This document shows, piece by piece, positions 1 to 64,000 of a stretch of 64,000 nt of DNA. Numbering within the stretch: the first letter of the stretch is position 1; each line of letters starts with the position of its first letter. The notes below the pieces were generated by a model. The model had not been told where the DNA came from. It saw only the letters and a list, made by a program, of their open reading frames with translations, and did not search any database. The DNA is from Prosthecobacter debontii (GTDB lineage: Bacteria > Verrucomicrobiota > Verrucomicrobiia > Verrucomicrobiales > Akkermansiaceae), in the NCBI GenBank assembly GCA_945870855.1, contig CAMBTP010000008.1:1-64000 (forward strand), given 5' to 3'. The translations under genes were made by a program, and so were the position numbers.

Positions 1-28
1 GCGGTGGCGCGCACCCTGCTGCCAGCCG

Positions 29-79
29 CTGGGCAGCGAGGGCGCAGCCCAGAACACGCGAGGGCGCGTGTGCTCCCCC
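29..79 (-). repeat. REP-like double hairpin element, copy A
   Basis: On the minus strand: GGGGGAGC-ACACGCG-CCCT-CGCGTGT then CTGGGCTGCG-CCCT-CGCTGCCCAG. The 25-bp core GGGGAGCACACGCGCCCTCGCGTGTT recurs inverted at 63501. Confidence 0.7.
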
Positions 80-175
80 TTACTTTTTCTTTTTCTCCTT
101 CGCGGCATCGAGGGCTTCCTTGACCTTGGCTTCGAGGGACTCGTAGATGCCACAAATAAACTGCCAGGCATACAG
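80..175 (-). pseudogene. C-terminal remnant of an unidentified protein (…IYESLEAKVKEALDAAKEKKKK*)
   Basis: Open frame with a coding-like Lys/Glu-rich tail ending TAA at 80-82; in-frame stop at 176-178, no start. Confidence 0.3.
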
Positions 176-394
176 TTAGTTTTGAGCTAAGATTTTGGGG
201 GTTCATGTCTTGAGCGCGAACATGCTGAATTGAGATAAATAAAGGGATTCGGAGTGGTAAAGAGGGTGATTTCCTCTGGAGTTAGTAGGGATGAAAACGG
301 GGGGAAGTTGGGGCAGGTTTTGGGGACAGAGGGTTGATCCAGGCGTATACCATTTGCCAAAAGTTCGTGCGCAAAAGTGAAGTGACAACAAAGT

Positions 395-457
395 AGAGTG
401 CGCCGCAGGCTCTGGACTGCTGTGATTCTTCATTCACAGCTCTTAAGGACGGCTTTG
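395..457 (+). repeat. Intergenic hairpin repeat-like segment (GAGTGCGCCGCAGGCTCTGGACTGCTGTGA…TCACAGC)
   Basis: GCTGTGA (419-425) / TCACAGC (434-440) perfect 7-bp stem in a region without convincing ORFs. Confidence 0.35.
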
Positions 458-671
458 TTTTACGGGACGACGGGTTGCTACCGGGTTACTTCGTTTTTCC
501 ATCAAGAACCTAAAAAGCTGCGGATGAGAACCGCAGCAGTCAAAAGCCTCCGGCGGCATGGATATGCGCAAGGACTTTTAGCAAACGGCCTAGTATTTTG
601 ACTTCAGCTAGGTGATGCGGTGACAGTTCCCGCTTGATTGTCCGCCCCCTAATCCCTAATCCCTTCTCCGC

Positions 672-1277
672 ATGGATGCCCGCCACCCTTATGAAATGAT
701 CCCGCTGTTTGCGGCGGGACTGCTGTTGGGTGTTTGGCTGATCAGCTCGCATCTGCTGATGCTCGCGAAACCGGCATTGGTGCAGGGATGGCTGAAAAAA
801 TTTCCGCGCCACGATTTGTCAGGGCAGATCATCCTCGGCATCAGCCTTGCGTGGTTTTGGCTGCTGGTCGCGCCAGAGGGCATGGGCAGGCTCAGTGAGC
901 TACGGATGGATCTCGGCGAGTTTAACAATATCAAGCCTATCCTGAGGCTGCTGGTGCCCGCCGCGCTGGTGATGGTTTCCATTAGTGTCCGCGATTTCCT
1001 GGCGGTGCGGGCATTGGGCGTGCTCGGGCTGATGATCGCGGCGCCCCTGCTGGATGCCGCTTTCCTGAAAGACCCTTCCAGCCGCCTGCTGATACCTATC
1101 TTCGCCTATGTCCTGCTGACGAGTGCCATGTTCTGGGTGGGTATGCCCTACCTGTTCCGCGACGCGGTGACATGGATTATTGCCACACCTAAAAGGTGGA
1201 ACATTGCTTGCCTATTGGGGCTTGGCTATGGCGCAGCTACGCTGATCTGCGCGTTCGCTTTTTGGCGGAATTACTAG
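672..1277 (+). CDS. Multi-spanning membrane protein, function unknown
   Basis: 201 aa ORF with several hydrophobic helices. Confidence 0.75.
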   Translation: MDARHPYEMIPLFAAGLLLGVWLISSHLLMLAKPALVQGWLKKFPRHDLSGQIILGISLAWFWLLVAPEGMGRLSELRMDLGEFNNIKPILRLLVPAALVMVSISVRDFLAVRALGVLGLMIAAPLLDAAFLKDPSSRLLIPIFAYVLLTSAMFWVGMPYLFRDAVTWIIATPKRWNIACLLGLGYGAATLICAFAFWRNY

Positions 1278-1456
1278 TAAACAGGAGCACCGGATTGGTA
1301 ATCCGAGTTACCGCCCCCTGCCTTCTCTTCCGCTTTTTTCTCCATCTCGGTGCCGAGAATGCGCAGGTCTCTTCCCATGCCGATGGTGGTATTGCAGGAT
1401 GACAGGGCCGCGAGAGCCATGATGCCGAATGCTACCGTTTTCAAAGTGCGTTTCAT
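1274..1456 (-). CDS. Small lipoprotein, entericidin-like (MKRTLKTVAFGIMALAALSSCNTTIGMGRDL…)
   Basis: Lipobox LSSC; internal Met chosen over the longer track ORF; overlaps the convergent gene end. Confidence 0.8.
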   Translation of the reverse strand: MKRTLKTVAFGIMALAALSSCNTTIGMGRDLRILGTEMEKKAEEKAGGGNSDYQSGAPVY

Positions 1457-1490
1457 GTGTGAGAAACCTTTTAACCACAGAATGAATTTG

Positions 1491-2681
1491 TCAACCTTTC
1501 TTGAATTCGCGGCGGAGTTCGATAATGCCGTCGCGAATGGCAAAGATTTCGTTGCGAAGGTTTTCGAGGGATGCGCAGGCGTCCGGGTCGTCTGCGGCTG
1601 CAATGATTTCACTACAGGCACCGACGGCGTCGTTGATCCAGTTCAGGCAGCGTTTTAAGACAGCGAGAACGAACCCGGCCTCCGGCTCGTAACCGCTGCC
1701 GTGCCCATGGAGCACGCCCGCCAGCTTGGCGCTGACCTGCATGAGATTGGAGACGAGGCGTTGCGCCGGGCTATCCTTATCATCGCTGCGGCTAACCAGA
1801 TCGAAGCAGCGCATGGCCACTTCGCGGGCTCTCGTCTGCAACGGATGGCTTGCGGCAAGCCAGTCATCATCGTCCTGGTTTTCATCCTGATCCTCATCGG
1901 AGTTACGCCATTCCTCTTGAAAATCTTGGTCATCATCAAAGTCCTCATCCTCGCCGTTTTCTTCGCGCTCCGCCATGGCTCCGAGAAGCCCGTCCCAGCC
2001 CATTACGAAAGCCTCTTTCCGCTCGCTGTCGTAGTCATCGATGTATTTTTCAAGAACCTCCTGATATGCGTCGCTGAGGCGGTCGGATTCCTTGAGTCGC
2101 TCCTCCCATTCGTATTCGTCGAGTTCGCCATGGCCGGTGACGGAGGTGCTTTCCGGGGAATCGTCCGGCTCGGTGCGGCGTATCACTTGGGCGAGGAAAT
2201 CACGCATTGCGCTGAGGTTCGCGAGTTTTTGTGCTTCCTCCTGATCCTCGTCCATCTGCCACTCACTGGCGGAGACTTTGAGATGGTAATCGGCCGCTTC
2301 GATGAGCACCCGCCCGTTGATTTCGCTGAACCACTCGATGTAGAGGACGTTGCTCCATTGGAAGGGGATTTCTTCGCCGCGCCGCTCGCACTCGTCCATT
2401 TCCTCCTCGGAAAGTTCCGGCACACGGGCTTTCCGCGAGGCGGTGATATCGCCGATGATGCCCGTTTGCTCGGTATCGAGTTTGGAGGCTTCAGGGCAGA
2501 CGCGCGGGTTGGGACTTTCAAACTCCAGTATGGTTCCCGCGAGATCCCGCCAACAGTCGCCGTTGAGAGAAAGAATCAATGGCTCATCGCGTCCCGCGAG
2601 CCAGATCTTGCCGGTGGTGAGTCCCTCGACGGTATTATCGATCAAGCCGTGCTCCACTGCTTCGTCCACTCGCCATGCCAT
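1491..2681 (-). CDS. Conserved hypothetical acidic protein
   Basis: 396 aa; coding-like composition, preferred over the 343 aa antisense ORF. Confidence 0.7.
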   Translation of the reverse strand: MAWRVDEAVEHGLIDNTVEGLTTGKIWLAGRDEPLILSLNGDCWRDLAGTILEFESPNPRVCPEASKLDTEQTGIIGDITASRKARVPELSEEEMDECERRGEEIPFQWSNVLYIEWFSEINGRVLIEAADYHLKVSASEWQMDEDQEEAQKLANLSAMRDFLAQVIRRTEPDDSPESTSVTGHGELDEYEWEERLKESDRLSDAYQEVLEKYIDDYDSERKEAFVMGWDGLLGAMAEREENGEDEDFDDDQDFQEEWRNSDEDQDENQDDDDWLAASHPLQTRAREVAMRCFDLVSRSDDKDSPAQRLVSNLMQVSAKLAGVLHGHGSGYEPEAGFVLAVLKRCLNWINDAVGACSEIIAAADDPDACASLENLRNEIFAIRDGIIELRREFKKG

Positions 2682-2881
2682 GCGCGGGATGATCCCACCT
2701 TGTTTGCAAGCACGTCAAGCCAGCTGTTTTAGGCGGAACGAAAGCCCGTCAATAAATTCGCCTGCCCGGCATTGCTTTGTAATCCTCTGGCAAGGCTATC
2801 GCTTAATTCCTGCGCTTACGCTTGCCACCCGCCCGAGCTCCTGACAGATCAGGCGTGGAATGTGACTACATTCCTTTCCCG

Positions 2882-4543
2882 ATGAGCGAACTTACACATG
2901 GCACCCCGTTCGAAGCTCCCGAGTTGGAGGAAGTCGCGAGGCTTTTCCCCAGCTACGAGATCCTTGGGCTAATCGCGTGTGGCGGCATGGGTGCGGTTTA
3001 CCACGCGGTGCAAACCTCGCTTGAGCGCCCGGCGGCCATCAAGATCCTGCCGCGTGTGTTTTCCACGAATGAGGAGTTCCGCAAGGGTTTCGAATCCGAG
3101 GCGAAGGCGATGGCGAAACTGAACCATCCGAACCTGATCGGTGTGTATGACTTCGGCGAGGTGGAGGGGCTGCTGTTCATCGTGATGGAGTTTGTGGCAG
3201 GGCAATCCCTGCACCAGTCGGCACATGGCTGTGCCGTCGAACAAGCCGACGCGATCAATCTAGTTGTTGGCGTTTGTAATGGACTCGCGCACGCCCATGA
3301 GTTCGGCATCCTGCACCGGGACATCAAGCCTTCCAACATCCTGCTCGACAGTCAGATGAACCCGAAGATCGGAGATTTCGGTCTAGCGCGGCCGCTGGAG
3401 CGTCAGATCGAAGAGGGCGAGCAGATTTTTGGGACGCCGGGATATACGGCACCGGAAGTCTTGCGTCCTCCGTTCACGATCGACCAGCGTGCCGATATAT
3501 TCTCCGTGGGAGTGATGCTCCATGAGCTTCTAACAGGTTATTTGCCGGATGCAAATCCGCGCCCGGCCTCGCAGATCTGCGGGTGCAACCCGCGCCTCGA
3601 TGCGGTGATAACACGCGCCACCGACCCGAATCCGAACCGTCGCCAGATGAGTGCCATGGAACTCGGCAAAGAGCTGGTTAAAATCGCCGCCCTACCGAGC
3701 CGCACGCTGCGCACCGGCGCATCAGCGCCGCGTATTAAATCGATGGCGGGGGCATCTGCCTTTCCTAAGCCTATCTACGGTGCCCTTTCACGGCCAACTG
3801 CTGCGTCATTAAAACCCAAAGCGGCGAATTCCCCAGGCCCGCAGAAGCGGTTCAAACCAGCGAAGCCCCTCGCCAAGGAATCCTCGGGAACGGGTCTCGT
3901 GATTTTTCTCGTTGTCGCGTTGATCGTCGTTTTCATCGCCTTTTTCACTATCAAAGGCAATGAGGCCAAAACTCACGTGCCGGATTCCCCGCCCACAATG
4001 GCAGTGAAAGAGAAAACGCTGCCGCCCCTGAGCGCCGGGCCTGTGGATGATGAAGTAGTGGAACCCGATCCGGCGGATGTCCTGCGCCGTACCCGCTCAT
4101 CGATACGCACGCGAGTTGCGCCGTCCCTGGAGCGCCACCGGCTCGAGCTGAAGGACAACCTTGGAAATTATCAGAAGGCGATGGAATCCGCTGCGGAGGG
4201 GCTTTCCTTGAGGGATCGCGAGCGCATCAGCGAAACCCTTTCCGAAAATCTGCAGATTTGGGAAGGCCGCGGTCACAAGCTTTCGGAAACGCTTCCTACC
4301 GGCTTCAGGGAGGTTGAAGGGGCGCAGAATATGCACGCCAGTTATCTGAAAAAACAGGTGGCGATCCAGCAAGATCTCGAGCGCGAGATGATATCTCTCG
4401 CTGGCGTCTATGTGCTGGAACTGCAGAACCAGATCGAGCAAATCGGGAAGGATGGGAATGCCCGGACGGTCGATGCTTTGGAAGAGGAAGTTCGTGCTGT
4501 GGAGGGGAATTTGGAGAGCTTTCGGGAGAAGATTTCCGAGTAA
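2882..4543 (+). CDS. Serine/threonine protein kinase with C-terminal TM and coiled-coil region
   Basis: Gly loop GLIACGGMGAVYHA, HRDIKPSNILL, DFGLA motifs; start MSELTHGTP. Confidence 0.92.
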   Translation: MSELTHGTPFEAPELEEVARLFPSYEILGLIACGGMGAVYHAVQTSLERPAAIKILPRVFSTNEEFRKGFESEAKAMAKLNHPNLIGVYDFGEVEGLLFIVMEFVAGQSLHQSAHGCAVEQADAINLVVGVCNGLAHAHEFGILHRDIKPSNILLDSQMNPKIGDFGLARPLERQIEEGEQIFGTPGYTAPEVLRPPFTIDQRADIFSVGVMLHELLTGYLPDANPRPASQICGCNPRLDAVITRATDPNPNRRQMSAMELGKELVKIAALPSRTLRTGASAPRIKSMAGASAFPKPIYGALSRPTAASLKPKAANSPGPQKRFKPAKPLAKESSGTGLVIFLVVALIVVFIAFFTIKGNEAKTHVPDSPPTMAVKEKTLPPLSAGPVDDEVVEPDPADVLRRTRSSIRTRVAPSLERHRLELKDNLGNYQKAMESAAEGLSLRDRERISETLSENLQIWEGRGHKLSETLPTGFREVEGAQNMHASYLKKQVAIQQDLEREMISLAGVYVLELQNQIEQIGKDGNARTVDALEEEVRAVEGNLESFREKISE

Positions 4544-4545
4544 CG

Positions 4546-4956
4546 CTACTCCGTGTTTTTTCCGAAGCCCGCGGGCAGGCGCAGCGGTTTGCCTTCCGGC
4601 ATTTTTACGAGTGCCAGCGCCTGCCGAGCGGTGACAAGCAGCGCTCCATCCTCTTCGCGGCGCATCTCGAACTCGCACCAAAACCTGGCCGCACTCACCT
4701 CCCCGAGTTTCCCCCGGATTTCGATCCAATCGCCGAGTTTCGCTGGCTTTTTGTAATCCACCTCCGTCCTCGTCAGCACCGGGTAAATCCCCGTTTCCGA
4801 CATCCCACGCAGATCCATACCCAACGATGCAGCGAGTCTCGTCCGGCAGGTTTCGATCATCCGTAAGTAGGCGAGGTTATGCACCACGCCGCCGCAATCC
4901 GTATCGAAAAACATCACTTCCTCACGCGTCGCCATCTCGTTGATCGCTTCCTGCAT
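4546..4956 (-). CDS. Acyl-CoA thioesterase, 4HBT/YbgC-like
   Basis: EVMFFDTDCGGVVHNLAYLRMIE hotdog signature; start MQEAINEMATREE or MATREE (4935). Confidence 0.85.
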   Translation of the reverse strand: MQEAINEMATREEVMFFDTDCGGVVHNLAYLRMIETCRTRLAASLGMDLRGMSETGIYPVLTRTEVDYKKPAKLGDWIEIRGKLGEVSAARFWCEFEMRREEDGALLVTARQALALVKMPEGKPLRLPAGFGKNTE

Positions 4957-5041
4957 GCGGCCAGCCTTGCAGAAAAACATTCCAGTTCGCAATGTTCTCT
5001 TGTTTGGGAGCGTAAAAATACGTGAACCTTCGTTTGAGGCC

Positions 5042-6820
5042 ATGAAAATTCCCATCAGATCGTTTTTCACCGCCGTGATTTTCACCCTGATTGCGGGGAC
5101 GATCCGTGCGGAGCCTGTCTTCGTCCCGCCTACTGAGGCGATGCCGCCTTTCCGCAGGGACAAGCTTCCGATCGACACGGATGCTATGGTTTCCCTCTCG
5201 CAGACAATGACCCTGCTATCTCGGAGCGTCTCCATGACTGAGGCCCCGCAACTCCGCGCCGCCGCGCAGGCGCTCGCTCTCGCCCTCGCTCTTGATCCCG
5301 CGAACCCCTCCGCCCGGGACATTCTTTCCTCGATTTCCGGAAGGAAAAGCCTCGTCGATCCGGATCCGGAGGGTCTGACCCGCGCTAAGGATCAAGTCTG
5401 GCAACTCAACAAGTGGCTCGCCTCACCGCAGGCAGGCAACGATGGCAATCTCCTCGCCGCACTCCTTGGTGATACCGCCGCCGCGCTCGATCCCGAGCAT
5501 CCTGCGGCCTCGGAATGGAGGGAGTCTGGCGAGCGCGGGAAATGGGACGGCTGGGTGGCACCAATCACTGCGTTTGAGAAACGCAAGCCGATCGAGAAGC
5601 CGGCCCCCGATAACAAACTGTCCTTAGAGCTGAAATCCACCAGTGCTTCAATCAGGGCGGTCCTCTACGATTACCAACCGGTAACGGACACCTTCATCCT
5701 TGGACCAGTTACAGTAAGCATGAAGGCCAAATCTAAATCCGTAAGTGAGGAAGGCGAGGAGGAGGGCGAGCAACAAAGGGAAAACCTGTGGATCGATGTT
5801 TCCTGTGTCGAAGCGGTTCGATGGGATGTCTCCGAAAAAGTTTCGAAACCCATTCTCAACGCGCTAGCCAAGCTCAATAATGTGGATAAAAACCAACTAC
5901 CTCAGGTCGATATCCGTATCAGCACTGGAAAGGCAGGAACGTATTCTATCCGGCGCAATGGCGAAGATATGACGGGCCCGGGCTTCATTCTTGCAAACTC
6001 CGCTCTCACCGGCATCGCGCCCGAGGCGGTTTTTATCGGCCGCTTCGATAGCGAAGGTAAAAAACTGGAGCTACCCAATTTCTTCTGGCAAAAATTAACC
6101 ACCCTCGTGGACGCACCGGGCGGGAGGCTGGTGGTTCCCGCCGCCGCCGCCGAGTATCTTGCCGCCCTGCTGACCATGGAGAAACCGGAATTTTTCATGA
6201 AATTCGAGGTGCTGCTCGCCTCGTCGCCAGAGGAAGCCATCAGGCTTTGTGCGATGAAGCCGGATCCAGAACTCGCAGCCATCCTCGCGAGGTTCAAGGA
6301 AATCAAGGACAAGTCCGATGCCGCCGCGCTCGGCCCGTATCTTGCCAACGTTTACGTCCGCAAGCGCCTAGTTGAGATTTCCCAAGCCGCGCCTTACCAT
6401 CTTTCTGCCAAGCTCCTCGCCATCCAGGGCGCAGGTAGCCGTCCCCGCTCCGTTGATAAGAAAATCCTCGCCGCCGAAATTCTGGCGGCGATCGATCCTC
6501 TTAATGAATACGCGGAAATGGATCTGTTGGAGATGAACAAGGGGAAGATCGCCGCCATGGAGACGGCCTTGGAGGTATCCCGCGAACGTCTTGGCGGCAT
6601 CGAGCGCTACGCCGACATGCGCGACAAAGAGCTTATCAACACTCCTGAGGATGTGATCGCCGATCTGCGTGCGATGATCCGCGTCATCCACGACAGGAGA
6701 GAGTTATGGGAAAAAATCGACGATATATCCCGCTTCCACAGCGCATTCAGGAACACGAACCGCGTTTTACGCCGTGATCTGGCCTTGCTTACCGGAGACC
6801 AGTTACCGATAGAAAACTGA
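5042..6820 (+). CDS. Secreted hypothetical protein
   Basis: Signal peptide MKIPIRSFFTAVIFTLIAGTIRA; long ORF. Confidence 0.75.
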   Translation: MKIPIRSFFTAVIFTLIAGTIRAEPVFVPPTEAMPPFRRDKLPIDTDAMVSLSQTMTLLSRSVSMTEAPQLRAAAQALALALALDPANPSARDILSSISGRKSLVDPDPEGLTRAKDQVWQLNKWLASPQAGNDGNLLAALLGDTAAALDPEHPAASEWRESGERGKWDGWVAPITAFEKRKPIEKPAPDNKLSLELKSTSASIRAVLYDYQPVTDTFILGPVTVSMKAKSKSVSEEGEEEGEQQRENLWIDVSCVEAVRWDVSEKVSKPILNALAKLNNVDKNQLPQVDIRISTGKAGTYSIRRNGEDMTGPGFILANSALTGIAPEAVFIGRFDSEGKKLELPNFFWQKLTTLVDAPGGRLVVPAAAAEYLAALLTMEKPEFFMKFEVLLASSPEEAIRLCAMKPDPELAAILARFKEIKDKSDAAALGPYLANVYVRKRLVEISQAAPYHLSAKLLAIQGAGSRPRSVDKKILAAEILAAIDPLNEYAEMDLLEMNKGKIAAMETALEVSRERLGGIERYADMRDKELINTPEDVIADLRAMIRVIHDRRELWEKIDDISRFHSAFRNTNRVLRRDLALLTGDQLPIEN

Positions 6821-6852
6821 TAATCCTTTGGCTAGGTTTCGCGCGGAACTTT

Positions 6853-7275
6853 CTATTTCTTGATCCGCCGCGGCGTCGCCCAGTGATCTACAGCAGGATC
6901 GACGACGAAATCCTTCGCCAACGCCTCGCGGCCAAGGAGCAGGCGGTGGATCATGGTCTTACGGCAGACGAGCGAGACAATCACGCGCTTCTCGATCCCG
7001 GCGAGCCGCAACTGAGTTTCCACGAAAATACGACTCGTTGGGCGACCGGTGGAAGAGCGCACTTTTTTCCGAGCGACAATGTTTTCTTCCAAGGTGATGA
7101 GTTTCTTTTCCTTGCGGTCGAGGCGGACGGTGAAACGCACGCGGTCTCCGGGCAGCTCGGTGATTTCCGCGCAGTCGATGGCACTGCTACGCGCGCCAGT
7201 ATCGGCCTTGGCCTTTACACGAAAGCCCCATCCGGGAAACTCCGCCCACTCGCGCCAGCCAATCGTCATGCTCAT
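6853..7275 (-). CDS. Retropepsin-like ATP-dependent zinc protease family (RimB-like)
   Basis: KAKADTGARSSAID; overlaps the rimK-like gene (ATGA). Confidence 0.85.
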   Translation of the reverse strand: MSMTIGWREWAEFPGWGFRVKAKADTGARSSAIDCAEITELPGDRVRFTVRLDRKEKKLITLEENIVARKKVRSSTGRPTSRIFVETQLRLAGIEKRVIVSLVCRKTMIHRLLLGREALAKDFVVDPAVDHWATPRRIKK

Positions 7276-8465
7276 GACTCGCCGACTTTCGGTTTGGCAG
7301 GCAGCTTTTTCACCCTCCTGCGCTTACTTTTCTTTGCGGGGATGAGTCCCTTCATGTGATCGGATCTGCCGTAGCAGAGCAGGGTGTCATCGGCCTCCAG
7401 AACGCGGCAGCCCTTGGGGTTGGAAATAACCGTGCCCTTGCGGCGGAGGGTAAGCACCACCACGTCATGCTCGCGCAAACCTGTTTGCTCGATGGTCATG
7501 CCGACATAGGAACTGCCGATCGGGATGTGGATGTCCGCCACGGAATATCCCCGCGAAACAGTCAGGCGCTGGCGGATGTCGATTTCCGGAAATATCAATT
7601 GATCCACGATGTAGTCGATGATTTCACCCGCGATGTCGAGGCCTGTGGCTCCTTCGATGCCCTCAAGTCCGGGCGATGAATTCACCTCCATGATCTGCGG
7701 GCCGTCTTTTCCTTCCAACATGTCCACGCCACAAATCCGCAAGCCCATGATCTGCGCGGCGCGGACGGCGGCTTCCTCGTAAGCGGGATCGAGCGTGATG
7801 GCCTCGGCCTTTCCTCCACGGTGGACGTTGGAGCGGAATTCCTGCCCTTGCGCCACCCTTCGTATCGCGGCGACCACGCGATCCCCGATCACGAACGCAC
7901 GGACATCTTTGCCTTTGCTTTCGGCGACGAATTTCTGGAGCAGCACTTGCTGTTTGGTGGAGTGCAGGGTCTCGACGATAGCGCGCGCGATCTCTATCTT
8001 GTCGGCTAGGATCACGCCCACGCCTTGCGTGCCTTCGAGGAGCTTGATGATGACCGGTGCTCCGCCGACGCGTTGCAGGGCGTCTTCGAGGTCGCGCTTG
8101 TCATCGACGTAAGCGGAGGTGGGAATGCCGACATCGTGGCGGGAAAGAATCTGGAGCGAGCGCAGTTTATCGCGAGAGTTGCTGATACCCGCCGCCGTGT
8201 TGGGTGTGAAGACATCCATCTGCTCGAACTGCCGGACGACGGCGGTGCCGTAGCGCGTGATCGAAGTGCCAATCCGTGGCAATACCGCATCCGGTGTGCG
8301 CAGGGCTTTCCCATGGTAATAAAGCGCCGGATCGCCCTGATCGAGCGCGATGGTGAGGCGCTGCGTGTTGAGAACCTCGATCTTATGCCCTCGCTTCCGA
8401 CCCGCTTCGATAAGACGGCGGGTCGAATAGCACTGCGGAGAACAGGAAAGTATAGCTAGCTTCAT
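7272..8465 (-). CDS. RimK-family ATP-grasp ligase with C-terminal RCK_C/TrkA_C-like domain
   Basis: ATP-grasp motifs (KLLEGTQGVGVIL, MEVNSSPGLEGIE), then SYVGMTIEQTGLREHDVVVLTLRRKGTVISNPKG…LEADDTLLCYG. Confidence 0.88.
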   Translation of the reverse strand: MKLAILSCSPQCYSTRRLIEAGRKRGHKIEVLNTQRLTIALDQGDPALYYHGKALRTPDAVLPRIGTSITRYGTAVVRQFEQMDVFTPNTAAGISNSRDKLRSLQILSRHDVGIPTSAYVDDKRDLEDALQRVGGAPVIIKLLEGTQGVGVILADKIEIARAIVETLHSTKQQVLLQKFVAESKGKDVRAFVIGDRVVAAIRRVAQGQEFRSNVHRGGKAEAITLDPAYEEAAVRAAQIMGLRICGVDMLEGKDGPQIMEVNSSPGLEGIEGATGLDIAGEIIDYIVDQLIFPEIDIRQRLTVSRGYSVADIHIPIGSSYVGMTIEQTGLREHDVVVLTLRRKGTVISNPKGCRVLEADDTLLCYGRSDHMKGLIPAKKSKRRRVKKLPAKPKVGES

Positions 8466-8588
8466 GGACGGGTGAAATGGACATGATGCATACGCCGCGC
8501 CAACAGCTTCGTCAAAGCAAAGTCAGCCTTTCCAAAAAGGAAAATGGCCGCCGCGCCGCGCGTAGGATGGGAATACGTTTAGGAACCA

Positions 8589-11500
8589 TCACACCACGCT
8601 GCGGTTCTGCCTGCTGATGACCCATGCGGCGATGCCTCCACAGCTCAGAATGACAACGAACAGAACCCATCCGCAGAATTTCATGGTCTCCATTTCCTCG
8701 TCAAGAAACGGCATGGGCTTTTCCAGCGCTAGGAATATGTGGCGCGGTTTCTCGTTGCGGTAGTCGTTCCGAAATGTCTCTGCCTCGCGGACGAGGAGAT
8801 CGATGCGTTCGTTCACGAAAAAGGTATAGGTCGGCTTTACGCCTTTGCCCTCGGGCCAGACTTTCATGGTGGCGACCTCGATGGGCGTGCCATCGTCCAC
8901 CATGCCGCGGATGCGCTCGACAAGCTGGCGGGCTTCGTGCTCGTTTTTCGCGCCGGATGCGAGCAGGCGGCGCAGGCCTTCCTTGACCATCTCGAAGTGC
9001 TCAAGTTCGTTCGTTCCTAGCTCGCCGCCCATGTCACGGGCGCGTTCGATTCTCCGCTGGAGGCGGATGCGTTCGAGTTCGAAGGGATTGCGCGTGGCTT
9101 GTGCGACGAGCATTCCCTCGAAGGCGAAACGCAGCGGCATGATGCGCGCGGGCACGGGCACGCCGCCACGCTCGCGCTCGAGCTTTGCTTCATCGAAGAG
9201 ACCGCGGTTCATTTCCTTGTATGGCACGAGCGCCCCGGCGAGTAGCATTTGCGGCACGAGCAGCAGTGGCACGGCGGTGAGTGCGGCACGTTCTGTTTTT
9301 ACGAAGGAGGAAACCAGCAGCGCCATGCTGGTGCCGGTCAGCGCGGTAAGCGTCATCCAGATCCAGTGGTAGAGGAGCATGCCCTTGATCTCCAGAAAAT
9401 GATTGCCGACAAGCAGGTAGGTAAGGCACTGCACGCCGCCAACGATACCGAGTGCGATGAATTTCGCACTGACATAGGAAACGCCACCGGGCTGGCAGTT
9501 GCGCTCACGGCGCAGCAACGCGCGGTCGCGCAGGATCTCGGTCGCGGAGTTCGTGAGGCCAAGGAACATCGCCACGGTGACACTGAGAAAAAGGTAGGCC
9601 GGGATATGCAGCGCGGTCTCGAACTCATATTTTCCCTGCGGCGAGGAGCGCAGGGTGATGGCGATCAATGCGGCGAGAACAGGAGCTTCCAGGAATGTGC
9701 TGTAGATCGTGCCGCGGCTGCGGATTTTCGAGAGCATGGAGCGCCGGAAATGTGTTAGAAAAACAAGAAGCACCGCCCGCCACGGGCGGCTCGGCGTCGG
9801 TGGGATGGGAAGCCTCGCGCCTGCTTCCACCTCGCCAAGCCGTGTGGGCGGAGCGGCATCGCGTTGCAGGGAATTGAGTAGCGCCGCGCTTTCAAATCGC
9901 TCCTGCCAGAAGATCGGTGGCAACCGCCTTGCCGCACCGGTGTTGCCGCCGTCGCCGATCGCGCTCAGCGGCGTTTCGAGAACATCGAAGACGAAATCCG
10001 CGCCCAGCGGGGTATTCGCAATCATCGAGGGGTGTGGGATACCCAGCTCCTCGCAAGCCTCGCGGAAATAGCCGACCATCGCGGCCGGCGTGCCGAAGTA
10101 AGCCAGCTTTCCGCCGCTATCTAGCAGCAGCACCTTGTCGAAAAGCCGCAACACTCCCGCGCCCGGCCGGTGCAGGGACGCGATTACAATTTTCTCCCGC
10201 GCCAGCGCCCGCAGGGTTCCCGCGACATGCTCGGAATCCTTTGAGGAGAGGCCGGAAATGGGTTCGTCGAAAAGAAATACCTCCGCGCGGCTACCGAGAT
10301 CGACGCCGAGGTTCAGCCGCCCGCGCTCGCCGCCAGAGATCGTCTTGTCGCCGGGCGAGCCGACTCTACGCCGGGCGATGCTTTGCAAGCCCAGCTCCGC
10401 GAGCATGCTGTCCACTCGACGTTCGTGCTCCGCAGGAGTGAGGCCTGGGCGGCGTATCATCACGCCGTGGCGCAGGTGTTCGCGGACGGTGAGTTGCGGG
10501 TTGAGCGCCTCCTCCTGCGGCATGTGCGCAATGAAGGGGACCAGCCGCTTGCACCGCTCGTAGAGGGAGATGCCGTTGAGATTCACTCGACCACGCGTCG
10601 GCTTGCGCTGGCCGGAAAGCACCGCGAGCAAGGTGCTTTTCCCGCTGCCACTGGGGCCGATGATACACAGCATCTCACCGCGTCTTACCTCAAAACTGAT
10701 TTGATCCAGCGCCCTCACGCCCTTTCCAAAATCGTGACTCAGACCGTCCACTTCCAGGGACTCGATCTGTGTCCGCTCCTCGTCGAGAAAGCCTTCGGAA
10801 AAACGGCAGCGCACCGCTTGGCTGCCGGAGAGCCGGATCAGCGATCCGTCGAACAAAGTCGCGCGTTGCTTGACGGGCAGGCCGTCCACCAGCACCGGGC
10901 CCCCGGACTCACGGATTTCCAGGGAGCCACTGGAGCCCTCGCCGTCGTAACGGATGAAGAGCACTGTTCTCGGTGCAAGCTTCGCGCCCAACAGGAGATC
11001 GCCGCTCCTGAGCGCGGTCGCATCATTGGAGACGATGTATTCCTGCTTCTCGGCGGCGAGCCGGAACCGCCGCCCCGACTGCAAGGCGCGTTTCCGCAAA
11101 TCGTTGACTGTGAGGCTGTAACCAGACGGCCCGCCGATGCGCTCGTGATTGAGGCAGGTAACCGTTTCGCCCTTTTTCAAAGCGCCCTTGCTACCCACAT
11201 GAAGCTGCGTGTCTGACAAAGCCTCGACCTCCGCCTCTAGTCCGAAACGGATACGCAGTTCACTACTTCGGACGCGGGTGCGTTCCGCGACCAAGCCTTC
11301 CTCGCCGGATTCCAGATAGAGTCCGGGCCTGCTGTCCATTTTCCGCACATCTAGGAAAAAACGGAGGTCGTCATAGGTCATGAGCCAGCCGGGGATAACC
11401 AGCTCCTGCCGCTCGCGGACACGCATGAAAGCGCCTGTGCCGAGTGATTTCCCGCGAACCCAGAGCGGCAACTCACCGGTATTGCGCAGAAGAATCAGAT

Positions 11501-12119
11501 CGCCAGCACGGTATATGCGGAACTCCTGTGCGCCCGCCGCAGGAGGCAATCTGACATCCGCGTCCTTGCCACCGAAAACGAGTTTCTCGAACGGTAGTTC
11601 CGCCGCCGGGACGTCTCCCTCCTCGCCGCGCATCTCCCTAATGATCGCCGCGCCCTCCTCCGGCTGACCGAGACGGCGCATGAAAATTTCAAAGCTCGAC
11701 CGGCTTCGTTCCGAGCGCCCAGCCGCATCCACCAGAGTGAAAAGCTGCAAGCCCACGGCGAGCTTTCCCGTATCGTCGAGGCTTTCGCGTAACTCCGTTG
11801 CAAGGCCTTGCATCGGCATCGGGCTTTTCACCGCGCGCCGCAATCGCCGCGTGAGCCAGGCATGATCCACCTCGGGAAAGGCGCTGCGCAGCATATCTAG
11901 AATCAAATCCGCTTCGGCTGCACTGAGCACGTCATCGAGCGTGGCAAAGGCAGCGAACGCGTCCACCAAAGCGCCCACCTGTCCCTCGGAACGTTTACCG
12001 ATGCGTCCGAACCTTGCCGCCCCTGGCAGCCAAGCCGGCAGCTTCGCGAGCCAGCCAGACTTGCGAGTCACACGCCCGCCACCTCCGGGTCCTTTCCACT
12101 CGCTTTCAGTGTCCATCAC
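8589..12119 (-). CDS. ABC transporter, ABCG-like ATPase fused to ABC-2 permease, with N-terminal TerB-like and FHA-like regions
   Basis: Walker A GPSGSGKST, ISGGERGRLNLGVDL signature, C-terminal TM segments. Confidence 0.87.
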   Translation of the reverse strand: MMDTESEWKGPGGGGRVTRKSGWLAKLPAWLPGAARFGRIGKRSEGQVGALVDAFAAFATLDDVLSAAEADLILDMLRSAFPEVDHAWLTRRLRRAVKSPMPMQGLATELRESLDDTGKLAVGLQLFTLVDAAGRSERSRSSFEIFMRRLGQPEEGAAIIREMRGEEGDVPAAELPFEKLVFGGKDADVRLPPAAGAQEFRIYRAGDLILLRNTGELPLWVRGKSLGTGAFMRVRERQELVIPGWLMTYDDLRFFLDVRKMDSRPGLYLESGEEGLVAERTRVRSSELRIRFGLEAEVEALSDTQLHVGSKGALKKGETVTCLNHERIGGPSGYSLTVNDLRKRALQSGRRFRLAAEKQEYIVSNDATALRSGDLLLGAKLAPRTVLFIRYDGEGSSGSLEIRESGGPVLVDGLPVKQRATLFDGSLIRLSGSQAVRCRFSEGFLDEERTQIESLEVDGLSHDFGKGVRALDQISFEVRRGEMLCIIGPSGSGKSTLLAVLSGQRKPTRGRVNLNGISLYERCKRLVPFIAHMPQEEALNPQLTVREHLRHGVMIRRPGLTPAEHERRVDSMLAELGLQSIARRRVGSPGDKTISGGERGRLNLGVDLGSRAEVFLFDEPISGLSSKDSEHVAGTLRALAREKIVIASLHRPGAGVLRLFDKVLLLDSGGKLAYFGTPAAMVGYFREACEELGIPHPSMIANTPLGADFVFDVLETPLSAIGDGGNTGAARRLPPIFWQERFESAALLNSLQRDAAPPTRLGEVEAGARLPIPPTPSRPWRAVLLVFLTHFRRSMLSKIRSRGTIYSTFLEAPVLAALIAITLRSSPQGKYEFETALHIPAYLFLSVTVAMFLGLTNSATEILRDRALLRRERNCQPGGVSYVSAKFIALGIVGGVQCLTYLLVGNHFLEIKGMLLYHWIWMTLTALTGTSMALLVSSFVKTERAALTAVPLLLVPQMLLAGALVPYKEMNRGLFDEAKLERERGGVPVPARIMPLRFAFEGMLVAQATRNPFELERIRLQRRIERARDMGGELGTNELEHFEMVKEGLRRLLASGAKNEHEARQLVERIRGMVDDGTPIEVATMKVWPEGKGVKPTYTFFVNERIDLLVREAETFRNDYRNEKPRHIFLALEKPMPFLDEEMETMKFCGWVLFVVILSCGGIAAWVISRQNRSVV

Positions 12120-12236
12120 TCCCCGTTTCTAACATGCTGCTTGCTCCGCCGCAAGCCTTCGCGATGTAATCACGGGAGACAGGGGGGTGAAGATTCACCG
12201 ATAGACATCCCAGCTGTAGCATGTATTTATATAGAA

Positions 12237-13598
12237 ATGGATAAGACGCAAATATCCCGCCGCGGTTTCCTAAGGGGGTTCGGAGCCGCCCTATCACTAC
12301 CTGCCCTGGAATCCTTCCGTCCGCTGATGGCAGCCACGGCGGCAAAACAGGCGCTCGCCACCACGGCGAGCGGTGCGCCGCTGCGGATGGCATACCTTTA
12401 TATCCCCAACGGAGTAAACCTCTCACATTGGCGCCCGGATGGGACTACCCCATCCTACAAGATGGGTTCTTCCTTCGCTGCGATGGAGAAACACCGCGAG
12501 GATTTCCAGATCTTCACCGGCTTTGAGCAGAAAAATGCGCAAGCGGGTGGCGATGGCCCGGGTGACCACGCGCGGGGCACCGCCGCTTTCCTCACCAGCG
12601 CCCGCCCCCGCAAAACCTCCGGATCCGACATCAAGCTGGACATTTCCGTGGATCAGCTCGCCGCAAATGCCGTCGGCGGGCAGACCCGCCTGCCCTCGCT
12701 GGAGCTCTCCACTGATGGCGTCCGCAAATCCGGTAGCTGCGATTCCGGTTACTCCTGCGCCTACCAGTTCAATCTCTCTTGGCGCTCCGAAAACCAGCCG
12801 ATGACCCCGGAATCAAACCCCCGCGCGGTGTTCGAACGCCTCTTCGGCGCAGGCTCCGATGGCGAGCGCGTGAAATCCCTCGGCCAGCGCCTCGCTTCCA
12901 AAAAGTCCGTCATCGATTTCATCGAAAGTGATGCAAAAGCACTGCATCGCCACCTCGGCCGCACCGACCGCCAGAAGCTAGACGAATATCTTACCGGAGT
13001 CCGCGAGATCGAGAAACAGATCGAAAAAGCCGAGGCCATGGGCATCCCGGTCGATCCCGGCGTGCCCGCTCCAAACGGCACACCCGAATCCTACAAAGAC
13101 CATCTCCGCCTAATGTTTGATATGATGGTACTCGCTTTCAAAACCGACACCACACGTGTCTCCAGCTTTCTGATGGCTCACGACGGCTCGAACCGCTCTT
13201 TCTCAGAAATCGGGGTCAACGAGGGTCACCACAGCATCTCCCACCACCAGGGCAACCAAAACAATCTGGATAAGATCGCAAAAATCGACACCTTCTACTT
13301 GGAGCAGCTCTCTTACTTTCTAGAGAAACTGAAGACCACCGAGGATGTGGACGGCAAATCCCTGCTCCACAACTCCATGATCGTTTACGGCGGCTGCATT
13401 TCCGACGGCGACCGCCACAACCACAACAATCTCCCCATCCTCCTCGCCGGTCACGGCGGTGGTGCCTTCAAGCCCGGCCGCCACGTCGATCTCGGCGAGG
13501 ATGTGCCGCTCGGAAACCTTTACCTGCGTATGCTGGAGGAGTTCGGCGTGAACGAAAAGCGCTTCGGGGACTCCACGGGTTCTCTGAGAAAAGTCTAA
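12237..13598 (+). CDS. DUF1552 domain protein (Tat-exported)
   Basis: Tat motif SRRGFLRGFGAALSLPALE; HHSISHH motif. Confidence 0.88.
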   Translation: MDKTQISRRGFLRGFGAALSLPALESFRPLMAATAAKQALATTASGAPLRMAYLYIPNGVNLSHWRPDGTTPSYKMGSSFAAMEKHREDFQIFTGFEQKNAQAGGDGPGDHARGTAAFLTSARPRKTSGSDIKLDISVDQLAANAVGGQTRLPSLELSTDGVRKSGSCDSGYSCAYQFNLSWRSENQPMTPESNPRAVFERLFGAGSDGERVKSLGQRLASKKSVIDFIESDAKALHRHLGRTDRQKLDEYLTGVREIEKQIEKAEAMGIPVDPGVPAPNGTPESYKDHLRLMFDMMVLAFKTDTTRVSSFLMAHDGSNRSFSEIGVNEGHHSISHHQGNQNNLDKIAKIDTFYLEQLSYFLEKLKTTEDVDGKSLLHNSMIVYGGCISDGDRHNHNNLPILLAGHGGGAFKPGRHVDLGEDVPLGNLYLRMLEEFGVNEKRFGDSTGSLRKV

Positions 13599-13605
13599 AA
13601 TGCGA

Positions 13606-13615
13606 GGGGGGGGGG
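13606..13615 (+). repeat. Homopolymeric G10 tract upstream of desaturase
   Basis: Direct count of 10 G. Confidence 0.9.
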
Positions 13616-13730
13616 TGTAAATATTCACGGCTTGTGGAAATCGAATAATTGGTCTATAGGAACCGCGCGCGCAGTTATTTTTGCACCACCGCGCCGCACA
13701 CTCCCGCTTCATAACAAGAAACTTACCCTT

Positions 13731-14852
13731 ATGTTCCGCATACCCTACGACCGCGTGAACTGGATCACTTCCAGTTTCCTCATCGGCACAGCCCTCATCG
13801 CCCTCATTGGCGCACCGATCTACCTGTTTCATTACGGCATCGATTGGTTCCAGTTCAGTATGTTCTTCTTCTACCTCTGCGCCACGATGATGAGCATCAC
13901 CGTCGGCTACCACAGGCTCTTCTCCCACCTCTCCTTCAAGGCGAAGGCTCCGGTGAAATTCTTCACCCTCATCTTCGGCGCGTGCGCGTTTGAGAACTCC
14001 GCCCTCAACTGGTGTTCCGACCACCGCCGCCACCACAAACACGTCGATCACGACGAGGATCCCTACGATATCTCCAAAGGATTTTTCTGGGCGCACATCG
14101 GCTGGCTCCTTTTCAAACTAGACCCAGAGACGCCCGTCGATAACGTCGCCGACCTCCGCAAGGACAAGCTCGTCATGTGGCAGCACAAATACACCCACTG
14201 GATCGCCCTCGTTGTCGGGCTCATCATTCCTTCCGCTCTCGGCTACGGTTACAACTCTCTCATGGGACTCAACCCGATGCAGGGCGCACTCGGTGGTTTT
14301 ATGATCGCAGGTGTTACCCGCATCGTCATCGCCCAGCATTGCACCTTCTTCATCAACTCGCTCTGCCATACCGTCGGCAAGCAACCTTACTCGACGAAGC
14401 ACTCCGCACGCGACAGCGCGATCATGGCCTTTCTCACCTTCGGCGAGGGCTACCACAACTACCACCACGAGTTCCAACACGACTACCGCAACGGCGTAAA
14501 GAAATGGCAGTGGGATCCTTCGAAATGGACGATCTGGACACTCTCCAAACTCGGCCTCGTCGAAGGCCTACGCCGCGTGCCGGACAGCAAAATCCTCCTT
14601 GCAGAAATAGGCGAGGCCAAGCGCCATGCACAGCAACGCGTCCACGAGATCCAAGCCACACACGGCTACTGTCAGCGCACGGCGGAAATGCTCACACAGC
14701 TTTCCGAAAAAATCTCTGCAAACTACCACGAACTCGAACAAGCGGTGGCAGACCGAGTGCAGCTCTCACGCGAAGCTCTACAGAACTGGCAGGACGAGAC
14801 CCGCGCCCTGATGCGTGAAATGTCGAAGGTCGCGAAAATGGCCGCCGCCTAA
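13731..14852 (+). CDS. Fatty acid desaturase (acyl-CoA delta-9 type)
   Basis: Histidine boxes HRLFSH, HRRHHKHVD, HNYHHEF. Confidence 0.92.
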   Translation: MFRIPYDRVNWITSSFLIGTALIALIGAPIYLFHYGIDWFQFSMFFFYLCATMMSITVGYHRLFSHLSFKAKAPVKFFTLIFGACAFENSALNWCSDHRRHHKHVDHDEDPYDISKGFFWAHIGWLLFKLDPETPVDNVADLRKDKLVMWQHKYTHWIALVVGLIIPSALGYGYNSLMGLNPMQGALGGFMIAGVTRIVIAQHCTFFINSLCHTVGKQPYSTKHSARDSAIMAFLTFGEGYHNYHHEFQHDYRNGVKKWQWDPSKWTIWTLSKLGLVEGLRRVPDSKILLAEIGEAKRHAQQRVHEIQATHGYCQRTAEMLTQLSEKISANYHELEQAVADRVQLSREALQNWQDETRALMREMSKVAKMAAA

Positions 14853-14874
14853 ACGTTGCACACGAATTATTCCG

Positions 14875-14903
14875 AAAAGGGGGCTTCGCAGCCCCTTTTT
14901 TGT
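14875..14903 (+). terminator. Rho-independent terminator after desaturase
   Basis: AAAAGGGGGCT-TCGC-AGCCCCTTTTTT. Confidence 0.85.
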
Positions 14904-14917
14904 TGTCCAGAATCCAG

Positions 14918-15394
14918 TTAATTTTCCAACGGCTGCCACTCGGAAAAGGTGGCTGCCTGACCGATCCGTTCTCCTTGTGTGTCGCATACATTCCAGACGG
15001 TGGCGTTGCGGATCATGAAACGCCGACCATCCGCCGCGATCCGCACACCTGAGTAGTCATCGATGAAACCGTTCTCCGCCACACGCCGGAGCAATTCCTC
15101 CCGCTCGGCGCGCTCGGGAGCCTCCGCCGTTTTCCGCGAGGACATACCAACCAGTTTACCCCAATCCATTGAAAAAAGTTTCTGCGCCGCAAGATTCCCA
15201 TACGTCAGCAGCGGATCATCTGCCCCATCATGCGAGAGTAGGACAAACGACGCATCATACGCCCGCTTTGCGGCATCCTCGGCAGATGCAATCAGATGCT
15301 TTCCGGTAAGAGCGTGATAGCTCCGTAGTAAATCCGCCACATGCGCGGCGAGAAAGTCGTTGCCCGCATCCGGTTTTGGAAACATCCCGTTCAT
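14918..15394 (-). CDS. MEKHLA (PAS-like) domain protein
   Basis: LLRSYHALTGKHLI…VLLSHDGADDPLLTYGNLAAQKLF. Confidence 0.8.
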   Translation of the reverse strand: MNGMFPKPDAGNDFLAAHVADLLRSYHALTGKHLIASAEDAAKRAYDASFVLLSHDGADDPLLTYGNLAAQKLFSMDWGKLVGMSSRKTAEAPERAEREELLRRVAENGFIDDYSGVRIAADGRRFMIRNATVWNVCDTQGERIGQAATFSEWQPLEN

Positions 15395-16662
15395 TTCATG
15401 TTCGAGATCGTCTGGAAGATCGCGGTGATCATCAGATACGCAAACGAACCTATCAGCAGCGCCATCATAATCAAAACCGACGGCATAATGAGTGCCATTA
15501 CGCGCCGCAAATCATTGTCCAGCTCCTTGTCGTATCGCTCCGCCGCGCGCCGCAGGGATTGATCGATTTTTCCCGTCTGCTCTCCCACCGCGATGATATC
15601 GATCAGAAGGGGAGGGAAACTTTCGGAGCGAATCATTGCCTTGGAAAACGCGCGGCCATCACCGACTTGGGCGATCACTCCGTTAAGGCGGGTACGGAGC
15701 GAAATATTCTGCGTGGCATCACGCGATAGCTCGAGAGCGCGCAGCAACGGCAGACCGTTGCTGACGAGATTCGCCATCGTTTCCAAAAACTGCACATAGA
15801 AGCGTGATGAGATCACCGCACCAATCAGCGGCATCTTGAGTTTCATTTCGTCCCACTTTGGCTTGTTTGCATCGTTATCCTTCCACGCTTTGAAAAATAG
15901 GAACGCACCGACCAGCGAGAGAAGGATCACGATCCACCAGCTTTTGACGAAATCCGCGAAGACCATCATCATGTTGATCGCCCAAGGGATTTTTCCGCCC
16001 GGCGTGGCCTTGATCAGCTCTGTCAACTGGGGGATCAGCGTGGTCACGAAAACGATACCAACGCCGATTCCGACAAAAATCAGGAACGCAGGATAGATCA
16101 AAGCAAGAATCAGGCGGCTCTGTAGCTCGGCGAGCGTTTTCAAATAATGCGCTTGCCGCTTCAAAATGGTGTCCAGTGCTCCGGATGCCTCGCCCGCCGC
16201 AGCAAGCGAACAGTAAAGAGGCCCAAAGCTGGGGCTGACCTTTTTCAGTGCCACGGAGAAATTCACCCCATCCCGCACTATATTCCGGATGCGCTGCGAG
16301 ACCTCTTTCAGGCTGCCGAGTTCCTGCCGGTTCTCCATCGACTTCAGCGCCGGCTCTAACTGCAAACCCGCGCCCAACATATCGGAAAGCTCTTCGGTAA
16401 AAAGGATCACCTCCGCCCGCTTGAGCTTCAGCTCTCCGGTCGCAGATACATCCTCTTTCTTCTGGCCGGTCTTTTCCTTACGCCGCTCCGGCGCAACCCC
16501 CTTTTTCTTCACCGGCGTCACCTTGGCGGATTCCTTCACATTCACAGGCCGCAGCCCGCGCTTGTCCAAACTGCGCAACGCCTCGGGACGGTCCGCCGCC
16601 TCGATCTCACCCGTCGCGACGGTGCCGTTTGTGGAAAGCGCTTTGTAGGTGAAAAGGGGCAT
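15391..16662 (-). CDS. gspF: Type II secretion/type IV pilus inner-membrane protein GspF/PilC
   Basis: MPLFTYKALSTNGTVATGEIEA…; T2SSF duplicated domain with GEQTGKIDQSL. Confidence 0.92.
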   Translation of the reverse strand: MPLFTYKALSTNGTVATGEIEAADRPEALRSLDKRGLRPVNVKESAKVTPVKKKGVAPERRKEKTGQKKEDVSATGELKLKRAEVILFTEELSDMLGAGLQLEPALKSMENRQELGSLKEVSQRIRNIVRDGVNFSVALKKVSPSFGPLYCSLAAAGEASGALDTILKRQAHYLKTLAELQSRLILALIYPAFLIFVGIGVGIVFVTTLIPQLTELIKATPGGKIPWAINMMMVFADFVKSWWIVILLSLVGAFLFFKAWKDNDANKPKWDEMKLKMPLIGAVISSRFYVQFLETMANLVSNGLPLLRALELSRDATQNISLRTRLNGVIAQVGDGRAFSKAMIRSESFPPLLIDIIAVGEQTGKIDQSLRRAAERYDKELDNDLRRVMALIMPSVLIMMALLIGSFAYLMITAIFQTISNMK

Positions 16663-16680
16663 GGCGAGATGTTTTATGTC

Positions 16681-17370
16681 TTATATACAACCCACGTTGA
16701 TGTAAACTTGGGTCTTAAGTTTGTTGGTAATCAGGTAGTAATGCCACGAACCCTCATCTCTGCCTCCACGGAATTGTTTGTGTTCGAGCCATTTCTTAAA
16801 ATCAGGGCTTCCCGGCAATGGACTAATTATTGTGTGGGATGTGCTGCTATCACCATAAAATTCATCCTCCTCCAACCCCATCTCCCGGATGAGCCGATCA
16901 ATCTCTGCGGATGAAGTTTTGAAGTAGTAAGTGTCCGAATAATCTGAGAGACCACCACCACTGAAGCGGTAGTTGAGCAATTCCAAGTTCGCCGGTAGAT
17001 CGGCTTTTGCCAGTTGTTTGAACCTGTACTTGGGCGTGGGAAGATTTGTGACCAAGCTGGATATCGACAGCAGGCACATGAGAATGGAGGGGCCGAACAT
17101 CCACAAAGTTCTACGCTTTTGGTTGGTTCGTTTTCTGAAGGAGAAATGAACAATCAGAGCCCAAGGAATCAGATAAATCGGCGCTGCGATGCTGAAAAAA
17201 ATCAAATGAACCAGGCCGCTCATCAAGCCGTCTAGATGGTTCGTCCATCGGATCGTTTGTTCGATCACATAGCCAACGCCGAAAAGCGGGAATGAAAGCA
17301 GAAGCGCATAAACCAAACGCATCGGCTTTGCGGGGTTATCATACTCCACGGCATCTGTTTCCGGATTCAT
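16681..17370 (-). CDS. Hypothetical membrane protein
   Basis: TM helices, 229 aa. Confidence 0.6.
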   Translation of the reverse strand: MNPETDAVEYDNPAKPMRLVYALLLSFPLFGVGYVIEQTIRWTNHLDGLMSGLVHLIFFSIAAPIYLIPWALIVHFSFRKRTNQKRRTLWMFGPSILMCLLSISSLVTNLPTPKYRFKQLAKADLPANLELLNYRFSGGGLSDYSDTYYFKTSSAEIDRLIREMGLEEDEFYGDSSTSHTIISPLPGSPDFKKWLEHKQFRGGRDEGSWHYYLITNKLKTQVYINVGCI

Positions 17371-17385
17371 GATTTTGCCTGATTT

Positions 17386-17565
17386 CTAGTCCGCTCCAAG
17401 GCTCTTTAAGATTTTTTTTGCTAGGTTTCCCTTCACTTCCGTATGCCTCGGGACAGTTTCGGTGATCCCTGTCTTCGGATTGATCCAGATCGAATGGGAG
17501 GCTCCTTCGCGTTTCAGGTAACAGCCAGCCACGCGCAGCTTCTTTTCTAAATCCCGCCTTTTCAT
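17386..17565 (-). CDS. hicA: HicA-family toxin, 59 aa (absent from ORF track)
   Basis: Manual translation MKRRDLEKKLRVAGCYLKREGASHSIWINPKTGITETVPRHTEVKGNLAKKILKSLGAD*; ATGA overlap with hicB. Confidence 0.93.
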   Translation of the reverse strand: MKRRDLEKKLRVAGCYLKREGASHSIWINPKTGITETVPRHTEVKGNLAKKILKSLGAD

Positions 17566-17780
17566 CCGATCATCACTTTCTCGCGGATCACTTCACTGGG
17601 CAGCCCTCTCAAAATATCCTCCATCCTGTCTTCAAGCAGCAGCTCGATGGCTTCCTTAAGGCTCGCCTTGGCTTCTTCGACCGTTTCCCCCTGTCCGTTC
17701 GCGCCCGGAACTTCAGGGCAGATGGCCCAATAGCCCCCTTCTTCGGCGGTCTCGATGATGGCTGTAAATTCTGCTTTCAT
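17562..17780 (-). CDS. hicB: HicB-family antitoxin
   Basis: FTAIIETAEEGGYWAICPEVPGANGQGETVEEAKASLKEAIELLLED. Confidence 0.92.
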   Translation of the reverse strand: MKAEFTAIIETAEEGGYWAICPEVPGANGQGETVEEAKASLKEAIELLLEDRMEDILRGLPSEVIREKVMIG

Positions 17781-17819
17781 GATTCAAATCATACTGTGGA
17801 AGAAATAGTTCAACAACGG

Positions 17820-17840
17820 CTAATCAGCTCCGCCGATGTC
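17820..17840 (-). repeat. 21-bp direct repeat: downstream copy of the gspE 3' terminus
   Basis: CTAATCAGCTCCGCCGATGTC identical to 18496-18516. Confidence 0.95.
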
Positions 17841-18005
17841 ACAGGCGGTTGCCATCCGCTCTGGATGCTTTACCTCCCACTCTCTGGCCGCCAATGCGAT
17901 CGAATCGGGATCGTAGCCATACTGCCCGGCATGATCCTCCTTAATCTTGCGCACTTGCAATTCTACTGAAATCGGCTTTTCAAGGGTCGGTGTTTTCATA
18001 GTCAT
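17820..18005 (-). CDS. Small putative antitoxin partner of the PIN protein
   Basis: 61 aa, start overlaps the PIN gene end by 26 bp; last six residues DIGGAD lie in the gspE-derived repeat. Confidence 0.7.
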   Translation of the reverse strand: MTMKTPTLEKPISVELQVRKIKEDHAGQYGYDPDSIALAAREWEVKHPERMATACDIGGAD

Positions 18006-18474
18006 TTCCGAGAAATTCCTCAGGGGTACAAATTACAGGCATAGGTATGTCTTGTCGAGCAAAGCATTTTGCGATCTGTCGCCAATTGTGAGGGTTTGCA
18101 ATATGGGTACAATTCCACGTGAGCAAAAAATCCATGTGGTGGACACCCGCACATGCGATGTGGAACGCGTCATCGGAAGCCTTCGCCGGGACGATTTGCG
18201 CGGCCAATAATTCCTTAGCCACTTTCAAAACTTGATGTGTGATGGGGAGGAGGGGCACTTCCGCGAGAAGTTTCAACCGACCTGCGCTAGTATCGGGATC
18301 ACCCATAGCAGCCTCTGTCACCACAATGGCGGAGCTGAAAAGACGGTAATTTTTACGCCTCTCCTCCCACCACTGAATCGTAAGCTCTTGCCTCGCCGCC
18401 TGGACGATGTCTCTTGATCTACGTGCTACGTAGTAGCTCGGGATCGTGGTTTCGATGAAGACCGATTCGTTCAT
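17980..18474 (-). CDS. PIN-domain protein (putative VapC-type toxin)
   Basis: ETTIPSYYVARRSRD; DAFHIACAGVHHMDFLLTWNCTHIAN. Confidence 0.85.
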   Translation of the reverse strand: MNESVFIETTIPSYYVARRSRDIVQAARQELTIQWWEERRKNYRLFSSAIVVTEAAMGDPDTSAGRLKLLAEVPLLPITHQVLKVAKELLAAQIVPAKASDDAFHIACAGVHHMDFLLTWNCTHIANPHNWRQIAKCFARQDIPMPVICTPEEFLGNDYENTDP

Positions 18475-18495
18475 GGCAAATATCCCGGCAATTCC

Positions 18496-18516
18496 CTAAT
18501 CAGCTCCGCCGATGTC
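18496..18516 (-). repeat. 21-bp direct repeat: gspE 3' terminus (native end of intact gene)
   Basis: Encodes DIGGAD*; identical to 17820-17840. Confidence 0.95.
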
Positions 18517-20211
18517 CGACGAAGTAACAGAGATTACCTCCTCGATGGTAGTTTCTCCCTGCATGACCTTGTGCCAGCCGTAGGTGCGCATGGGGACGTA
18601 GCCGTCCTTGAGAGCTTGGATTTTCATCTCCGCCAGCGGGCGGGAATGGGCAACGAGTTCTTGCATGGCCTGCGTGAGGATTACGACCTCGTAGATCGCG
18701 AGGCGGCCGGAAAAGCCGGTCATCCGGCAGCGGTCGCAGCCTTTCGGTGCGTAGATTTGTCCGGGGATGTCGCGTGGGATTTCTAGGTCGATGATGTCCT
18801 TGGTGGAGATTTCGCGCGGCACCTTGCAATGCGGGCAGAGGCGGCGGACAAGGCGCTGGGCGAGGAAGGCGCGGACGGCGGCGGAGACAAGGAACGGCTC
18901 CACGCCCATATCGACGAGTCGCGAGATGCCGCCCATCGCATCGTTGGTGTGGAGGGTGCTAAATACTAGATGTCCCGTAAGTGAGGCGCGGATTGCGATC
19001 TCGGCGGTCTCAAGGTCGCGGATTTCCCCGATCATCACGATGTTGGGGTCAGCGCGGAGGATGGAGCGCAGCGCGGTGGCGAAAGTCAGGCCGATCTCCG
19101 ATTTGACGGCGATCTGCATAACTCCGACGAGCTTGTTCTCCACCGGATCCTCGACGGTGACGATACGCTTCTCCGGGCTGTTCACCTCGCTTAAGAATGA
19201 ATAAAGACTCGTCGATTTTCCTGAACCCGTTGGCCCGGTGATCAGGACGATGCCGTTGGGAAGATGAAGTAGCGCCTCGATTTTTTTCCGCACGAAAGGC
19301 TCCATCGCAAGCTTCGCGAGGTTGAATTTCTCTTGGTTGAGGAGACGCAAGGAAACACTCTCGCCTTCTACGGTAGGCACCGTAGCTACGCGGACGTCGA
19401 TAGTCTGGCCTTCGAACTGGAGGTTGATCCGTCCGTCCTGCGGAACGCGACGCTCCGCGATGTCGAGTCGCGCCATGATCTTGAGACGGGCTATCACCGA
19501 GCTTTGCAGCGCCTTGATATTCTCCGGCACGGCGATCTCCAGTAGCCGCCCATCGATGCGGTAGCGGATACGGAGATTGTTCGCGAGCGGCTCCACATGG
19601 ATATCCGTTGCGCGTTGGTCGAGCGCCTCGCGGATAATCTGGTTCACGAATTTCACCACGCTGGCTTCCTCGTCCTCGTCCTCGTCGATTATGTTCGCTT
19701 CGTCCTCGGAATCCGAAAGCTGGTCATAGTCGAGATCGCGGCCTTCTAGGATCTGTTCGAAAGTATCGGCACCCACACCGTAGAGCCGGCGCAAAGCCTC
19801 GTGGATACGTTTCCGTGAAGCCATGCACCACTCGAAAGGAATCGAAAGCTCCTGCGCCGCCGCTTGATGGGCGACGAGGTTAAAGGGATCGAAGGTGGCC
19901 AGAAGGAGCTTTCGCTCCGCGCCCTCGCCCTCGATGGCTACGGGCAAAAGCCGATGCCGCAGCGCGATCCGCGGCCCGCAGGCTTCGCGGAGGGGCAGGG
20001 TGTTCTCATCCGTTGGAATGTTCGCGAGCCACGGAAGATCGAGGTCGTGAGCGAGTTCGCGGAGATAGTTTTCCTCATCCACCACGGCCGCATCTAAAAG
20101 ATCGTCGATAGGGGAGCGCTGGAGTTGGGCGGCCTCCTTGAGAAGCTCGCCAACCGCTGGCAGGTTTTCACATCCGCTTCTGCGGGCTGGTTCGAGTAAA
20201 AGTTGGGACAT
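18496..20211 (-). CDS. gspE: Type II secretion/type IV pilus assembly ATPase GspE/PilB
   Basis: GPTGSGKSTSLYSFL, LRADPNIVMIGEIRDLETAEIA, CPHC..C.RC zinc motif; start MSQLLLEPARR. Confidence 0.93.
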   Translation of the reverse strand: MSQLLLEPARRSGCENLPAVGELLKEAAQLQRSPIDDLLDAAVVDEENYLRELAHDLDLPWLANIPTDENTLPLREACGPRIALRHRLLPVAIEGEGAERKLLLATFDPFNLVAHQAAAQELSIPFEWCMASRKRIHEALRRLYGVGADTFEQILEGRDLDYDQLSDSEDEANIIDEDEDEEASVVKFVNQIIREALDQRATDIHVEPLANNLRIRYRIDGRLLEIAVPENIKALQSSVIARLKIMARLDIAERRVPQDGRINLQFEGQTIDVRVATVPTVEGESVSLRLLNQEKFNLAKLAMEPFVRKKIEALLHLPNGIVLITGPTGSGKSTSLYSFLSEVNSPEKRIVTVEDPVENKLVGVMQIAVKSEIGLTFATALRSILRADPNIVMIGEIRDLETAEIAIRASLTGHLVFSTLHTNDAMGGISRLVDMGVEPFLVSAAVRAFLAQRLVRRLCPHCKVPREISTKDIIDLEIPRDIPGQIYAPKGCDRCRMTGFSGRLAIYEVVILTQAMQELVAHSRPLAEMKIQALKDGYVPMRTYGWHKVMQGETTIEEVISVTSSDIGGAD

Positions 20212-20266
20212 CCGTTCAGGCGTAGTCTCTTCTAAATGCCCGCCGCTGGCAACCTTGTCGGTGAAA

Positions 20267-20289
20267 GGAACCGCGATTTGGAAATCGCG
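20267..20289 (+). repeat. Short palindromic repeat GGAACCGCGATTTGGAAATCGCG
   Basis: Stem CGCGATTT/AAATCGCG; related copies near 42428 and 46556. Confidence 0.6.
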
Positions 20290-20377
20290 ACCCGCCCGAC
20301 AAAACCACATTCAAGTTGCCACGATCTAATCCACCGAAACGCTCGACATTTGACAAGTTATCTGACAAATTACTGCC

Positions 20378-20605
20378 ATGAAAACGAACGTAAGCACCCT
20401 GCTCAGGGAATTTCCCAAGATCCGCAGGGCGGCGTTTGCGGGCGAGGAAGTGGTGGTGGTCACTAGGGACGGAAATCTTCGGATCACCGCAGAGCCGCCG
20501 TCCGGGGAGTCGATCCTCGGTTCGTGCGGTGGCAAAATCCGCTTTCACGATGACCTGCTGGATGAACCGACACTGCCGGAAAACGAGTGGAATCCCTCAC
20601 TGTGA
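20378..20605 (+). CDS. Antitoxin, Phd/YefM-like
   Basis: MKTNVSTLLREFPKIRRAAFAGEEVVVVTRDGNLRITAEPP; overlaps PIN gene. Confidence 0.85.
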   Translation: MKTNVSTLLREFPKIRRAAFAGEEVVVVTRDGNLRITAEPPSGESILGSCGGKIRFHDDLLDEPTLPENEWNPSL

Positions 20606-20988
20606 AAGCATGCCTCGACACCCATGCGGTTCTATGGAGCTTGGCCGATGATCCGAGGCTAGGCGCAAAGACCCGTGAGATCATCGCCCGGTCGAACCGC
20701 TCCGAGTTGGTCATTTCCGACATCGTTTTCATCGAAGTCGCTTACCTCCATGACAAAGGGAGGATTGAAAGTGAGGACGGTCTCGACGCTCTTTTGGCGA
20801 AGATTTCGGATTCGTTCCTTGTGGTTCCGATCACCGGGGAAATTGCGAGCATTGCCGTTTCCCTTGACCTTGCCCATGGCGATCCCTTCGACCGCGTGAT
20901 TTCGGCCACCGCGATCACGCACGGAATCCCGTTGCTCACACGGGATCGGAAAATCACGGCATGCGACGCAGTGCTAACGCTGTGGTAA
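20587..20988 (+). CDS. PIN-domain toxin VapC-like
   Basis: CLDTHAVLWSLADDPRL…DPFDRVISATAITHGIPLLTRDRKI. Confidence 0.9.
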   Translation: MESLTVKACLDTHAVLWSLADDPRLGAKTREIIARSNRSELVISDIVFIEVAYLHDKGRIESEDGLDALLAKISDSFLVVPITGEIASIAVSLDLAHGDPFDRVISATAITHGIPLLTRDRKITACDAVLTLW

Positions 20989-21063
20989 GGTTTTTTCGCC
21001 ACGCGAAAGTGGTTTGCCATTTCCCGCATCTGGGATAATCTCCGCCCCTTTCCGTCCGAAGAA

Positions 21064-22314
21064 ATGACCAACACCGAGAGATTCAACGAGCACGTCCTGG
21101 GCACTTACGGGCGCTTTCCGCTAACCCTTGTCGAGGGGCAGGGGACACGCGTGCGCGATGACGCGGGGCGCGAATACTTGGATTTCTGCATGGGCATCGC
21201 CGTGTGCTCGCTGGGGCATTGCCATCCGCGCATGGTCGCCGCAATCCGTGAACAAGCGGGCAAGCTGATCCATGTTTCAAATCTGTATTACACTGATAAC
21301 CAAGGACTTCTGGCGGAGGAAATGAACCTGCATCACATCGGATTGCCGGGGAAAGTCTTCTTTTCAAACTCCGGTGCCGAAGCAAATGACGGACTGATCA
21401 AATCCGCCCGCCGCTACGGCCACCTGAAAACGCAGGCGGATGGCAAGCCGCGCTTTGAGGTCATCACATTCCAACAATCTTTTCACGGACGCACTCTCGG
21501 CAGCATGGCCGCGACAGGTCAGGCAAAAATCCAGCAGGGTTTTGATCCGATTCTGCCGGGCTTCCGTTACCTACCCTACAACGACATCGCCGCCCTCGAA
21601 AACGCCGTCCACGACGAAACCGTCGGGTTTCTTCTCGAACCCGTGCAAGGTGAGGGCGGGGTGCATGTTGCATCGGCGGAGTTTCTCCGCGCCCTTGATG
21701 CCCTGCGGAAAAAGCACGATTTGCTGCTTATGTTCGATGAAGTCCAGGCAGGCTTCGGGCGTTGTGGTGAAGCGATGGCATGGCGCGCCATCGCACCTGA
21801 AATCGAGCCAGACGGAATTTCCTGGGCAAAAGGCATGGGCGGCGGGGTGCCGATCGGATCTTTTTGGCTCAGCGACAAGGCAGTAGATGACAAAGGCACG
21901 AAGCTTTCCTCGCTAATGGGGCCGGGCTCGCATGGCTCCACATACGGCGGGAATCCGCTGGTCTGCGCCGCTGCACTGGAGACACTAAAAGAGATTCGCG
22001 AGAAGGATCTCGCAGCCAATGCAATTCACCAAGGGAATCGCATCCGCGAAGCCGTTGCTAATTGGAAGCTCCCGGTGATCACCGAAGTCCGTGGCCTAGG
22101 TCTGCTACTTGGCATCGGCCTGAAGGCGGATCGGATACCGGTTGCGGAGGGAGAGACAGCTGCCATGAAAATTGTTAAGTCATTGATTACCAAAGGCTTA
22201 ATCACCGTGCCCGCAGGGCCAGAAACCGTCAGATTATTGCCTCCGCTTAACGTCACCGACGCAGAAATCGACGAGGCGCTCGCCATCCTGAAGGACACGC
22301 TGTCCGAATACTGA
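21064..22314 (+). CDS. argD: Acetylornithine aminotransferase
   Basis: Class III aminotransferase motifs; argF directly downstream. Confidence 0.93.
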   Translation: MTNTERFNEHVLGTYGRFPLTLVEGQGTRVRDDAGREYLDFCMGIAVCSLGHCHPRMVAAIREQAGKLIHVSNLYYTDNQGLLAEEMNLHHIGLPGKVFFSNSGAEANDGLIKSARRYGHLKTQADGKPRFEVITFQQSFHGRTLGSMAATGQAKIQQGFDPILPGFRYLPYNDIAALENAVHDETVGFLLEPVQGEGGVHVASAEFLRALDALRKKHDLLLMFDEVQAGFGRCGEAMAWRAIAPEIEPDGISWAKGMGGGVPIGSFWLSDKAVDDKGTKLSSLMGPGSHGSTYGGNPLVCAAALETLKEIREKDLAANAIHQGNRIREAVANWKLPVITEVRGLGLLLGIGLKADRIPVAEGETAAMKIVKSLITKGLITVPAGPETVRLLPPLNVTDAEIDEALAILKDTLSEY

Positions 22315-22324
22315 ATTTACGAAG

Positions 22325-23224
22325 ATGAAACATTTGCTATCCATCGAGGAACTGTCTGCGGACGAAATTACCAATCTTATCGACGATGCCCTGAGGCTGA
22401 AGGCGTGCCGTGGCCGCGACACCGATCAGCCGCTTGCTGGGCAGACATGGGCGATGATTTTCACGAAATCCTCTACCCGCACGCGGGTTTCCTTCGAGGT
22501 CGGCGTCCGTGAACTCGGCGGCTTTCCGATGTTTCTCTCTTCGAATGACATCCAGCTCGGCAGGGGAGAACCCATCAAGGATACCGCCCGTGTGCTTGGC
22601 CGGATGGTTCACGGCGTGATCATTCGCACTTTCGCGCAGCAGGATGTGGTCGATTTCGCGAAATACTCAAAACTTCCGGTGATCAACGCCCTGACGGACG
22701 ATGAGCATCCCTGCCAGATTTTAGCCGATCTCCTGACTGTCCGCGAGAAGCAGGGCGGCTGGGAAGGGCGGAAATTTGCCTTCGTCGGAGATGGTTTTTC
22801 AAACATGACCCGCTCGTGGATGTGGGCGGCGAAACGGCTGGGTTTCGAACTCAAGGTCGCTTCCCCGAAAGGCAGCCAGCCGCCCGCCGATTTCCTGAAA
22901 CATCTGGACTGCGGTCTAGTAAGCATTTGCGAAGATCCCCGCGAGGCAATCGAGGGTGCGGATGTGATCAATACCGACGTCTGGCTATCCATGGGGCAAG
23001 AGGGGCAGAATGAGAAAGAAGCGGAGTTCAAGGGCTTTGAGCTGAATTCCGAGCTACTTTCCAGCGCGGCGAGAGGTCACATCGTTTTGCACTGCCTGCC
23101 CGCCTATCGCGGTAAAGAAATCAGCGAGGAGCTGCTCGAAAAGCACGCCGATACCATTTTCCAACAGGCAGAAAACCGTCTCCACGCCCAGAAAGCGGTT
23201 CTGGTCGCGCTGGCGCGTGCGTGA
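22325..23224 (+). CDS. argF: Ornithine carbamoyltransferase
   Basis: KSSTRTRVSFEVG, HCLPAYRG. Confidence 0.95.
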   Translation: MKHLLSIEELSADEITNLIDDALRLKACRGRDTDQPLAGQTWAMIFTKSSTRTRVSFEVGVRELGGFPMFLSSNDIQLGRGEPIKDTARVLGRMVHGVIIRTFAQQDVVDFAKYSKLPVINALTDDEHPCQILADLLTVREKQGGWEGRKFAFVGDGFSNMTRSWMWAAKRLGFELKVASPKGSQPPADFLKHLDCGLVSICEDPREAIEGADVINTDVWLSMGQEGQNEKEAEFKGFELNSELLSSAARGHIVLHCLPAYRGKEISEELLEKHADTIFQQAENRLHAQKAVLVALARA

Positions 23225-23236
23225 TAGAAATCATTC

Positions 23237-23629
23237 ATGAAAACGGATGACGAACTGATCGCAGCTGCATGGGATGCGAGGGAAATGGCCTATGCGCCCT
23301 ACTCGAAGTTTCATGTAGGAGCGGCTTTACTGGCAAGTGACGGGAGGATTTTTCCCGGCTGCAATGTCGAAAATATTTCCTACGGGCTAACGAATTGTGC
23401 CGAACGGGTGGCGATTGGCGCGGCGATTGCGGCAGGGGCGCGTAGCTTCGAAAAGGTCGTCGTAGTGGCGGATACGGCACAACCAATCTCGCCCTGTGGT
23501 GCTTGCAGGCAGGTGCTGGCGGAGTTTGGCGTAAAATCCGTGATCCTCGCTAACCGGACGCAAAAGGTGACATTTTCCCTAGAGGAACTACTGCCAAGGG
23601 CGAGCACGGGCATCTTGGATCGGCCGTAA
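23237..23629 (+). CDS. cdd: Cytidine deaminase
   Basis: NCAERVAI and PCGACRQVL motifs. Confidence 0.95.
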   Translation: MKTDDELIAAAWDAREMAYAPYSKFHVGAALLASDGRIFPGCNVENISYGLTNCAERVAIGAAIAAGARSFEKVVVVADTAQPISPCGACRQVLAEFGVKSVILANRTQKVTFSLEELLPRASTGILDRP

Positions 23630-23647
23630 AGTTCCACGTGGAACTTT
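23628..23647 (+). promoter_or_regulatory. parS-like 20-bp palindrome AAAGTTCCACGTGGAACTTT
   Basis: Perfect palindrome containing GTTCCACGTGGAAC between cdd and mnmG. Confidence 0.7.
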
Positions 23648-23707
23648 TCTGGTATCCAAGTCGGGGATTGCGCCCGCTGAAAGCCGTGATAGTCTCGCGC
23701 CCCGCGA

Positions 23708-25588
23708 ATGTTCCGCTATCCTACAGAATACGACGTAATTGTAATCGGCGCCGGCCATGCCGGGGTCGAGGCCGCACTGGCTGCCGCGCGACTTGGGGCG
23801 CGGGTTGCTGTGCTGACCCAGAATCTCGACACGATCGGCCAGATGTCCTGCAACCCCGCCATCGGCGGCCTCGCCAAAGGGCACATGGTTCGGGAAATCG
23901 ACGCCCTCGGCGGCGCGATGGGAATCAACACCGATGCCACGGGCATTCAGTGGCGGATGCTGAACGCCTCGAAAGGCCCGTCCGTCCGCGCTCCCCGCAC
24001 CCAATGCGATAAGAAGGCTTACCAGTTCCGCATGAAAATGGAGATGGAGCGGACGGAAGGCGTCGAGCTTCACCAGGGTAACGTCGCGGAACTAGTGGTG
24101 GATCGCGAGGATAGAATCACCGGCATCCGCACCTCGCTCGGCATGGAGATTTGCGGGAAATCCGTGATTCTCAGCGCCGGCACCTTCATGCGCGGACTGA
24201 TGCATGTTGGCCTAAAAAATGAAAAAGGTGGCAGGATGGGGGATGCTATCTCCACCGTTTCCGACTCCCTGAAGCAGCTCGGCTTCCAGGTGGAGCGCTT
24301 CAAGACTGGCACCCCGTGCCGCCTGAACGGGCGATCTCTAGATTTTTCGACGTGCGAACGGCAGGACGGCGACACGCCCGTGCCCAAGTTCAGTTTCATG
24401 GCAGATCGGATCGAAAGGGGTAAGGACGATATCTTCACCTTGAACCCGTGGGGCGATCCTGCGTTCCACGTGGAACAAATCCCGTGCTGGATCACCTACA
24501 CAAACCCTGCCACCCACGAAATCATCGCTGGAAATCTCGATCAATCGCCGATGTATTGTGGGATCATAGAAGGCGTCGGCCCGCGCTATTGCCCGTCCAT
24601 CGAGGACAAGGTCGTCCGTTTCGCGGAAAAGGAGCGCCACCAGATCTTCCTCGAACCCGAAGGCCGCCATACGCTGGAATACTACGTGAACGGAGTTTCC
24701 ACCTCGCTACCCTATGAAGTCCAGCTTGCCTTCCTCCGCACCATTCCCGGTCTGGAGAAATGCGAGATCCTGCGCCCGGGCTATGCGGTCGAGTATGATT
24801 ATTGCCCGCCCACCCAACTTCATCCGACCTTGGAAACGAAACGGGTCGAGGGTCTGTATTTCGCCGGTCAGATCAACGGAACCTCGGGATACGAGGAGGC
24901 GGCAGGGCAGGGGCTCATCGCCGGAACGAACGCCGCGTTGAAAGCCATGGGCAAACCGCCGTTCATCCTCGGTCGGGACGAAGCCTACCTCGGCGTGATG
25001 GTCGATGACCTCGTAACCCGCGGCTGCACGGAACCTTACCGGATGTTCACCAGCCGCGCGGAATATCGCCTGCTGCTCCGCCAAGATAACGCCGATCTCC
25101 GCCTCACACCACGCGCCGCCGAAATTGGCTTGGCCACGGGGGAACGTGTCGAGCGCACCACCGCCAAGCTCGCGGAGCTCAAGCGCGCGGATAAATGGGT
25201 GCGCGAAACCCCCTTCGAGGGCGTGAGACTGGATCATTGGTTCCGCCGCGGCGACCAGAGCTGGGAGGCGCTGCCCTCAGAAATCCGGAAAGAATTTCCC
25301 GACGAGATCTGGCCGCTCATCGAGACAGATTTCAAATACGAAGGCCACCTTGTCAGGCAGCGGACACAAATCGACCGCATGTCCCGGCAAGAGGGGCGCC
25401 GCATCCCGCCAGACATCGATTTCACTACCATCCCAGCACTCAAAAAGGAGGCAAAGGTAAGGTTTTCCGAAATCCGCCCCCAAACCCTCGGCCAGGCCGG
25501 ACGCATCCCCGGAATCACCCCAGCAGATGTCGCGTTGCTCACGATCTGGCTGGAGAAGAGGGATCGCTCCTCAAGCGAGGCACCCTAA
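23708..25588 (+). CDS. mnmG: tRNA uridine-5-carboxymethylaminomethyl(34) synthesis protein MnmG (GidA)
   Basis: [28 protein letters not shown] motifs. Confidence 0.97.
24463..24476 (+). promoter_or_regulatory. Second parS-like site GTTCCACGTGGAAC, inside mnmG
   Basis: Identical 14-bp palindrome to 23631-23644. Confidence 0.65.
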
Positions 25589-25734
25589 CTACTACAAATC
25601 TAGTAATAAATCCCATCATTGGCCGTTTATCTTTCCAGCACAAATCTATGTTGCTATATAGCAGATACCGCACAACTTACTGAATAGACAAAAAAAATTT
25701 GACACATTCACATAGAATTTGTAGAAAAAACACA

Positions 25735-26423
25735 ATGAAAAACATGAGCAGCAAGCAGCAAGCAGCAAGCAGCAAGCAGCAAGCAGCAAGCAGCAAGCAG
25801 CAAGCAGCAAGCAGCAAGCAGCAAGCAGCAAGCAGCTACCGATCACACTGCTGATTGGTTACAGATGGTCTGAGTCGCCGGATAAAAAAGAGGATGGACT
25901 TAACGATCGCTGGCGCTTTCTACGCGACCAAGTTGAGACGGCAGCCAGCGAGCTAGAAAAGCGGGCAGCTCAACGAACTGGCGCTCCCAATAAGCTCAGG
26001 GTTTCAGTGGGGCGTCTGCGTGGACACCACGGAACAACTCTGATGGGAGGCATCCTTCGCAAAATCGAACGCGCGGATATCCTGCTATTCGATATCACAG
26101 GCGACAATCCTAACGTTCATTTTGAGCTAGGTTATGCACTCGCGATAAAAGGCGCGGACTCTGGCAGGGTTTTTGTATTTAGGGAAAATGGTAAAGATAA
26201 AACAAACTCCGCTGATAAACCCTGCTCTGACCTTTCCGGTTACATGCTAACCCTTTATCAGCGAAGTGAGACAACTACCGGTAAAAGCGGAAGCAAGCCT
26301 AGCTTCAAACTAAATGACCCAAAAGGGTTTCTAGCTGCCTTGCGGACCATCCTGATTGGCTTGGCAGAAGAACGCGAGATGTGGGGGCAATCCAAAAAAT
26401 TGCTAGAAGAACTAGATGATTAA
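25735..26423 (+). CDS. TIR-like / nucleoside deoxyribosyltransferase-like protein with 5' heptanucleotide repeat; out of phase with its ATG in this assembly
   Basis: Frame 25725-26423 is open; contains LPITLLIGYRW…GGILRKIERADILLFDITGDNPNVHFELGYALA. ATGs at 25735/25744 are in another frame; the track start 26007 is an internal GTG that would truncate the domain. Confidence 0.65.
25747..25836 (+). repeat. Heptanucleotide tandem repeat (AGCAGCA) x12 plus AGCAGC
   Basis: 12 perfect units counted from 25747 to 25830, then AGCAGCT. Confidence 0.98.
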
Positions 26424-26438
26424 TTAATAAATTTATAT

Positions 26439-29400
26439 ATGATTAAATTACTACCAACCCTACGGACACTTTCATTTGCTTGGATTTTATCATCGGCAGT
26501 CTGGGCTCAAGTCACCATCGACCCACCCACGCGTTCCTTCACCAAGGATGGCGGCGGAGGCTCCATTCTCACTTCTGGCACAGGAACATGGTCTGCTACC
26601 ACCACAGCTTCTTGGCTCACAATCACGCCCAGAACCACCGGCTCTGCAGGCACTTCTTGTATCTATGTGGTGAACTCCAACTTGTCGGCCGACGCCCGGC
26701 AGGGTGTGATCAACATCGCCGGAACCACTCACACGGTCACCCAGCTCGGCTATACCGCCACTCTCAGTCCCACATCCGCCACCGTGAATTTGGCCGGTGG
26801 TGCCAAAACGGTCAGCATCACGACGTCTGCCGGTGTTTCTTGGACAGCTACGACATCGACCCCTTGGATCACCGTCAACTCACCCTCGGGAATAGGCAGT
26901 GGCACCGTGACCTATACGGTGGCCAATTACTCCGGGGTGGTTACCCGCACGGGCTCCGTCCTGATCGGCGGGCAGGCCTTCTCTGTATCCCAGACCGGAA
27001 CGGACGTGAACATTGCGCCCTACTCCAGCGACAAGGCCTACAGCTCCGATATCGTGACAGTTGAGGTCGCTGCTCTCTCCGCTACCAACTGGAACGTGAC
27101 GTCCAATTCTTCATGGATTTCTGTGGTAGATCCCGGTGCGAAAAAAGGAAATTCCACCGTGTTTCTCGCCATCAGCACCAATCCGAGCTTCTTGGAGCGA
27201 ACTGGCACCGTGACGATCGGCTCGGCCACCTTCACGATACGCCAAAGTGGAACTCCCTTCCCGCAGCTTGATATCCTGCCGAAGACGGCCACTGCGGAAC
27301 CTACCGGAGCGTTCGCCAATATCGCGGTCATCGCCACGCCAGACGCACCCTGGACGGCCGAAAGCCTGACGCCATGGATCATCGCCTCCGGCACCTCGGG
27401 GGCGGGCAATGGCAATATCAGCTACGTGGCTTCCGCGAATCCGACACTGTCGCCCCGGACCGGAACCGTGCGGGTGTATGCTCCTGCCGTTTTGCCGAAG
27501 ATCGATCTGACCCAGTCGCTTTTGGCACATATCCCCACTGGCAGCTACGATCATAGCGGCTGGCAGCGTCACTTTGCTGGGCCTATTGAGACCCGTATGG
27601 ACGGTTCCTTCCGCCGCGAACTCAGCGGTCAGAACATCGACCTAGACCAGGATGCGGGAAGCGTCGCGGTCCGTTTCAAGGTGGAAACTACCGGTGCCAT
27701 TCAACGCCTTTGCGGGATCAACGCCAATTCCACCAACACCGCGCTCTACATCAACGCGAATAACCAGTTGGTGCTCCAATCCGGTTCGTCGCTGCTGGTA
27801 TCCGACTTCACGGTTGTTGCCAACAAGGAATACCATGTGGTGGCCACCGCATCCCTGGCCAACGTCGTAAGCCTCTACGCCGGTGAAGCCGGCACGACGA
27901 TCCGCCTTGCCGGGACCTCGACGTTTGCTAGCGCGCCCTTCCGGCTCAGTGTGATCACACCCGCCGCGGCCGTGAAGATCGGCTACGCCGACCTACCATC
28001 CAGCGGTTATCTCAATGGCGGCGTGCTCAAGGATTTCCGCCTCTACGGGCGGGCGCTTAACAGTGACGAGGTTACCGCACTTTTCACCACTGCGCTGACC
28101 GGCGAGTCCTACGGGCCATTCCTGACGCAAGCCGTTAACCCGGTCGTGAGCTACAATCTGCGCGGCCAGGCGGCAGTCACCGGAGGCTCGCGGGTACCAT
28201 CGGAAGTTGCTAAGTTGTATACCTGGAGTACCGGTCATATTACTAGTTTCACCCCATCCGTGGTTTATCTGGGCAATTTCAATGATTTCGTAGGTCTTAC
28301 TCTTGAGATGCAGGTCAAATCCGAGGTGAAATGCAATACGACGGATAACGTCCATACGGTCTACGGAGGCTCATCATCAACGAAAGTAAGTGTGCTGTTC
28401 ACCTACGAGGACAATACCACCGGAACCATAGACCAGTCCGTGGTAGCTACAGACTTAACGAATGGGTATAATTACAAACCCTCAGACTCTGCCAACGCCA
28501 AAGTCACTAAAACTTTGACCTTCAGTAATCCCAACCCGCAGAAGACGGTCAAGTCCGTCAGAGTGTCTGCCAGCCATACGAGAAGTTCTAACAGTTTAAC
28601 CTGGCCAGCCCAATTTACAAACTCCATCGGCGCGATCACCACAAACATCCCGCTCACCGACCTTGACAGCATCTCCGGTATTGTCGGCTGGGCCGAAGCG
28701 CAGGACCGCCTTTCGGCACCGCAGCGGGCGCTCAAAAGTGAGGGAACGGGCGAATTTCGTCTGTGGTCGCATCAGAGTTCCTTTTCCGGAGACAGCGGCA
28801 CCTACAGTCTGTGGTTCCGCAGCGAGGCCTTGCCCCCTCCCGGCACGCGCTGGAAGTTGTTCAAACGGGCTGGTCTAGTTAGCCACTTGCTCACTGTGGA
28901 GCTTGATTCATCTGGCGATATTGTGTGCAGCGATGGTGCGAATACTGTCACCTTGACCGCCGGGATCAAGGCCAAGCAGTGGCAGATGCTCACGTTCGCA
29001 GGTGCGTTTGGTTCAAATTTAACCGCCTATGTCGATGGCACGGAGGTCGGCAACACCAATGTCTTTTCTGGCTACAATTATGGCCGGGCAGCGGGTGATC
29101 CGGTATGGATGCGGATCGGTGGATGGTCCGGCTCGCTCGGCAACGTCGCATTTTACGATGGTGCGCTGAGCTCCGCCCAGGTCAGAACCATCTACGATAG
29201 CGAAAAAGCGATCTTCATCGATCACGTTGTTTCCCAAGGCGTAGTGACTCCTGAGCTCTCACCCCAAACTGCGACGCTCGGTGCAGACGGTGGCACAACA
29301 AGCGCCAGCTTGACGTTGGCGAGCAACGTTACGTGGAGCGCAGTATCTTCGGCCGATTGGCTACAGATCACTTCCGGTGCCAGCGGTTCCGGGTCAACCG

Positions 29401-30572
29401 CTCTCCAGGTTTTCGCGGCAGCGAATCCCACCGTCACCACCCGCAGTGCGACAGTCACGATCGCTGGCCGTCAGTTCACCGTGAGCCAAACGGGAATGCC
29501 TGCTGAGATCGCCTACACCCCAGAAATCTTCACCACGGATGGCGGGAGCATGATGATTGATGTGATTGCAGGCGGGAACGCCCAGTGGTCAGCGACAAGC
29601 GGAGCAAGCTGGTTGACCGTTGCCCTCGGCGAAAGCGGGGAGGGAGACGGTTTTGTTTTCCTCATTGCAGATCCCTACAATAATACGTCGCAATCGAGGA
29701 CTGGTTCCGTGACTGTCGCGGGCAAGACCATTTATTTCACCCAGCGCGGCTATTCGCTAAGCATCAGCCCGCAGGTCGCTCAGATCGGAAGCAATTCCGG
29801 GGCCGGAGAGTTTGGAGTTGCAGCTCCACTGAGTGCCGTGTGGGAGGCGGTCGTCACCCAACCATGGATCACCGTGCTCGGTAGCACCACTGGTATCGGT
29901 AATGGGACCTTGCGCTACACCGTCGCTGCCAATGAAACGGGAGCGACCCGGAGCGGCAAAATCATCGTTTCCGGACAAGAATACTCCATCACCCAGACCA
30001 CCAGCCTCCAAATGGCGACGGAGGATGACGGGAACGGCACAGTGTCCGGAGCCGGCGGATATGACGTGAACAGTTCCGCAACTTTGACAGCAACAGCTGC
30101 CCAAGGTTACGTTTTCTCTCACTGGACTGGCGATGCCGTGGGAAGCACAAACCCCCTCTCGGTGTCAATGGATAGCAGCAAGACCGTCAAAGCACATTTC
30201 ATCCCCGCAGGCGCTGCTGATACGATCGCCACAAATTCCGCAGAAGCGCTAGGACTGGTTCCAGAATCCCGGCTAACTCTAGAGCGCCAAAATACGCTCA
30301 ATGAAGTGGCTGCAAACCCCAACCTGTTCAATCTCTACAACCGGGATCAAATGCACAGTCTCGCACTCGGTAGTCCTGTTCTCGAAAAGAATGCATCCAC
30401 AGGTAAAATGACATTATCGCTTGGGATGAAGCGCTCGACGGATTTGACCAATTGGGCAGACATGCCAGTGGGTTCCTCAGATGTCAGCGTAACAAACGGG
30501 AAAATGAGCATTCAAGTCACCCCGCAGGGTAACGCGGCGTTCTACATACTCGAAGGGACACAAGGCGAGTGA
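26439..30572 (+). CDS. Large secreted protein with BACON-like repeats, LamG-like segments and an InlB-type bacterial repeat
   Basis: Signal peptide; repeated SWLTI…SGxGxxxxxYxVxxNxxxxxRxGxVxVxGxxxxVxQ; GNGTVSGAGGYDVNSSATLTATAAQGYVFSHWTGD. Confidence 0.85.
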   Translation: MIKLLPTLRTLSFAWILSSAVWAQVTIDPPTRSFTKDGGGGSILTSGTGTWSATTTASWLTITPRTTGSAGTSCIYVVNSNLSADARQGVINIAGTTHTVTQLGYTATLSPTSATVNLAGGAKTVSITTSAGVSWTATTSTPWITVNSPSGIGSGTVTYTVANYSGVVTRTGSVLIGGQAFSVSQTGTDVNIAPYSSDKAYSSDIVTVEVAALSATNWNVTSNSSWISVVDPGAKKGNSTVFLAISTNPSFLERTGTVTIGSATFTIRQSGTPFPQLDILPKTATAEPTGAFANIAVIATPDAPWTAESLTPWIIASGTSGAGNGNISYVASANPTLSPRTGTVRVYAPAVLPKIDLTQSLLAHIPTGSYDHSGWQRHFAGPIETRMDGSFRRELSGQNIDLDQDAGSVAVRFKVETTGAIQRLCGINANSTNTALYINANNQLVLQSGSSLLVSDFTVVANKEYHVVATASLANVVSLYAGEAGTTIRLAGTSTFASAPFRLSVITPAAAVKIGYADLPSSGYLNGGVLKDFRLYGRALNSDEVTALFTTALTGESYGPFLTQAVNPVVSYNLRGQAAVTGGSRVPSEVAKLYTWSTGHITSFTPSVVYLGNFNDFVGLTLEMQVKSEVKCNTTDNVHTVYGGSSSTKVSVLFTYEDNTTGTIDQSVVATDLTNGYNYKPSDSANAKVTKTLTFSNPNPQKTVKSVRVSASHTRSSNSLTWPAQFTNSIGAITTNIPLTDLDSISGIVGWAEAQDRLSAPQRALKSEGTGEFRLWSHQSSFSGDSGTYSLWFRSEALPPPGTRWKLFKRAGLVSHLLTVELDSSGDIVCSDGANTVTLTAGIKAKQWQMLTFAGAFGSNLTAYVDGTEVGNTNVFSGYNYGRAAGDPVWMRIGGWSGSLGNVAFYDGALSSAQVRTIYDSEKAIFIDHVVSQGVVTPELSPQTATLGADGGTTSASLTLASNVTWSAVSSADWLQITSGASGSGSTALQVFAAANPTVTTRSATVTIAGRQFTVSQTGMPAEIAYTPEIFTTDGGSMMIDVIAGGNAQWSATSGASWLTVALGESGEGDGFVFLIADPYNNTSQSRTGSVTVAGKTIYFTQRGYSLSISPQVAQIGSNSGAGEFGVAAPLSAVWEAVVTQPWITVLGSTTGIGNGTLRYTVAANETGATRSGKIIVSGQEYSITQTTSLQMATEDDGNGTVSGAGGYDVNSSATLTATAAQGYVFSHWTGDAVGSTNPLSVSMDSSKTVKAHFIPAGAADTIATNSAEALGLVPESRLTLERQNTLNEVAANPNLFNLYNRDQMHSLALGSPVLEKNASTGKMTLSLGMKRSTDLTNWADMPVGSSDVSVTNGKMSIQVTPQGNAAFYILEGTQGE

Positions 30573-30921
30573 ACCGCATGCTTCACACCGCCTAATTCTG
30601 TATCCCACGTGGAACCGAATTCGATAAGGATGTATCTCGCTGGAAGAACCAAGGGGCTCGCTGCTAGTAAAGCTTGCGAGAGTTCCACCACTATTCCCTG
30701 AAATCCTTCATGGCGTCACCCTATGAGCGCATCGATATCTTTTGTTGCTCATCATCTTCGGGGAAATTCTCCTCGATGCGAAACTGCACATCCGCTGCCA
30801 CCGGCACCAGACCTCGATTCAGGAACCTTTTGCGCATCTTCCCATTTTTCTAAAAAAACCATTGCCACAGGTCGGGAGGGCGGATAGCTTCCGCGCCCCA
30901 ACCGTCTAATCCCGCTCCAAG

Positions 30922-31077
30922 ATGTCCAAGCACAACTCACTGAAATCAAGCGCCACCGTCGGCGGCAAACGTTCCGTCCTCAAGCGTTTCGAGCGCGTGA
31001 AACTGCTCAAGGAGCGTGGCGAATGGAAACAGGGGAAATCCCCGATTGGTCTGCCGAAGACCAAGCACGAGTCATAA
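30922..31077 (+). CDS. Small basic protein, Chlamydiae/Verrucomicrobia type, 51 aa (absent from ORF track)
   Basis: Manual translation MSKHNSLKSSATVGGKRSVLKRFERVKLLKERGEWKQGKSPIGLPKTKHES*. Confidence 0.88.
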   Translation: MSKHNSLKSSATVGGKRSVLKRFERVKLLKERGEWKQGKSPIGLPKTKHES

Positions 31078-31167
31078 TCTCTCGTTGTGCAATCCGCTCC
31101 CACCTCTTCTCCCATCTCTGCTCTCACCTCCGCGCCGCATCCCGGCGCGGTCATTTTTTGAACTATC

Positions 31168-31875
31168 ATGCCTGAGGGAGTCCGTCTCAACAAATACCTC
31201 GCCTCCTGCGGCATCGGCTCGCGGCGGGGCTGTGAGGAGTTGATCGAAAGCGGTCGAATCGAGGTCAACGGCGCGCCCTGCCTGAAGCTCGCGACACGCA
31301 TCACACCGTCAGATCATGTCCGCCTCGATGGTAAGCGCGTCCTTCCGAAAGAGGAGATGGTCGTCATTTTCCACAAGCCGCGCGGCTATGTCTGCACCCG
31401 CAGCGACGAGCTCGGGCGCCAGACCATTTACAACCTCCTGCCACCCGCGCTGCACGCCCTCCATCACGTTGGAAGGCTAGACACCGAGTCCGAGGGAATG
31501 CTCATTCTCACCAACGACGGCGATCTTTCGCAGCGTCTCATGCACCCGTCGAAATCAGTCGAAAAAGAATACCTAGTCACCTCGAACCAGGCTTTCGAAA
31601 ACGCCCACCTCGACCAATTCCTCGTCGGCGTTTTCACCGAGGAGGGGAAGCTGAAAGCCAAACAAATCGAGCGGATCTCCGCGCGCCGCATCAAGGTCAT
31701 CCTCGACCACGGCGCAAAACGCCAGATCCGCGTGATGTTCGAGGCGCTCGGCTACCAGGTCACAAAGCTTCTCCGCGTCCGCATCGGCAACCTCTGGCTC
31801 GGCGATCTCGAACCCGCCCAATACGCGATTCTCAACAAGAAGGAAATCGGGATGCTGCTCGCTGAGAAGGTGTAG
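31168..31875 (+). CDS. RsuA/RluB-family pseudouridine synthase
   Basis: S4 domain [38 protein letters not shown]. Confidence 0.93.
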
Positions 31876-31954
31876 ATGGCAAGTCCGCCATCCTTTCGCT
31901 TTTCGCCATTGCGCCAAGCATGGTGACGCACTAGCTTACTGGGAGTTTTCAACC

Positions 31955-33934
31955 ATGAGCTCCCAAAAATCAAAAAAAGCCGCCAGCGATCATGCTGCCG
32001 AACTTGCGGTCGTCCGCAAGCCATCAAAAGAATTTTCTAAAAAAGCCCGCATCGGATCGATGGCGGAGTATGAGAAGCTCTACAAGCAATCCATCGACAA
32101 GCCTGAGAAATTCTGGGCGTCCGAGGCGAAAGAACTGCTCTGGCAAAAGCCCTTTTCGAAAGTCCTGAAATGGAAAGCTCCGGATGCGGAGTGGTTCATT
32201 GGCGGAAAACTCAACGTCGCGGAGAACTGCGTGGATCGCCATGCCTTCGGGCCGCGCGCGAACAAGGCGGCGATCATCTGGGAGGGCGAGCCCGGCGATA
32301 AACGCACGATCACTTACTCCCAGCTCCATCGCGAGGTCTGCAAGTTCGCTAACGTCCTGCTCGCGCACGGTGTGAAATCGAAGGATTGCGTCCTGATCTA
32401 CATGCCAATGATACCGGAGGCCGCCATCGCCATGCTCGCCTGCGCGCGAATCGGCGCTGTGCACAATGTCGTATTCGGTGGCTTCGCTTCTGAGGCCATC
32501 CTTGACCGCCTTGAGGACTCGGGAGCCACCGCAGTCATCACCGCAGACGGCGGATGGAGGCGCGGAAAAGTCGTTTCCCTCAAGCCCGCCGTGGACGAGG
32601 CTTTGAAGAAGTATGACAAGATCGAAAACATCTTCGTCGTGAAGCGTACGGCGAACAAGGTCTCCATGAAAGATGGCCGCGACCACTGGTGGCATGAGGA
32701 AATGGAAACCGCCTCCGCGAAGCACGAGCCGAAGGGTTTCGATTCCGAACATCCGCTTTTCATCCTCTATACCTCCGGCTCAACTGGGAAACCGAAAGGC
32801 ATCCTCCACACCTCCGGCGGTTACCTCACCGGCACCTACTCCACCTGCAAATACATCTTCGATATGCGCGATGAGGATGTCTATTGGTGCACTGCCGATG
32901 TCGGCTGGATCACCGGCCACTCCTACATCGTATATGGCCCGCTCGCCAACGGCGTCACCCAGGTGATGTACGAAGGCGCACCAAACGAGCCGGACTTCGG
33001 GCGTTTCTGGAAAATGATCGAGGAGCACCGCGTCACCATATTCTACACCGCCCCCACCGCCATCCGCGCCTTCATCAAGGCTGGCGACGCCTTTCCAGAC
33101 AAACACGACCTCTCCTCGCTCCGCCTGCTCGGCTCCGTCGGTGAGCCGATCAACCCCGAGGCATGGGCTTGGTATCACAAAAAAATTGGCGGTGGTCGCT
33201 GCCCCATCGTCGATACATGGTGGCAGACAGAAACCGGAGCCATTCTCATTTCCCCCATACCTGGTGCGACGCCCTGCATTCCCGGCACCGCCACCCGCCC
33301 GTTCTTCGGAATCGATGCTGCGATCCTCGATGACAGCGGAAAGGAATGCCCGCCCAACGTCGACGGCCGCCTGGTAATCCGCAAACCGTGGCCCTCCATG
33401 ACCCGCACGATTCACGGCGACAAAGCTCGTTTCAAGAAAACCTATTTCTCCGACTACCCAGGGATTTACACCGCTGGCGACGGAGCACGGCGCGATAAGA
33501 AAGGCAATTTCTGGATCATCGGCCGCCTCGATGACGTGCTCAACGTCTCCGGCCACCGACTCGGCACCGCCGAGATTGAGAGCGCCCTCGTCGCCCACCC
33601 CGCCGTCGCGGAAGCTGCTGTTGTCGGCCGTCCCCACGATCTCAAAGGACAGGCCGTCGCGGCATTCGTAACTTTAAAAATTGGCTACGAAAACTCGGTG
33701 GAACTAGAGAAAGAACTCCGCGATCACGTCGGCCACGTGATCGGCGCCATCGCCAAGCCCGACGACATCCATTTCACTCCCGCCTTGCCAAAAACACGCT
33801 CGGGTAAAATCATCCGGCGCCTTCTGAAAGAACTTGTAACCACGGGCGAAATCACAGGTAGCGTCACCACGCTCGAAGACATGGGTGTGATTGAACACCT
33901 CAGGGAACTACTGAAGAAACAATCCTCCAAATGA
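31955..33934 (+). CDS. acs: Acetyl-CoA synthetase
   Basis: [16 protein letters not shown]-terminal [13 protein letters not shown]. Confidence 0.96.
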
Positions 33935-34803
33935 CCTCAACACAATATCTCTTCTACTACGCCGCCAGCGCTCTCGGCATCCGCAGTCAGAAAAGGCGCA
34001 TGATACATGCAGCAGATGAAAAACATTTGCTGTTAGAAGCCGAGTCCTATCTAGGCAAGGCAATCTGGGAACAGGTTGCGCACATTGAAGAGCTTTCCGT
34101 AGAATACTGGAACTTACGCAAGCTCATGAAGGAGCATGACCGCGTTGCCGACGTGCTGAAAATCCAACAACAACAGCTAGCCGAAATTCATGCAGAGCGC
34201 GCGGGTCATTTGCGAGCCACCAACGAGCCATTCCAAGATCTACTCGAAGAGCGGCAGAATCTGTTCAACTCTCTTAAGGAGCTCGTAACGAAACGCGACA
34301 TGATCTTGAACGAGGCTCGAGATGTCCGTCGCCTCTATGAGGGAAGAAAAGTTAAGCAGGAAATACTCACCAATGAGGAAGCAAGCAAGGAGGAGGAGGA
34401 GTTATCGGACATAAAAATCAAAATCGACCAACTAAAATCTAGGTTCGCCCTACTGAAAGTGGAGGGCAAGAAAATAGCTGACAGAATAGCCGAAGAGAGC
34501 GTGAAAATCGACGAGGTTGATGCCGAAATAATGAACCGCAAGCTGGCGCGGCGCGAACTAGCTTCTGATGCCTTTCAGCACATCGTGGACATCAATCAAA
34601 AAATTTCCAAACTATCCTCCGAAATGAGTGTTCTGGATACGCAGATAAGCAGGCTCTATGGAGGAATAGGTAAATTTGTCAGTCGCAACCTAGCAAACCC
34701 AGAATGCCTCAAGGTGTGCGGTGATATGCAGTGGCTTACATTTACAATGGGTGCATTGCGTAAGTCGATCACTTGGAATTACAAGATCGCAGGGAAAATA
34801 TGA
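33931..34803 (+). CDS. Coiled-coil hypothetical protein
   Basis: ATGA overlap with acs; heptad-rich sequence. Confidence 0.7.
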
Positions 34804-34915
34804 ACCCGGCGATCGGTTATCCGCACACCTTAACCGCAATCCCCGCTCGCCTTGCCTTTACAAAACGGCAAGCCCCTGCCACACCCCTGAAAGTTTAAGT
34901 AACTCACGCGCACAC

Positions 34916-37900
34916 ATGCCCAAAGATACCTCGATAAAAAAAATTCTCGTCATCGGCTCCGGCCCCATCGTTATTGGCCAAGGCTGTGAGTTCGATTACT
35001 CCGGCGTCCAGGCCTGTAAAGCCCTGAAGGAAGAGGGTTATGAGGTAATCCTAGTGAATTCGAACCCCGCCACGATCATGACCGATCCGGAGTTCGCGCA
35101 CCGCACCTACATCGAGCCGATCACCCCGGAAGTCGTCGAGAAAATCATCATCCGCGAGAAACCCGACGCCCTGCTGCCCACCCTCGGCGGCCAGACGGCG
35201 CTGAACACCTCGATGTCGCTTTTCAAATCCGGCACACTCGAAAAGCACGGCGTCCGCATGATCGGAGCAAACGCCGAGGCTATCGACAAAGGCGAGGACC
35301 GCCACCTTTTCAAAGAGGCGATGGAAAAGATCGGCCTCGATATGCCGCGCTCCGGCATCGCCCGCACCATGGCGGAGGCTAAAAAAGTAGCCGAGGAAAT
35401 CGGCACGCTCCCGCTCATTGTTCGCCCAGCTTTCACACTCGGCGGCCAGGGCGGCGGTATCGCCTACAACAAGGAAGAGTTCGAGGAAATCGTCCACCGC
35501 GGCCTTGATCTCTCGCCTGTTTCCGAAGTCCTCATCGACGAGTCCCTGCTCGGCTGGAAGGAATTCGAAATGGAGGTCATGCGCGACCGCGCGGACAACT
35601 GCGTGGTCATCTGCTCGATTGAAAACCTCGATCCCATGGGCGTCCACACCGGCGATTCGATCACCGTCGCACCGATCCAAACTCTGACCGATCGCGAATA
35701 CCAGATCATGCGCGACGCCTCCTTCGCTGTGATCCGCGAGATCGGAGTGGAAACGGGCGGCTCCAACATCCAGTTCGCCACCGATCCGAAGACCGGGCGC
35801 ATGATCGTCATCGAGATGAACCCGCGCGTCTCCCGCTCCTCAGCGCTCGCGTCCAAGGCCACCGGTTTTCCCATCGCCAAGATCGCTGCGAAACTTGCCG
35901 TTGGCTACACCCTCGATGAGCTTCCAAACGACATCACCCGCGTCACCCCCGCTTCCTTCGAGCCTACTATAGATTACGTAGTTACCAAAATACCGCGTTT
36001 CACCTTCGAGAAATTTCCTACTGCGAACGCCGTACTTACCACCTCCATGAAGTCGGTAGGCGAGGCGATGTCCATCGGCCGCACCTTCAAGGAATCCATG
36101 CAGAAATGCCTGCGATCGCTTGAGACAGGGCGCTGGGGCTTCGGCTTCGATAACAAGGAACCAGTCAACCCCACCCGGGACGACATCACCCGCAAGCTCC
36201 AGATCCCCAACGCGGAACGGATTTTCTGGCTCCAGACCGCTTTCACCAACGGCTGGACTTTGGAAGAGGTGCATGAGGCAACGGCCATCGATCCATGGTT
36301 CCTGCGCCATCTCCAGCAGATCGCGGATGAGGGTAAAAACCTCGATACGCTTGATCTGAAACAGGCAAAAAAACTTGGTTTCTCCGACCGCCAGATCGCG
36401 AAGGCAAAGGGCGTTTCGGAGGATGTCGTCCGCGCCGACCGGAAAGCGAAAGGCATCATCCCCACCTACCGCCTCGTTGATACCTGCGCCGCGGAGTTCG
36501 AAGCCTACACTCCCTATTTCTACTCCACCTACGGCGATGAAAACGAAGCCCGCCAGTCCGATAAAAAGAAGATCATCATCCTCGGCGGTGGCCCCAACCG
36601 GATTGGGCAGGGCATTGAGTTCGATTACTGCTGCGTCCACGCCGCCTTCGCGCTCAAGGAGCTCGGCTACGAGACCATCATGGTGAACTCGAACCCCGAA
36701 ACCGTCTCCACCGACTACGATACCTCGGACAAACTCTTTTTCGAGCCGCTCACCTTGGAAGACGTGCTTAACATCTGCGATCAGGAAAAACCTCACGGCG
36801 TCATCGTTCAGTTCGGCGGACAAACTCCGCTCAACCTCGCGGCTGACCTCGAGCGCCATGGAGTGCCCATCATTGGCACCTCGCCGAAGTCAATCGAACA
36901 AGCCGAGGATCGCAAGTTCTTCTCCGCGCTGTTAGACAAGCTCAACCTAAAACAAGCCGAAGCTGGCACCGCCACCAACGAGGCGGAAGCCATCACGATC
37001 GCAAACCGCATCGGCTACCCCGTCCTCGTCCGCCCCTCCTTCGTGCTTGGCGGCCGCGCGATGATGATCGTTTACTGCGACGAGGAACTTTCCCGCTACA
37101 TGCGCGAGGCCGTCACCGCTTCCCCGGAGCGCCCGGTGCTTGTGGATCGTTTCCTCGATAACGCCACCGAGATCGATGTTGACTGCATCAGCGACGGTGA
37201 GACCTCCGTGGTCGGCGCAATCATGCAGCACATCGAGCAGGCAGGCATCCACTCTGGAGACTCCGCCTGCGTCATCCCCGCCTTTTCCCTCTCAGAAAAA
37301 ATCAAGACAGAGATCGTGCGCGCTGCAAAAGATCTTGCGCGGGAGCTTGAAGTGCGCGGCTTGATGAACATCCAGTTCGCCGTGAAAGACGAGGAGCTCT
37401 ACGTCATCGAGGTGAATCCCCGTGCCTCCCGCACCGTGCCTTTTGTTTGCAAAGCCACCGGCGTTTCCCTTGCCAAGCTCGCCGCGAAAATCATGGTCGG
37501 CGAAAAGCTCGCGGACATGGGCTACACCGAAACCATCATACCCGCCCATTTCTCCGTGAAGGAAGCCGTGTTCCCGTGGAACCGCTTCCCCGGCATCGAT
37601 ATCGTACTCGGCCCCGAGATGAAATCCACAGGCGAGGTCATGGGTATCGATATGGATTGGGGCATGGCCTATGCAAAATCGCAGATGGCCGCCTTCAACC
37701 CACTACCCAAGGAAGGCACCGTCTTCCTCTCCGTCTCCGACCTCGATAAAGACCGCGCCGTCACCGTCGCCCGGGCTCTCCATGAGCTCGGTTTCAAACT
37801 CGTTTCCACCGGCGGCACCCTTGCGAAACTTGCCGAGGCCGGCATCCCCGCGAGCCGCGTTTACAAAGTTTTGGAGCAAGCACGCCCCAACATCATCGAC

Positions 37901-38110
37901 ATGATGAAGAACAACGAAATCCATTTCCTCATCAACACCCCCGCGACCCACGAGTCCCGCGCCGATGAGATCCTGATCCGCTCCACCGCGATCGCCCAGA
38001 AAATCTCCTACGCCACCAACATGTCCGCCGCCGAAGCCACCGTGAAAGCCATCCGCTCACTCAAGGAGAAGGAGTTCACGGTGAAGAGCATTCAGGAGTA
38101 TCATGCGTGA
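34916..38110 (+). CDS. carB: Carbamoyl-phosphate synthase large subunit
   Basis: Duplicated ATP-grasp halves; start [23 protein letters not shown]. Confidence 0.97.
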
Positions 38111-38118
38111 GAAGGCGC
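37977..38118 (+). repeat. Direct repeat copy 1: 3' end of intact carB
   Basis: 142 bp, 4 mismatches to 38892-39033. Confidence 0.97.
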
Positions 38119-38144
38119 TTCCTACTTGAAACCGCAGTTTACGA

Positions 38145-38537
38145 ATGACCGCAAAAATCAAAAAAGGCGGCACACGGGGAACCCTTTTCAAAGAGGTGGC
38201 AAAGATGCGGTTGGAAGATGCCGCCGTATTGCTCAGAGGTAAACGGTATCACGGAGCCATTTATCTTTCCGGTTACGCAGTGGAATGCGCGCTTAAGTGG
38301 GCGATCACAGTAAATATCGGCAGTCCATACCTTCCCAAAGAGTTCGAGACACACAATCTTGAGGCCTTTATCCATGAGGCGGGTCTCCTCTCATCACTGC
38401 AGCGCGACAGTGCCATATCGAGCCTATACTCAGTGATCGTTGACGAATGGGAACCGAGCAGACGCTATTCCGCTGCCCGGATTTCGAAGCATCAGGCAAC
38501 CACCCTTTACAATCAGGCACGCCAAGTGTATGAATGA
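38145..38537 (+). CDS. HEPN-domain protein (putative toxin)
   Basis: LEDAAVLLRGKRYHGAIYLSGYAVECALKWAI. Confidence 0.8.
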   Translation: MTAKIKKGGTRGTLFKEVAKMRLEDAAVLLRGKRYHGAIYLSGYAVECALKWAITVNIGSPYLPKEFETHNLEAFIHEAGLLSSLQRDSAISSLYSVIVDEWEPSRRYSAARISKHQATTLYNQARQVYE

Positions 38538-38890
38538 ATAATCGAAACCACATCATGATCAAAACCATCGGCAAAAAAATCGAAGCAGCTTTGAGCCTTG
38601 TGAAGCCTCCGATACGGCAATTTGAAATTTTTGCATCGGAAACCGGATTGGATCAAACTTACGTCATCCGCATCGTCACTTCTTCTTGGGCTAACATGGA
38701 CAAAGCCCGTCGTATTGCGAAAGTTGAATCGCTATTCAGTCCCGCCCTCTCGGAGTCTGAGCGGGAACGCATTTTCAGAATTAGCGTTCTCACACCTAAG
38801 GAATGGGAAACGGTGCGCCCAGATCTCATCGGGTCTAAAATGCTCAGGATTAGAAGCAACAAGGCAACCGCTATCAGCGTCCGGAACTGA
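38534..38890 (+). CDS. Putative partner of the HEPN protein, uncharacterised
   Basis: 118 aa, ATGA overlap with the HEPN gene. Confidence 0.65.
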   Translation: MNNRNHIMIKTIGKKIEAALSLVKPPIRQFEIFASETGLDQTYVIRIVTSSWANMDKARRIAKVESLFSPALSESERERIFRISVLTPKEWETVRPDLIGSKMLRIRSNKATAISVRN

Positions 38891-38891
38891 C

Positions 38892-39033
38892 TCCGCTCAA
38901 CCGCGATCGCCCAGAAAATCTCCTACGCCACCAACATGTCCGCCGCCGAGGCCACCGTAAAAGCCATCCGCTCACTCAAGGAGAAGGAGTTCACGGTGAA
39001 GAGCATTCAGGAGTACCATGCGTGAGAAGGCGC
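38892..39033 (+). repeat. Direct repeat copy 2: duplicated carB 3' end (…[42 protein letters not shown])
   Basis: Aligned at constant offset 915 to 37977-38118; 138/142 identical. Confidence 0.97.
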
Positions 39034-40422
39034 GCTTCCTAACCGATACGCGTGCACCGCCGTCGGCTCGAAATGGATAGCGATACCTCCGGCTTGGGTT
39101 TTCTCATCTACGGTGCGCGTCGTAACTGTTAGTTCGCTCAGGCCGTTTTCCTTGCAGAAGTTGATCCATGGTTCCCATTCCCTTCTCTGTTTGGTGACAC
39201 GGTCGGTGTATTTCACTTCGACTGCCTCAGTGACGCGCAGCCCCGGATCAAGAACAACCATATCCAGCTCCTGGTCTTTGCTTCCCAATTTCCAGCGGGC
39301 GTAGTGAAGATACTCGTCGATGCGATGAAAGCGTTGGGCGAAGACGGCGGTCTCCACAAGACTTCCGAGAGCAGGGTTTTGCTCGCCGACGAAGTTGAAA
39401 AGCCCGGTGCGGAGGGAAGGATTCGTCAGCATGACTTTGTAAGCCCGGTCTCGCTGGAATCTGCCCGCTTTCTGATCCACACGCATTACGGGGCGGATCA
39501 GGAAAGCCGCTTCGAGGTATTCCATGTAACGCTTGAGGGTGTTCTTCGAAACGGCGGATTTCGAGGCGAGGGCATCGAGCGAAATCTCGTTTCCCGTGTT
39601 CAAAGCGAGCATGGTGAACAGGCGGTTTAGCTCACGCACGTCGCTGATTCCGTACAGACTTGGCAGATCCCGAAGGAGGACTTTGTCGATGATGTCGGAT
39701 CGCATGAAGCGCACGGCGTTTTGTTGGAGCGTCTTTGAAAGGGCAACTTCAGGATATCCTCCGAAGTTCAAATATTGGAGAAACTCGCGGTTCAGTTCTT
39801 CGATATCTGTGGCGAACCATCCGTTTTCATCCTGCCCGACGAGGCTTCCCAGATCCCGGAGATTCAGAAATTCCGCAAAAGTCAAAGGAGGCAGAAGAAA
39901 GTCCGTGAACCTCCCCGCCCCCGACTCGCGGCTTCCCATGCCTAGAGCCGCATTCGCAGAGCCAGAAACAACAAAGCGGGTCTTCGTACCAGCATCGTGG
40001 AGCGACTTGAGATGCACCTCCCAATTCTTGAGATACTGGATTTCATCAAAAAATATGTAACAGGCTTTCGTTCTCCAATCCGTCCCTGTTACCTGTTTGA
40101 AGGAGTCCAGAATCTCAACCAAACTCGATCCCACGTAGATCGGATTATCGATCTGCGCGTAGAGAATCCGGTCACTGGAAATCCCACGTTCCAAAAGTGC
40201 CTGAATCGTGTGGTGGATGAGAAAGGTTTTCCCCACCCGCCTAGGCCCCAATAGGACGACCTCGCGGCGGGGTGATTCTGCCTCCACGAGTTTCATGAAA
40301 TTGCCCAAAAAACCGCGTGGACTTGCGGATTTGAAGAAAGGAGAAATGCCAAGTAGCCCTTCCCACCATGGATTTTCTTCTCGCAGGGACTGCCCTAGTT
40401 GTTCTGGACTGATTTCAATCAC
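39007..40422 (-). CDS. AAA ATPase with DUF4143-type C-terminal region
   Basis: LLGPRRVGKTFLIH; CYIFFDEIQYLKNW; C-terminal nuclease-like EVKYTDR. Confidence 0.88.
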   Translation of the reverse strand: MIEISPEQLGQSLREENPWWEGLLGISPFFKSASPRGFLGNFMKLVEAESPRREVVLLGPRRVGKTFLIHHTIQALLERGISSDRILYAQIDNPIYVGSSLVEILDSFKQVTGTDWRTKACYIFFDEIQYLKNWEVHLKSLHDAGTKTRFVVSGSANAALGMGSRESGAGRFTDFLLPPLTFAEFLNLRDLGSLVGQDENGWFATDIEELNREFLQYLNFGGYPEVALSKTLQQNAVRFMRSDIIDKVLLRDLPSLYGISDVRELNRLFTMLALNTGNEISLDALASKSAVSKNTLKRYMEYLEAAFLIRPVMRVDQKAGRFQRDRAYKVMLTNPSLRTGLFNFVGEQNPALGSLVETAVFAQRFHRIDEYLHYARWKLGSKDQELDMVVLDPGLRVTEAVEVKYTDRVTKQRREWEPWINFCKENGLSELTVTTRTVDEKTQAGGIAIHFEPTAVHAYRLGSAPSHAWYS

Positions 40423-40424
40423 GT

Positions 40425-40511
40425 TAAGATCAATAGACTGATCTTAAGTGGAGTCAATCAAAATAAGATCAACACATTGGCACTAAAGCTATATTGATAA
40501 AATAAGATCAG
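40425..40511 (-). promoter_or_regulatory. Cluster of four TAAGATCA boxes, including inverted repeat TTAAGATCA-N6-TGATCTTAA
   Basis: Boxes at 40426, 40440 (inverted), 40465, 40504, directly upstream of the ATPase start. Confidence 0.7.
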
Positions 40512-40603
40512 TTAATTGCCTCTATTACACCCTGCGCTCAGACCCGCGCTCCGCTTGAAAGAAATTTGAGGACATTATCCTGACATCTTTACATCTATAA
40601 AAA

Positions 40604-40619
40604 ACGCATTATGATGCGT
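40604..40619 (+). promoter_or_regulatory. Inverted repeat ACGCAT-TATG-ATGCGT, putative VapB operator
   Basis: Located 2 bp before the vapB ATG. Confidence 0.6.
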
Positions 40620-40621
40620 AT

Positions 40622-40900
40622 ATGAGAACCACCGTGACTCTGGATCGGGATGTGGAGCGTATTTTGCGGGAAACCGCCATGCGCACCCACAAGCCTTTCA
40701 AGAAAGTGCTCAACGAAACCCTGCGCGCTGGCATTGAGCAGGCTGCGGGGATTGGAGAGGCGGAACCATTTGTCCTGCGCTCCCGCCCCATGGGATTACG
40801 CGCTGGTTATGATCCCTCTGGTTTCAACCAATTGGCGGACGATCTTGAAGCGGAAGCGTTTCTGGAAACCACCCGCAAACTCATGGTGCGCAGCCTATGA
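40622..40900 (+). CDS. VapB-type ribbon-helix-helix antitoxin
   Basis: MRTTVTLDRDVERILRETAMRTHKPFKKVLNETLRAGI. Confidence 0.88.
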   Translation: MRTTVTLDRDVERILRETAMRTHKPFKKVLNETLRAGIEQAAGIGEAEPFVLRSRPMGLRAGYDPSGFNQLADDLEAEAFLETTRKLMVRSL

Positions 40901-41325
40901 TCCTGCCGGACGCCAACCTTCTTCTATACTCATGCGACGAAAGCAGTCCCTTTCACGCCAAGGCAGCGGCTTGGTGCGAGCGCATCATGAACGGCACTCA
41001 ACCGTTGATTCTGCTGCCACCGGTGATTTTCGCATTCGTGAGGATTTCCACCCATCCCCGGATCTTCACTGAGCCGCTATCCGTGTCCGAGGCATCAACT
41101 CATGTCCGTTCGTGGCTGAGTCGGAGGCAGGTGCGTCTGCATGATATGCTGCCGGATGATGTGGAAACGGCGCTTGGGCTGCTGGAATCCGCAGGAACGG
41201 CGGGCAACCTGACCACCGACGCCCAGATCGCGGCCGTTGCGCGCCGCCTCGATGCAGAAGTTCATACGGCAGATCTGGACTTCGGCAGGTTTGCGGGAGT
41301 GCGTTTCATCAATCCGCTTCTTTGA
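40897..41325 (+). CDS. PIN-domain toxin VapC-type
   Basis: MILPDANLLLYSCDESSPFHAKAAAWCE…NLTTDAQIAAVARRLDAEVHTADLDFGRF. Confidence 0.92.
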   Translation: MILPDANLLLYSCDESSPFHAKAAAWCERIMNGTQPLILLPPVIFAFVRISTHPRIFTEPLSVSEASTHVRSWLSRRQVRLHDMLPDDVETALGLLESAGTAGNLTTDAQIAAVARRLDAEVHTADLDFGRFAGVRFINPLL

Positions 41326-41335
41326 TCCACAGATC

Positions 41336-42325
41336 TCATTTCCCGCCCGAAGACCGCCGCCACCATGCCGCGAGGGCGCTGCCGATAATGCTGTGAAAAA
41401 CAGCGGAAATTGCGGCGGGCACCGGTGCCATGGCGATGGTTGGAAAATGCCGGGTGGCGAGAGCGGCGCCGAGACCGCTGTTCTGCATACCGACCTCGAT
41501 GGAGATCGTTCGGCACAGGCTTTCACCGCAGCCAGTGATTTTCGCAAAAAGGTAGCCCAGGAGAAATCCTAGGAAATGCAGGAGGAACACCGAAAGGAAA
41601 AGAACACCCGCAGCGGCAGCGATCGCATCCCGGTTCAGCGCGACGATGCAACCGACAATGGCTACTACGACCAGTGCGCTGACCAGCGGCCCGAGCGCGT
41701 CGATACCCGCCCTGAGTTTCGACGCATCCTTCATTTTTCCTAAAAGTGTGTTCACCGTGATCCCGAGAATGAGCGGCAGCAAAACCACGATCAGCATAGA
41801 TCGAAAAAGCGCCCATGCATCGATGGGCATCCACGCCCCGGCAAGCCAGCTCGTCAACCAAGGCGTGGCGAACACGGCGGCGAGCGTTGAGGTCATGGTA
41901 AGCAGGACACTGAGCGGCACATTCGCGCGGGCGAGGTGGCAGATGACATTCGACACCGTGCCGCCCGGGCAGCAGGCAACGAGGATCAAGCCCAGCGCGA
42001 GGCCGGTTTCCAGATTGAAAGCCTTTGCCAAGCCCCACCCCGCCAAAGGCATAATTGCGAACTGCGCAAAAACCCCGAGAGCGATGCGCTTCGGATCCCT
42101 GAGGACTGCGGCGAAATCGGAGAAGCGCAGCGTTAGACCCATGCCTAGCATCACGACCCCGAGCGCCACTTCGATCCATGGCTTAAAGCCCAACCAGGCG
42201 GTCGGCTGGAACCATGCCCACGCACAACCTAACAGAAGCCATAGCGGGAAGCCCGCGGTTATCTTTCCCGAAATTCTTGTCAAACTCATCGCACACATCA
42301 CGCCAGCCCAAGGAGCGCGCGGCAA
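41336..42325 (-). CDS. Bile acid:sodium symporter (BASS) family transporter
   Basis: LVACCPGGTVSNVICHLARANVPLSVLLT; GMQNSGLGAAL. Confidence 0.9.
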   Translation of the reverse strand: MPRAPWAGVMCAMSLTRISGKITAGFPLWLLLGCAWAWFQPTAWLGFKPWIEVALGVVMLGMGLTLRFSDFAAVLRDPKRIALGVFAQFAIMPLAGWGLAKAFNLETGLALGLILVACCPGGTVSNVICHLARANVPLSVLLTMTSTLAAVFATPWLTSWLAGAWMPIDAWALFRSMLIVVLLPLILGITVNTLLGKMKDASKLRAGIDALGPLVSALVVVAIVGCIVALNRDAIAAAAGVLFLSVFLLHFLGFLLGYLFAKITGCGESLCRTISIEVGMQNSGLGAALATRHFPTIAMAPVPAAISAVFHSIIGSALAAWWRRSSGGK

Positions 42326-42427
42326 ACTATTTTATTCACACTTCATCTTCCAAAACGCTCCCAGCAATCATCGCCGGAGCAATCATTCCCTCCAAGTGTT
42401 AAGCCGAAGCTCGACTTATGCCGGGCG

Positions 42428-42450
42428 CGCGTTCTGGAGAACGCGGCTCC
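42428..42450 (-). repeat. Short palindromic repeat (CGCGTTCTGGAGAACGCGGCTCC)
   Basis: Stem CGCGTTCT/AGAACGCG. Confidence 0.55.
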
Positions 42451-42485
42451 AGTTCGTAATTCATTCAGCTCACCAAAATAAAAAA

Positions 42486-42512
42486 CCTTCCGAAACCGTA
42501 GTTATCGGAAGG
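42486..42512 (-). terminator. Terminator of tRNA-Arg
   Basis: CCTTCCGA…TCGGAAGG followed by a T-run on the minus strand. Confidence 0.8.
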
Positions 42513-42523
42513 CTTTAAAAAGA

Positions 42524-42600
<77 letters not shown>

Positions 42601-42687
42601 GTTGCGGCGTTAGCTGCGGGTGGAAAAATAACCATGAATTCATCTAGTCTGTCAAGGACATCGGCGTTTTTTTGAAAAAATCATTCT

Positions 42688-43353
42688 TCAAGGCCGACTA
42701 TCTAATGAAAAAACTTGCCCCGAAGTAAACGGCATCTCTTCTTCCAAAAACCGGATAAAACCAGCGGCGGCCGCGACTGTGTTGAAATGATCCAAACAAT
42801 GCGCACCAAGGATCGCTTCTTTTCTCTTCTCTGACACCGATTCGGTCATCGGTGTCACCAAAAAGCCCGGCAGCACCACATTGAACCGCAAGCCGCCCCG
42901 GCCATGCATCTCTGCCATCTCCCGCGCCAGCCCGTGCAAGGCCGCCTTCGCAGTAGCATACGCTGCCTGCCCAACGGCAGGGTGGAGCGCGGCGTAACTC
43001 GAAACAAAAATCACATGCCCACGCCCCTTGGCGCGCATACCAGGCACGGCGGCCGTGGCACAGCGAGCCGCCGCCTTAAAATTGACTGCGAAAACCTCAT
43101 CCCACTGCACTTCCTCCATCCGAGAAAGCGGCACATCCCGGATAATCCCCGCGCAACAAACTAGAAGATCACATGCATTCGTCTCGAAAAATCGTGTCAC
43201 CGTGTTACTGTCCGCCAAATCGAGATCACTTCGCCCCAACGCGATAACGTCCCAGCCTTTCCCCGCAAACTCAATCGCGATCGCCTTTCCCAAGCCACCT
43301 GTTCCTCCGGTTATGATCACGCGTTTCAACCCCGCCATGCTCTCCAAGAACAA
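42688..43353 (-). CDS. SDR-family oxidoreductase
   Basis: GGTGGLGKAIA, YATAKAALHG. Confidence 0.9.
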   Translation of the reverse strand: MFLESMAGLKRVIITGGTGGLGKAIAIEFAGKGWDVIALGRSDLDLADSNTVTRFFETNACDLLVCCAGIIRDVPLSRMEEVQWDEVFAVNFKAAARCATAAVPGMRAKGRGHVIFVSSYAALHPAVGQAAYATAKAALHGLAREMAEMHGRGGLRFNVVLPGFLVTPMTESVSEKRKEAILGAHCLDHFNTVAAAAGFIRFLEEEMPFTSGQVFSLDSRP

Positions 43354-43643
43354 GCTGTGAATAAAGCTCCAAAAACTTGTGATCTATTACCGATATCTAA
43401 TTCGGAAACCCGTATTACCGCTAGTTACGACCCCTCCGCCGACCCTTACCACAAACTTATCCTTCGCATGGAACGCTTGAGCCCAAAGCGTGGAACACGT
43501 GTTTCGGCGACTTATAAACATGCTTATGACTAAGATCTTATGAAGTCAAAAAATAGAGTATCCTTCATCTGAAGAGCAACCGGCATCCTTTGGCGCTTGG
43601 AAACGCTGATAATTATGCCATCTTTCAAACAGTCCACCCGCAC

Positions 43644-45137
43644 ATGCTTTCCGCCTTCAAAAGCTTATTTTTACTACTGATTGTCTTCGTCGTTTTCTTC
43701 CTTTTGGTAACGGCATTGAGGACGTGGCATAATGGCAGCGACTTCATTTCGTTGATTCCCTCATTCCTGAGAAAGTCAGAAACGAATCATCCCGAAGCCT
43801 TCACCCCTTCGGAAAAATCCGCTTTGAACTTAAGCGACGTGGAGATGATCTCCCGGCTCAACCAGGAATACGCTCGCCTTACGCAAGCCGTGGTGCCCTC
43901 GGTCGTCAGTATCGATACAGCGGGCATTCGCACTGAGAAACTGATGGATTTTTTTGGGAGAGCCGACGTGCGAAGCTATCCTACACAGGGGCAGGGATCA
44001 GGCGTGATCGTCAGCAAGGAAGGTCATGTGATCACAAATCATCACGTGATTGCTGGGCAGAAGAAAATCCGTATCACATTACATGGCGGAAAAAGCTATA
44101 GCGCTACAATGGTCGGTGAGGATCCGTTGCTTGATATCGCGGTGATTAAAATTGACTCAGCCGAAACTTTCGTCCCCCTCAAACTGGGTGATTCGTCACA
44201 AGTCGAGGTAGGTCAGCTCGTGTTTGCTGTTGGAAATCCCTTTGGGCTCGGTGAAACAGTTACGCAGGGAATTATCTCCGCTAAAGAACGCTCGCTCTCC
44301 GACAACCAACGCGATCTATTTCAAACCGACGCCGCTATCAACCCCGGTAATTCGGGCGGTCCGCTTGTAAACCTCACCGGCGAGATCATCGGGATCAACG
44401 TCGCCATTTATAGCCGCGACCGCGCAAACCCTGGCTTCCAAGGTGTCGGTTTCTCGATCCCATCGAACGAAGTCCGCGAGGCACTGAAGCAAATCATTCA
44501 GCGAGGACGTCCCATTCGTGGATACTTAGGTGTGCAAATGCTGGATCTTGATCCTGCCGTCCGCTTGGAACTCGGCTACGTGGAAAAAGATGGCAGCGCT
44601 GTCCTTGATACAACGCCCGGCGCTCCTGCCGCAGTCGCCGGACTCAAGTCAGGCGATGTCGTCGTTTCATACAACGATGAGATCGTGAAGGATACCGCCC
44701 ATCTCATTTCACTTGTCCAGCGTTCCGGTATCGGCAAAAAAATCAAAGTGGATGTTTGGAGGAAAGGTCAACTTATTGCTCTCGAAGCAACGATCAAGGA
44801 GGCAACCTCCGCTCCAGTGTACTCGGAAGTTTCCATGGATAAAAAGACCAGGGAAAATATTGAGATACTCCGTAAAGTGGGAGTGGAAGTCAGGGATCTC
44901 ACGGATGAGGAACTTGCCTTAGGCAGCACCGGTGTGCTTGTCACGCGAATCCTAGATCAGGGTAAGGCCATGGGCATACTACTGCCGGGAGATCTAATCT
45001 TGAGCCTCAACAATTCACGTATTTCTGGTTCCAATGAATTTTATCTTCACCTCGTCGCATCAGCCGCTATTCAATCGACCAGCCTAGCCGTACTGCGAGA
45101 AGGCAAGCCCCTAAGGCTGAATCTGCCTAGCCCTTGA
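43644..45137 (+). CDS. Trypsin-like serine protease with PDZ domains, DegP/HtrA family
   Basis: TNHHVI, DIAVIK, NPGNSGGPL, PDZ GYLGVQML. Confidence 0.94.
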   Translation: MLSAFKSLFLLLIVFVVFFLLVTALRTWHNGSDFISLIPSFLRKSETNHPEAFTPSEKSALNLSDVEMISRLNQEYARLTQAVVPSVVSIDTAGIRTEKLMDFFGRADVRSYPTQGQGSGVIVSKEGHVITNHHVIAGQKKIRITLHGGKSYSATMVGEDPLLDIAVIKIDSAETFVPLKLGDSSQVEVGQLVFAVGNPFGLGETVTQGIISAKERSLSDNQRDLFQTDAAINPGNSGGPLVNLTGEIIGINVAIYSRDRANPGFQGVGFSIPSNEVREALKQIIQRGRPIRGYLGVQMLDLDPAVRLELGYVEKDGSAVLDTTPGAPAAVAGLKSGDVVVSYNDEIVKDTAHLISLVQRSGIGKKIKVDVWRKGQLIALEATIKEATSAPVYSEVSMDKKTRENIEILRKVGVEVRDLTDEELALGSTGVLVTRILDQGKAMGILLPGDLILSLNNSRISGSNEFYLHLVASAAIQSTSLAVLREGKPLRLNLPSP

Positions 45138-45215
45138 TTTTCCATTTCCCCGCACAAATCCAGAATCCGCGCGCGTATCGACACTCAGAGTTTAAAATTT
45201 AAAGTTTTCCACTAT

Positions 45216-46538
45216 ATGCGCTCAAACACCATTCCTTACCTATTCCTAGGTCTCGCAGCGATTCTTGCTGTCACCGCGCTTGCCCTTCTACTCGTGCGTC
45301 CCGGTGCGAAAAAAACTGTTTCACTAAAGCACGATGAAAAACCCGTCGTCGAAACCGTCGTAACGCCGGATCCGATCAAAACGCTCGATGAACCCATGCC
45401 TCCCGAGTCACCGGAAGAAATTCTAAAAGATCTTGGAGAAGGCCTCACCTCAGCGGAACCCGCAGAACTGCTTACCCGTATCGCTAAGGCGCTGGAAAAA
45501 GGCGATATGAAGACGGTTTCCCAACTTATTGGAAAACGGGCTCTCGACACACAGAATCTTGCCAAGCTCACCGCCCTCGCAAATGACGATACTTTTCGCA
45601 TCCGCCAGCCCGGCGGCATACGCGAGATTGGCGAGTTGGAGCTAAACCGCCTTTCTCGCTGGGCAATCGAACTCGAGAAGCGCGAATCCGGCCGCGATCG
45701 CATCCTCTTTGAGCTCCGTAACGTGGGCGGCAAATGGATGATTGAGAAAATCACTCTCCCACCTGAACCCGGTGAGCCAATCCCAAAAGCAATCCTCGCG
45801 GACTCACTGGATATTGCTGATGCTTTCCTCCAAGCCATTCTCGATCAGGACTTCGAGTTAGCCCGCGATTATGTCGATCCCGCCACCGTCTCCGATGTCA
45901 AAATCGCCGCGCTTTGCATACTCTTCGAAGAGGGCGAGTATCGTATGCGCAATACGAAACCTCTCCGTACTATGTTTAACCGTGGCGACGCCGTCGGCTA
46001 CATCGCCAACGTAGTCGCAGCAGACGGTGCCCAGAGCGCTGAATTCGCCCTCAATCTTCGCCAATCCCCTGCGCCATCGAACTGGCTCGTTACCGAAATC
46101 AACCTCGACAAACTTCTCGCCGATTACGCGATGCATATTGCCGGCGGCGATGTCTATTATTCACCCCTCGTGAAAAACCCGGCCGGCGGCGAAACCCTCG
46201 CCCTCTACTTTGGCTTCGACAAAGATGCCATGAGCGATCGCACACGCCGCCAGCTCGGGATTGTTGCCTCGATACTCAAGGGCGACTCCAACAAGAAAAT
46301 CACCCTCAGCGGCCACACCGACGCTCTCGGCACCGAGGATTACAACAACCGCCTCTCCGCAAACCGCGCTGATACCGTCCGCGATTTTCTCGCTGCCGCC
46401 GGAGTCCCCACCGCACAGATCATCACCCTCGCCAAAGGGGCCTCGCAACCACGCCGCCCCAACGTCACCGAAACCGGCGAGGACAACCCCGATGGTCGCC
46501 GCGCCAACCGCCGCACCGAGATATACCTAGATTTCTAA
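45216..46538 (+). CDS. OmpA-family C-terminal domain protein
   Basis: ITLSGHTDALGTEDYNNRLSANRADTVRDFL. Confidence 0.92.
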   Translation: MRSNTIPYLFLGLAAILAVTALALLLVRPGAKKTVSLKHDEKPVVETVVTPDPIKTLDEPMPPESPEEILKDLGEGLTSAEPAELLTRIAKALEKGDMKTVSQLIGKRALDTQNLAKLTALANDDTFRIRQPGGIREIGELELNRLSRWAIELEKRESGRDRILFELRNVGGKWMIEKITLPPEPGEPIPKAILADSLDIADAFLQAILDQDFELARDYVDPATVSDVKIAALCILFEEGEYRMRNTKPLRTMFNRGDAVGYIANVVAADGAQSAEFALNLRQSPAPSNWLVTEINLDKLLADYAMHIAGGDVYYSPLVKNPAGGETLALYFGFDKDAMSDRTRRQLGIVASILKGDSNKKITLSGHTDALGTEDYNNRLSANRADTVRDFLAAAGVPTAQIITLAKGASQPRRPNVTETGEDNPDGRRANRRTEIYLDF

Positions 46539-46555
46539 GTAAATCCAAAAGCGAA

Positions 46556-46578
46556 GGAACCGCGATTTAGAAAACGCG
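46556..46578 (+). repeat. Short palindromic repeat GGAACCGCGATTTAGAAAACGCG
   Basis: Nearly identical 5' half to 20267-20289. Confidence 0.55.
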
Positions 46579-46688
46579 TCTGTAATCGCAAAGAGTTACA
46601 CCCAGCAAACGACGAGCCCACCCTCATAAATCATCCAAAGGGCTGCTCATCGATCAAAGCATCAATAGGCGCATCGCGTTAGGCGATT

Positions 46689-46763
46689 TGGTGGTCCCGG
46701 GTGGAATCGAACCACCACCTACGGCTTCGGAGGCCATCGTCCTATCCATTGGACCACGGGACC
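46689..46763 (-). tRNA. tRNA-Arg(CCG)
   Basis: GGTCCCG…CCTCCGAAGCC…GGTTCGATTCC…CGGGACC-A-CCA. Confidence 0.95.
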
Positions 46764-46881
46764 GCATATTGGCGGGGAGGAAGGATGTAGGCCAGCCCGG
46801 CGGCTTTGGCAAGAATTACCCGGGCAATCAGAATTCTTGGGGCTTGCCCCTTGGTAAGCAATCCGCTACCCCGCCCCCGTC

Positions 46882-47913
46882 ATGCCTATCGCAACACCAG
46901 CCCAATACGCCGCCATGCTCGATGCCGCCCAGAAAGGCGGATACGCCTACCCGGCCATCAACGTCACCTCCCTCACCACGATCAACGGGGCTCTCAAAGC
47001 CTTTTCGGAGTCGAAATCCGACGGCATCATCCAGGTTTCCACCGGCGGCGGCGAGTTCGCCGCCGGCACCGCCGTGAAGGACGCCGCCTTCGGAGCCATC
47101 GTCCTCGCCGAGGCCTGCCACCTGCTCGCCGAGAAACACAATGTCCTCATCGCACTCCACACCGACCACTGCCACCCGGAAAAAGTCGAGGGCTTCCTAA
47201 AGCCCCTCCTGCAAGCTTCCCGCGAGCGCATCGCCGCCGGCAAAGGCCCGCTTTTCCAATCTCACATGTTCGATGGCTCGGTCGTTGAGCTGAAGGAAAA
47301 CCTCCGCATCTCGAAAGACCTCCTGAAAGAATGCGCTGAGCTCGGCATCATCCTTGAGGTCGAGGCCGGCTGCGTCGGCGGCGAGGAGGACGGCCACGAT
47401 ACCTCTGGCCTGCCGATCGAGAAACTTTACACCACCCCCGAGGACATGGTGGAGGTTTACGAAGCCCTCCAGCCTATCGGCCGTTTCCTTTTCGCGGCTA
47501 CCTTCGGAAACGTCCACGGTGCTTACAAGCCCGGCGCGGTGAAGCTCAAACCCTCCATCCTCAAAGACGGCCAGAAAGCCGTGACCGACAAGCACGGCCC
47601 ATCTGCGGAAATGGATCTCGTTTTCCACGGCGGCTCCGGCACCTCCAGCGAGGATCTCCAGGAAACCCTCGATTACGGCGTCGTGAAAATGAATATCGAT
47701 ACCGATACTCAATACGCCTTCACCCGCCCCATCGTTGCGCACATCTGCGCGAATATCGAGGGCGTGCTTAAGATCGACGGCGAGGTTGGCAACAAGAAGC
47801 ACTACGACCCGCGTTCCTATCTCAAGAAAGGCGAACAAGGTCTCTGCGACCGCATGAAGCAAGCCTGCGACGAGCTTCGCTCCACCGGCCAGACGATTAT
47901 CGGCAAGGCCTGA
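46882..47913 (+). CDS. fba: Class II fructose-bisphosphate aldolase
   Basis: HTDHCHPEKVEGFL, VFHGGSGTSSEDL. Confidence 0.93.
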   Translation: MPIATPAQYAAMLDAAQKGGYAYPAINVTSLTTINGALKAFSESKSDGIIQVSTGGGEFAAGTAVKDAAFGAIVLAEACHLLAEKHNVLIALHTDHCHPEKVEGFLKPLLQASRERIAAGKGPLFQSHMFDGSVVELKENLRISKDLLKECAELGIILEVEAGCVGGEEDGHDTSGLPIEKLYTTPEDMVEVYEALQPIGRFLFAATFGNVHGAYKPGAVKLKPSILKDGQKAVTDKHGPSAEMDLVFHGGSGTSSEDLQETLDYGVVKMNIDTDTQYAFTRPIVAHICANIEGVLKIDGEVGNKKHYDPRSYLKKGEQGLCDRMKQACDELRSTGQTIIGKA

Positions 47914-47936
47914 TCACCGGCTCATTACGTTTCCTG

Positions 47937-47970
47937 CCGCCGTGTTCCAGTCATGGAACACGGCGGTTTT
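47937..47970 (+). terminator. Rho-independent terminator after fba
   Basis: CCGCCGTGTTCCA-GTCA-TGGAACACGGCGG-TTTT. Confidence 0.93.
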
Positions 47971-48111
47971 ATTTCTCCAAGGAAAGAGTATCGCCGCGCG
48001 TTCCTCACAAACCCGCACGCAGCTTCTTTCCCATTTTTCCTAAATCTTTCTTGCCGTACCTGCCTTAATTTTCAAACTGTGGCACATCACACAAACTTCC
48101 AAACAAAGTCC

Positions 48112-48894
48112 ATGATCCAAAAACTCGCAACCCGCCATCGCTTCACTGCATCCACCATTATCACCGCGATCCTGTTGGCGGCTCCCCAGCTTTACGCACA
48201 GGCTGCTCCCGCCAAGAAATCTCTACTCGACGTATGGGTGATCGACGGTGGCTGGACGATGCTTTTCATCGGTGCCGCCGTGGTCGCATTCATCGGGCTC
48301 TCCATCTACTGCTTCATGAACTTCAGTAAGGCTAAGTTCGTCCCTTCCGATCTCAATGCTGCACTCATGGATCACATGACGAACTGCCGCGTCCGCTCTG
48401 CCATTGAGCTTGCTTCCTCTCATCCTTCTTTCCTTGGCCGGCTTGTCGCGTATTCATTTCCTAACATCGATGCAACTCAGCCGGATACCCTCGGGCGCGA
48501 CCAAATCGAGGACGCCATGGCGGATTTCACCAACAATGAGGCTAGGAAAGCCATGGTTTTGATCAACTACATCTCTGTCTGCGCACAGGCTTCCCCGATG
48601 CTGGGACTCCTCGGAACAGTTATCGGCATGGTCGGTTGCTTCGCAACCCTCAGTTCCTCCGGAGCCGCCGATCCCTCACAACTCGCAGGTGACATCTCCG
48701 TCGCCCTCCTCACCACACTCTGGGGACTGATCAACGCCATTCCCTGTATCATCGCTTTCTACGTTCTCAAAAACAGATACAACGGCCTTGTGTCTGACGC
48801 GATTTACGCTGCCGAGGCACTGCTCAATGCCGCTGTCGCCACGGTGAACGCGGACACGCTTTACGCCAAGATTCCCGAAGGAATCGACGTCTGA
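48112..48894 (+). CDS. MotA/TolQ/ExbB proton channel family
   Basis: SPMLGLLGTVIGMVGCFATLSSSGAADPSQLAGDISVALLTTLWGL. Confidence 0.92.
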   Translation: MIQKLATRHRFTASTIITAILLAAPQLYAQAAPAKKSLLDVWVIDGGWTMLFIGAAVVAFIGLSIYCFMNFSKAKFVPSDLNAALMDHMTNCRVRSAIELASSHPSFLGRLVAYSFPNIDATQPDTLGRDQIEDAMADFTNNEARKAMVLINYISVCAQASPMLGLLGTVIGMVGCFATLSSSGAADPSQLAGDISVALLTTLWGLINAIPCIIAFYVLKNRYNGLVSDAIYAAEALLNAAVATVNADTLYAKIPEGIDV

Positions 48895-48930
48895 TCCTTT
48901 CACGGTAATTCAGAACATAAGGATAAAACC

Positions 48931-49404
48931 ATGGCATCCTCAAAGCTCAGAGCAACCAGATCCCCTGAGGATGAGCAGGCGAAGCTCGACATGTCGCCCA
49001 TGATCGACATGGTTTTCCTGCTCCTTATTTTCTTCATCGTCAACGCCACCGCGATCATTGTGAAGACCGATCCAGAGGTTTCTCCTCCGGTCGCTAAAAA
49101 TTCCAAGCGACAGGAAGACGGTCGTGGACGCATCGTGATTAATGTCCGTCAGGACGGCACCTTCACCGGGGAAAACTTCAACGTGATTCTCGCTGACGAT
49201 AAGGATATCGTCGATCTTGTGAAGAGGGAGAGAGACAAGATCATCCCGCTTGGCATTGTACCGAAGCTCCACTTGCGCGGCGACCACGAGGCGGTCTTCA
49301 AATATTCGCGCACAGCAGTTCGCGCGGCGGCGGAAGCCGGGGTGGATCAAGTTGTCTTCGCCGTTTACGAGAAAGGGCGCGGCGGTGGCGCTAAGAAGAA
49401 ATAG
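48931..49404 (+). CDS. ExbD/TolR family protein
   Basis: LDMSPMIDMVFLLLIFFIV. Confidence 0.93.
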   Translation: MASSKLRATRSPEDEQAKLDMSPMIDMVFLLLIFFIVNATAIIVKTDPEVSPPVAKNSKRQEDGRGRIVINVRQDGTFTGENFNVILADDKDIVDLVKRERDKIIPLGIVPKLHLRGDHEAVFKYSRTAVRAAAEAGVDQVVFAVYEKGRGGGAKKK

Positions 49405-49453
49405 GCGACCATTTATCCGTCCGCCTAACTACCATTCCTAATCCACACTTTTT

Positions 49454-49915
49454 ATGGCACGCCACAAAAAATATTTCCACGAGAACACCGCCGATCCGGA
49501 GCTCGACATTTCCTCACTCATCGACGTTTGCTTCCTGCTGCTTATTTACTTCATCGTCACATCATCGGTGACCATCCGTGAGTCCGATCTGGCCATGTCC
49601 CTTCCGGCCGCGAACCCGAGTAACGAACAGCCGAAGATCGAGCCGATGTTCATCCGCGTGGATGCCGGCGGTGTGATCTATACCGGAGTTGACGCGGGGC
49701 AGCAGCAGCTCGATCAGGATGCCAGCGTGCGCGAGGTGCCTCTGCTCGACAGCCAGCTCGACCTCTACGCCGCAGCGGCGCGCAGCGCGGGCAGCACTCC
49801 ACTGGTTCAGGTTTACGTAGATCCCGGCACGACGCAGCAGCGCGTGATCGATGTCCTCAATTCGCTTGCCGGAGCCGGAATCTCTTCGGTCACATTCACC
49901 GATCTGGTGGAGTGA
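49454..49915 (+). CDS. ExbD/TolR family protein, second copy
   Basis: LDISSLIDVCFLLLIYFIVTS. Confidence 0.92.
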   Translation: MARHKKYFHENTADPELDISSLIDVCFLLLIYFIVTSSVTIRESDLAMSLPAANPSNEQPKIEPMFIRVDAGGVIYTGVDAGQQQLDQDASVREVPLLDSQLDLYAAAARSAGSTPLVQVYVDPGTTQQRVIDVLNSLAGAGISSVTFTDLVE

Positions 49916-50062
49916 TCGGATTTTCCTCAGGAAATCCCAAAAATTCCCTCGTCGTCGGACGTTCCCCCTTGCAGGACACTAACGACGGCACATTATTTTA
50001 AAACTTTGTCCCTTCCGATTTACAACTTGAATTTCTAAGAGAAAACCCAATTTCAAACGACC

Positions 50063-53056
50063 ATGAAAAAACTCCTTCTCGCAATCGTTTTCGCGGCTAC
50101 CGCCATCCCGGCTTTCGCGCAGGAAACCCTCCCGGAACTCGTCGATAAAGCACTTCTGGCTATGAAAGAGGAGAAGTGGGAGGAGGCGCTTGCTTACAAC
50201 ACCAAAGCCGCTGGCTTCGGCAAGAATCCGAAACATGCGATACAAATTTATGGCTTGCAGTTCGGAGTGATTATTTACCGCAAAGGAATGTGTGAGCTGA
50301 AACTCAAGAAATTCGATGATGCGATGAAGTCTTTTGAGTCCTGCTATAAAGATTACCCCAACGACAAGGTAGCCGGTGGTGGCAATATTTTCCACAATAT
50401 GGCTCTGCTAAAATGGGGTGACGCGGCCTTCGGTCTTGAGGACAATGAGCTGGCCATCACGCAGTGGAAGAAATTCCTTCAGGAGCGCGACAAGGGGAGG
50501 GACAAGTATCCCCAGGGTTCATTCCACGTGAACATGGCGATCGCCCACTATCGCCTCGGAAAAATCACCGAGGGCAATGAGCATCTTGAAATCGCGATCA
50601 CAAACAAGGACACGTTCCCCACGCCGGACGAAGCGATTGTGGCCGGATTCCAAGCTCTGGTCTCCGCCGCCATCACAAAGCCCGACGAGCGGGCGCTCCT
50701 CGATTTCATCGCCAAGAACCGCGGCGGCCTGATCGTCGCCCCCTACGCGATGCAGCGTTATTCGAAGATTTTTATGAAGCTCGCTGCCGACGCCCTTGAG
50801 GCGCAAATGACGGTGGCGGCACTCAATCTTTACCAATTCGTCCCAGCTACGGAAGTTGCCATCGATGATCTCCGTGCCCGCATCCGAGACATGGGACATC
50901 TCCCGCGCCTTTCCTCCGGCACACTCCGCCTCGACAAGGCGAGCCTTGAGTCCCAGCTCACAGCCCTCGAGGCCGAGATGCGCGGCAACAAGTCGATCGA
51001 GATGTTCAAGCTCGCCGTCATAGCCTTCATCCATGAGACGAACGGCAACGTCCACGGATCCCATGCCGCCTACCTCCAGCTTGAAAAATATTACCCCAAG
51101 GCCGAGAAGCGCGAGGACAACCTGTTCCACCTCGTCCGCACCTCGTCGATCATCGGCAGTGTCATGACCACCCAGAAATACGGTGAGATCTTCCTCGCCA
51201 CATTCCCGGAATCGAAATACAAGCCGGATGTCCAGAAGATGATGCTCTCCTCCCTGTTTTTCGAAGGGAAATACGAGATCTGTATCGAGATCGCCGGTGA
51301 CATCATTGAGAACAAGAAAGCAACCGAAGGCACGCTGGAACACGACCTCGTCCTGTTTGTGCTGGGCGGTTCCTATTTCTACACCGGCCAATACGACAAG
51401 GCCGCGCCGCTCCTCGACCAACACGTTGAGAAATACCCCGAGAGTGTCTTCGCGATGTCCGCGTCCTATTTCCAGGCGTCCAATGTTTCCCGCCTCCAGT
51501 TCTGGTCAAAAGCGGCGAAGCTGCTCGATGCTTTCCTTGAGAAATACAAGTCCGACCCGAACCAGTCCTATATCCCGCTGGCTCTCTACGACCGTGCCAA
51601 CGCCCACTTCGCGGAGGAGGAAAACGAGCCTGCCCTAGAGAAGACGGATCGCATCATCAAGGAGTTCGCAGATTCCCCGGTTACCGATCAGGCCTACAGC
51701 CTCCGCGGCAACATCCTGCAGGTTCTCGAACAGCCTGACGAAGCCGAGGCATCTTATCTGAAAGCAATCGAGATCGGCGAAATCCGTGCTAACGAGGGCG
51801 TGGTCAGCGAGGCTCTCTATTACCTCACCGTCATGCTCGGCGAGCATAAGAAAGGCGAAGACTTCGGCCCGCGCTTGAAGGATGCCGTTCCCCACGCCGA
51901 CAAGTACTGGAAAGAATACTCGGAAGGTTCGCCCTATCGCTCGCAAGTCGCCGTTGCCCAGATGTATGCGATGGAGTCGGTTGGCCGCGGCAAAGAGGCG
52001 CTGGCGCGTCTTCAGGAAATCATTTCGGACATGGCCAAGCAAACTGAGGCTGTCGGCCTTGAGCAGGCGATCAACTCTTACACCGAGTTCTACTTGGAGA
52101 AATACACCCCCGATGAGCTCAAAGAGCACTACTACAGTTTCCCCGGAATCGGCAGTTCGGACAAGGCAGCTCGCGCCATTCTACGCATTGCAATTATCGG
52201 CGTGTTCGAAGCGGTAGCCAAGGACAAGGAGAACCCAGACAAGCAACGCGCCGCCGAGGCGATGATCACCGTCCTCTTCCGGGATCTAAAGTCAGAATTC
52301 GCACTCAAGGAGCTTTCCGACTTCATCCTTGTGAAACTCGGCGACTATCTGCGCACAAACACCTCCGCGCCGCGCGAAGCACTCCCGTATTATGACGAGG
52401 CTCTATCCCGCCCGGATCAATCCTACCTTTTCCAAGCACTAGGCGGCCGTGCCGATGTTTATGGACAGTCCCCGCAACCCGCTGACTTAGATAAGGGTGT
52501 AGTGGACTTCGAGCGGATCTTCAACGACTCCCAGGAAAAACCGGAGCGCGAGTTCGCCCTTTACCGCATGATCCAGATCCTCATGAAAAAGGGCGACTAC
52601 GCCAAGGCTGCCGAGCGTGCGAACCAATACCTTAACCGCGAAGAAGGGAAATCACTCGGCTTTACGAAATACTCGCCGGAGGTCGGCCTTATGCTAGCTG
52701 AGACATTCGACAAGCGGAACATGACGGATGACGCCATCGCGATGTATGTGAAAGTATTCTCGGCGCAAATGGGCTACATCAAAATCTCGGCTCCCGCGAT
52801 CCAGAGGTGGATGGAGCTTTCCCACAAACGCAACAAGGCCTCCTCCGGGCCAAACGTCACCTCCGATCGCCAAGGAGCGTATCAGCGCGGTTATCAATAC
52901 CTTGAGCTCACCGGTCGATTCAAAGACAAGATGTCCCCCGAGGAGGTGAAACTCTGGGAGAGCGTCCAGAAACTCACCGACCAATACGAGGCTGACCCGA
53001 ATGTGAAATCCATGGAAAAAATCCTCAAGGAAAAGGCAGAGGCAGAAGGCCGCTAA
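50063..53056 (+). CDS. Secreted TPR-repeat protein
   Basis: Signal peptide; many tetratricopeptide-like repeats. Confidence 0.85.
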   Translation: MKKLLLAIVFAATAIPAFAQETLPELVDKALLAMKEEKWEEALAYNTKAAGFGKNPKHAIQIYGLQFGVIIYRKGMCELKLKKFDDAMKSFESCYKDYPNDKVAGGGNIFHNMALLKWGDAAFGLEDNELAITQWKKFLQERDKGRDKYPQGSFHVNMAIAHYRLGKITEGNEHLEIAITNKDTFPTPDEAIVAGFQALVSAAITKPDERALLDFIAKNRGGLIVAPYAMQRYSKIFMKLAADALEAQMTVAALNLYQFVPATEVAIDDLRARIRDMGHLPRLSSGTLRLDKASLESQLTALEAEMRGNKSIEMFKLAVIAFIHETNGNVHGSHAAYLQLEKYYPKAEKREDNLFHLVRTSSIIGSVMTTQKYGEIFLATFPESKYKPDVQKMMLSSLFFEGKYEICIEIAGDIIENKKATEGTLEHDLVLFVLGGSYFYTGQYDKAAPLLDQHVEKYPESVFAMSASYFQASNVSRLQFWSKAAKLLDAFLEKYKSDPNQSYIPLALYDRANAHFAEEENEPALEKTDRIIKEFADSPVTDQAYSLRGNILQVLEQPDEAEASYLKAIEIGEIRANEGVVSEALYYLTVMLGEHKKGEDFGPRLKDAVPHADKYWKEYSEGSPYRSQVAVAQMYAMESVGRGKEALARLQEIISDMAKQTEAVGLEQAINSYTEFYLEKYTPDELKEHYYSFPGIGSSDKAARAILRIAIIGVFEAVAKDKENPDKQRAAEAMITVLFRDLKSEFALKELSDFILVKLGDYLRTNTSAPREALPYYDEALSRPDQSYLFQALGGRADVYGQSPQPADLDKGVVDFERIFNDSQEKPEREFALYRMIQILMKKGDYAKAAERANQYLNREEGKSLGFTKYSPEVGLMLAETFDKRNMTDDAIAMYVKVFSAQMGYIKISAPAIQRWMELSHKRNKASSGPNVTSDRQGAYQRGYQYLELTGRFKDKMSPEEVKLWESVQKLTDQYEADPNVKSMEKILKEKAEAEGR

Positions 53057-53086
53057 CCCATCCCTAATTTCAACCCAAGCCATATC

Positions 53087-54001
53087 ATGAAACATCTGAT
53101 CCTCTCTCTCCTCCTCGTGCCCGCGCTCACGATCCCTGCCTTTTCGCAGGCATTTGAGGCCGAGGCTATTCTCTCAAAACGTGATGACGGCGGCACCTTC
53201 CGCGCGTGGATTCTTGCCGCCAGCAAATCGCAGATCCGCTACAAGACCACCAAGGTCTCCACGGATTTCGTTGAGGCAAAAACATCGGATTTCGCCACCA
53301 TCTTTTTGGTTGAGCCACCCGATTACGCGGCCGCCATCGATCTCTACGAGGGCAGGAAATACAAAGAGGCTCAGGAGGCGTTTGCCTCGGTCAAGGATCG
53401 CTGCAAGCCGATCGCTGCGATGCCCGATAATTTCCACACGCTCGCCGCTTTCCATGAGATGGAGTGCTGCCGCCACCTCGGCGATTACGAGGGTCTCGCG
53501 GTGGTGTTGAAAACATTCCTCAAAGAGCCATTAACCCGCGAGAACCAGCTCCGCCAACTCGATCTCTACATCATGTGGGACGCTGTCCGAGCCCTCGCAT
53601 GGGATCGTGTGTTGGTCATCGCTTCCGAGAGGGATGAAGAGGCTCTTCCCGGATACCAGCGCGCGCAGGTCGCCTATTGCAAAGGCCTCGCACTCGACAA
53701 TCTGGAGCGCGGTCGTGAAGCGCTCATCGAATACAGCGTCGCCATGACGGCGGATTCGGGAGCTTCGGAGATTATCACTCAGCAAGCCGGCATTAAGGCG
53801 CTTGGCGTTTACCATAAGGATCCGGAAGTCAAGGTCGCCATCCAGAACTGGGGCACCGAAGACGAGAACAAGAACTCATCTGGATACACCCGCCTCACGG
53901 AGGCCGCGGCTCTTGCCGTATTCTATGAGAAATTTATAAGTTTGGGGAAAACTCTTCCCGCAGACCTGAAGGCTTTCACGAAATACCTCGCTCCCAAGTG
54001 A
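53087..54001 (+). CDS. Secreted hypothetical protein of the ExbBD-TPR operon
   Basis: Signal peptide MKHLILSLLLVPALTIPAFSQA. Confidence 0.75.
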   Translation: MKHLILSLLLVPALTIPAFSQAFEAEAILSKRDDGGTFRAWILAASKSQIRYKTTKVSTDFVEAKTSDFATIFLVEPPDYAAAIDLYEGRKYKEAQEAFASVKDRCKPIAAMPDNFHTLAAFHEMECCRHLGDYEGLAVVLKTFLKEPLTRENQLRQLDLYIMWDAVRALAWDRVLVIASERDEEALPGYQRAQVAYCKGLALDNLERGREALIEYSVAMTADSGASEIITQQAGIKALGVYHKDPEVKVAIQNWGTEDENKNSSGYTRLTEAAALAVFYEKFISLGKTLPADLKAFTKYLAPK

Positions 54002-54101
54002 GAGTTACGCTTCGTGCTCGCCGCGAAAAATCTTCCGTAGCGCTTGCTGACACGCCTTGGCGTTTGCAATGTCGGAGCGGATCTGAATAAGTTCCGCCCT
54101 A

Positions 54102-55733
54102 GTGATGCAACGACTGCCCCTGATCCTATCTTCCTGCCTGCTGCTCATTTCCTGCCAGAAGGAATCTCAGGTCGATAAGGCTACCCGCGAGGGCATCCTG
54201 CTTTACGGCAACTCCGCCGATCCCAAGAGCCTCGATCTGCAGGTCGTTTCCGGTGTGATCGAAAGCAATGTGATGCGCGCGCTCTACGAGGGCATGGTTC
54301 AGCTTCATCCGAAGGAGGATCTCGCGGCACCACCGGGAGCAGCCTTGGAAGTGACTCCGGACGAGACCTCCACGGTATGGACGGTAAAGTTGCGCCCCGA
54401 GGCGAAGTGGTCGGACGGCACACCCGTCACAGCCGAGGATTTCCGCTTTTCCTACGAGCGCATGCTCACGCCATCCTTCGGCGCAAAATATGCGGAGATG
54501 CTTTATTTCATGGAAGGCGCGGAGGACTTCAACAAGGGCAAGTCCACGGATTTCTCAACGGTCGGAATCAAGGTCACCGATCCCTACGGCTTCGTCCTAA
54601 CACTCCGTGGCCCGACACCTTATTTCCTCGAAGTCATCAAACATTACACGTGGTATCCCGTGCCCAAGCATCAGGTGCTGAAGTTCGGAAAAATGGAAAT
54701 GGTTGGCAATCCTTGGTCGCGCGCTGAAAATCTGGTCGGCAACGGCCCCTACCGTATCAAGTCCTACCGCCGCAACGACCATATCGAGGTGGAGCGAAAC
54801 CCGCACTATTGGGATGCCGGAAATTTTCCTCTCAATGGCATCCGTTTCCTGCCTGTCAGCAATATGTTCACCGAGTCGCGCATGTTCCGCGACGGCCAGC
54901 TACATGTCACTAGCACGGCCCCGCCCGAGGTAGTCGATCTCATGAAAAGGGTCGATCCCGGCTCGCTCCGGCAAGAGCCTTACTTGGGAACCATACTTTA
55001 CCGCTACAATACCAAGGTAAAACCACTCGATGATGTCCGCGTCCGTCGCGCCCTGAGCCTCGCCATCGACCGAAAGGCGCTCTGTAACAGCGTTTTCCGA
55101 GGCTTCGAGCCCGCCTACGGGATGACTCCGCCGATGGGCGATTACGAGCCACCGCATGGTGTCTCGCTGGATCCCGAGGCGGCGAATAAACTCCTCACCG
55201 ATGCCGGATTTCCCCTTGATGCCAAAGGCAAGCGTCCGGATTTCCCCCGCCTCAAGATTCTGATCGCCTCCAAAGAAACGAATGCCGCTCTTGCCACCGC
55301 GATCCAGGCAATGTGGGAAAAATATCTCGGTGTCGAGGTCGAGATTCAAAGCATGGAATGGACCGCTTACATGGTCGCCATGCAGGAAGAGGACTACGAT
55401 ATCATGGGCGGCGGATGGATCGGCGATTACATCGACCCTCTCACCTTTCTTGAGATGTGGACAGCGGGCAATGGCAACAACCGCACTGGTTGGGAAAGCG
55501 AACCTTTCGGAGCGAAGCTCAAGGATTCCTTCAAGGTCACAGATCCCACGATTCGCAACAGCCTCCTGCGTGAGGCGGAGGAGATCCTGCTAACTGATTC
55601 TCCCATGACGCCGATTTCCTGGTGGGGAAAAAATTATCTTCTGCATTCCTCCGTGAAAGGCTGGGATCCGCTCTTGCTCGACAACCATCCCTTCACCCAC
55701 ATCCGGCTCGTCCCGCAGCCGCCGAAACGCTAA
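54102..55733 (+). CDS. Peptide ABC transporter substrate-binding lipoprotein (OppA-like)
   Basis: LISCQKES lipobox; SBP_bac_5 features. Confidence 0.93.
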   Translation: MMQRLPLILSSCLLLISCQKESQVDKATREGILLYGNSADPKSLDLQVVSGVIESNVMRALYEGMVQLHPKEDLAAPPGAALEVTPDETSTVWTVKLRPEAKWSDGTPVTAEDFRFSYERMLTPSFGAKYAEMLYFMEGAEDFNKGKSTDFSTVGIKVTDPYGFVLTLRGPTPYFLEVIKHYTWYPVPKHQVLKFGKMEMVGNPWSRAENLVGNGPYRIKSYRRNDHIEVERNPHYWDAGNFPLNGIRFLPVSNMFTESRMFRDGQLHVTSTAPPEVVDLMKRVDPGSLRQEPYLGTILYRYNTKVKPLDDVRVRRALSLAIDRKALCNSVFRGFEPAYGMTPPMGDYEPPHGVSLDPEAANKLLTDAGFPLDAKGKRPDFPRLKILIASKETNAALATAIQAMWEKYLGVEVEIQSMEWTAYMVAMQEEDYDIMGGGWIGDYIDPLTFLEMWTAGNGNNRTGWESEPFGAKLKDSFKVTDPTIRNSLLREAEEILLTDSPMTPISWWGKNYLLHSSVKGWDPLLLDNHPFTHIRLVPQPPKR

Positions 55734-55746
55734 TCGCCCGACCGCC

Positions 55747-56661
55747 ATGCCGAAGCTTATCCTCTCCCGTTTCCTGCAGGGCCTGCTCACGCTCTTCGTG
55801 TTGGTCACGCTGACTTTCTTTCTCGTCCACGCCATGCCGGGTAGTCCCTACACGGAGGAGAAGGCGCTTCCCGAGCACATCTTGGTAGAGAAGAAAAAAG
55901 CCATGGGTCTCGATAAACCCTTGCCCGTCCAATACGCGATTTACATTTCAAACTTGGTTTTCAAACAAGATCTCGGGCCGATGATCAAAAAGGAGGGGGT
56001 GCAGGTCTCGGAGATCATCGCGGAATCGTTCCCCGTTTCCCTCGCCCTCGGGCTCGCCTCGATGGGCATCGCTCTGCTCGTCGGCATCCCCGCCGGGGTC
56101 ATTGCGGCTGTTAGGAAAAACACGCCCGTTGACTTCTCGTGCCTGGCCTTCGCCATGGTCGGCATCTGTCTGCCCAGCTTCGTGATCGGCCCGCTGCTCG
56201 CCGTTGGTGCCGGGTTTTATTTTCAGTCGCTGAATGTCGCTGGCTGGTCTTCTCCCACGGACTGGATTCTACCCGCCGTCACTTTGGGAATGATCAACGC
56301 CGCTTACCTAGCCCGGCTTTCCCGTGGCGGGATGCTCGATGTGCTTAACCAAGATTACATACGCACTGCCAAAGCGAAAGGCGTGCCCGGCTCGCGCATC
56401 ATCATCCGCCACGCTCTCAAAGGCGGGCTCATCCCCGCTGTCGCTTTCATCGGCCCTGCCTTCGCCGGTATGATCTCCGGATCTTTCGTCATCGAAACTA
56501 TTTTCCAGATTCCCGGAATGGGCCAGCACTTCGTCAACGCCGCCACCGACCGCGAGTTTTTCCTCATCCAAGGCCTCGTCCTTTTCTACGGTTTTCTGAT
56601 TGTCGCCGCCAATCTTCTCGCCGATCTCGCCCAGATCGCCATCAACCCGAGGATGCGATAA
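55747..56661 (+). CDS. Peptide ABC transporter permease (OppB-like)
   Basis: DYIRTAKAKGVPGSRIIIRHALK. Confidence 0.94.
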   Translation: MPKLILSRFLQGLLTLFVLVTLTFFLVHAMPGSPYTEEKALPEHILVEKKKAMGLDKPLPVQYAIYISNLVFKQDLGPMIKKEGVQVSEIIAESFPVSLALGLASMGIALLVGIPAGVIAAVRKNTPVDFSCLAFAMVGICLPSFVIGPLLAVGAGFYFQSLNVAGWSSPTDWILPAVTLGMINAAYLARLSRGGMLDVLNQDYIRTAKAKGVPGSRIIIRHALKGGLIPAVAFIGPAFAGMISGSFVIETIFQIPGMGQHFVNAATDREFFLIQGLVLFYGFLIVAANLLADLAQIAINPRMR

Positions 56662-56785
56662 GGGGACTCGCTGGACGGGACAAGCGGCGTTGAACGCTTG
56701 TGGAGAGAGGGCGCTGCCTTTGGAAATTTCGGATGGCTAATCAGGGATGGCTGTCGCAGGGTGCGCGCACGGAAATCTACTCTAT

Positions 56786-58348
56786 ATGACCACAACTCTT
56801 CTCGGCACTTCATTTATCGGCAACTCACGCTCTAGCGGAACAGAAACCTGCGGCAACGGCATCCAGCCCGGCACCGGCGCAGTCCTTGAGCCGGCCTACA
56901 TGGCCGCCACTCCTGACGAGGTGGAAAATGCCTTGTCGCTCGCCGCCGCCGCATTTCCTGTTTACTCGCAGCTCCCGGGGAAAACCCGTGCCGTGTTCCT
57001 GCGCGCCATCGCGGATGGGATCGAGGCTGTGGTGGAGGTAATCGTCGAGCGTGGCCAACTTGAAACCGCCTTGCCGGAGCCGCGCTTGCGTGGAGAGACC
57101 GGTCGCACTGTCGGCCAGCTCCGCATGTTCGCGAAACAGATCGAAGAAGGCTCGTGGGTCGATGCCCGCATCGACCGCGCCCAGCCCGATCGCAAGCCTT
57201 TACCGAAAGCCGACCACCGCGCGATGCTCTGCCCACTCGGCCCCGTGGCCGTTTTCTGCGCCAGCAATTTTCCGCTCGCCTACTCCGTGGCTGGTGGTGA
57301 CACCGCCTCCGCATTGGCTGCCGGTTGTCCGGTCGTTGTGATCGCCCACTCATCGCATCCCGGTGTGGCAGAAATCGTAGCCAACGCCGTGATTGCCGCC
57401 GCGCAGGCAAACGGCATGCCCGAGGGCGTGTTCTCCGTCCTCTACGGCGGCGGGCGCAAGGTCGGCCAAGCGGTGGTGAAACATCCCGTGATTCAAGCGG
57501 TCGGCTTCACTGGCTCCCGTGCGGGCGGCACCGCCCTGATGGCCACCGCGAACGCCCGTCCGCAGCCCATTCCTGTTTACGCGGAAATGAGTTCTGTGAA
57601 CCCAGTCGTGATTCTTCCCAGTGCGCTCGCTCGTGGAGAAGAAGCACTCGCCGAGGCGTTTTTCGGATCGCTCACGCTCGGCGTCGGCCAGTTCTGCACG
57701 AACCCCGGCCTCGTTTTCCTTCCGGAAAACACTGGTGAAGCTTTCCTCGCGAAACTCAAGTCCCTCATCGAGGCCGGTTCTCCCGGCATGATGCTCAACG
57801 CCGGCATCTGCAAAGCCTTTGCCGACGCCACCTCCAGCTTTGCCACCGCACCCGGCGTGGCAACCCTTGCCCGCTCCACCACCGAAGCCGGCTCTGGTCA
57901 GGGCGCGCCGATGGCCTTCACCGTTTCCGTTGCGGATTTCCTAAAATCCGAAGTGCTGCAAGGCGAGATGTTCGGTCCCGCGACCCTGATCGTTCGCGGA
58001 TCACTTGCAGAAATCGAAGCTGCCATCCCGCACCTCGAAGGCCAGCTTACCGCCAGTATTCACTCCACCGTAGAGGAACTCGCCGCGCATCCCGGCCTCG
58101 TCCCCGCGCTACAGAATCGCTCAGGTCGCCTCATTTTCAACGGCTTCCCCACGGGCGTGGAGGTCTGCGATAGCATCGTCCACGGCGGGCCGTTCCCCGC
58201 CACCTCCGATGGACGTAGTACTTCCGTAGGCACCATGGCTATCTTCCGCTTCTGCCGCCCTGTCACATGGCAGAACTTCCCCGAAGCCGCACTTCCTGCT
58301 GAACTACAAGACGCGAATCCACTCGGAATCAAGCGCATGGAAAGCTGA
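56786..58348 (+). CDS. Aldehyde dehydrogenase (ketoglutaric-semialdehyde type)
   Basis: FTGSRAGG, VGQFCTNPG. Confidence 0.9.
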   Translation: MTTTLLGTSFIGNSRSSGTETCGNGIQPGTGAVLEPAYMAATPDEVENALSLAAAAFPVYSQLPGKTRAVFLRAIADGIEAVVEVIVERGQLETALPEPRLRGETGRTVGQLRMFAKQIEEGSWVDARIDRAQPDRKPLPKADHRAMLCPLGPVAVFCASNFPLAYSVAGGDTASALAAGCPVVVIAHSSHPGVAEIVANAVIAAAQANGMPEGVFSVLYGGGRKVGQAVVKHPVIQAVGFTGSRAGGTALMATANARPQPIPVYAEMSSVNPVVILPSALARGEEALAEAFFGSLTLGVGQFCTNPGLVFLPENTGEAFLAKLKSLIEAGSPGMMLNAGICKAFADATSSFATAPGVATLARSTTEAGSGQGAPMAFTVSVADFLKSEVLQGEMFGPATLIVRGSLAEIEAAIPHLEGQLTASIHSTVEELAAHPGLVPALQNRSGRLIFNGFPTGVEVCDSIVHGGPFPATSDGRSTSVGTMAIFRFCRPVTWQNFPEAALPAELQDANPLGIKRMES

Positions 58349-58387
58349 TTACAGTAGGGTCATTTTGAATCAAAACGACCCTTCCGA

Positions 58388-59962
58388 TCACCCGCATCCG
58401 CAGCCGGTGCCGCAGGCGCGTTTCTCGGCGAGCTTTTTCTCCAGAGCGATCGCCGTGGGTGTGATGGATAGACCGCCTAGGTTTGTGCATCTCACTTCGC
58501 GGGGCATTTGTTTGGCAACCTGTTTCGCAGTCTCGATCACCTCGTCGAGCGGGATGACTTGGTCGTAACCGGCCAAGGCCATGTTCGCGCAACAGAGGGC
58601 GTTGGCGGCGGCCATGACGTTCTTTCCGAGGCAGGGAGCTTCTACCCGGTTCGCGATGGGATCACAGATCAGGCCGATCATGCTTTGCATTGCCATCGAG
58701 GCCGCACCGACGGATTGCTTGAGCGTGCCTTCTGCGAGGGTGACGAGCGCGGCGCCCGCCATCGCGGCGGCAGATCCTCCCTCTGCCTGGCAGCCGCCGA
58801 CTTCGGCGGCGAAGGTCCAGCGGGTAGCGATGAAAACTCCGATCAGGCCGCTGGCGAGCAGGGCTTTGGCCATTTCTTCCTCGCCGAGTCCCATGCTCTC
58901 CGCCATCGCGACGACAGCTCCAGGCAAGGCCGCGCAGGCCCCTGCTGTAGGCGCGGCGATGATTACGCCCATCGAGCTTTTCACCTCCATCAGCGAGGTC
59001 ACGTAAAGGATAATCCGGTTCAGTGCGCCGCCATCTAACAATTTTCCGGCCGCCATCATCTCGCCGAATTTCCCGCACTGGTGGCCGAGCACGCGATCCT
59101 CGTATTCCGTGCCAGCGATGCCCTCGGCGATGGAGTTCCGCACGATGCGAACGATCTCAACCATCTTCGCGATTACTACCTCTTCGGTGAGATTGCCGCG
59201 CGCCATTTCGTATTGGACGGCGAGTTTCCAAAGCGGAGTAGCGCGCCCGGCATCGTATTCCAGCATCGCCTCGCAGGTGCCGAAGGGGACATGCGTATCC
59301 TTCCGCGACATCACGGAAAGAACCGGCGCGAGACGTTTCACACAGCGCACTCCTTCCAGCGCCGCGATTAAATCATCAGCCACAAAAGTCGCAGCCTTCA
59401 CTTCGATCATTTTCCTCCCGCCCGACTCATGCAAAATCACCTGCGATCCCTCCACACTGGCTTCCAGAGCCGCGACCCCGCTGGCCGGATCGCCTTCGAT
59501 CCATATCAAGGTCTCAAAATAATCGCCGTGCATCGAGACACCGAAGCCGTCGAGCTCGATCACCTCCATGATGCCGCCGCCCGTGGAGATCGCGATGAGA
59601 GTGCGGGTTTCCTTTTCACTGAAAAGCGTGAGCCGGTAGGTGTTCGGATGCGGATCGCCGGCATCGACGGTCTCGATGGAAATTTTCACACCGCTTTCCG
59701 CCAGCGTTTTCATGGAACCCGGCAGCCGCGGATCCGCCGCGTCCCAGCCCATCAGCCCGCCGAAAAGCCCCATATCGGAGCCCTGCGTGTCATGGGTGTT
59801 GGGCAGTGAGCCGTTGCGGTCGAACTCGACAAGCACCTGCGAGAAATCCCCATCCATGAGATTGCGGGCAAGGCGGCCGATGCGAAGGGCAGCGGCGCAG
59901 TGGGAGCTCGACGGCCCGCGCATCACGGGGCCGATGACATCGTTGAAAATACTTACGATCAT
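58388..59962 (-). CDS. sdaA: L-serine dehydratase, iron-sulfur dependent, single chain
   Basis: GPSSSHCAA; CDPIANRVEAPCLGKN. Confidence 0.92.
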   Translation of the reverse strand: MIVSIFNDVIGPVMRGPSSSHCAAALRIGRLARNLMDGDFSQVLVEFDRNGSLPNTHDTQGSDMGLFGGLMGWDAADPRLPGSMKTLAESGVKISIETVDAGDPHPNTYRLTLFSEKETRTLIAISTGGGIMEVIELDGFGVSMHGDYFETLIWIEGDPASGVAALEASVEGSQVILHESGGRKMIEVKAATFVADDLIAALEGVRCVKRLAPVLSVMSRKDTHVPFGTCEAMLEYDAGRATPLWKLAVQYEMARGNLTEEVVIAKMVEIVRIVRNSIAEGIAGTEYEDRVLGHQCGKFGEMMAAGKLLDGGALNRIILYVTSLMEVKSSMGVIIAAPTAGACAALPGAVVAMAESMGLGEEEMAKALLASGLIGVFIATRWTFAAEVGGCQAEGGSAAAMAGAALVTLAEGTLKQSVGAASMAMQSMIGLICDPIANRVEAPCLGKNVMAAANALCCANMALAGYDQVIPLDEVIETAKQVAKQMPREVRCTNLGGLSITPTAIALEKKLAEKRACGTGCGCG

Positions 59963-60091
59963 AGTTGGCGAGGCAGATCATAATCCCGGACGGCGCGGAT
60001 ACCATCTCGGATTTTCATTGCTCCCGACGGCCACGCTAACATGCAGTTCAAAAAAACTTGAACAAAGCGTTATGCCTGTTAGTAACGGGGT

Positions 60092-60604
60092 GTGGAATCG
60101 CCCTCACCTGATACCAGAACGAGCTCCTTCGGCCTCACGACGTTGCAGCGGGAGGTGGTGGATTTTTTCGTGGACGGCGTGAAAGTGCTGGGTTTGCCGA
60201 GATCGCTTGGGGAAATTTATGGTTTGCTTTTCATTACGACCGCACCCCTCTCGCTCGACGACCTAGTGCGGGATCTGGGGATTTCCAAAGGCTCGGCGAG
60301 CCAAGGTTTGCGAATGCTGCGGACGCTTGGCGCGGTGCGCGAGGCTGCCGGGAATGGCGACCGGCGCACATATTACGAGCCCGCTGTGGATCTGAAAAAA
60401 TTGGTCGGCGGCTTCATTCGTGAGCAGGTGCGCCCTCATCTAGATAGCGGGAAAATAAAGCTCCGATTCATTGCGGAAACCGCCAGCCTCACCGCTGATC
60501 CCGTGGACAAAGAGTTTTTCAACGATCGCATCGAGCGCCTCGAATCCTGGATGAAGCGCGGCGGCCAGGTGCTACCGATGTTGCAGAAAATTCTCGGCCA
60601 ATGA
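60092..60604 (+). CDS. GbsR/MarR-type transcriptional regulator (GTG start)
   Basis: wHTH: LVRDLGISKGSASQGLRMLRTLGAVREA. Confidence 0.85.
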   Translation: MESPSPDTRTSSFGLTTLQREVVDFFVDGVKVLGLPRSLGEIYGLLFITTAPLSLDDLVRDLGISKGSASQGLRMLRTLGAVREAAGNGDRRTYYEPAVDLKKLVGGFIREQVRPHLDSGKIKLRFIAETASLTADPVDKEFFNDRIERLESWMKRGGQVLPMLQKILGQ

Positions 60605-61161
60605 CTCTCCTCGAAACAGATAAGCACCGTTGGTTTTGCGTCCGCACGCAGACGAAGCGGGAGCATATCGCCGCGAAGCATCTGCGGGAATTAGAGGGCG
60701 TGGAGGTGTTCTGCCCCCGCATGAGATACCGCAGGGCTACGCGGCGCGGGAAAGTCTGGTGGCTGGAACCCCTTTTCCCCGGATACTTGCTGGCGAAGTT
60801 CGACCGCAACGAAATGGAACGCGCAGTGACCTTTTGCCAAGGAGTGCGCGGCCTCGTCCGCTTCGGCACGGAAATCCCCGATATTCCCGATGCCACGGTG
60901 CGAAACCTCATCCGCCAGGTGCGCGAGCAGGCTGGCGGGGAAGGGGAAGAGGAGATGATCACCATCGCGCCCTCCATCTCTGTCGGGGACGAAGTGGAAG
61001 TAGCCACTGGCCCCTTCCAAGGCATGAAAGGGATCATCCGCAGCGTCGCTCCAGCCACCGAGCGCGTGAAGGTACTCCTGGAATTTCTCGGCCAAATCCA
61101 ACCCGTCGATCTCGATCTTTTCTCCATTTTAACCGCTAGCAAGCCGATCCCAAACTTCTGA
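60601..61161 (+). CDS. RfaH/NusG-like transcription antiterminator paralog
   Basis: HRWFCVRTQTKREHIAAKHL; EPLFPGYLLAKFD; GVRGLVRFG; C-terminal KOW. Confidence 0.92.
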   Translation: MTLLETDKHRWFCVRTQTKREHIAAKHLRELEGVEVFCPRMRYRRATRRGKVWWLEPLFPGYLLAKFDRNEMERAVTFCQGVRGLVRFGTEIPDIPDATVRNLIRQVREQAGGEGEEEMITIAPSISVGDEVEVATGPFQGMKGIIRSVAPATERVKVLLEFLGQIQPVDLDLFSILTASKPIPNF

Positions 61162-61288
61162 TTTGTTCATTTTTCATTGAACTGATCGCCTTTCCGCATC
61201 ACCATAGAAACCGCCTCCTCGCCCACCGGGGAAAATCAATATCTACAAATACCAACCACAGGTTTTTTCCCAGAAAACGGGGAAATCG

Positions 61289-61312
61289 ACCAAGGGCGGT
61301 AGCGTGCTTGGT
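61289..61312 (+). promoter_or_regulatory. ops-like element ACCAAG-GGCGGTAGCGTG-CTTGGT
   Basis: Exact 12-mer GGCGGTAGCGTG at 61295-61306, enclosed by a 6-bp inverted repeat, downstream of the RfaH-like gene. Confidence 0.75.
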
Positions 61313-61355
61313 AGCAACCTTCGGGCGCCCACCATTATCTTTCGCTAACCAAGTT

Positions 61356-62501
61356 TTGAAATTCCTCATCGTCGGAGCTGGCTTCTCGGGACTGGTCGCC
61401 GCACATCGGCTCTCCAACGCCGGACATGATTGCGTGGTGGTCGATAAGCGCCCGCACCTCGCAGGCAACGCCCACGATTCCTACGACAAAGCCGGCGTCC
61501 TGATCCACAATTACGGCCCACATTATTTTCGGACAAACTCCGAACGCATCCTCGAATACCTCTCCACCTTCACCGGCTGGAATCCCGTCGATTACACGAT
61601 CCAATCCTTCACCGAGGGCAAATTCTGGCCCTTTCCGATCAATCTCAACACCTTCGAGAAACTCATCGGGAAACCAGCGACCACCGCTGATTTTGAGCAA
61701 TACCTCGCCGCAAACCGCCTCAATATCCCCGATCCGAAAAATTCCGAGGAAGTTATCCTCTCACAAGTCGGCGCGCGCCTCTACGAACTATTTTTCGAGG
61801 GCTACACACTGAAACAATGGAAGCGCCATCCACGCGAGCTTGATCCCTCCGTCTGCGGGCGTATCCCCATCCGCACCAACCGCGACGACCGCTACCTCTC
61901 CGAAACTTTCCAGGCACTCCCCGACAAAGGCTACACTCACCTGCTCGAAAACATCCTCGCCGCCAGCCCGAATACCACGCTCCACCTCAACACCGATTTC
62001 ATCGAGGCACGGGAAAAATTCCCCCACGACCACCTCATCTTCACCGGAGCCATCGACGAATACTTTGGTAGGAAATACGGCTCGCTGCCTTACCGCTCGC
62101 TCCGTTTCGACCACGAATCCTTCACCGCCGCCGAGCTCGTCCCACGCGAAAAAATTTCCGGGAAACCCGGTTTCTGGCAGCCCGCCATGCAAGTGAATTA
62201 CCCAGGGAAAGACATCCCCTTCACGCGCATCGTCGAGATCAAACACGCCACTGGGCAAAAAATCGACGCCACCACGATCGTCCGCGAATTCCCCGAGGAC
62301 TGGGACGTATCCAAAGAACCCTACTACCCTATCCCCGCCCCCGACGCTGCCGCCGCTTACCAAAAATACGCCGCCCTCGCCGCCGTAGAAACGAACACGA
62401 CCTTCATCGGTCGCCTCGCCACTTACCGCTATTATAATATGGATCAGGTCACCGGCATGGCACTCGTTGCAGCGGAAAAGCTCATCAAGCGCTTCGCCTG
62501 A
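61356..62501 (+). CDS. glf: UDP-galactopyranose mutase (probable TTG start)
   Basis: LKFLIVGAGFSGLVAAHRL; YNMDQVTGMAL. Confidence 0.95.
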   Translation: MKFLIVGAGFSGLVAAHRLSNAGHDCVVVDKRPHLAGNAHDSYDKAGVLIHNYGPHYFRTNSERILEYLSTFTGWNPVDYTIQSFTEGKFWPFPINLNTFEKLIGKPATTADFEQYLAANRLNIPDPKNSEEVILSQVGARLYELFFEGYTLKQWKRHPRELDPSVCGRIPIRTNRDDRYLSETFQALPDKGYTHLLENILAASPNTTLHLNTDFIEAREKFPHDHLIFTGAIDEYFGRKYGSLPYRSLRFDHESFTAAELVPREKISGKPGFWQPAMQVNYPGKDIPFTRIVEIKHATGQKIDATTIVREFPEDWDVSKEPYYPIPAPDAAAAYQKYAALAAVETNTTFIGRLATYRYYNMDQVTGMALVAAEKLIKRFA

Positions 62502-62546
62502 TCCCCATCTCAGCATTTCAGCTTTTCAGCTTTTCAGCTTTTATTT

Positions 62547-63479
62547 ATGAAGACTTTCATCTCCGGACACCGCGGCATGGTTGGCTCCGCCCTTGTCCGC
62601 AAAGCCGAATCGCTCGGCCTAGAAACGCTCACCGCCAGCCGCGCCGAGCTCGATCTTACTTCGCAGCCTGAGGTTTTCGCGTTTCTCGAAAAACACAAGC
62701 CTGCCACAGTGATCATCGCGGCGGCGAAGGTCGGCGGCATCCACGCAAACTCCACCTACCCCGCCGATTTCATCTACGAGAACCTAGCCATCGCCGCAAA
62801 TCTCATCGAGGGCTCCCGCCGTGCTGGCGTGCCGCGCGTGCTTTTCCTCGGCTCCTCCTGCATTTATCCAAAAATGGCTCCGCAGCCCATGCCGGAAAGC
62901 TGCCTGCTCACTTCGCCGCTCGAAGTGACGAACGAGGCTTACGCAATAGCCAAGATCGCCGGGCTGAAAATGTGCCAGCACTACCGCGCCCAGCACGGCC
63001 TGCTCTTCCACTCCGCCATGCCAACCAATCTCTACGGCCCGGGCGACAACTACCACGCAGAAAACTCCCACGTCATCCCCGCCCTCATCCGCCGTTTCCA
63101 TGAAGCGAAAGTAGCCAACGCGCCCTCCGTCACGATCTGGGGCACCGGCACCCCTTGCCGCGAGTTCCTTCATACCGACGACCTCGCCGCGGCCTGCTTC
63201 CACCTCCTTTCCCTAGAAAACCCACCTGACTGGGTCAACGTCGGCACCGGCACGGACCTCACCATCCTCGATCTCGCCAAGCTCGTAGCGAAAACCATCG
63301 GCTACCCCGGCGAGATTCTAACAGACCCCACCAAGCCCGATGGGACGCCGAAAAAACTGCTCGATATCTCGCTCATCCAGTCCACCGGCTGGTCCCCGGA
63401 AATCCCTTTTGAAAGTGGCCTCGCCGGAGCCTATCAGGATTTCCTCGCATCCCTAGAAAGCGGCGCAGCGCGGCTGTGA
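62547..63479 (+). CDS. fcl: GDP-L-fucose synthase
   Basis: [32 protein letters not shown]. Confidence 0.95.
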
Positions 63480-63500
63480 TTCCGCAGAGCGGATTTGAAG

Positions 63501-63550
63501 GGGAGCACACGCGCCCTCGCGTGTTGGTTTTGGCGCCCTCGCCAAAGCCC
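63501..63550 (+). repeat. REP-like double hairpin element, copy B
   Basis: GGGGAGC-ACACGCG-CCCT-CGCGTGT then GGTTTTGGCG-CCCT-CGCCAAAGCC. Confidence 0.75.
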
Positions 63551-63632
63551 GGCCCGCACCAATAGCAGCCCCCATCCCACTTACCGCTCACTCCACCCCC
63601 AGTTTCCCCTCGCGCCACAACTCAGCATTTGC

Positions 63633-64000
63633 ATGGCCGCTAATACGAAAAATTCTCATGCCTGCTGTCACAGATTCAAACTCAGCCTAATCCGGATCGC
63701 CGCTTTCTCCTTTGGCTTATTCGTCATCGCCGTCGTCATCAGCGCGAACCTCGGGTATGGCGATTCTTTCTGGTCATTCATTCACACCACCCGTAATGCC
63801 GATAAACTCGGACACATCGGCCTCTTCGGCACCTTGGGGCTTCTCTGCAATCTCGCCTTTCCAAATTTCCGAATTCGCCATCTGCCGCGTTACATCACAG
63901 CAATCACCTTCGTCCTCCTCATCCTTGTCTCTTTAGAGGAAATTTCCCAAGCCCTCATTCCTAACCGTCACTGCGACTTCTTCGATTGGCTCGCGGATGT
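63633..64000 (+). CDS. VanZ-like membrane protein, truncated by window end
   Basis: Manual translation: ADKLGHIGLFGTLGLLCNLAF…LVSLEEISQALIPNRHCDFFDWLAD. Confidence 0.8.
   Translation, partial: MAANTKNSHACCHRFKLSLIRIAAFSFGLFVIAVVISANLGYGDSFWSFIHTTRNADKLGHIGLFGTLGLLCNLAFPNFRIRHLPRYITAITFVLLILVSLEEISQALIPNRHCDFFDWLAD

Follow-up and report, generated by a model that had tools for sequence, protein, structure and literature searches.

Here we describe a conserved leader element of about 46 nt in Prosthecobacter debontii, at positions 61261 to 61306 of the 64,000-nt stretch of contig that was analyzed (the window), the 3′ part of which is an ops-like 12-mer. We consider it very probable that this element is a composite JUMPstart/ops-like pause-and-recruitment signal which serves a distinct NusG paralog, in cis and in trans, in the leaders of surface-polysaccharide operons; the pausing, binding, exclusion of NusG and antitermination that such a role entails are what we infer from the arrangement. 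The element itself, its conservation, its covariation, its linkage to the paralog and the positions of these features are established by computation. An earlier note on this DNA had proposed an ops-like element tied to a NusG paralog, before polysaccharide genes, in a phylum distant from the Proteobacteria, and this core of the proposal holds, although the interpretation as a whole is only partly supported.

The locus and its regulatory setting

The features of the locus are as follows.

60046..60063, unstranded: GTTCA-N8-TGAAC inverted repeat, a probable operator preceding the operon of regulator and paralog (repeat counts, relatives)
60092..60604, + strand: gene for a MarR/GbsR-like DNA-binding regulator (NCBIfam CudC and Pfam MarR_2 matches are weak, neither reaching its cut-off)
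60601..61161, + strand: gene for a specialised NusG paralog (NGN and KOW domains), the presumed recruited factor (Pfam NusG, 54.5 bits)
61165..61182, unstranded: second GTTCA-N8-TGAAC, between paralog and element (repeat counts, relatives)
61261..61291, + strand: upstream hairpin (covariation in relatives; match to RNA model R1)
61292..61294, + strand: AAG spacer from hairpin to 12-mer (position weights)
61295..61306, + strand: ops-like 12-mer, GGCGGTAGCGTG (relatives' consensus GGCGG[C/T]AGC[G/N]T[G/N])
61356..62501, + strand: glf (UDP-galactopyranose mutase), first gene past the element (TIGR00031 at 292.8 bits, just short of its cut-off; Pfam GLF)
62547..63479, + strand: fcl, GDP-L-fucose synthase (NF047922, 456 bits against a cut-off of 500; Pfam Epimerase)

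The 12-mer lies exactly where the earlier note had placed an ops-like core, and it is the single exact copy of GGCGGTAGCGTG across the 2.98-Mb genome, both strands having been searched. Since about one exact copy is expected by chance at the base composition of this genome (an estimate), the exact 12-mer alone proves nothing; its weight rests on conservation and not on the exact match. The stop codon of the paralog gene precedes the 12-mer by 134 bp, as had been noted, and glf and fcl, which had been placed downstream, were both identified by profile matches. The conserved N-terminus of Glf begins at a TTG codon 49 nt past the 12-mer. The regulator gene, which belongs to a gene cluster (c2) found in 47 named loci, overlaps the start of the paralog gene by 4 bp.

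Beyond fcl, the locus encodes a VanZ-like protein, GDP-mannose dehydratase, a cytidylyltransferase-like protein, a WecG-type glycosyltransferase, UDP-glucose dehydrogenase, an APS kinase, a PAPS-reductase-domain protein and an EF-Tu-like GTPase. We read the last three, by position and sequence, as probable CysC, CysD and CysN, and the presence of such genes suggests that the polysaccharide is sulfated. These three genes, on the same contig past the end of the window (L321:10167-13752), stand beside GDP-fucose and UDP-galactofuranose genes, and they recur in relatives (clusters c3, c8 and c9).

The inverted repeat GTTCA-N8-TGAAC occurs twice in the window, against 0.06 copies expected, and at four sites genome-wide. 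Among 78 named relatives, 76 have TTCA-N8/9-TGAA ahead of the regulator gene, where the first repeat lies; the repeat between paralog and element was found in 23 of 79. From these repeats we take GTTCA-N8-TGAAC to be probably the operator of the MarR/GbsR-like regulator, and the region of the second repeat is a probable operator/promoter region of the polysaccharide operon. A sigma-70 scan of the + strand between paralog and element found no promoter.

A Shine-Dalgarno-like sequence precedes the chosen start in only 2 of the 34 large open reading frames of the window and in 0 to 3% of members of seven gene families from relatives' polysaccharide loci, and translation in this lineage seems to start largely without one. 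Its absence before glf was considered as an RfaH-like sign of ribosome recruitment and rejected, given that 32 of the 34 window genes likewise lack it.

Conservation of the 12-mer and of an upstream hairpin

In most of the 30 loci first examined, GACCAAGGGCGG[C/T]AGCGTG lies 85 to 220 bp past the paralog gene on the same strand. Across 145 genomes of the family, the motif GACCANGGGCGGYAGCNTN gave 128 strict sites in 80 genomes, and its reversed form, as a control, gave none. With no motif preset, the 10-mers of the element proved to be the most shared sequences in the 300 bp past the paralog (36 of 77 loci), compared to at most 6 loci in the random-stretch control. The earlier note had named a lack of conservation in orthologous leaders as one outcome that would overturn the proposal; the element is conserved there. 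When one mismatch was allowed, the element was found in 52 of the 77 leaders, compared to 34 of 1,540 random stretches.

In the position weights, for which matches were picked at no more than one mismatch (the unbiased check being the preset-free 10-mer count), ops positions G2, C3, G4, G5, A7, G8, C9 and T11 are kept, as in an ops element; G4, G5 and A7 are invariant, and conservation drops to near zero past position 12. Thymine at position 6, by contrast, does not hold across leaders: of the 52, 37 have C, 14 have T (the window among them) and 1 has A, such that T6, the E. coli letter, is the minority form and C6 the commoner one. Both forms occur within single genomes (G013, G061 and G014).

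The earlier note had also enclosed the 12-mer in a hairpin formed by ACCAAG (61289 to 61294) and CTTGGT (61307 to 61312). The two halves are complementary, but this is private to the window; in 61 non-redundant relatives, 2.03 of the 6 positions pair on average, compared to 2.05 with shuffled partners, and we therefore reject this outer stem as coincidental. The conserved hairpin lies upstream instead, at 61261 to 61291, so that the element as a whole consists of a covarying hairpin (GGUU...UC-GACC), then AAG, and then GGCGG[C/T]AGCGTG. In its outer stem, GGUU (61261 to 61264) pairs with GACC (61288 to 61291), with a UC bulge at 61286 to 61287; the inner stem is formed by 61266 to 61271 with 61280 to 61285.

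Covariation was assessed in an alignment of 23 rows of equal length (A4; in the MAFFT alignments A2 and A3, the 5′ arm was out of place). In this alignment, 94.9% of cells were paired, compared to 78.8% after shuffling (0 of 500 shuffles as high) and 24 to 56% with slid partners, although the 23 rows were chosen partly by predicted folding and so lean toward structure, which the shuffle and slide controls offset only partly. Changes on both sides were seen in 7 of the 11 pairs. The third outer pair changes from U-A to C-G in family f12 (GGC/GCC), and in the inner stem pairing is kept while the sequence is not conserved. On the opposite strand the conserved U-G pairs would turn into A-C mismatches, which points to a hairpin that would act in the transcript or in the non-template strand.

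An RNA model of hairpin plus 12-mer (R1), built only from Verrucomicrobiota, scored 55.6 bits on the window (E = 6e-14) and also found the E. coli K-12 wza and rfb JUMPstart sites (21.3 bits, E = 2.5e-4). The JUMPstart model RF01707 gave 13.6 bits on the window, below its gathering cut-off of 35, and 55.2 bits on the E. coli rfaQ (waaQ) site used as a control. JUMPstart is also recognized by a stem-loop that immediately precedes the 12-mer on its 5′ side, within the leader of polysaccharide genes, and such a stem-loop is present.

The NusG paralog and its linkage to the element

Orthologs of the paralog were found in 114 of the 145 family genomes, and 79 of the 80 element-bearing genomes carry it. 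Of the 128 sites, 62 lie just past the paralog on the same strand, mostly at 85 to 260 bp; the other 66 are elsewhere in the genome, in 42 genomes. Several of these unlinked sites precede, in single genomes, genes for ABC-2 export, Wzz, a flippase, a DegT aminotransferase, an MBOAT protein or a nucleotide-sugar dehydrogenase, and a few are not followed directly by any annotated polysaccharide gene. The two are also absent together: all 19 genomes of genus g3 lack both the paralog and any GACCANGGGCGGYAGCNTN site, as does G111, the sole paralog-less genome of the window's own genus, for paralog and element.

In a set of 388 genomes from the phylum, with the paralog called at 76 bits or more (presumed housekeeping NusG proteins score 42 to 54 bits), it was found in 86 genomes, spread over many families. 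At E ≤ 1e-4, R1 found the full element in 39 genomes. The co-occurrence that the earlier note had suggested as a check is strict, in that all 39 carry the paralog and none of the 302 paralog-less genomes has the element (P = 7e-30, a value that is too small, since the genomes share ancestry and their independence is overstated). The element lies 50 to 300 bp past the paralog in families f2, f12, f23, f26 and f30. At the same E value, 47 of the 86 paralog genomes, mostly from other families, gave no element.

The earlier note had called the neighboring gene RfaH-like. It does encode a NusG paralog, but not RfaH as judged by curated score, contact residues or tree group. The protein scored 72.3 bits against RfaH (TIGR01955; cut-off, 144.5), 71.5 against UpxY (NF033644; cut-off, 100), 57.7 against LoaP (NF033641; cut-off, 125) and 51.8 against housekeeping NusG (TIGR00922; cut-off, 135.7); a separate match, G000:C17, is taken as the housekeeping nusG. 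The ops-contact residues of E. coli RfaH, namely, K10, H20, R23 and R73 (PMC5995543), align to Q, H, L/E and Q in the paralogs, so that only H20 is mostly kept. With three of the four base contacts replaced, reading of the 12-mer must either differ from that by RfaH or rest on the RNA hairpin. AlphaFold2 predicts a C-terminal domain of beta strands, forming a beta-barrel (mean pLDDT, 85), and not the alpha-helical hairpin of autoinhibited RfaH. NusG and RfaH in its fully recruited form are among the solved structures closest to the paralog, and its closest named homologs include RfaH from E. coli and from proteobacterial plasmids.

A 43-row tree (with NusG_L356, probably a wrong reading frame, ignored) gathers the element-bearing paralogs into a single group from Verrucomicrobiota and places RfaH of E. 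coli with proteobacterial RfaH and three Verrucomicrobiota proteins; UpxY and LoaP are not among the rows, which leaves room for an RfaH ancestry of the paralog. The three proteins (L265, L266 and L267) have no element nearby and possibly represent another recruitment mode or transferred RfaH. On a Mesorhizobium plasmid (L345:1417-3407), a NusG paralog gene directly precedes nucleotide-sugar dehydrogenase and epimerase genes, a layout like that of the window, with the R1 element absent.

Readings of the element and known systems

In the composite-signal reading that we favor, the nascent RNA would fold the hairpin as the leader is transcribed, its base lying 3 nt before the 12-mer. The 12-mer would be a consensus pause, at which the small G2-C9 hairpin of E. 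coli ops could arise in the non-template strand. The neighbor-encoded paralog may then join the paused complex via either or both of the non-template 12-mer and the RNA hairpin, stay on RNA polymerase instead of NusG, and sustain transcription of the long operon. It would act in cis on the adjoining operon, and many species would have additional element-bearing polysaccharide operons on which it acts in trans.

It is possible, albeit on balance doubtful, that the paralog reads mainly the RNA hairpin, with the 12-mer serving as a pause that gives loading time; LoaP offers a precedent, in that a leader hairpin is bound and a downstream pause helps (PMC12691694). The covariation and conserved geometry of the hairpin, the missing RfaH base-contact residues, and the occurrence of both C and T at position 6, in some cases in the same genome, would all be in keeping with this. 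However, the sequence of the inner stem is free, yet G4, G5 and A7 of the 12-mer are invariant, and a pause consensus needs none of these three bases. We conclude that the element would be read via the 12-mer, the RNA hairpin, or both.

We regard it as improbable that the element is a hairpin-stabilized pause which couples transcription to translation or timing, with the NusG paralog uninvolved. The 12-mer does fit a consensus pause, and the hairpin ends 14 nt before position 11, near the usual spacing of hairpin pauses, but strict co-occurrence, joint absence in genus g3 and G111, and conserved adjacency all argue for involvement of the paralog. Horizontal movement of a true rfaH with its ops from Proteobacteria, which the nearest named homologs might suggest, is very improbable, given that the element-bearing paralogs form a group of their own apart from RfaH, that the paralog is present in many families, and that R1 found no element at six proteobacterial plasmid NusG-paralog loci. 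Finally, a chance occurrence of the 12-mer, for which the expected single copy per genome would allow, has a negligible probability and is refuted by the empty reversed control, the covariation, the preset-free 10-mers and the excess of leaders over random stretches.

RfaH has been described as mostly limited to Proteobacteria, and how cis-encoded paralogs are recruited has been described as unknown (PMC7593976); in a literature consisting mostly of papers available without subscription, we found no description of an ops-like element in Verrucomicrobiota. We tentatively suggest, at somewhat less than even confidence, that this is a second ops system, in which a paralog family without fold-switching autoinhibition, an RNA hairpin together with a non-template DNA hairpin, C or T at position 6, and action both in cis and in trans are combined phylum-wide. 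If so, it would answer what recognizes ops-like hairpins that lack T6, and it could stand for a state that predates RfaH or arose in parallel with it. A control system described so far for E. coli and its relatives seems to exist in a second version of different construction, whose natural variants (C6 for T6, other contact residues) lend themselves to testing how NusG paralogs find their operons.

With the E. coli ops/JUMPstart element (RF01707), the Verrucomicrobiota element shares the 12-mer core, a stem-loop directly upstream (JUMPstart stem-loops have been reported in gamma-Proteobacteria [PMC2864571]), the setting in a polysaccharide-operon leader, and the end of conservation at position 12. 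The non-template hairpin of E. coli ops lies inside the 12-mer (PMC5995543, PMC11001881); cryo-EM of the ops-paused complex shows it built from G2:C9, C3:G8 and G4:A7, and these stem bases are kept in the relatives. The two differ in the preference for C6 over T6, in the hairpin, which has 11 pairs, a UC bulge and a GGUU/GACC base in Verrucomicrobiota and a 5-pair stem in E. coli JUMPstart, and in two extra nucleotides between hairpin and GGGCGG in the former.

Like RfaH (TIGR01955, PRK09014), the factor is a NusG paralog with NGN and KOW domains, an ops-like signal and, in several genomes, unlinked targets. However, it scores below the curated cut-offs, has K10, R23 and R73 replaced and a C-terminal domain predicted as a beta-barrel, is encoded beside a target operon, and falls in a separate tree group. 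UpxY, the capsule antiterminator of Bacteroides, is likewise a NusG paralog that heads a polysaccharide locus, and the paralog's UpxY score is nearly equal to its RfaH score. UpxY acts in the leader that precedes its own gene (PMC7819879), whereas the Verrucomicrobiota element is downstream of the paralog gene; the passages on UpxY that were considered mention no ops-like site. With the dfn leader of LoaP, finally, the element shares an RNA hairpin, help from a pause and a tie to a NusG paralog (PMC12691694), but the hairpin of dfn carries a UNCG loop and stands apart from its pause, whereas in Verrucomicrobiota hairpin and pause form one unit. The element would in this way unite the DNA-based mode of RfaH and the RNA-hairpin mode of LoaP.
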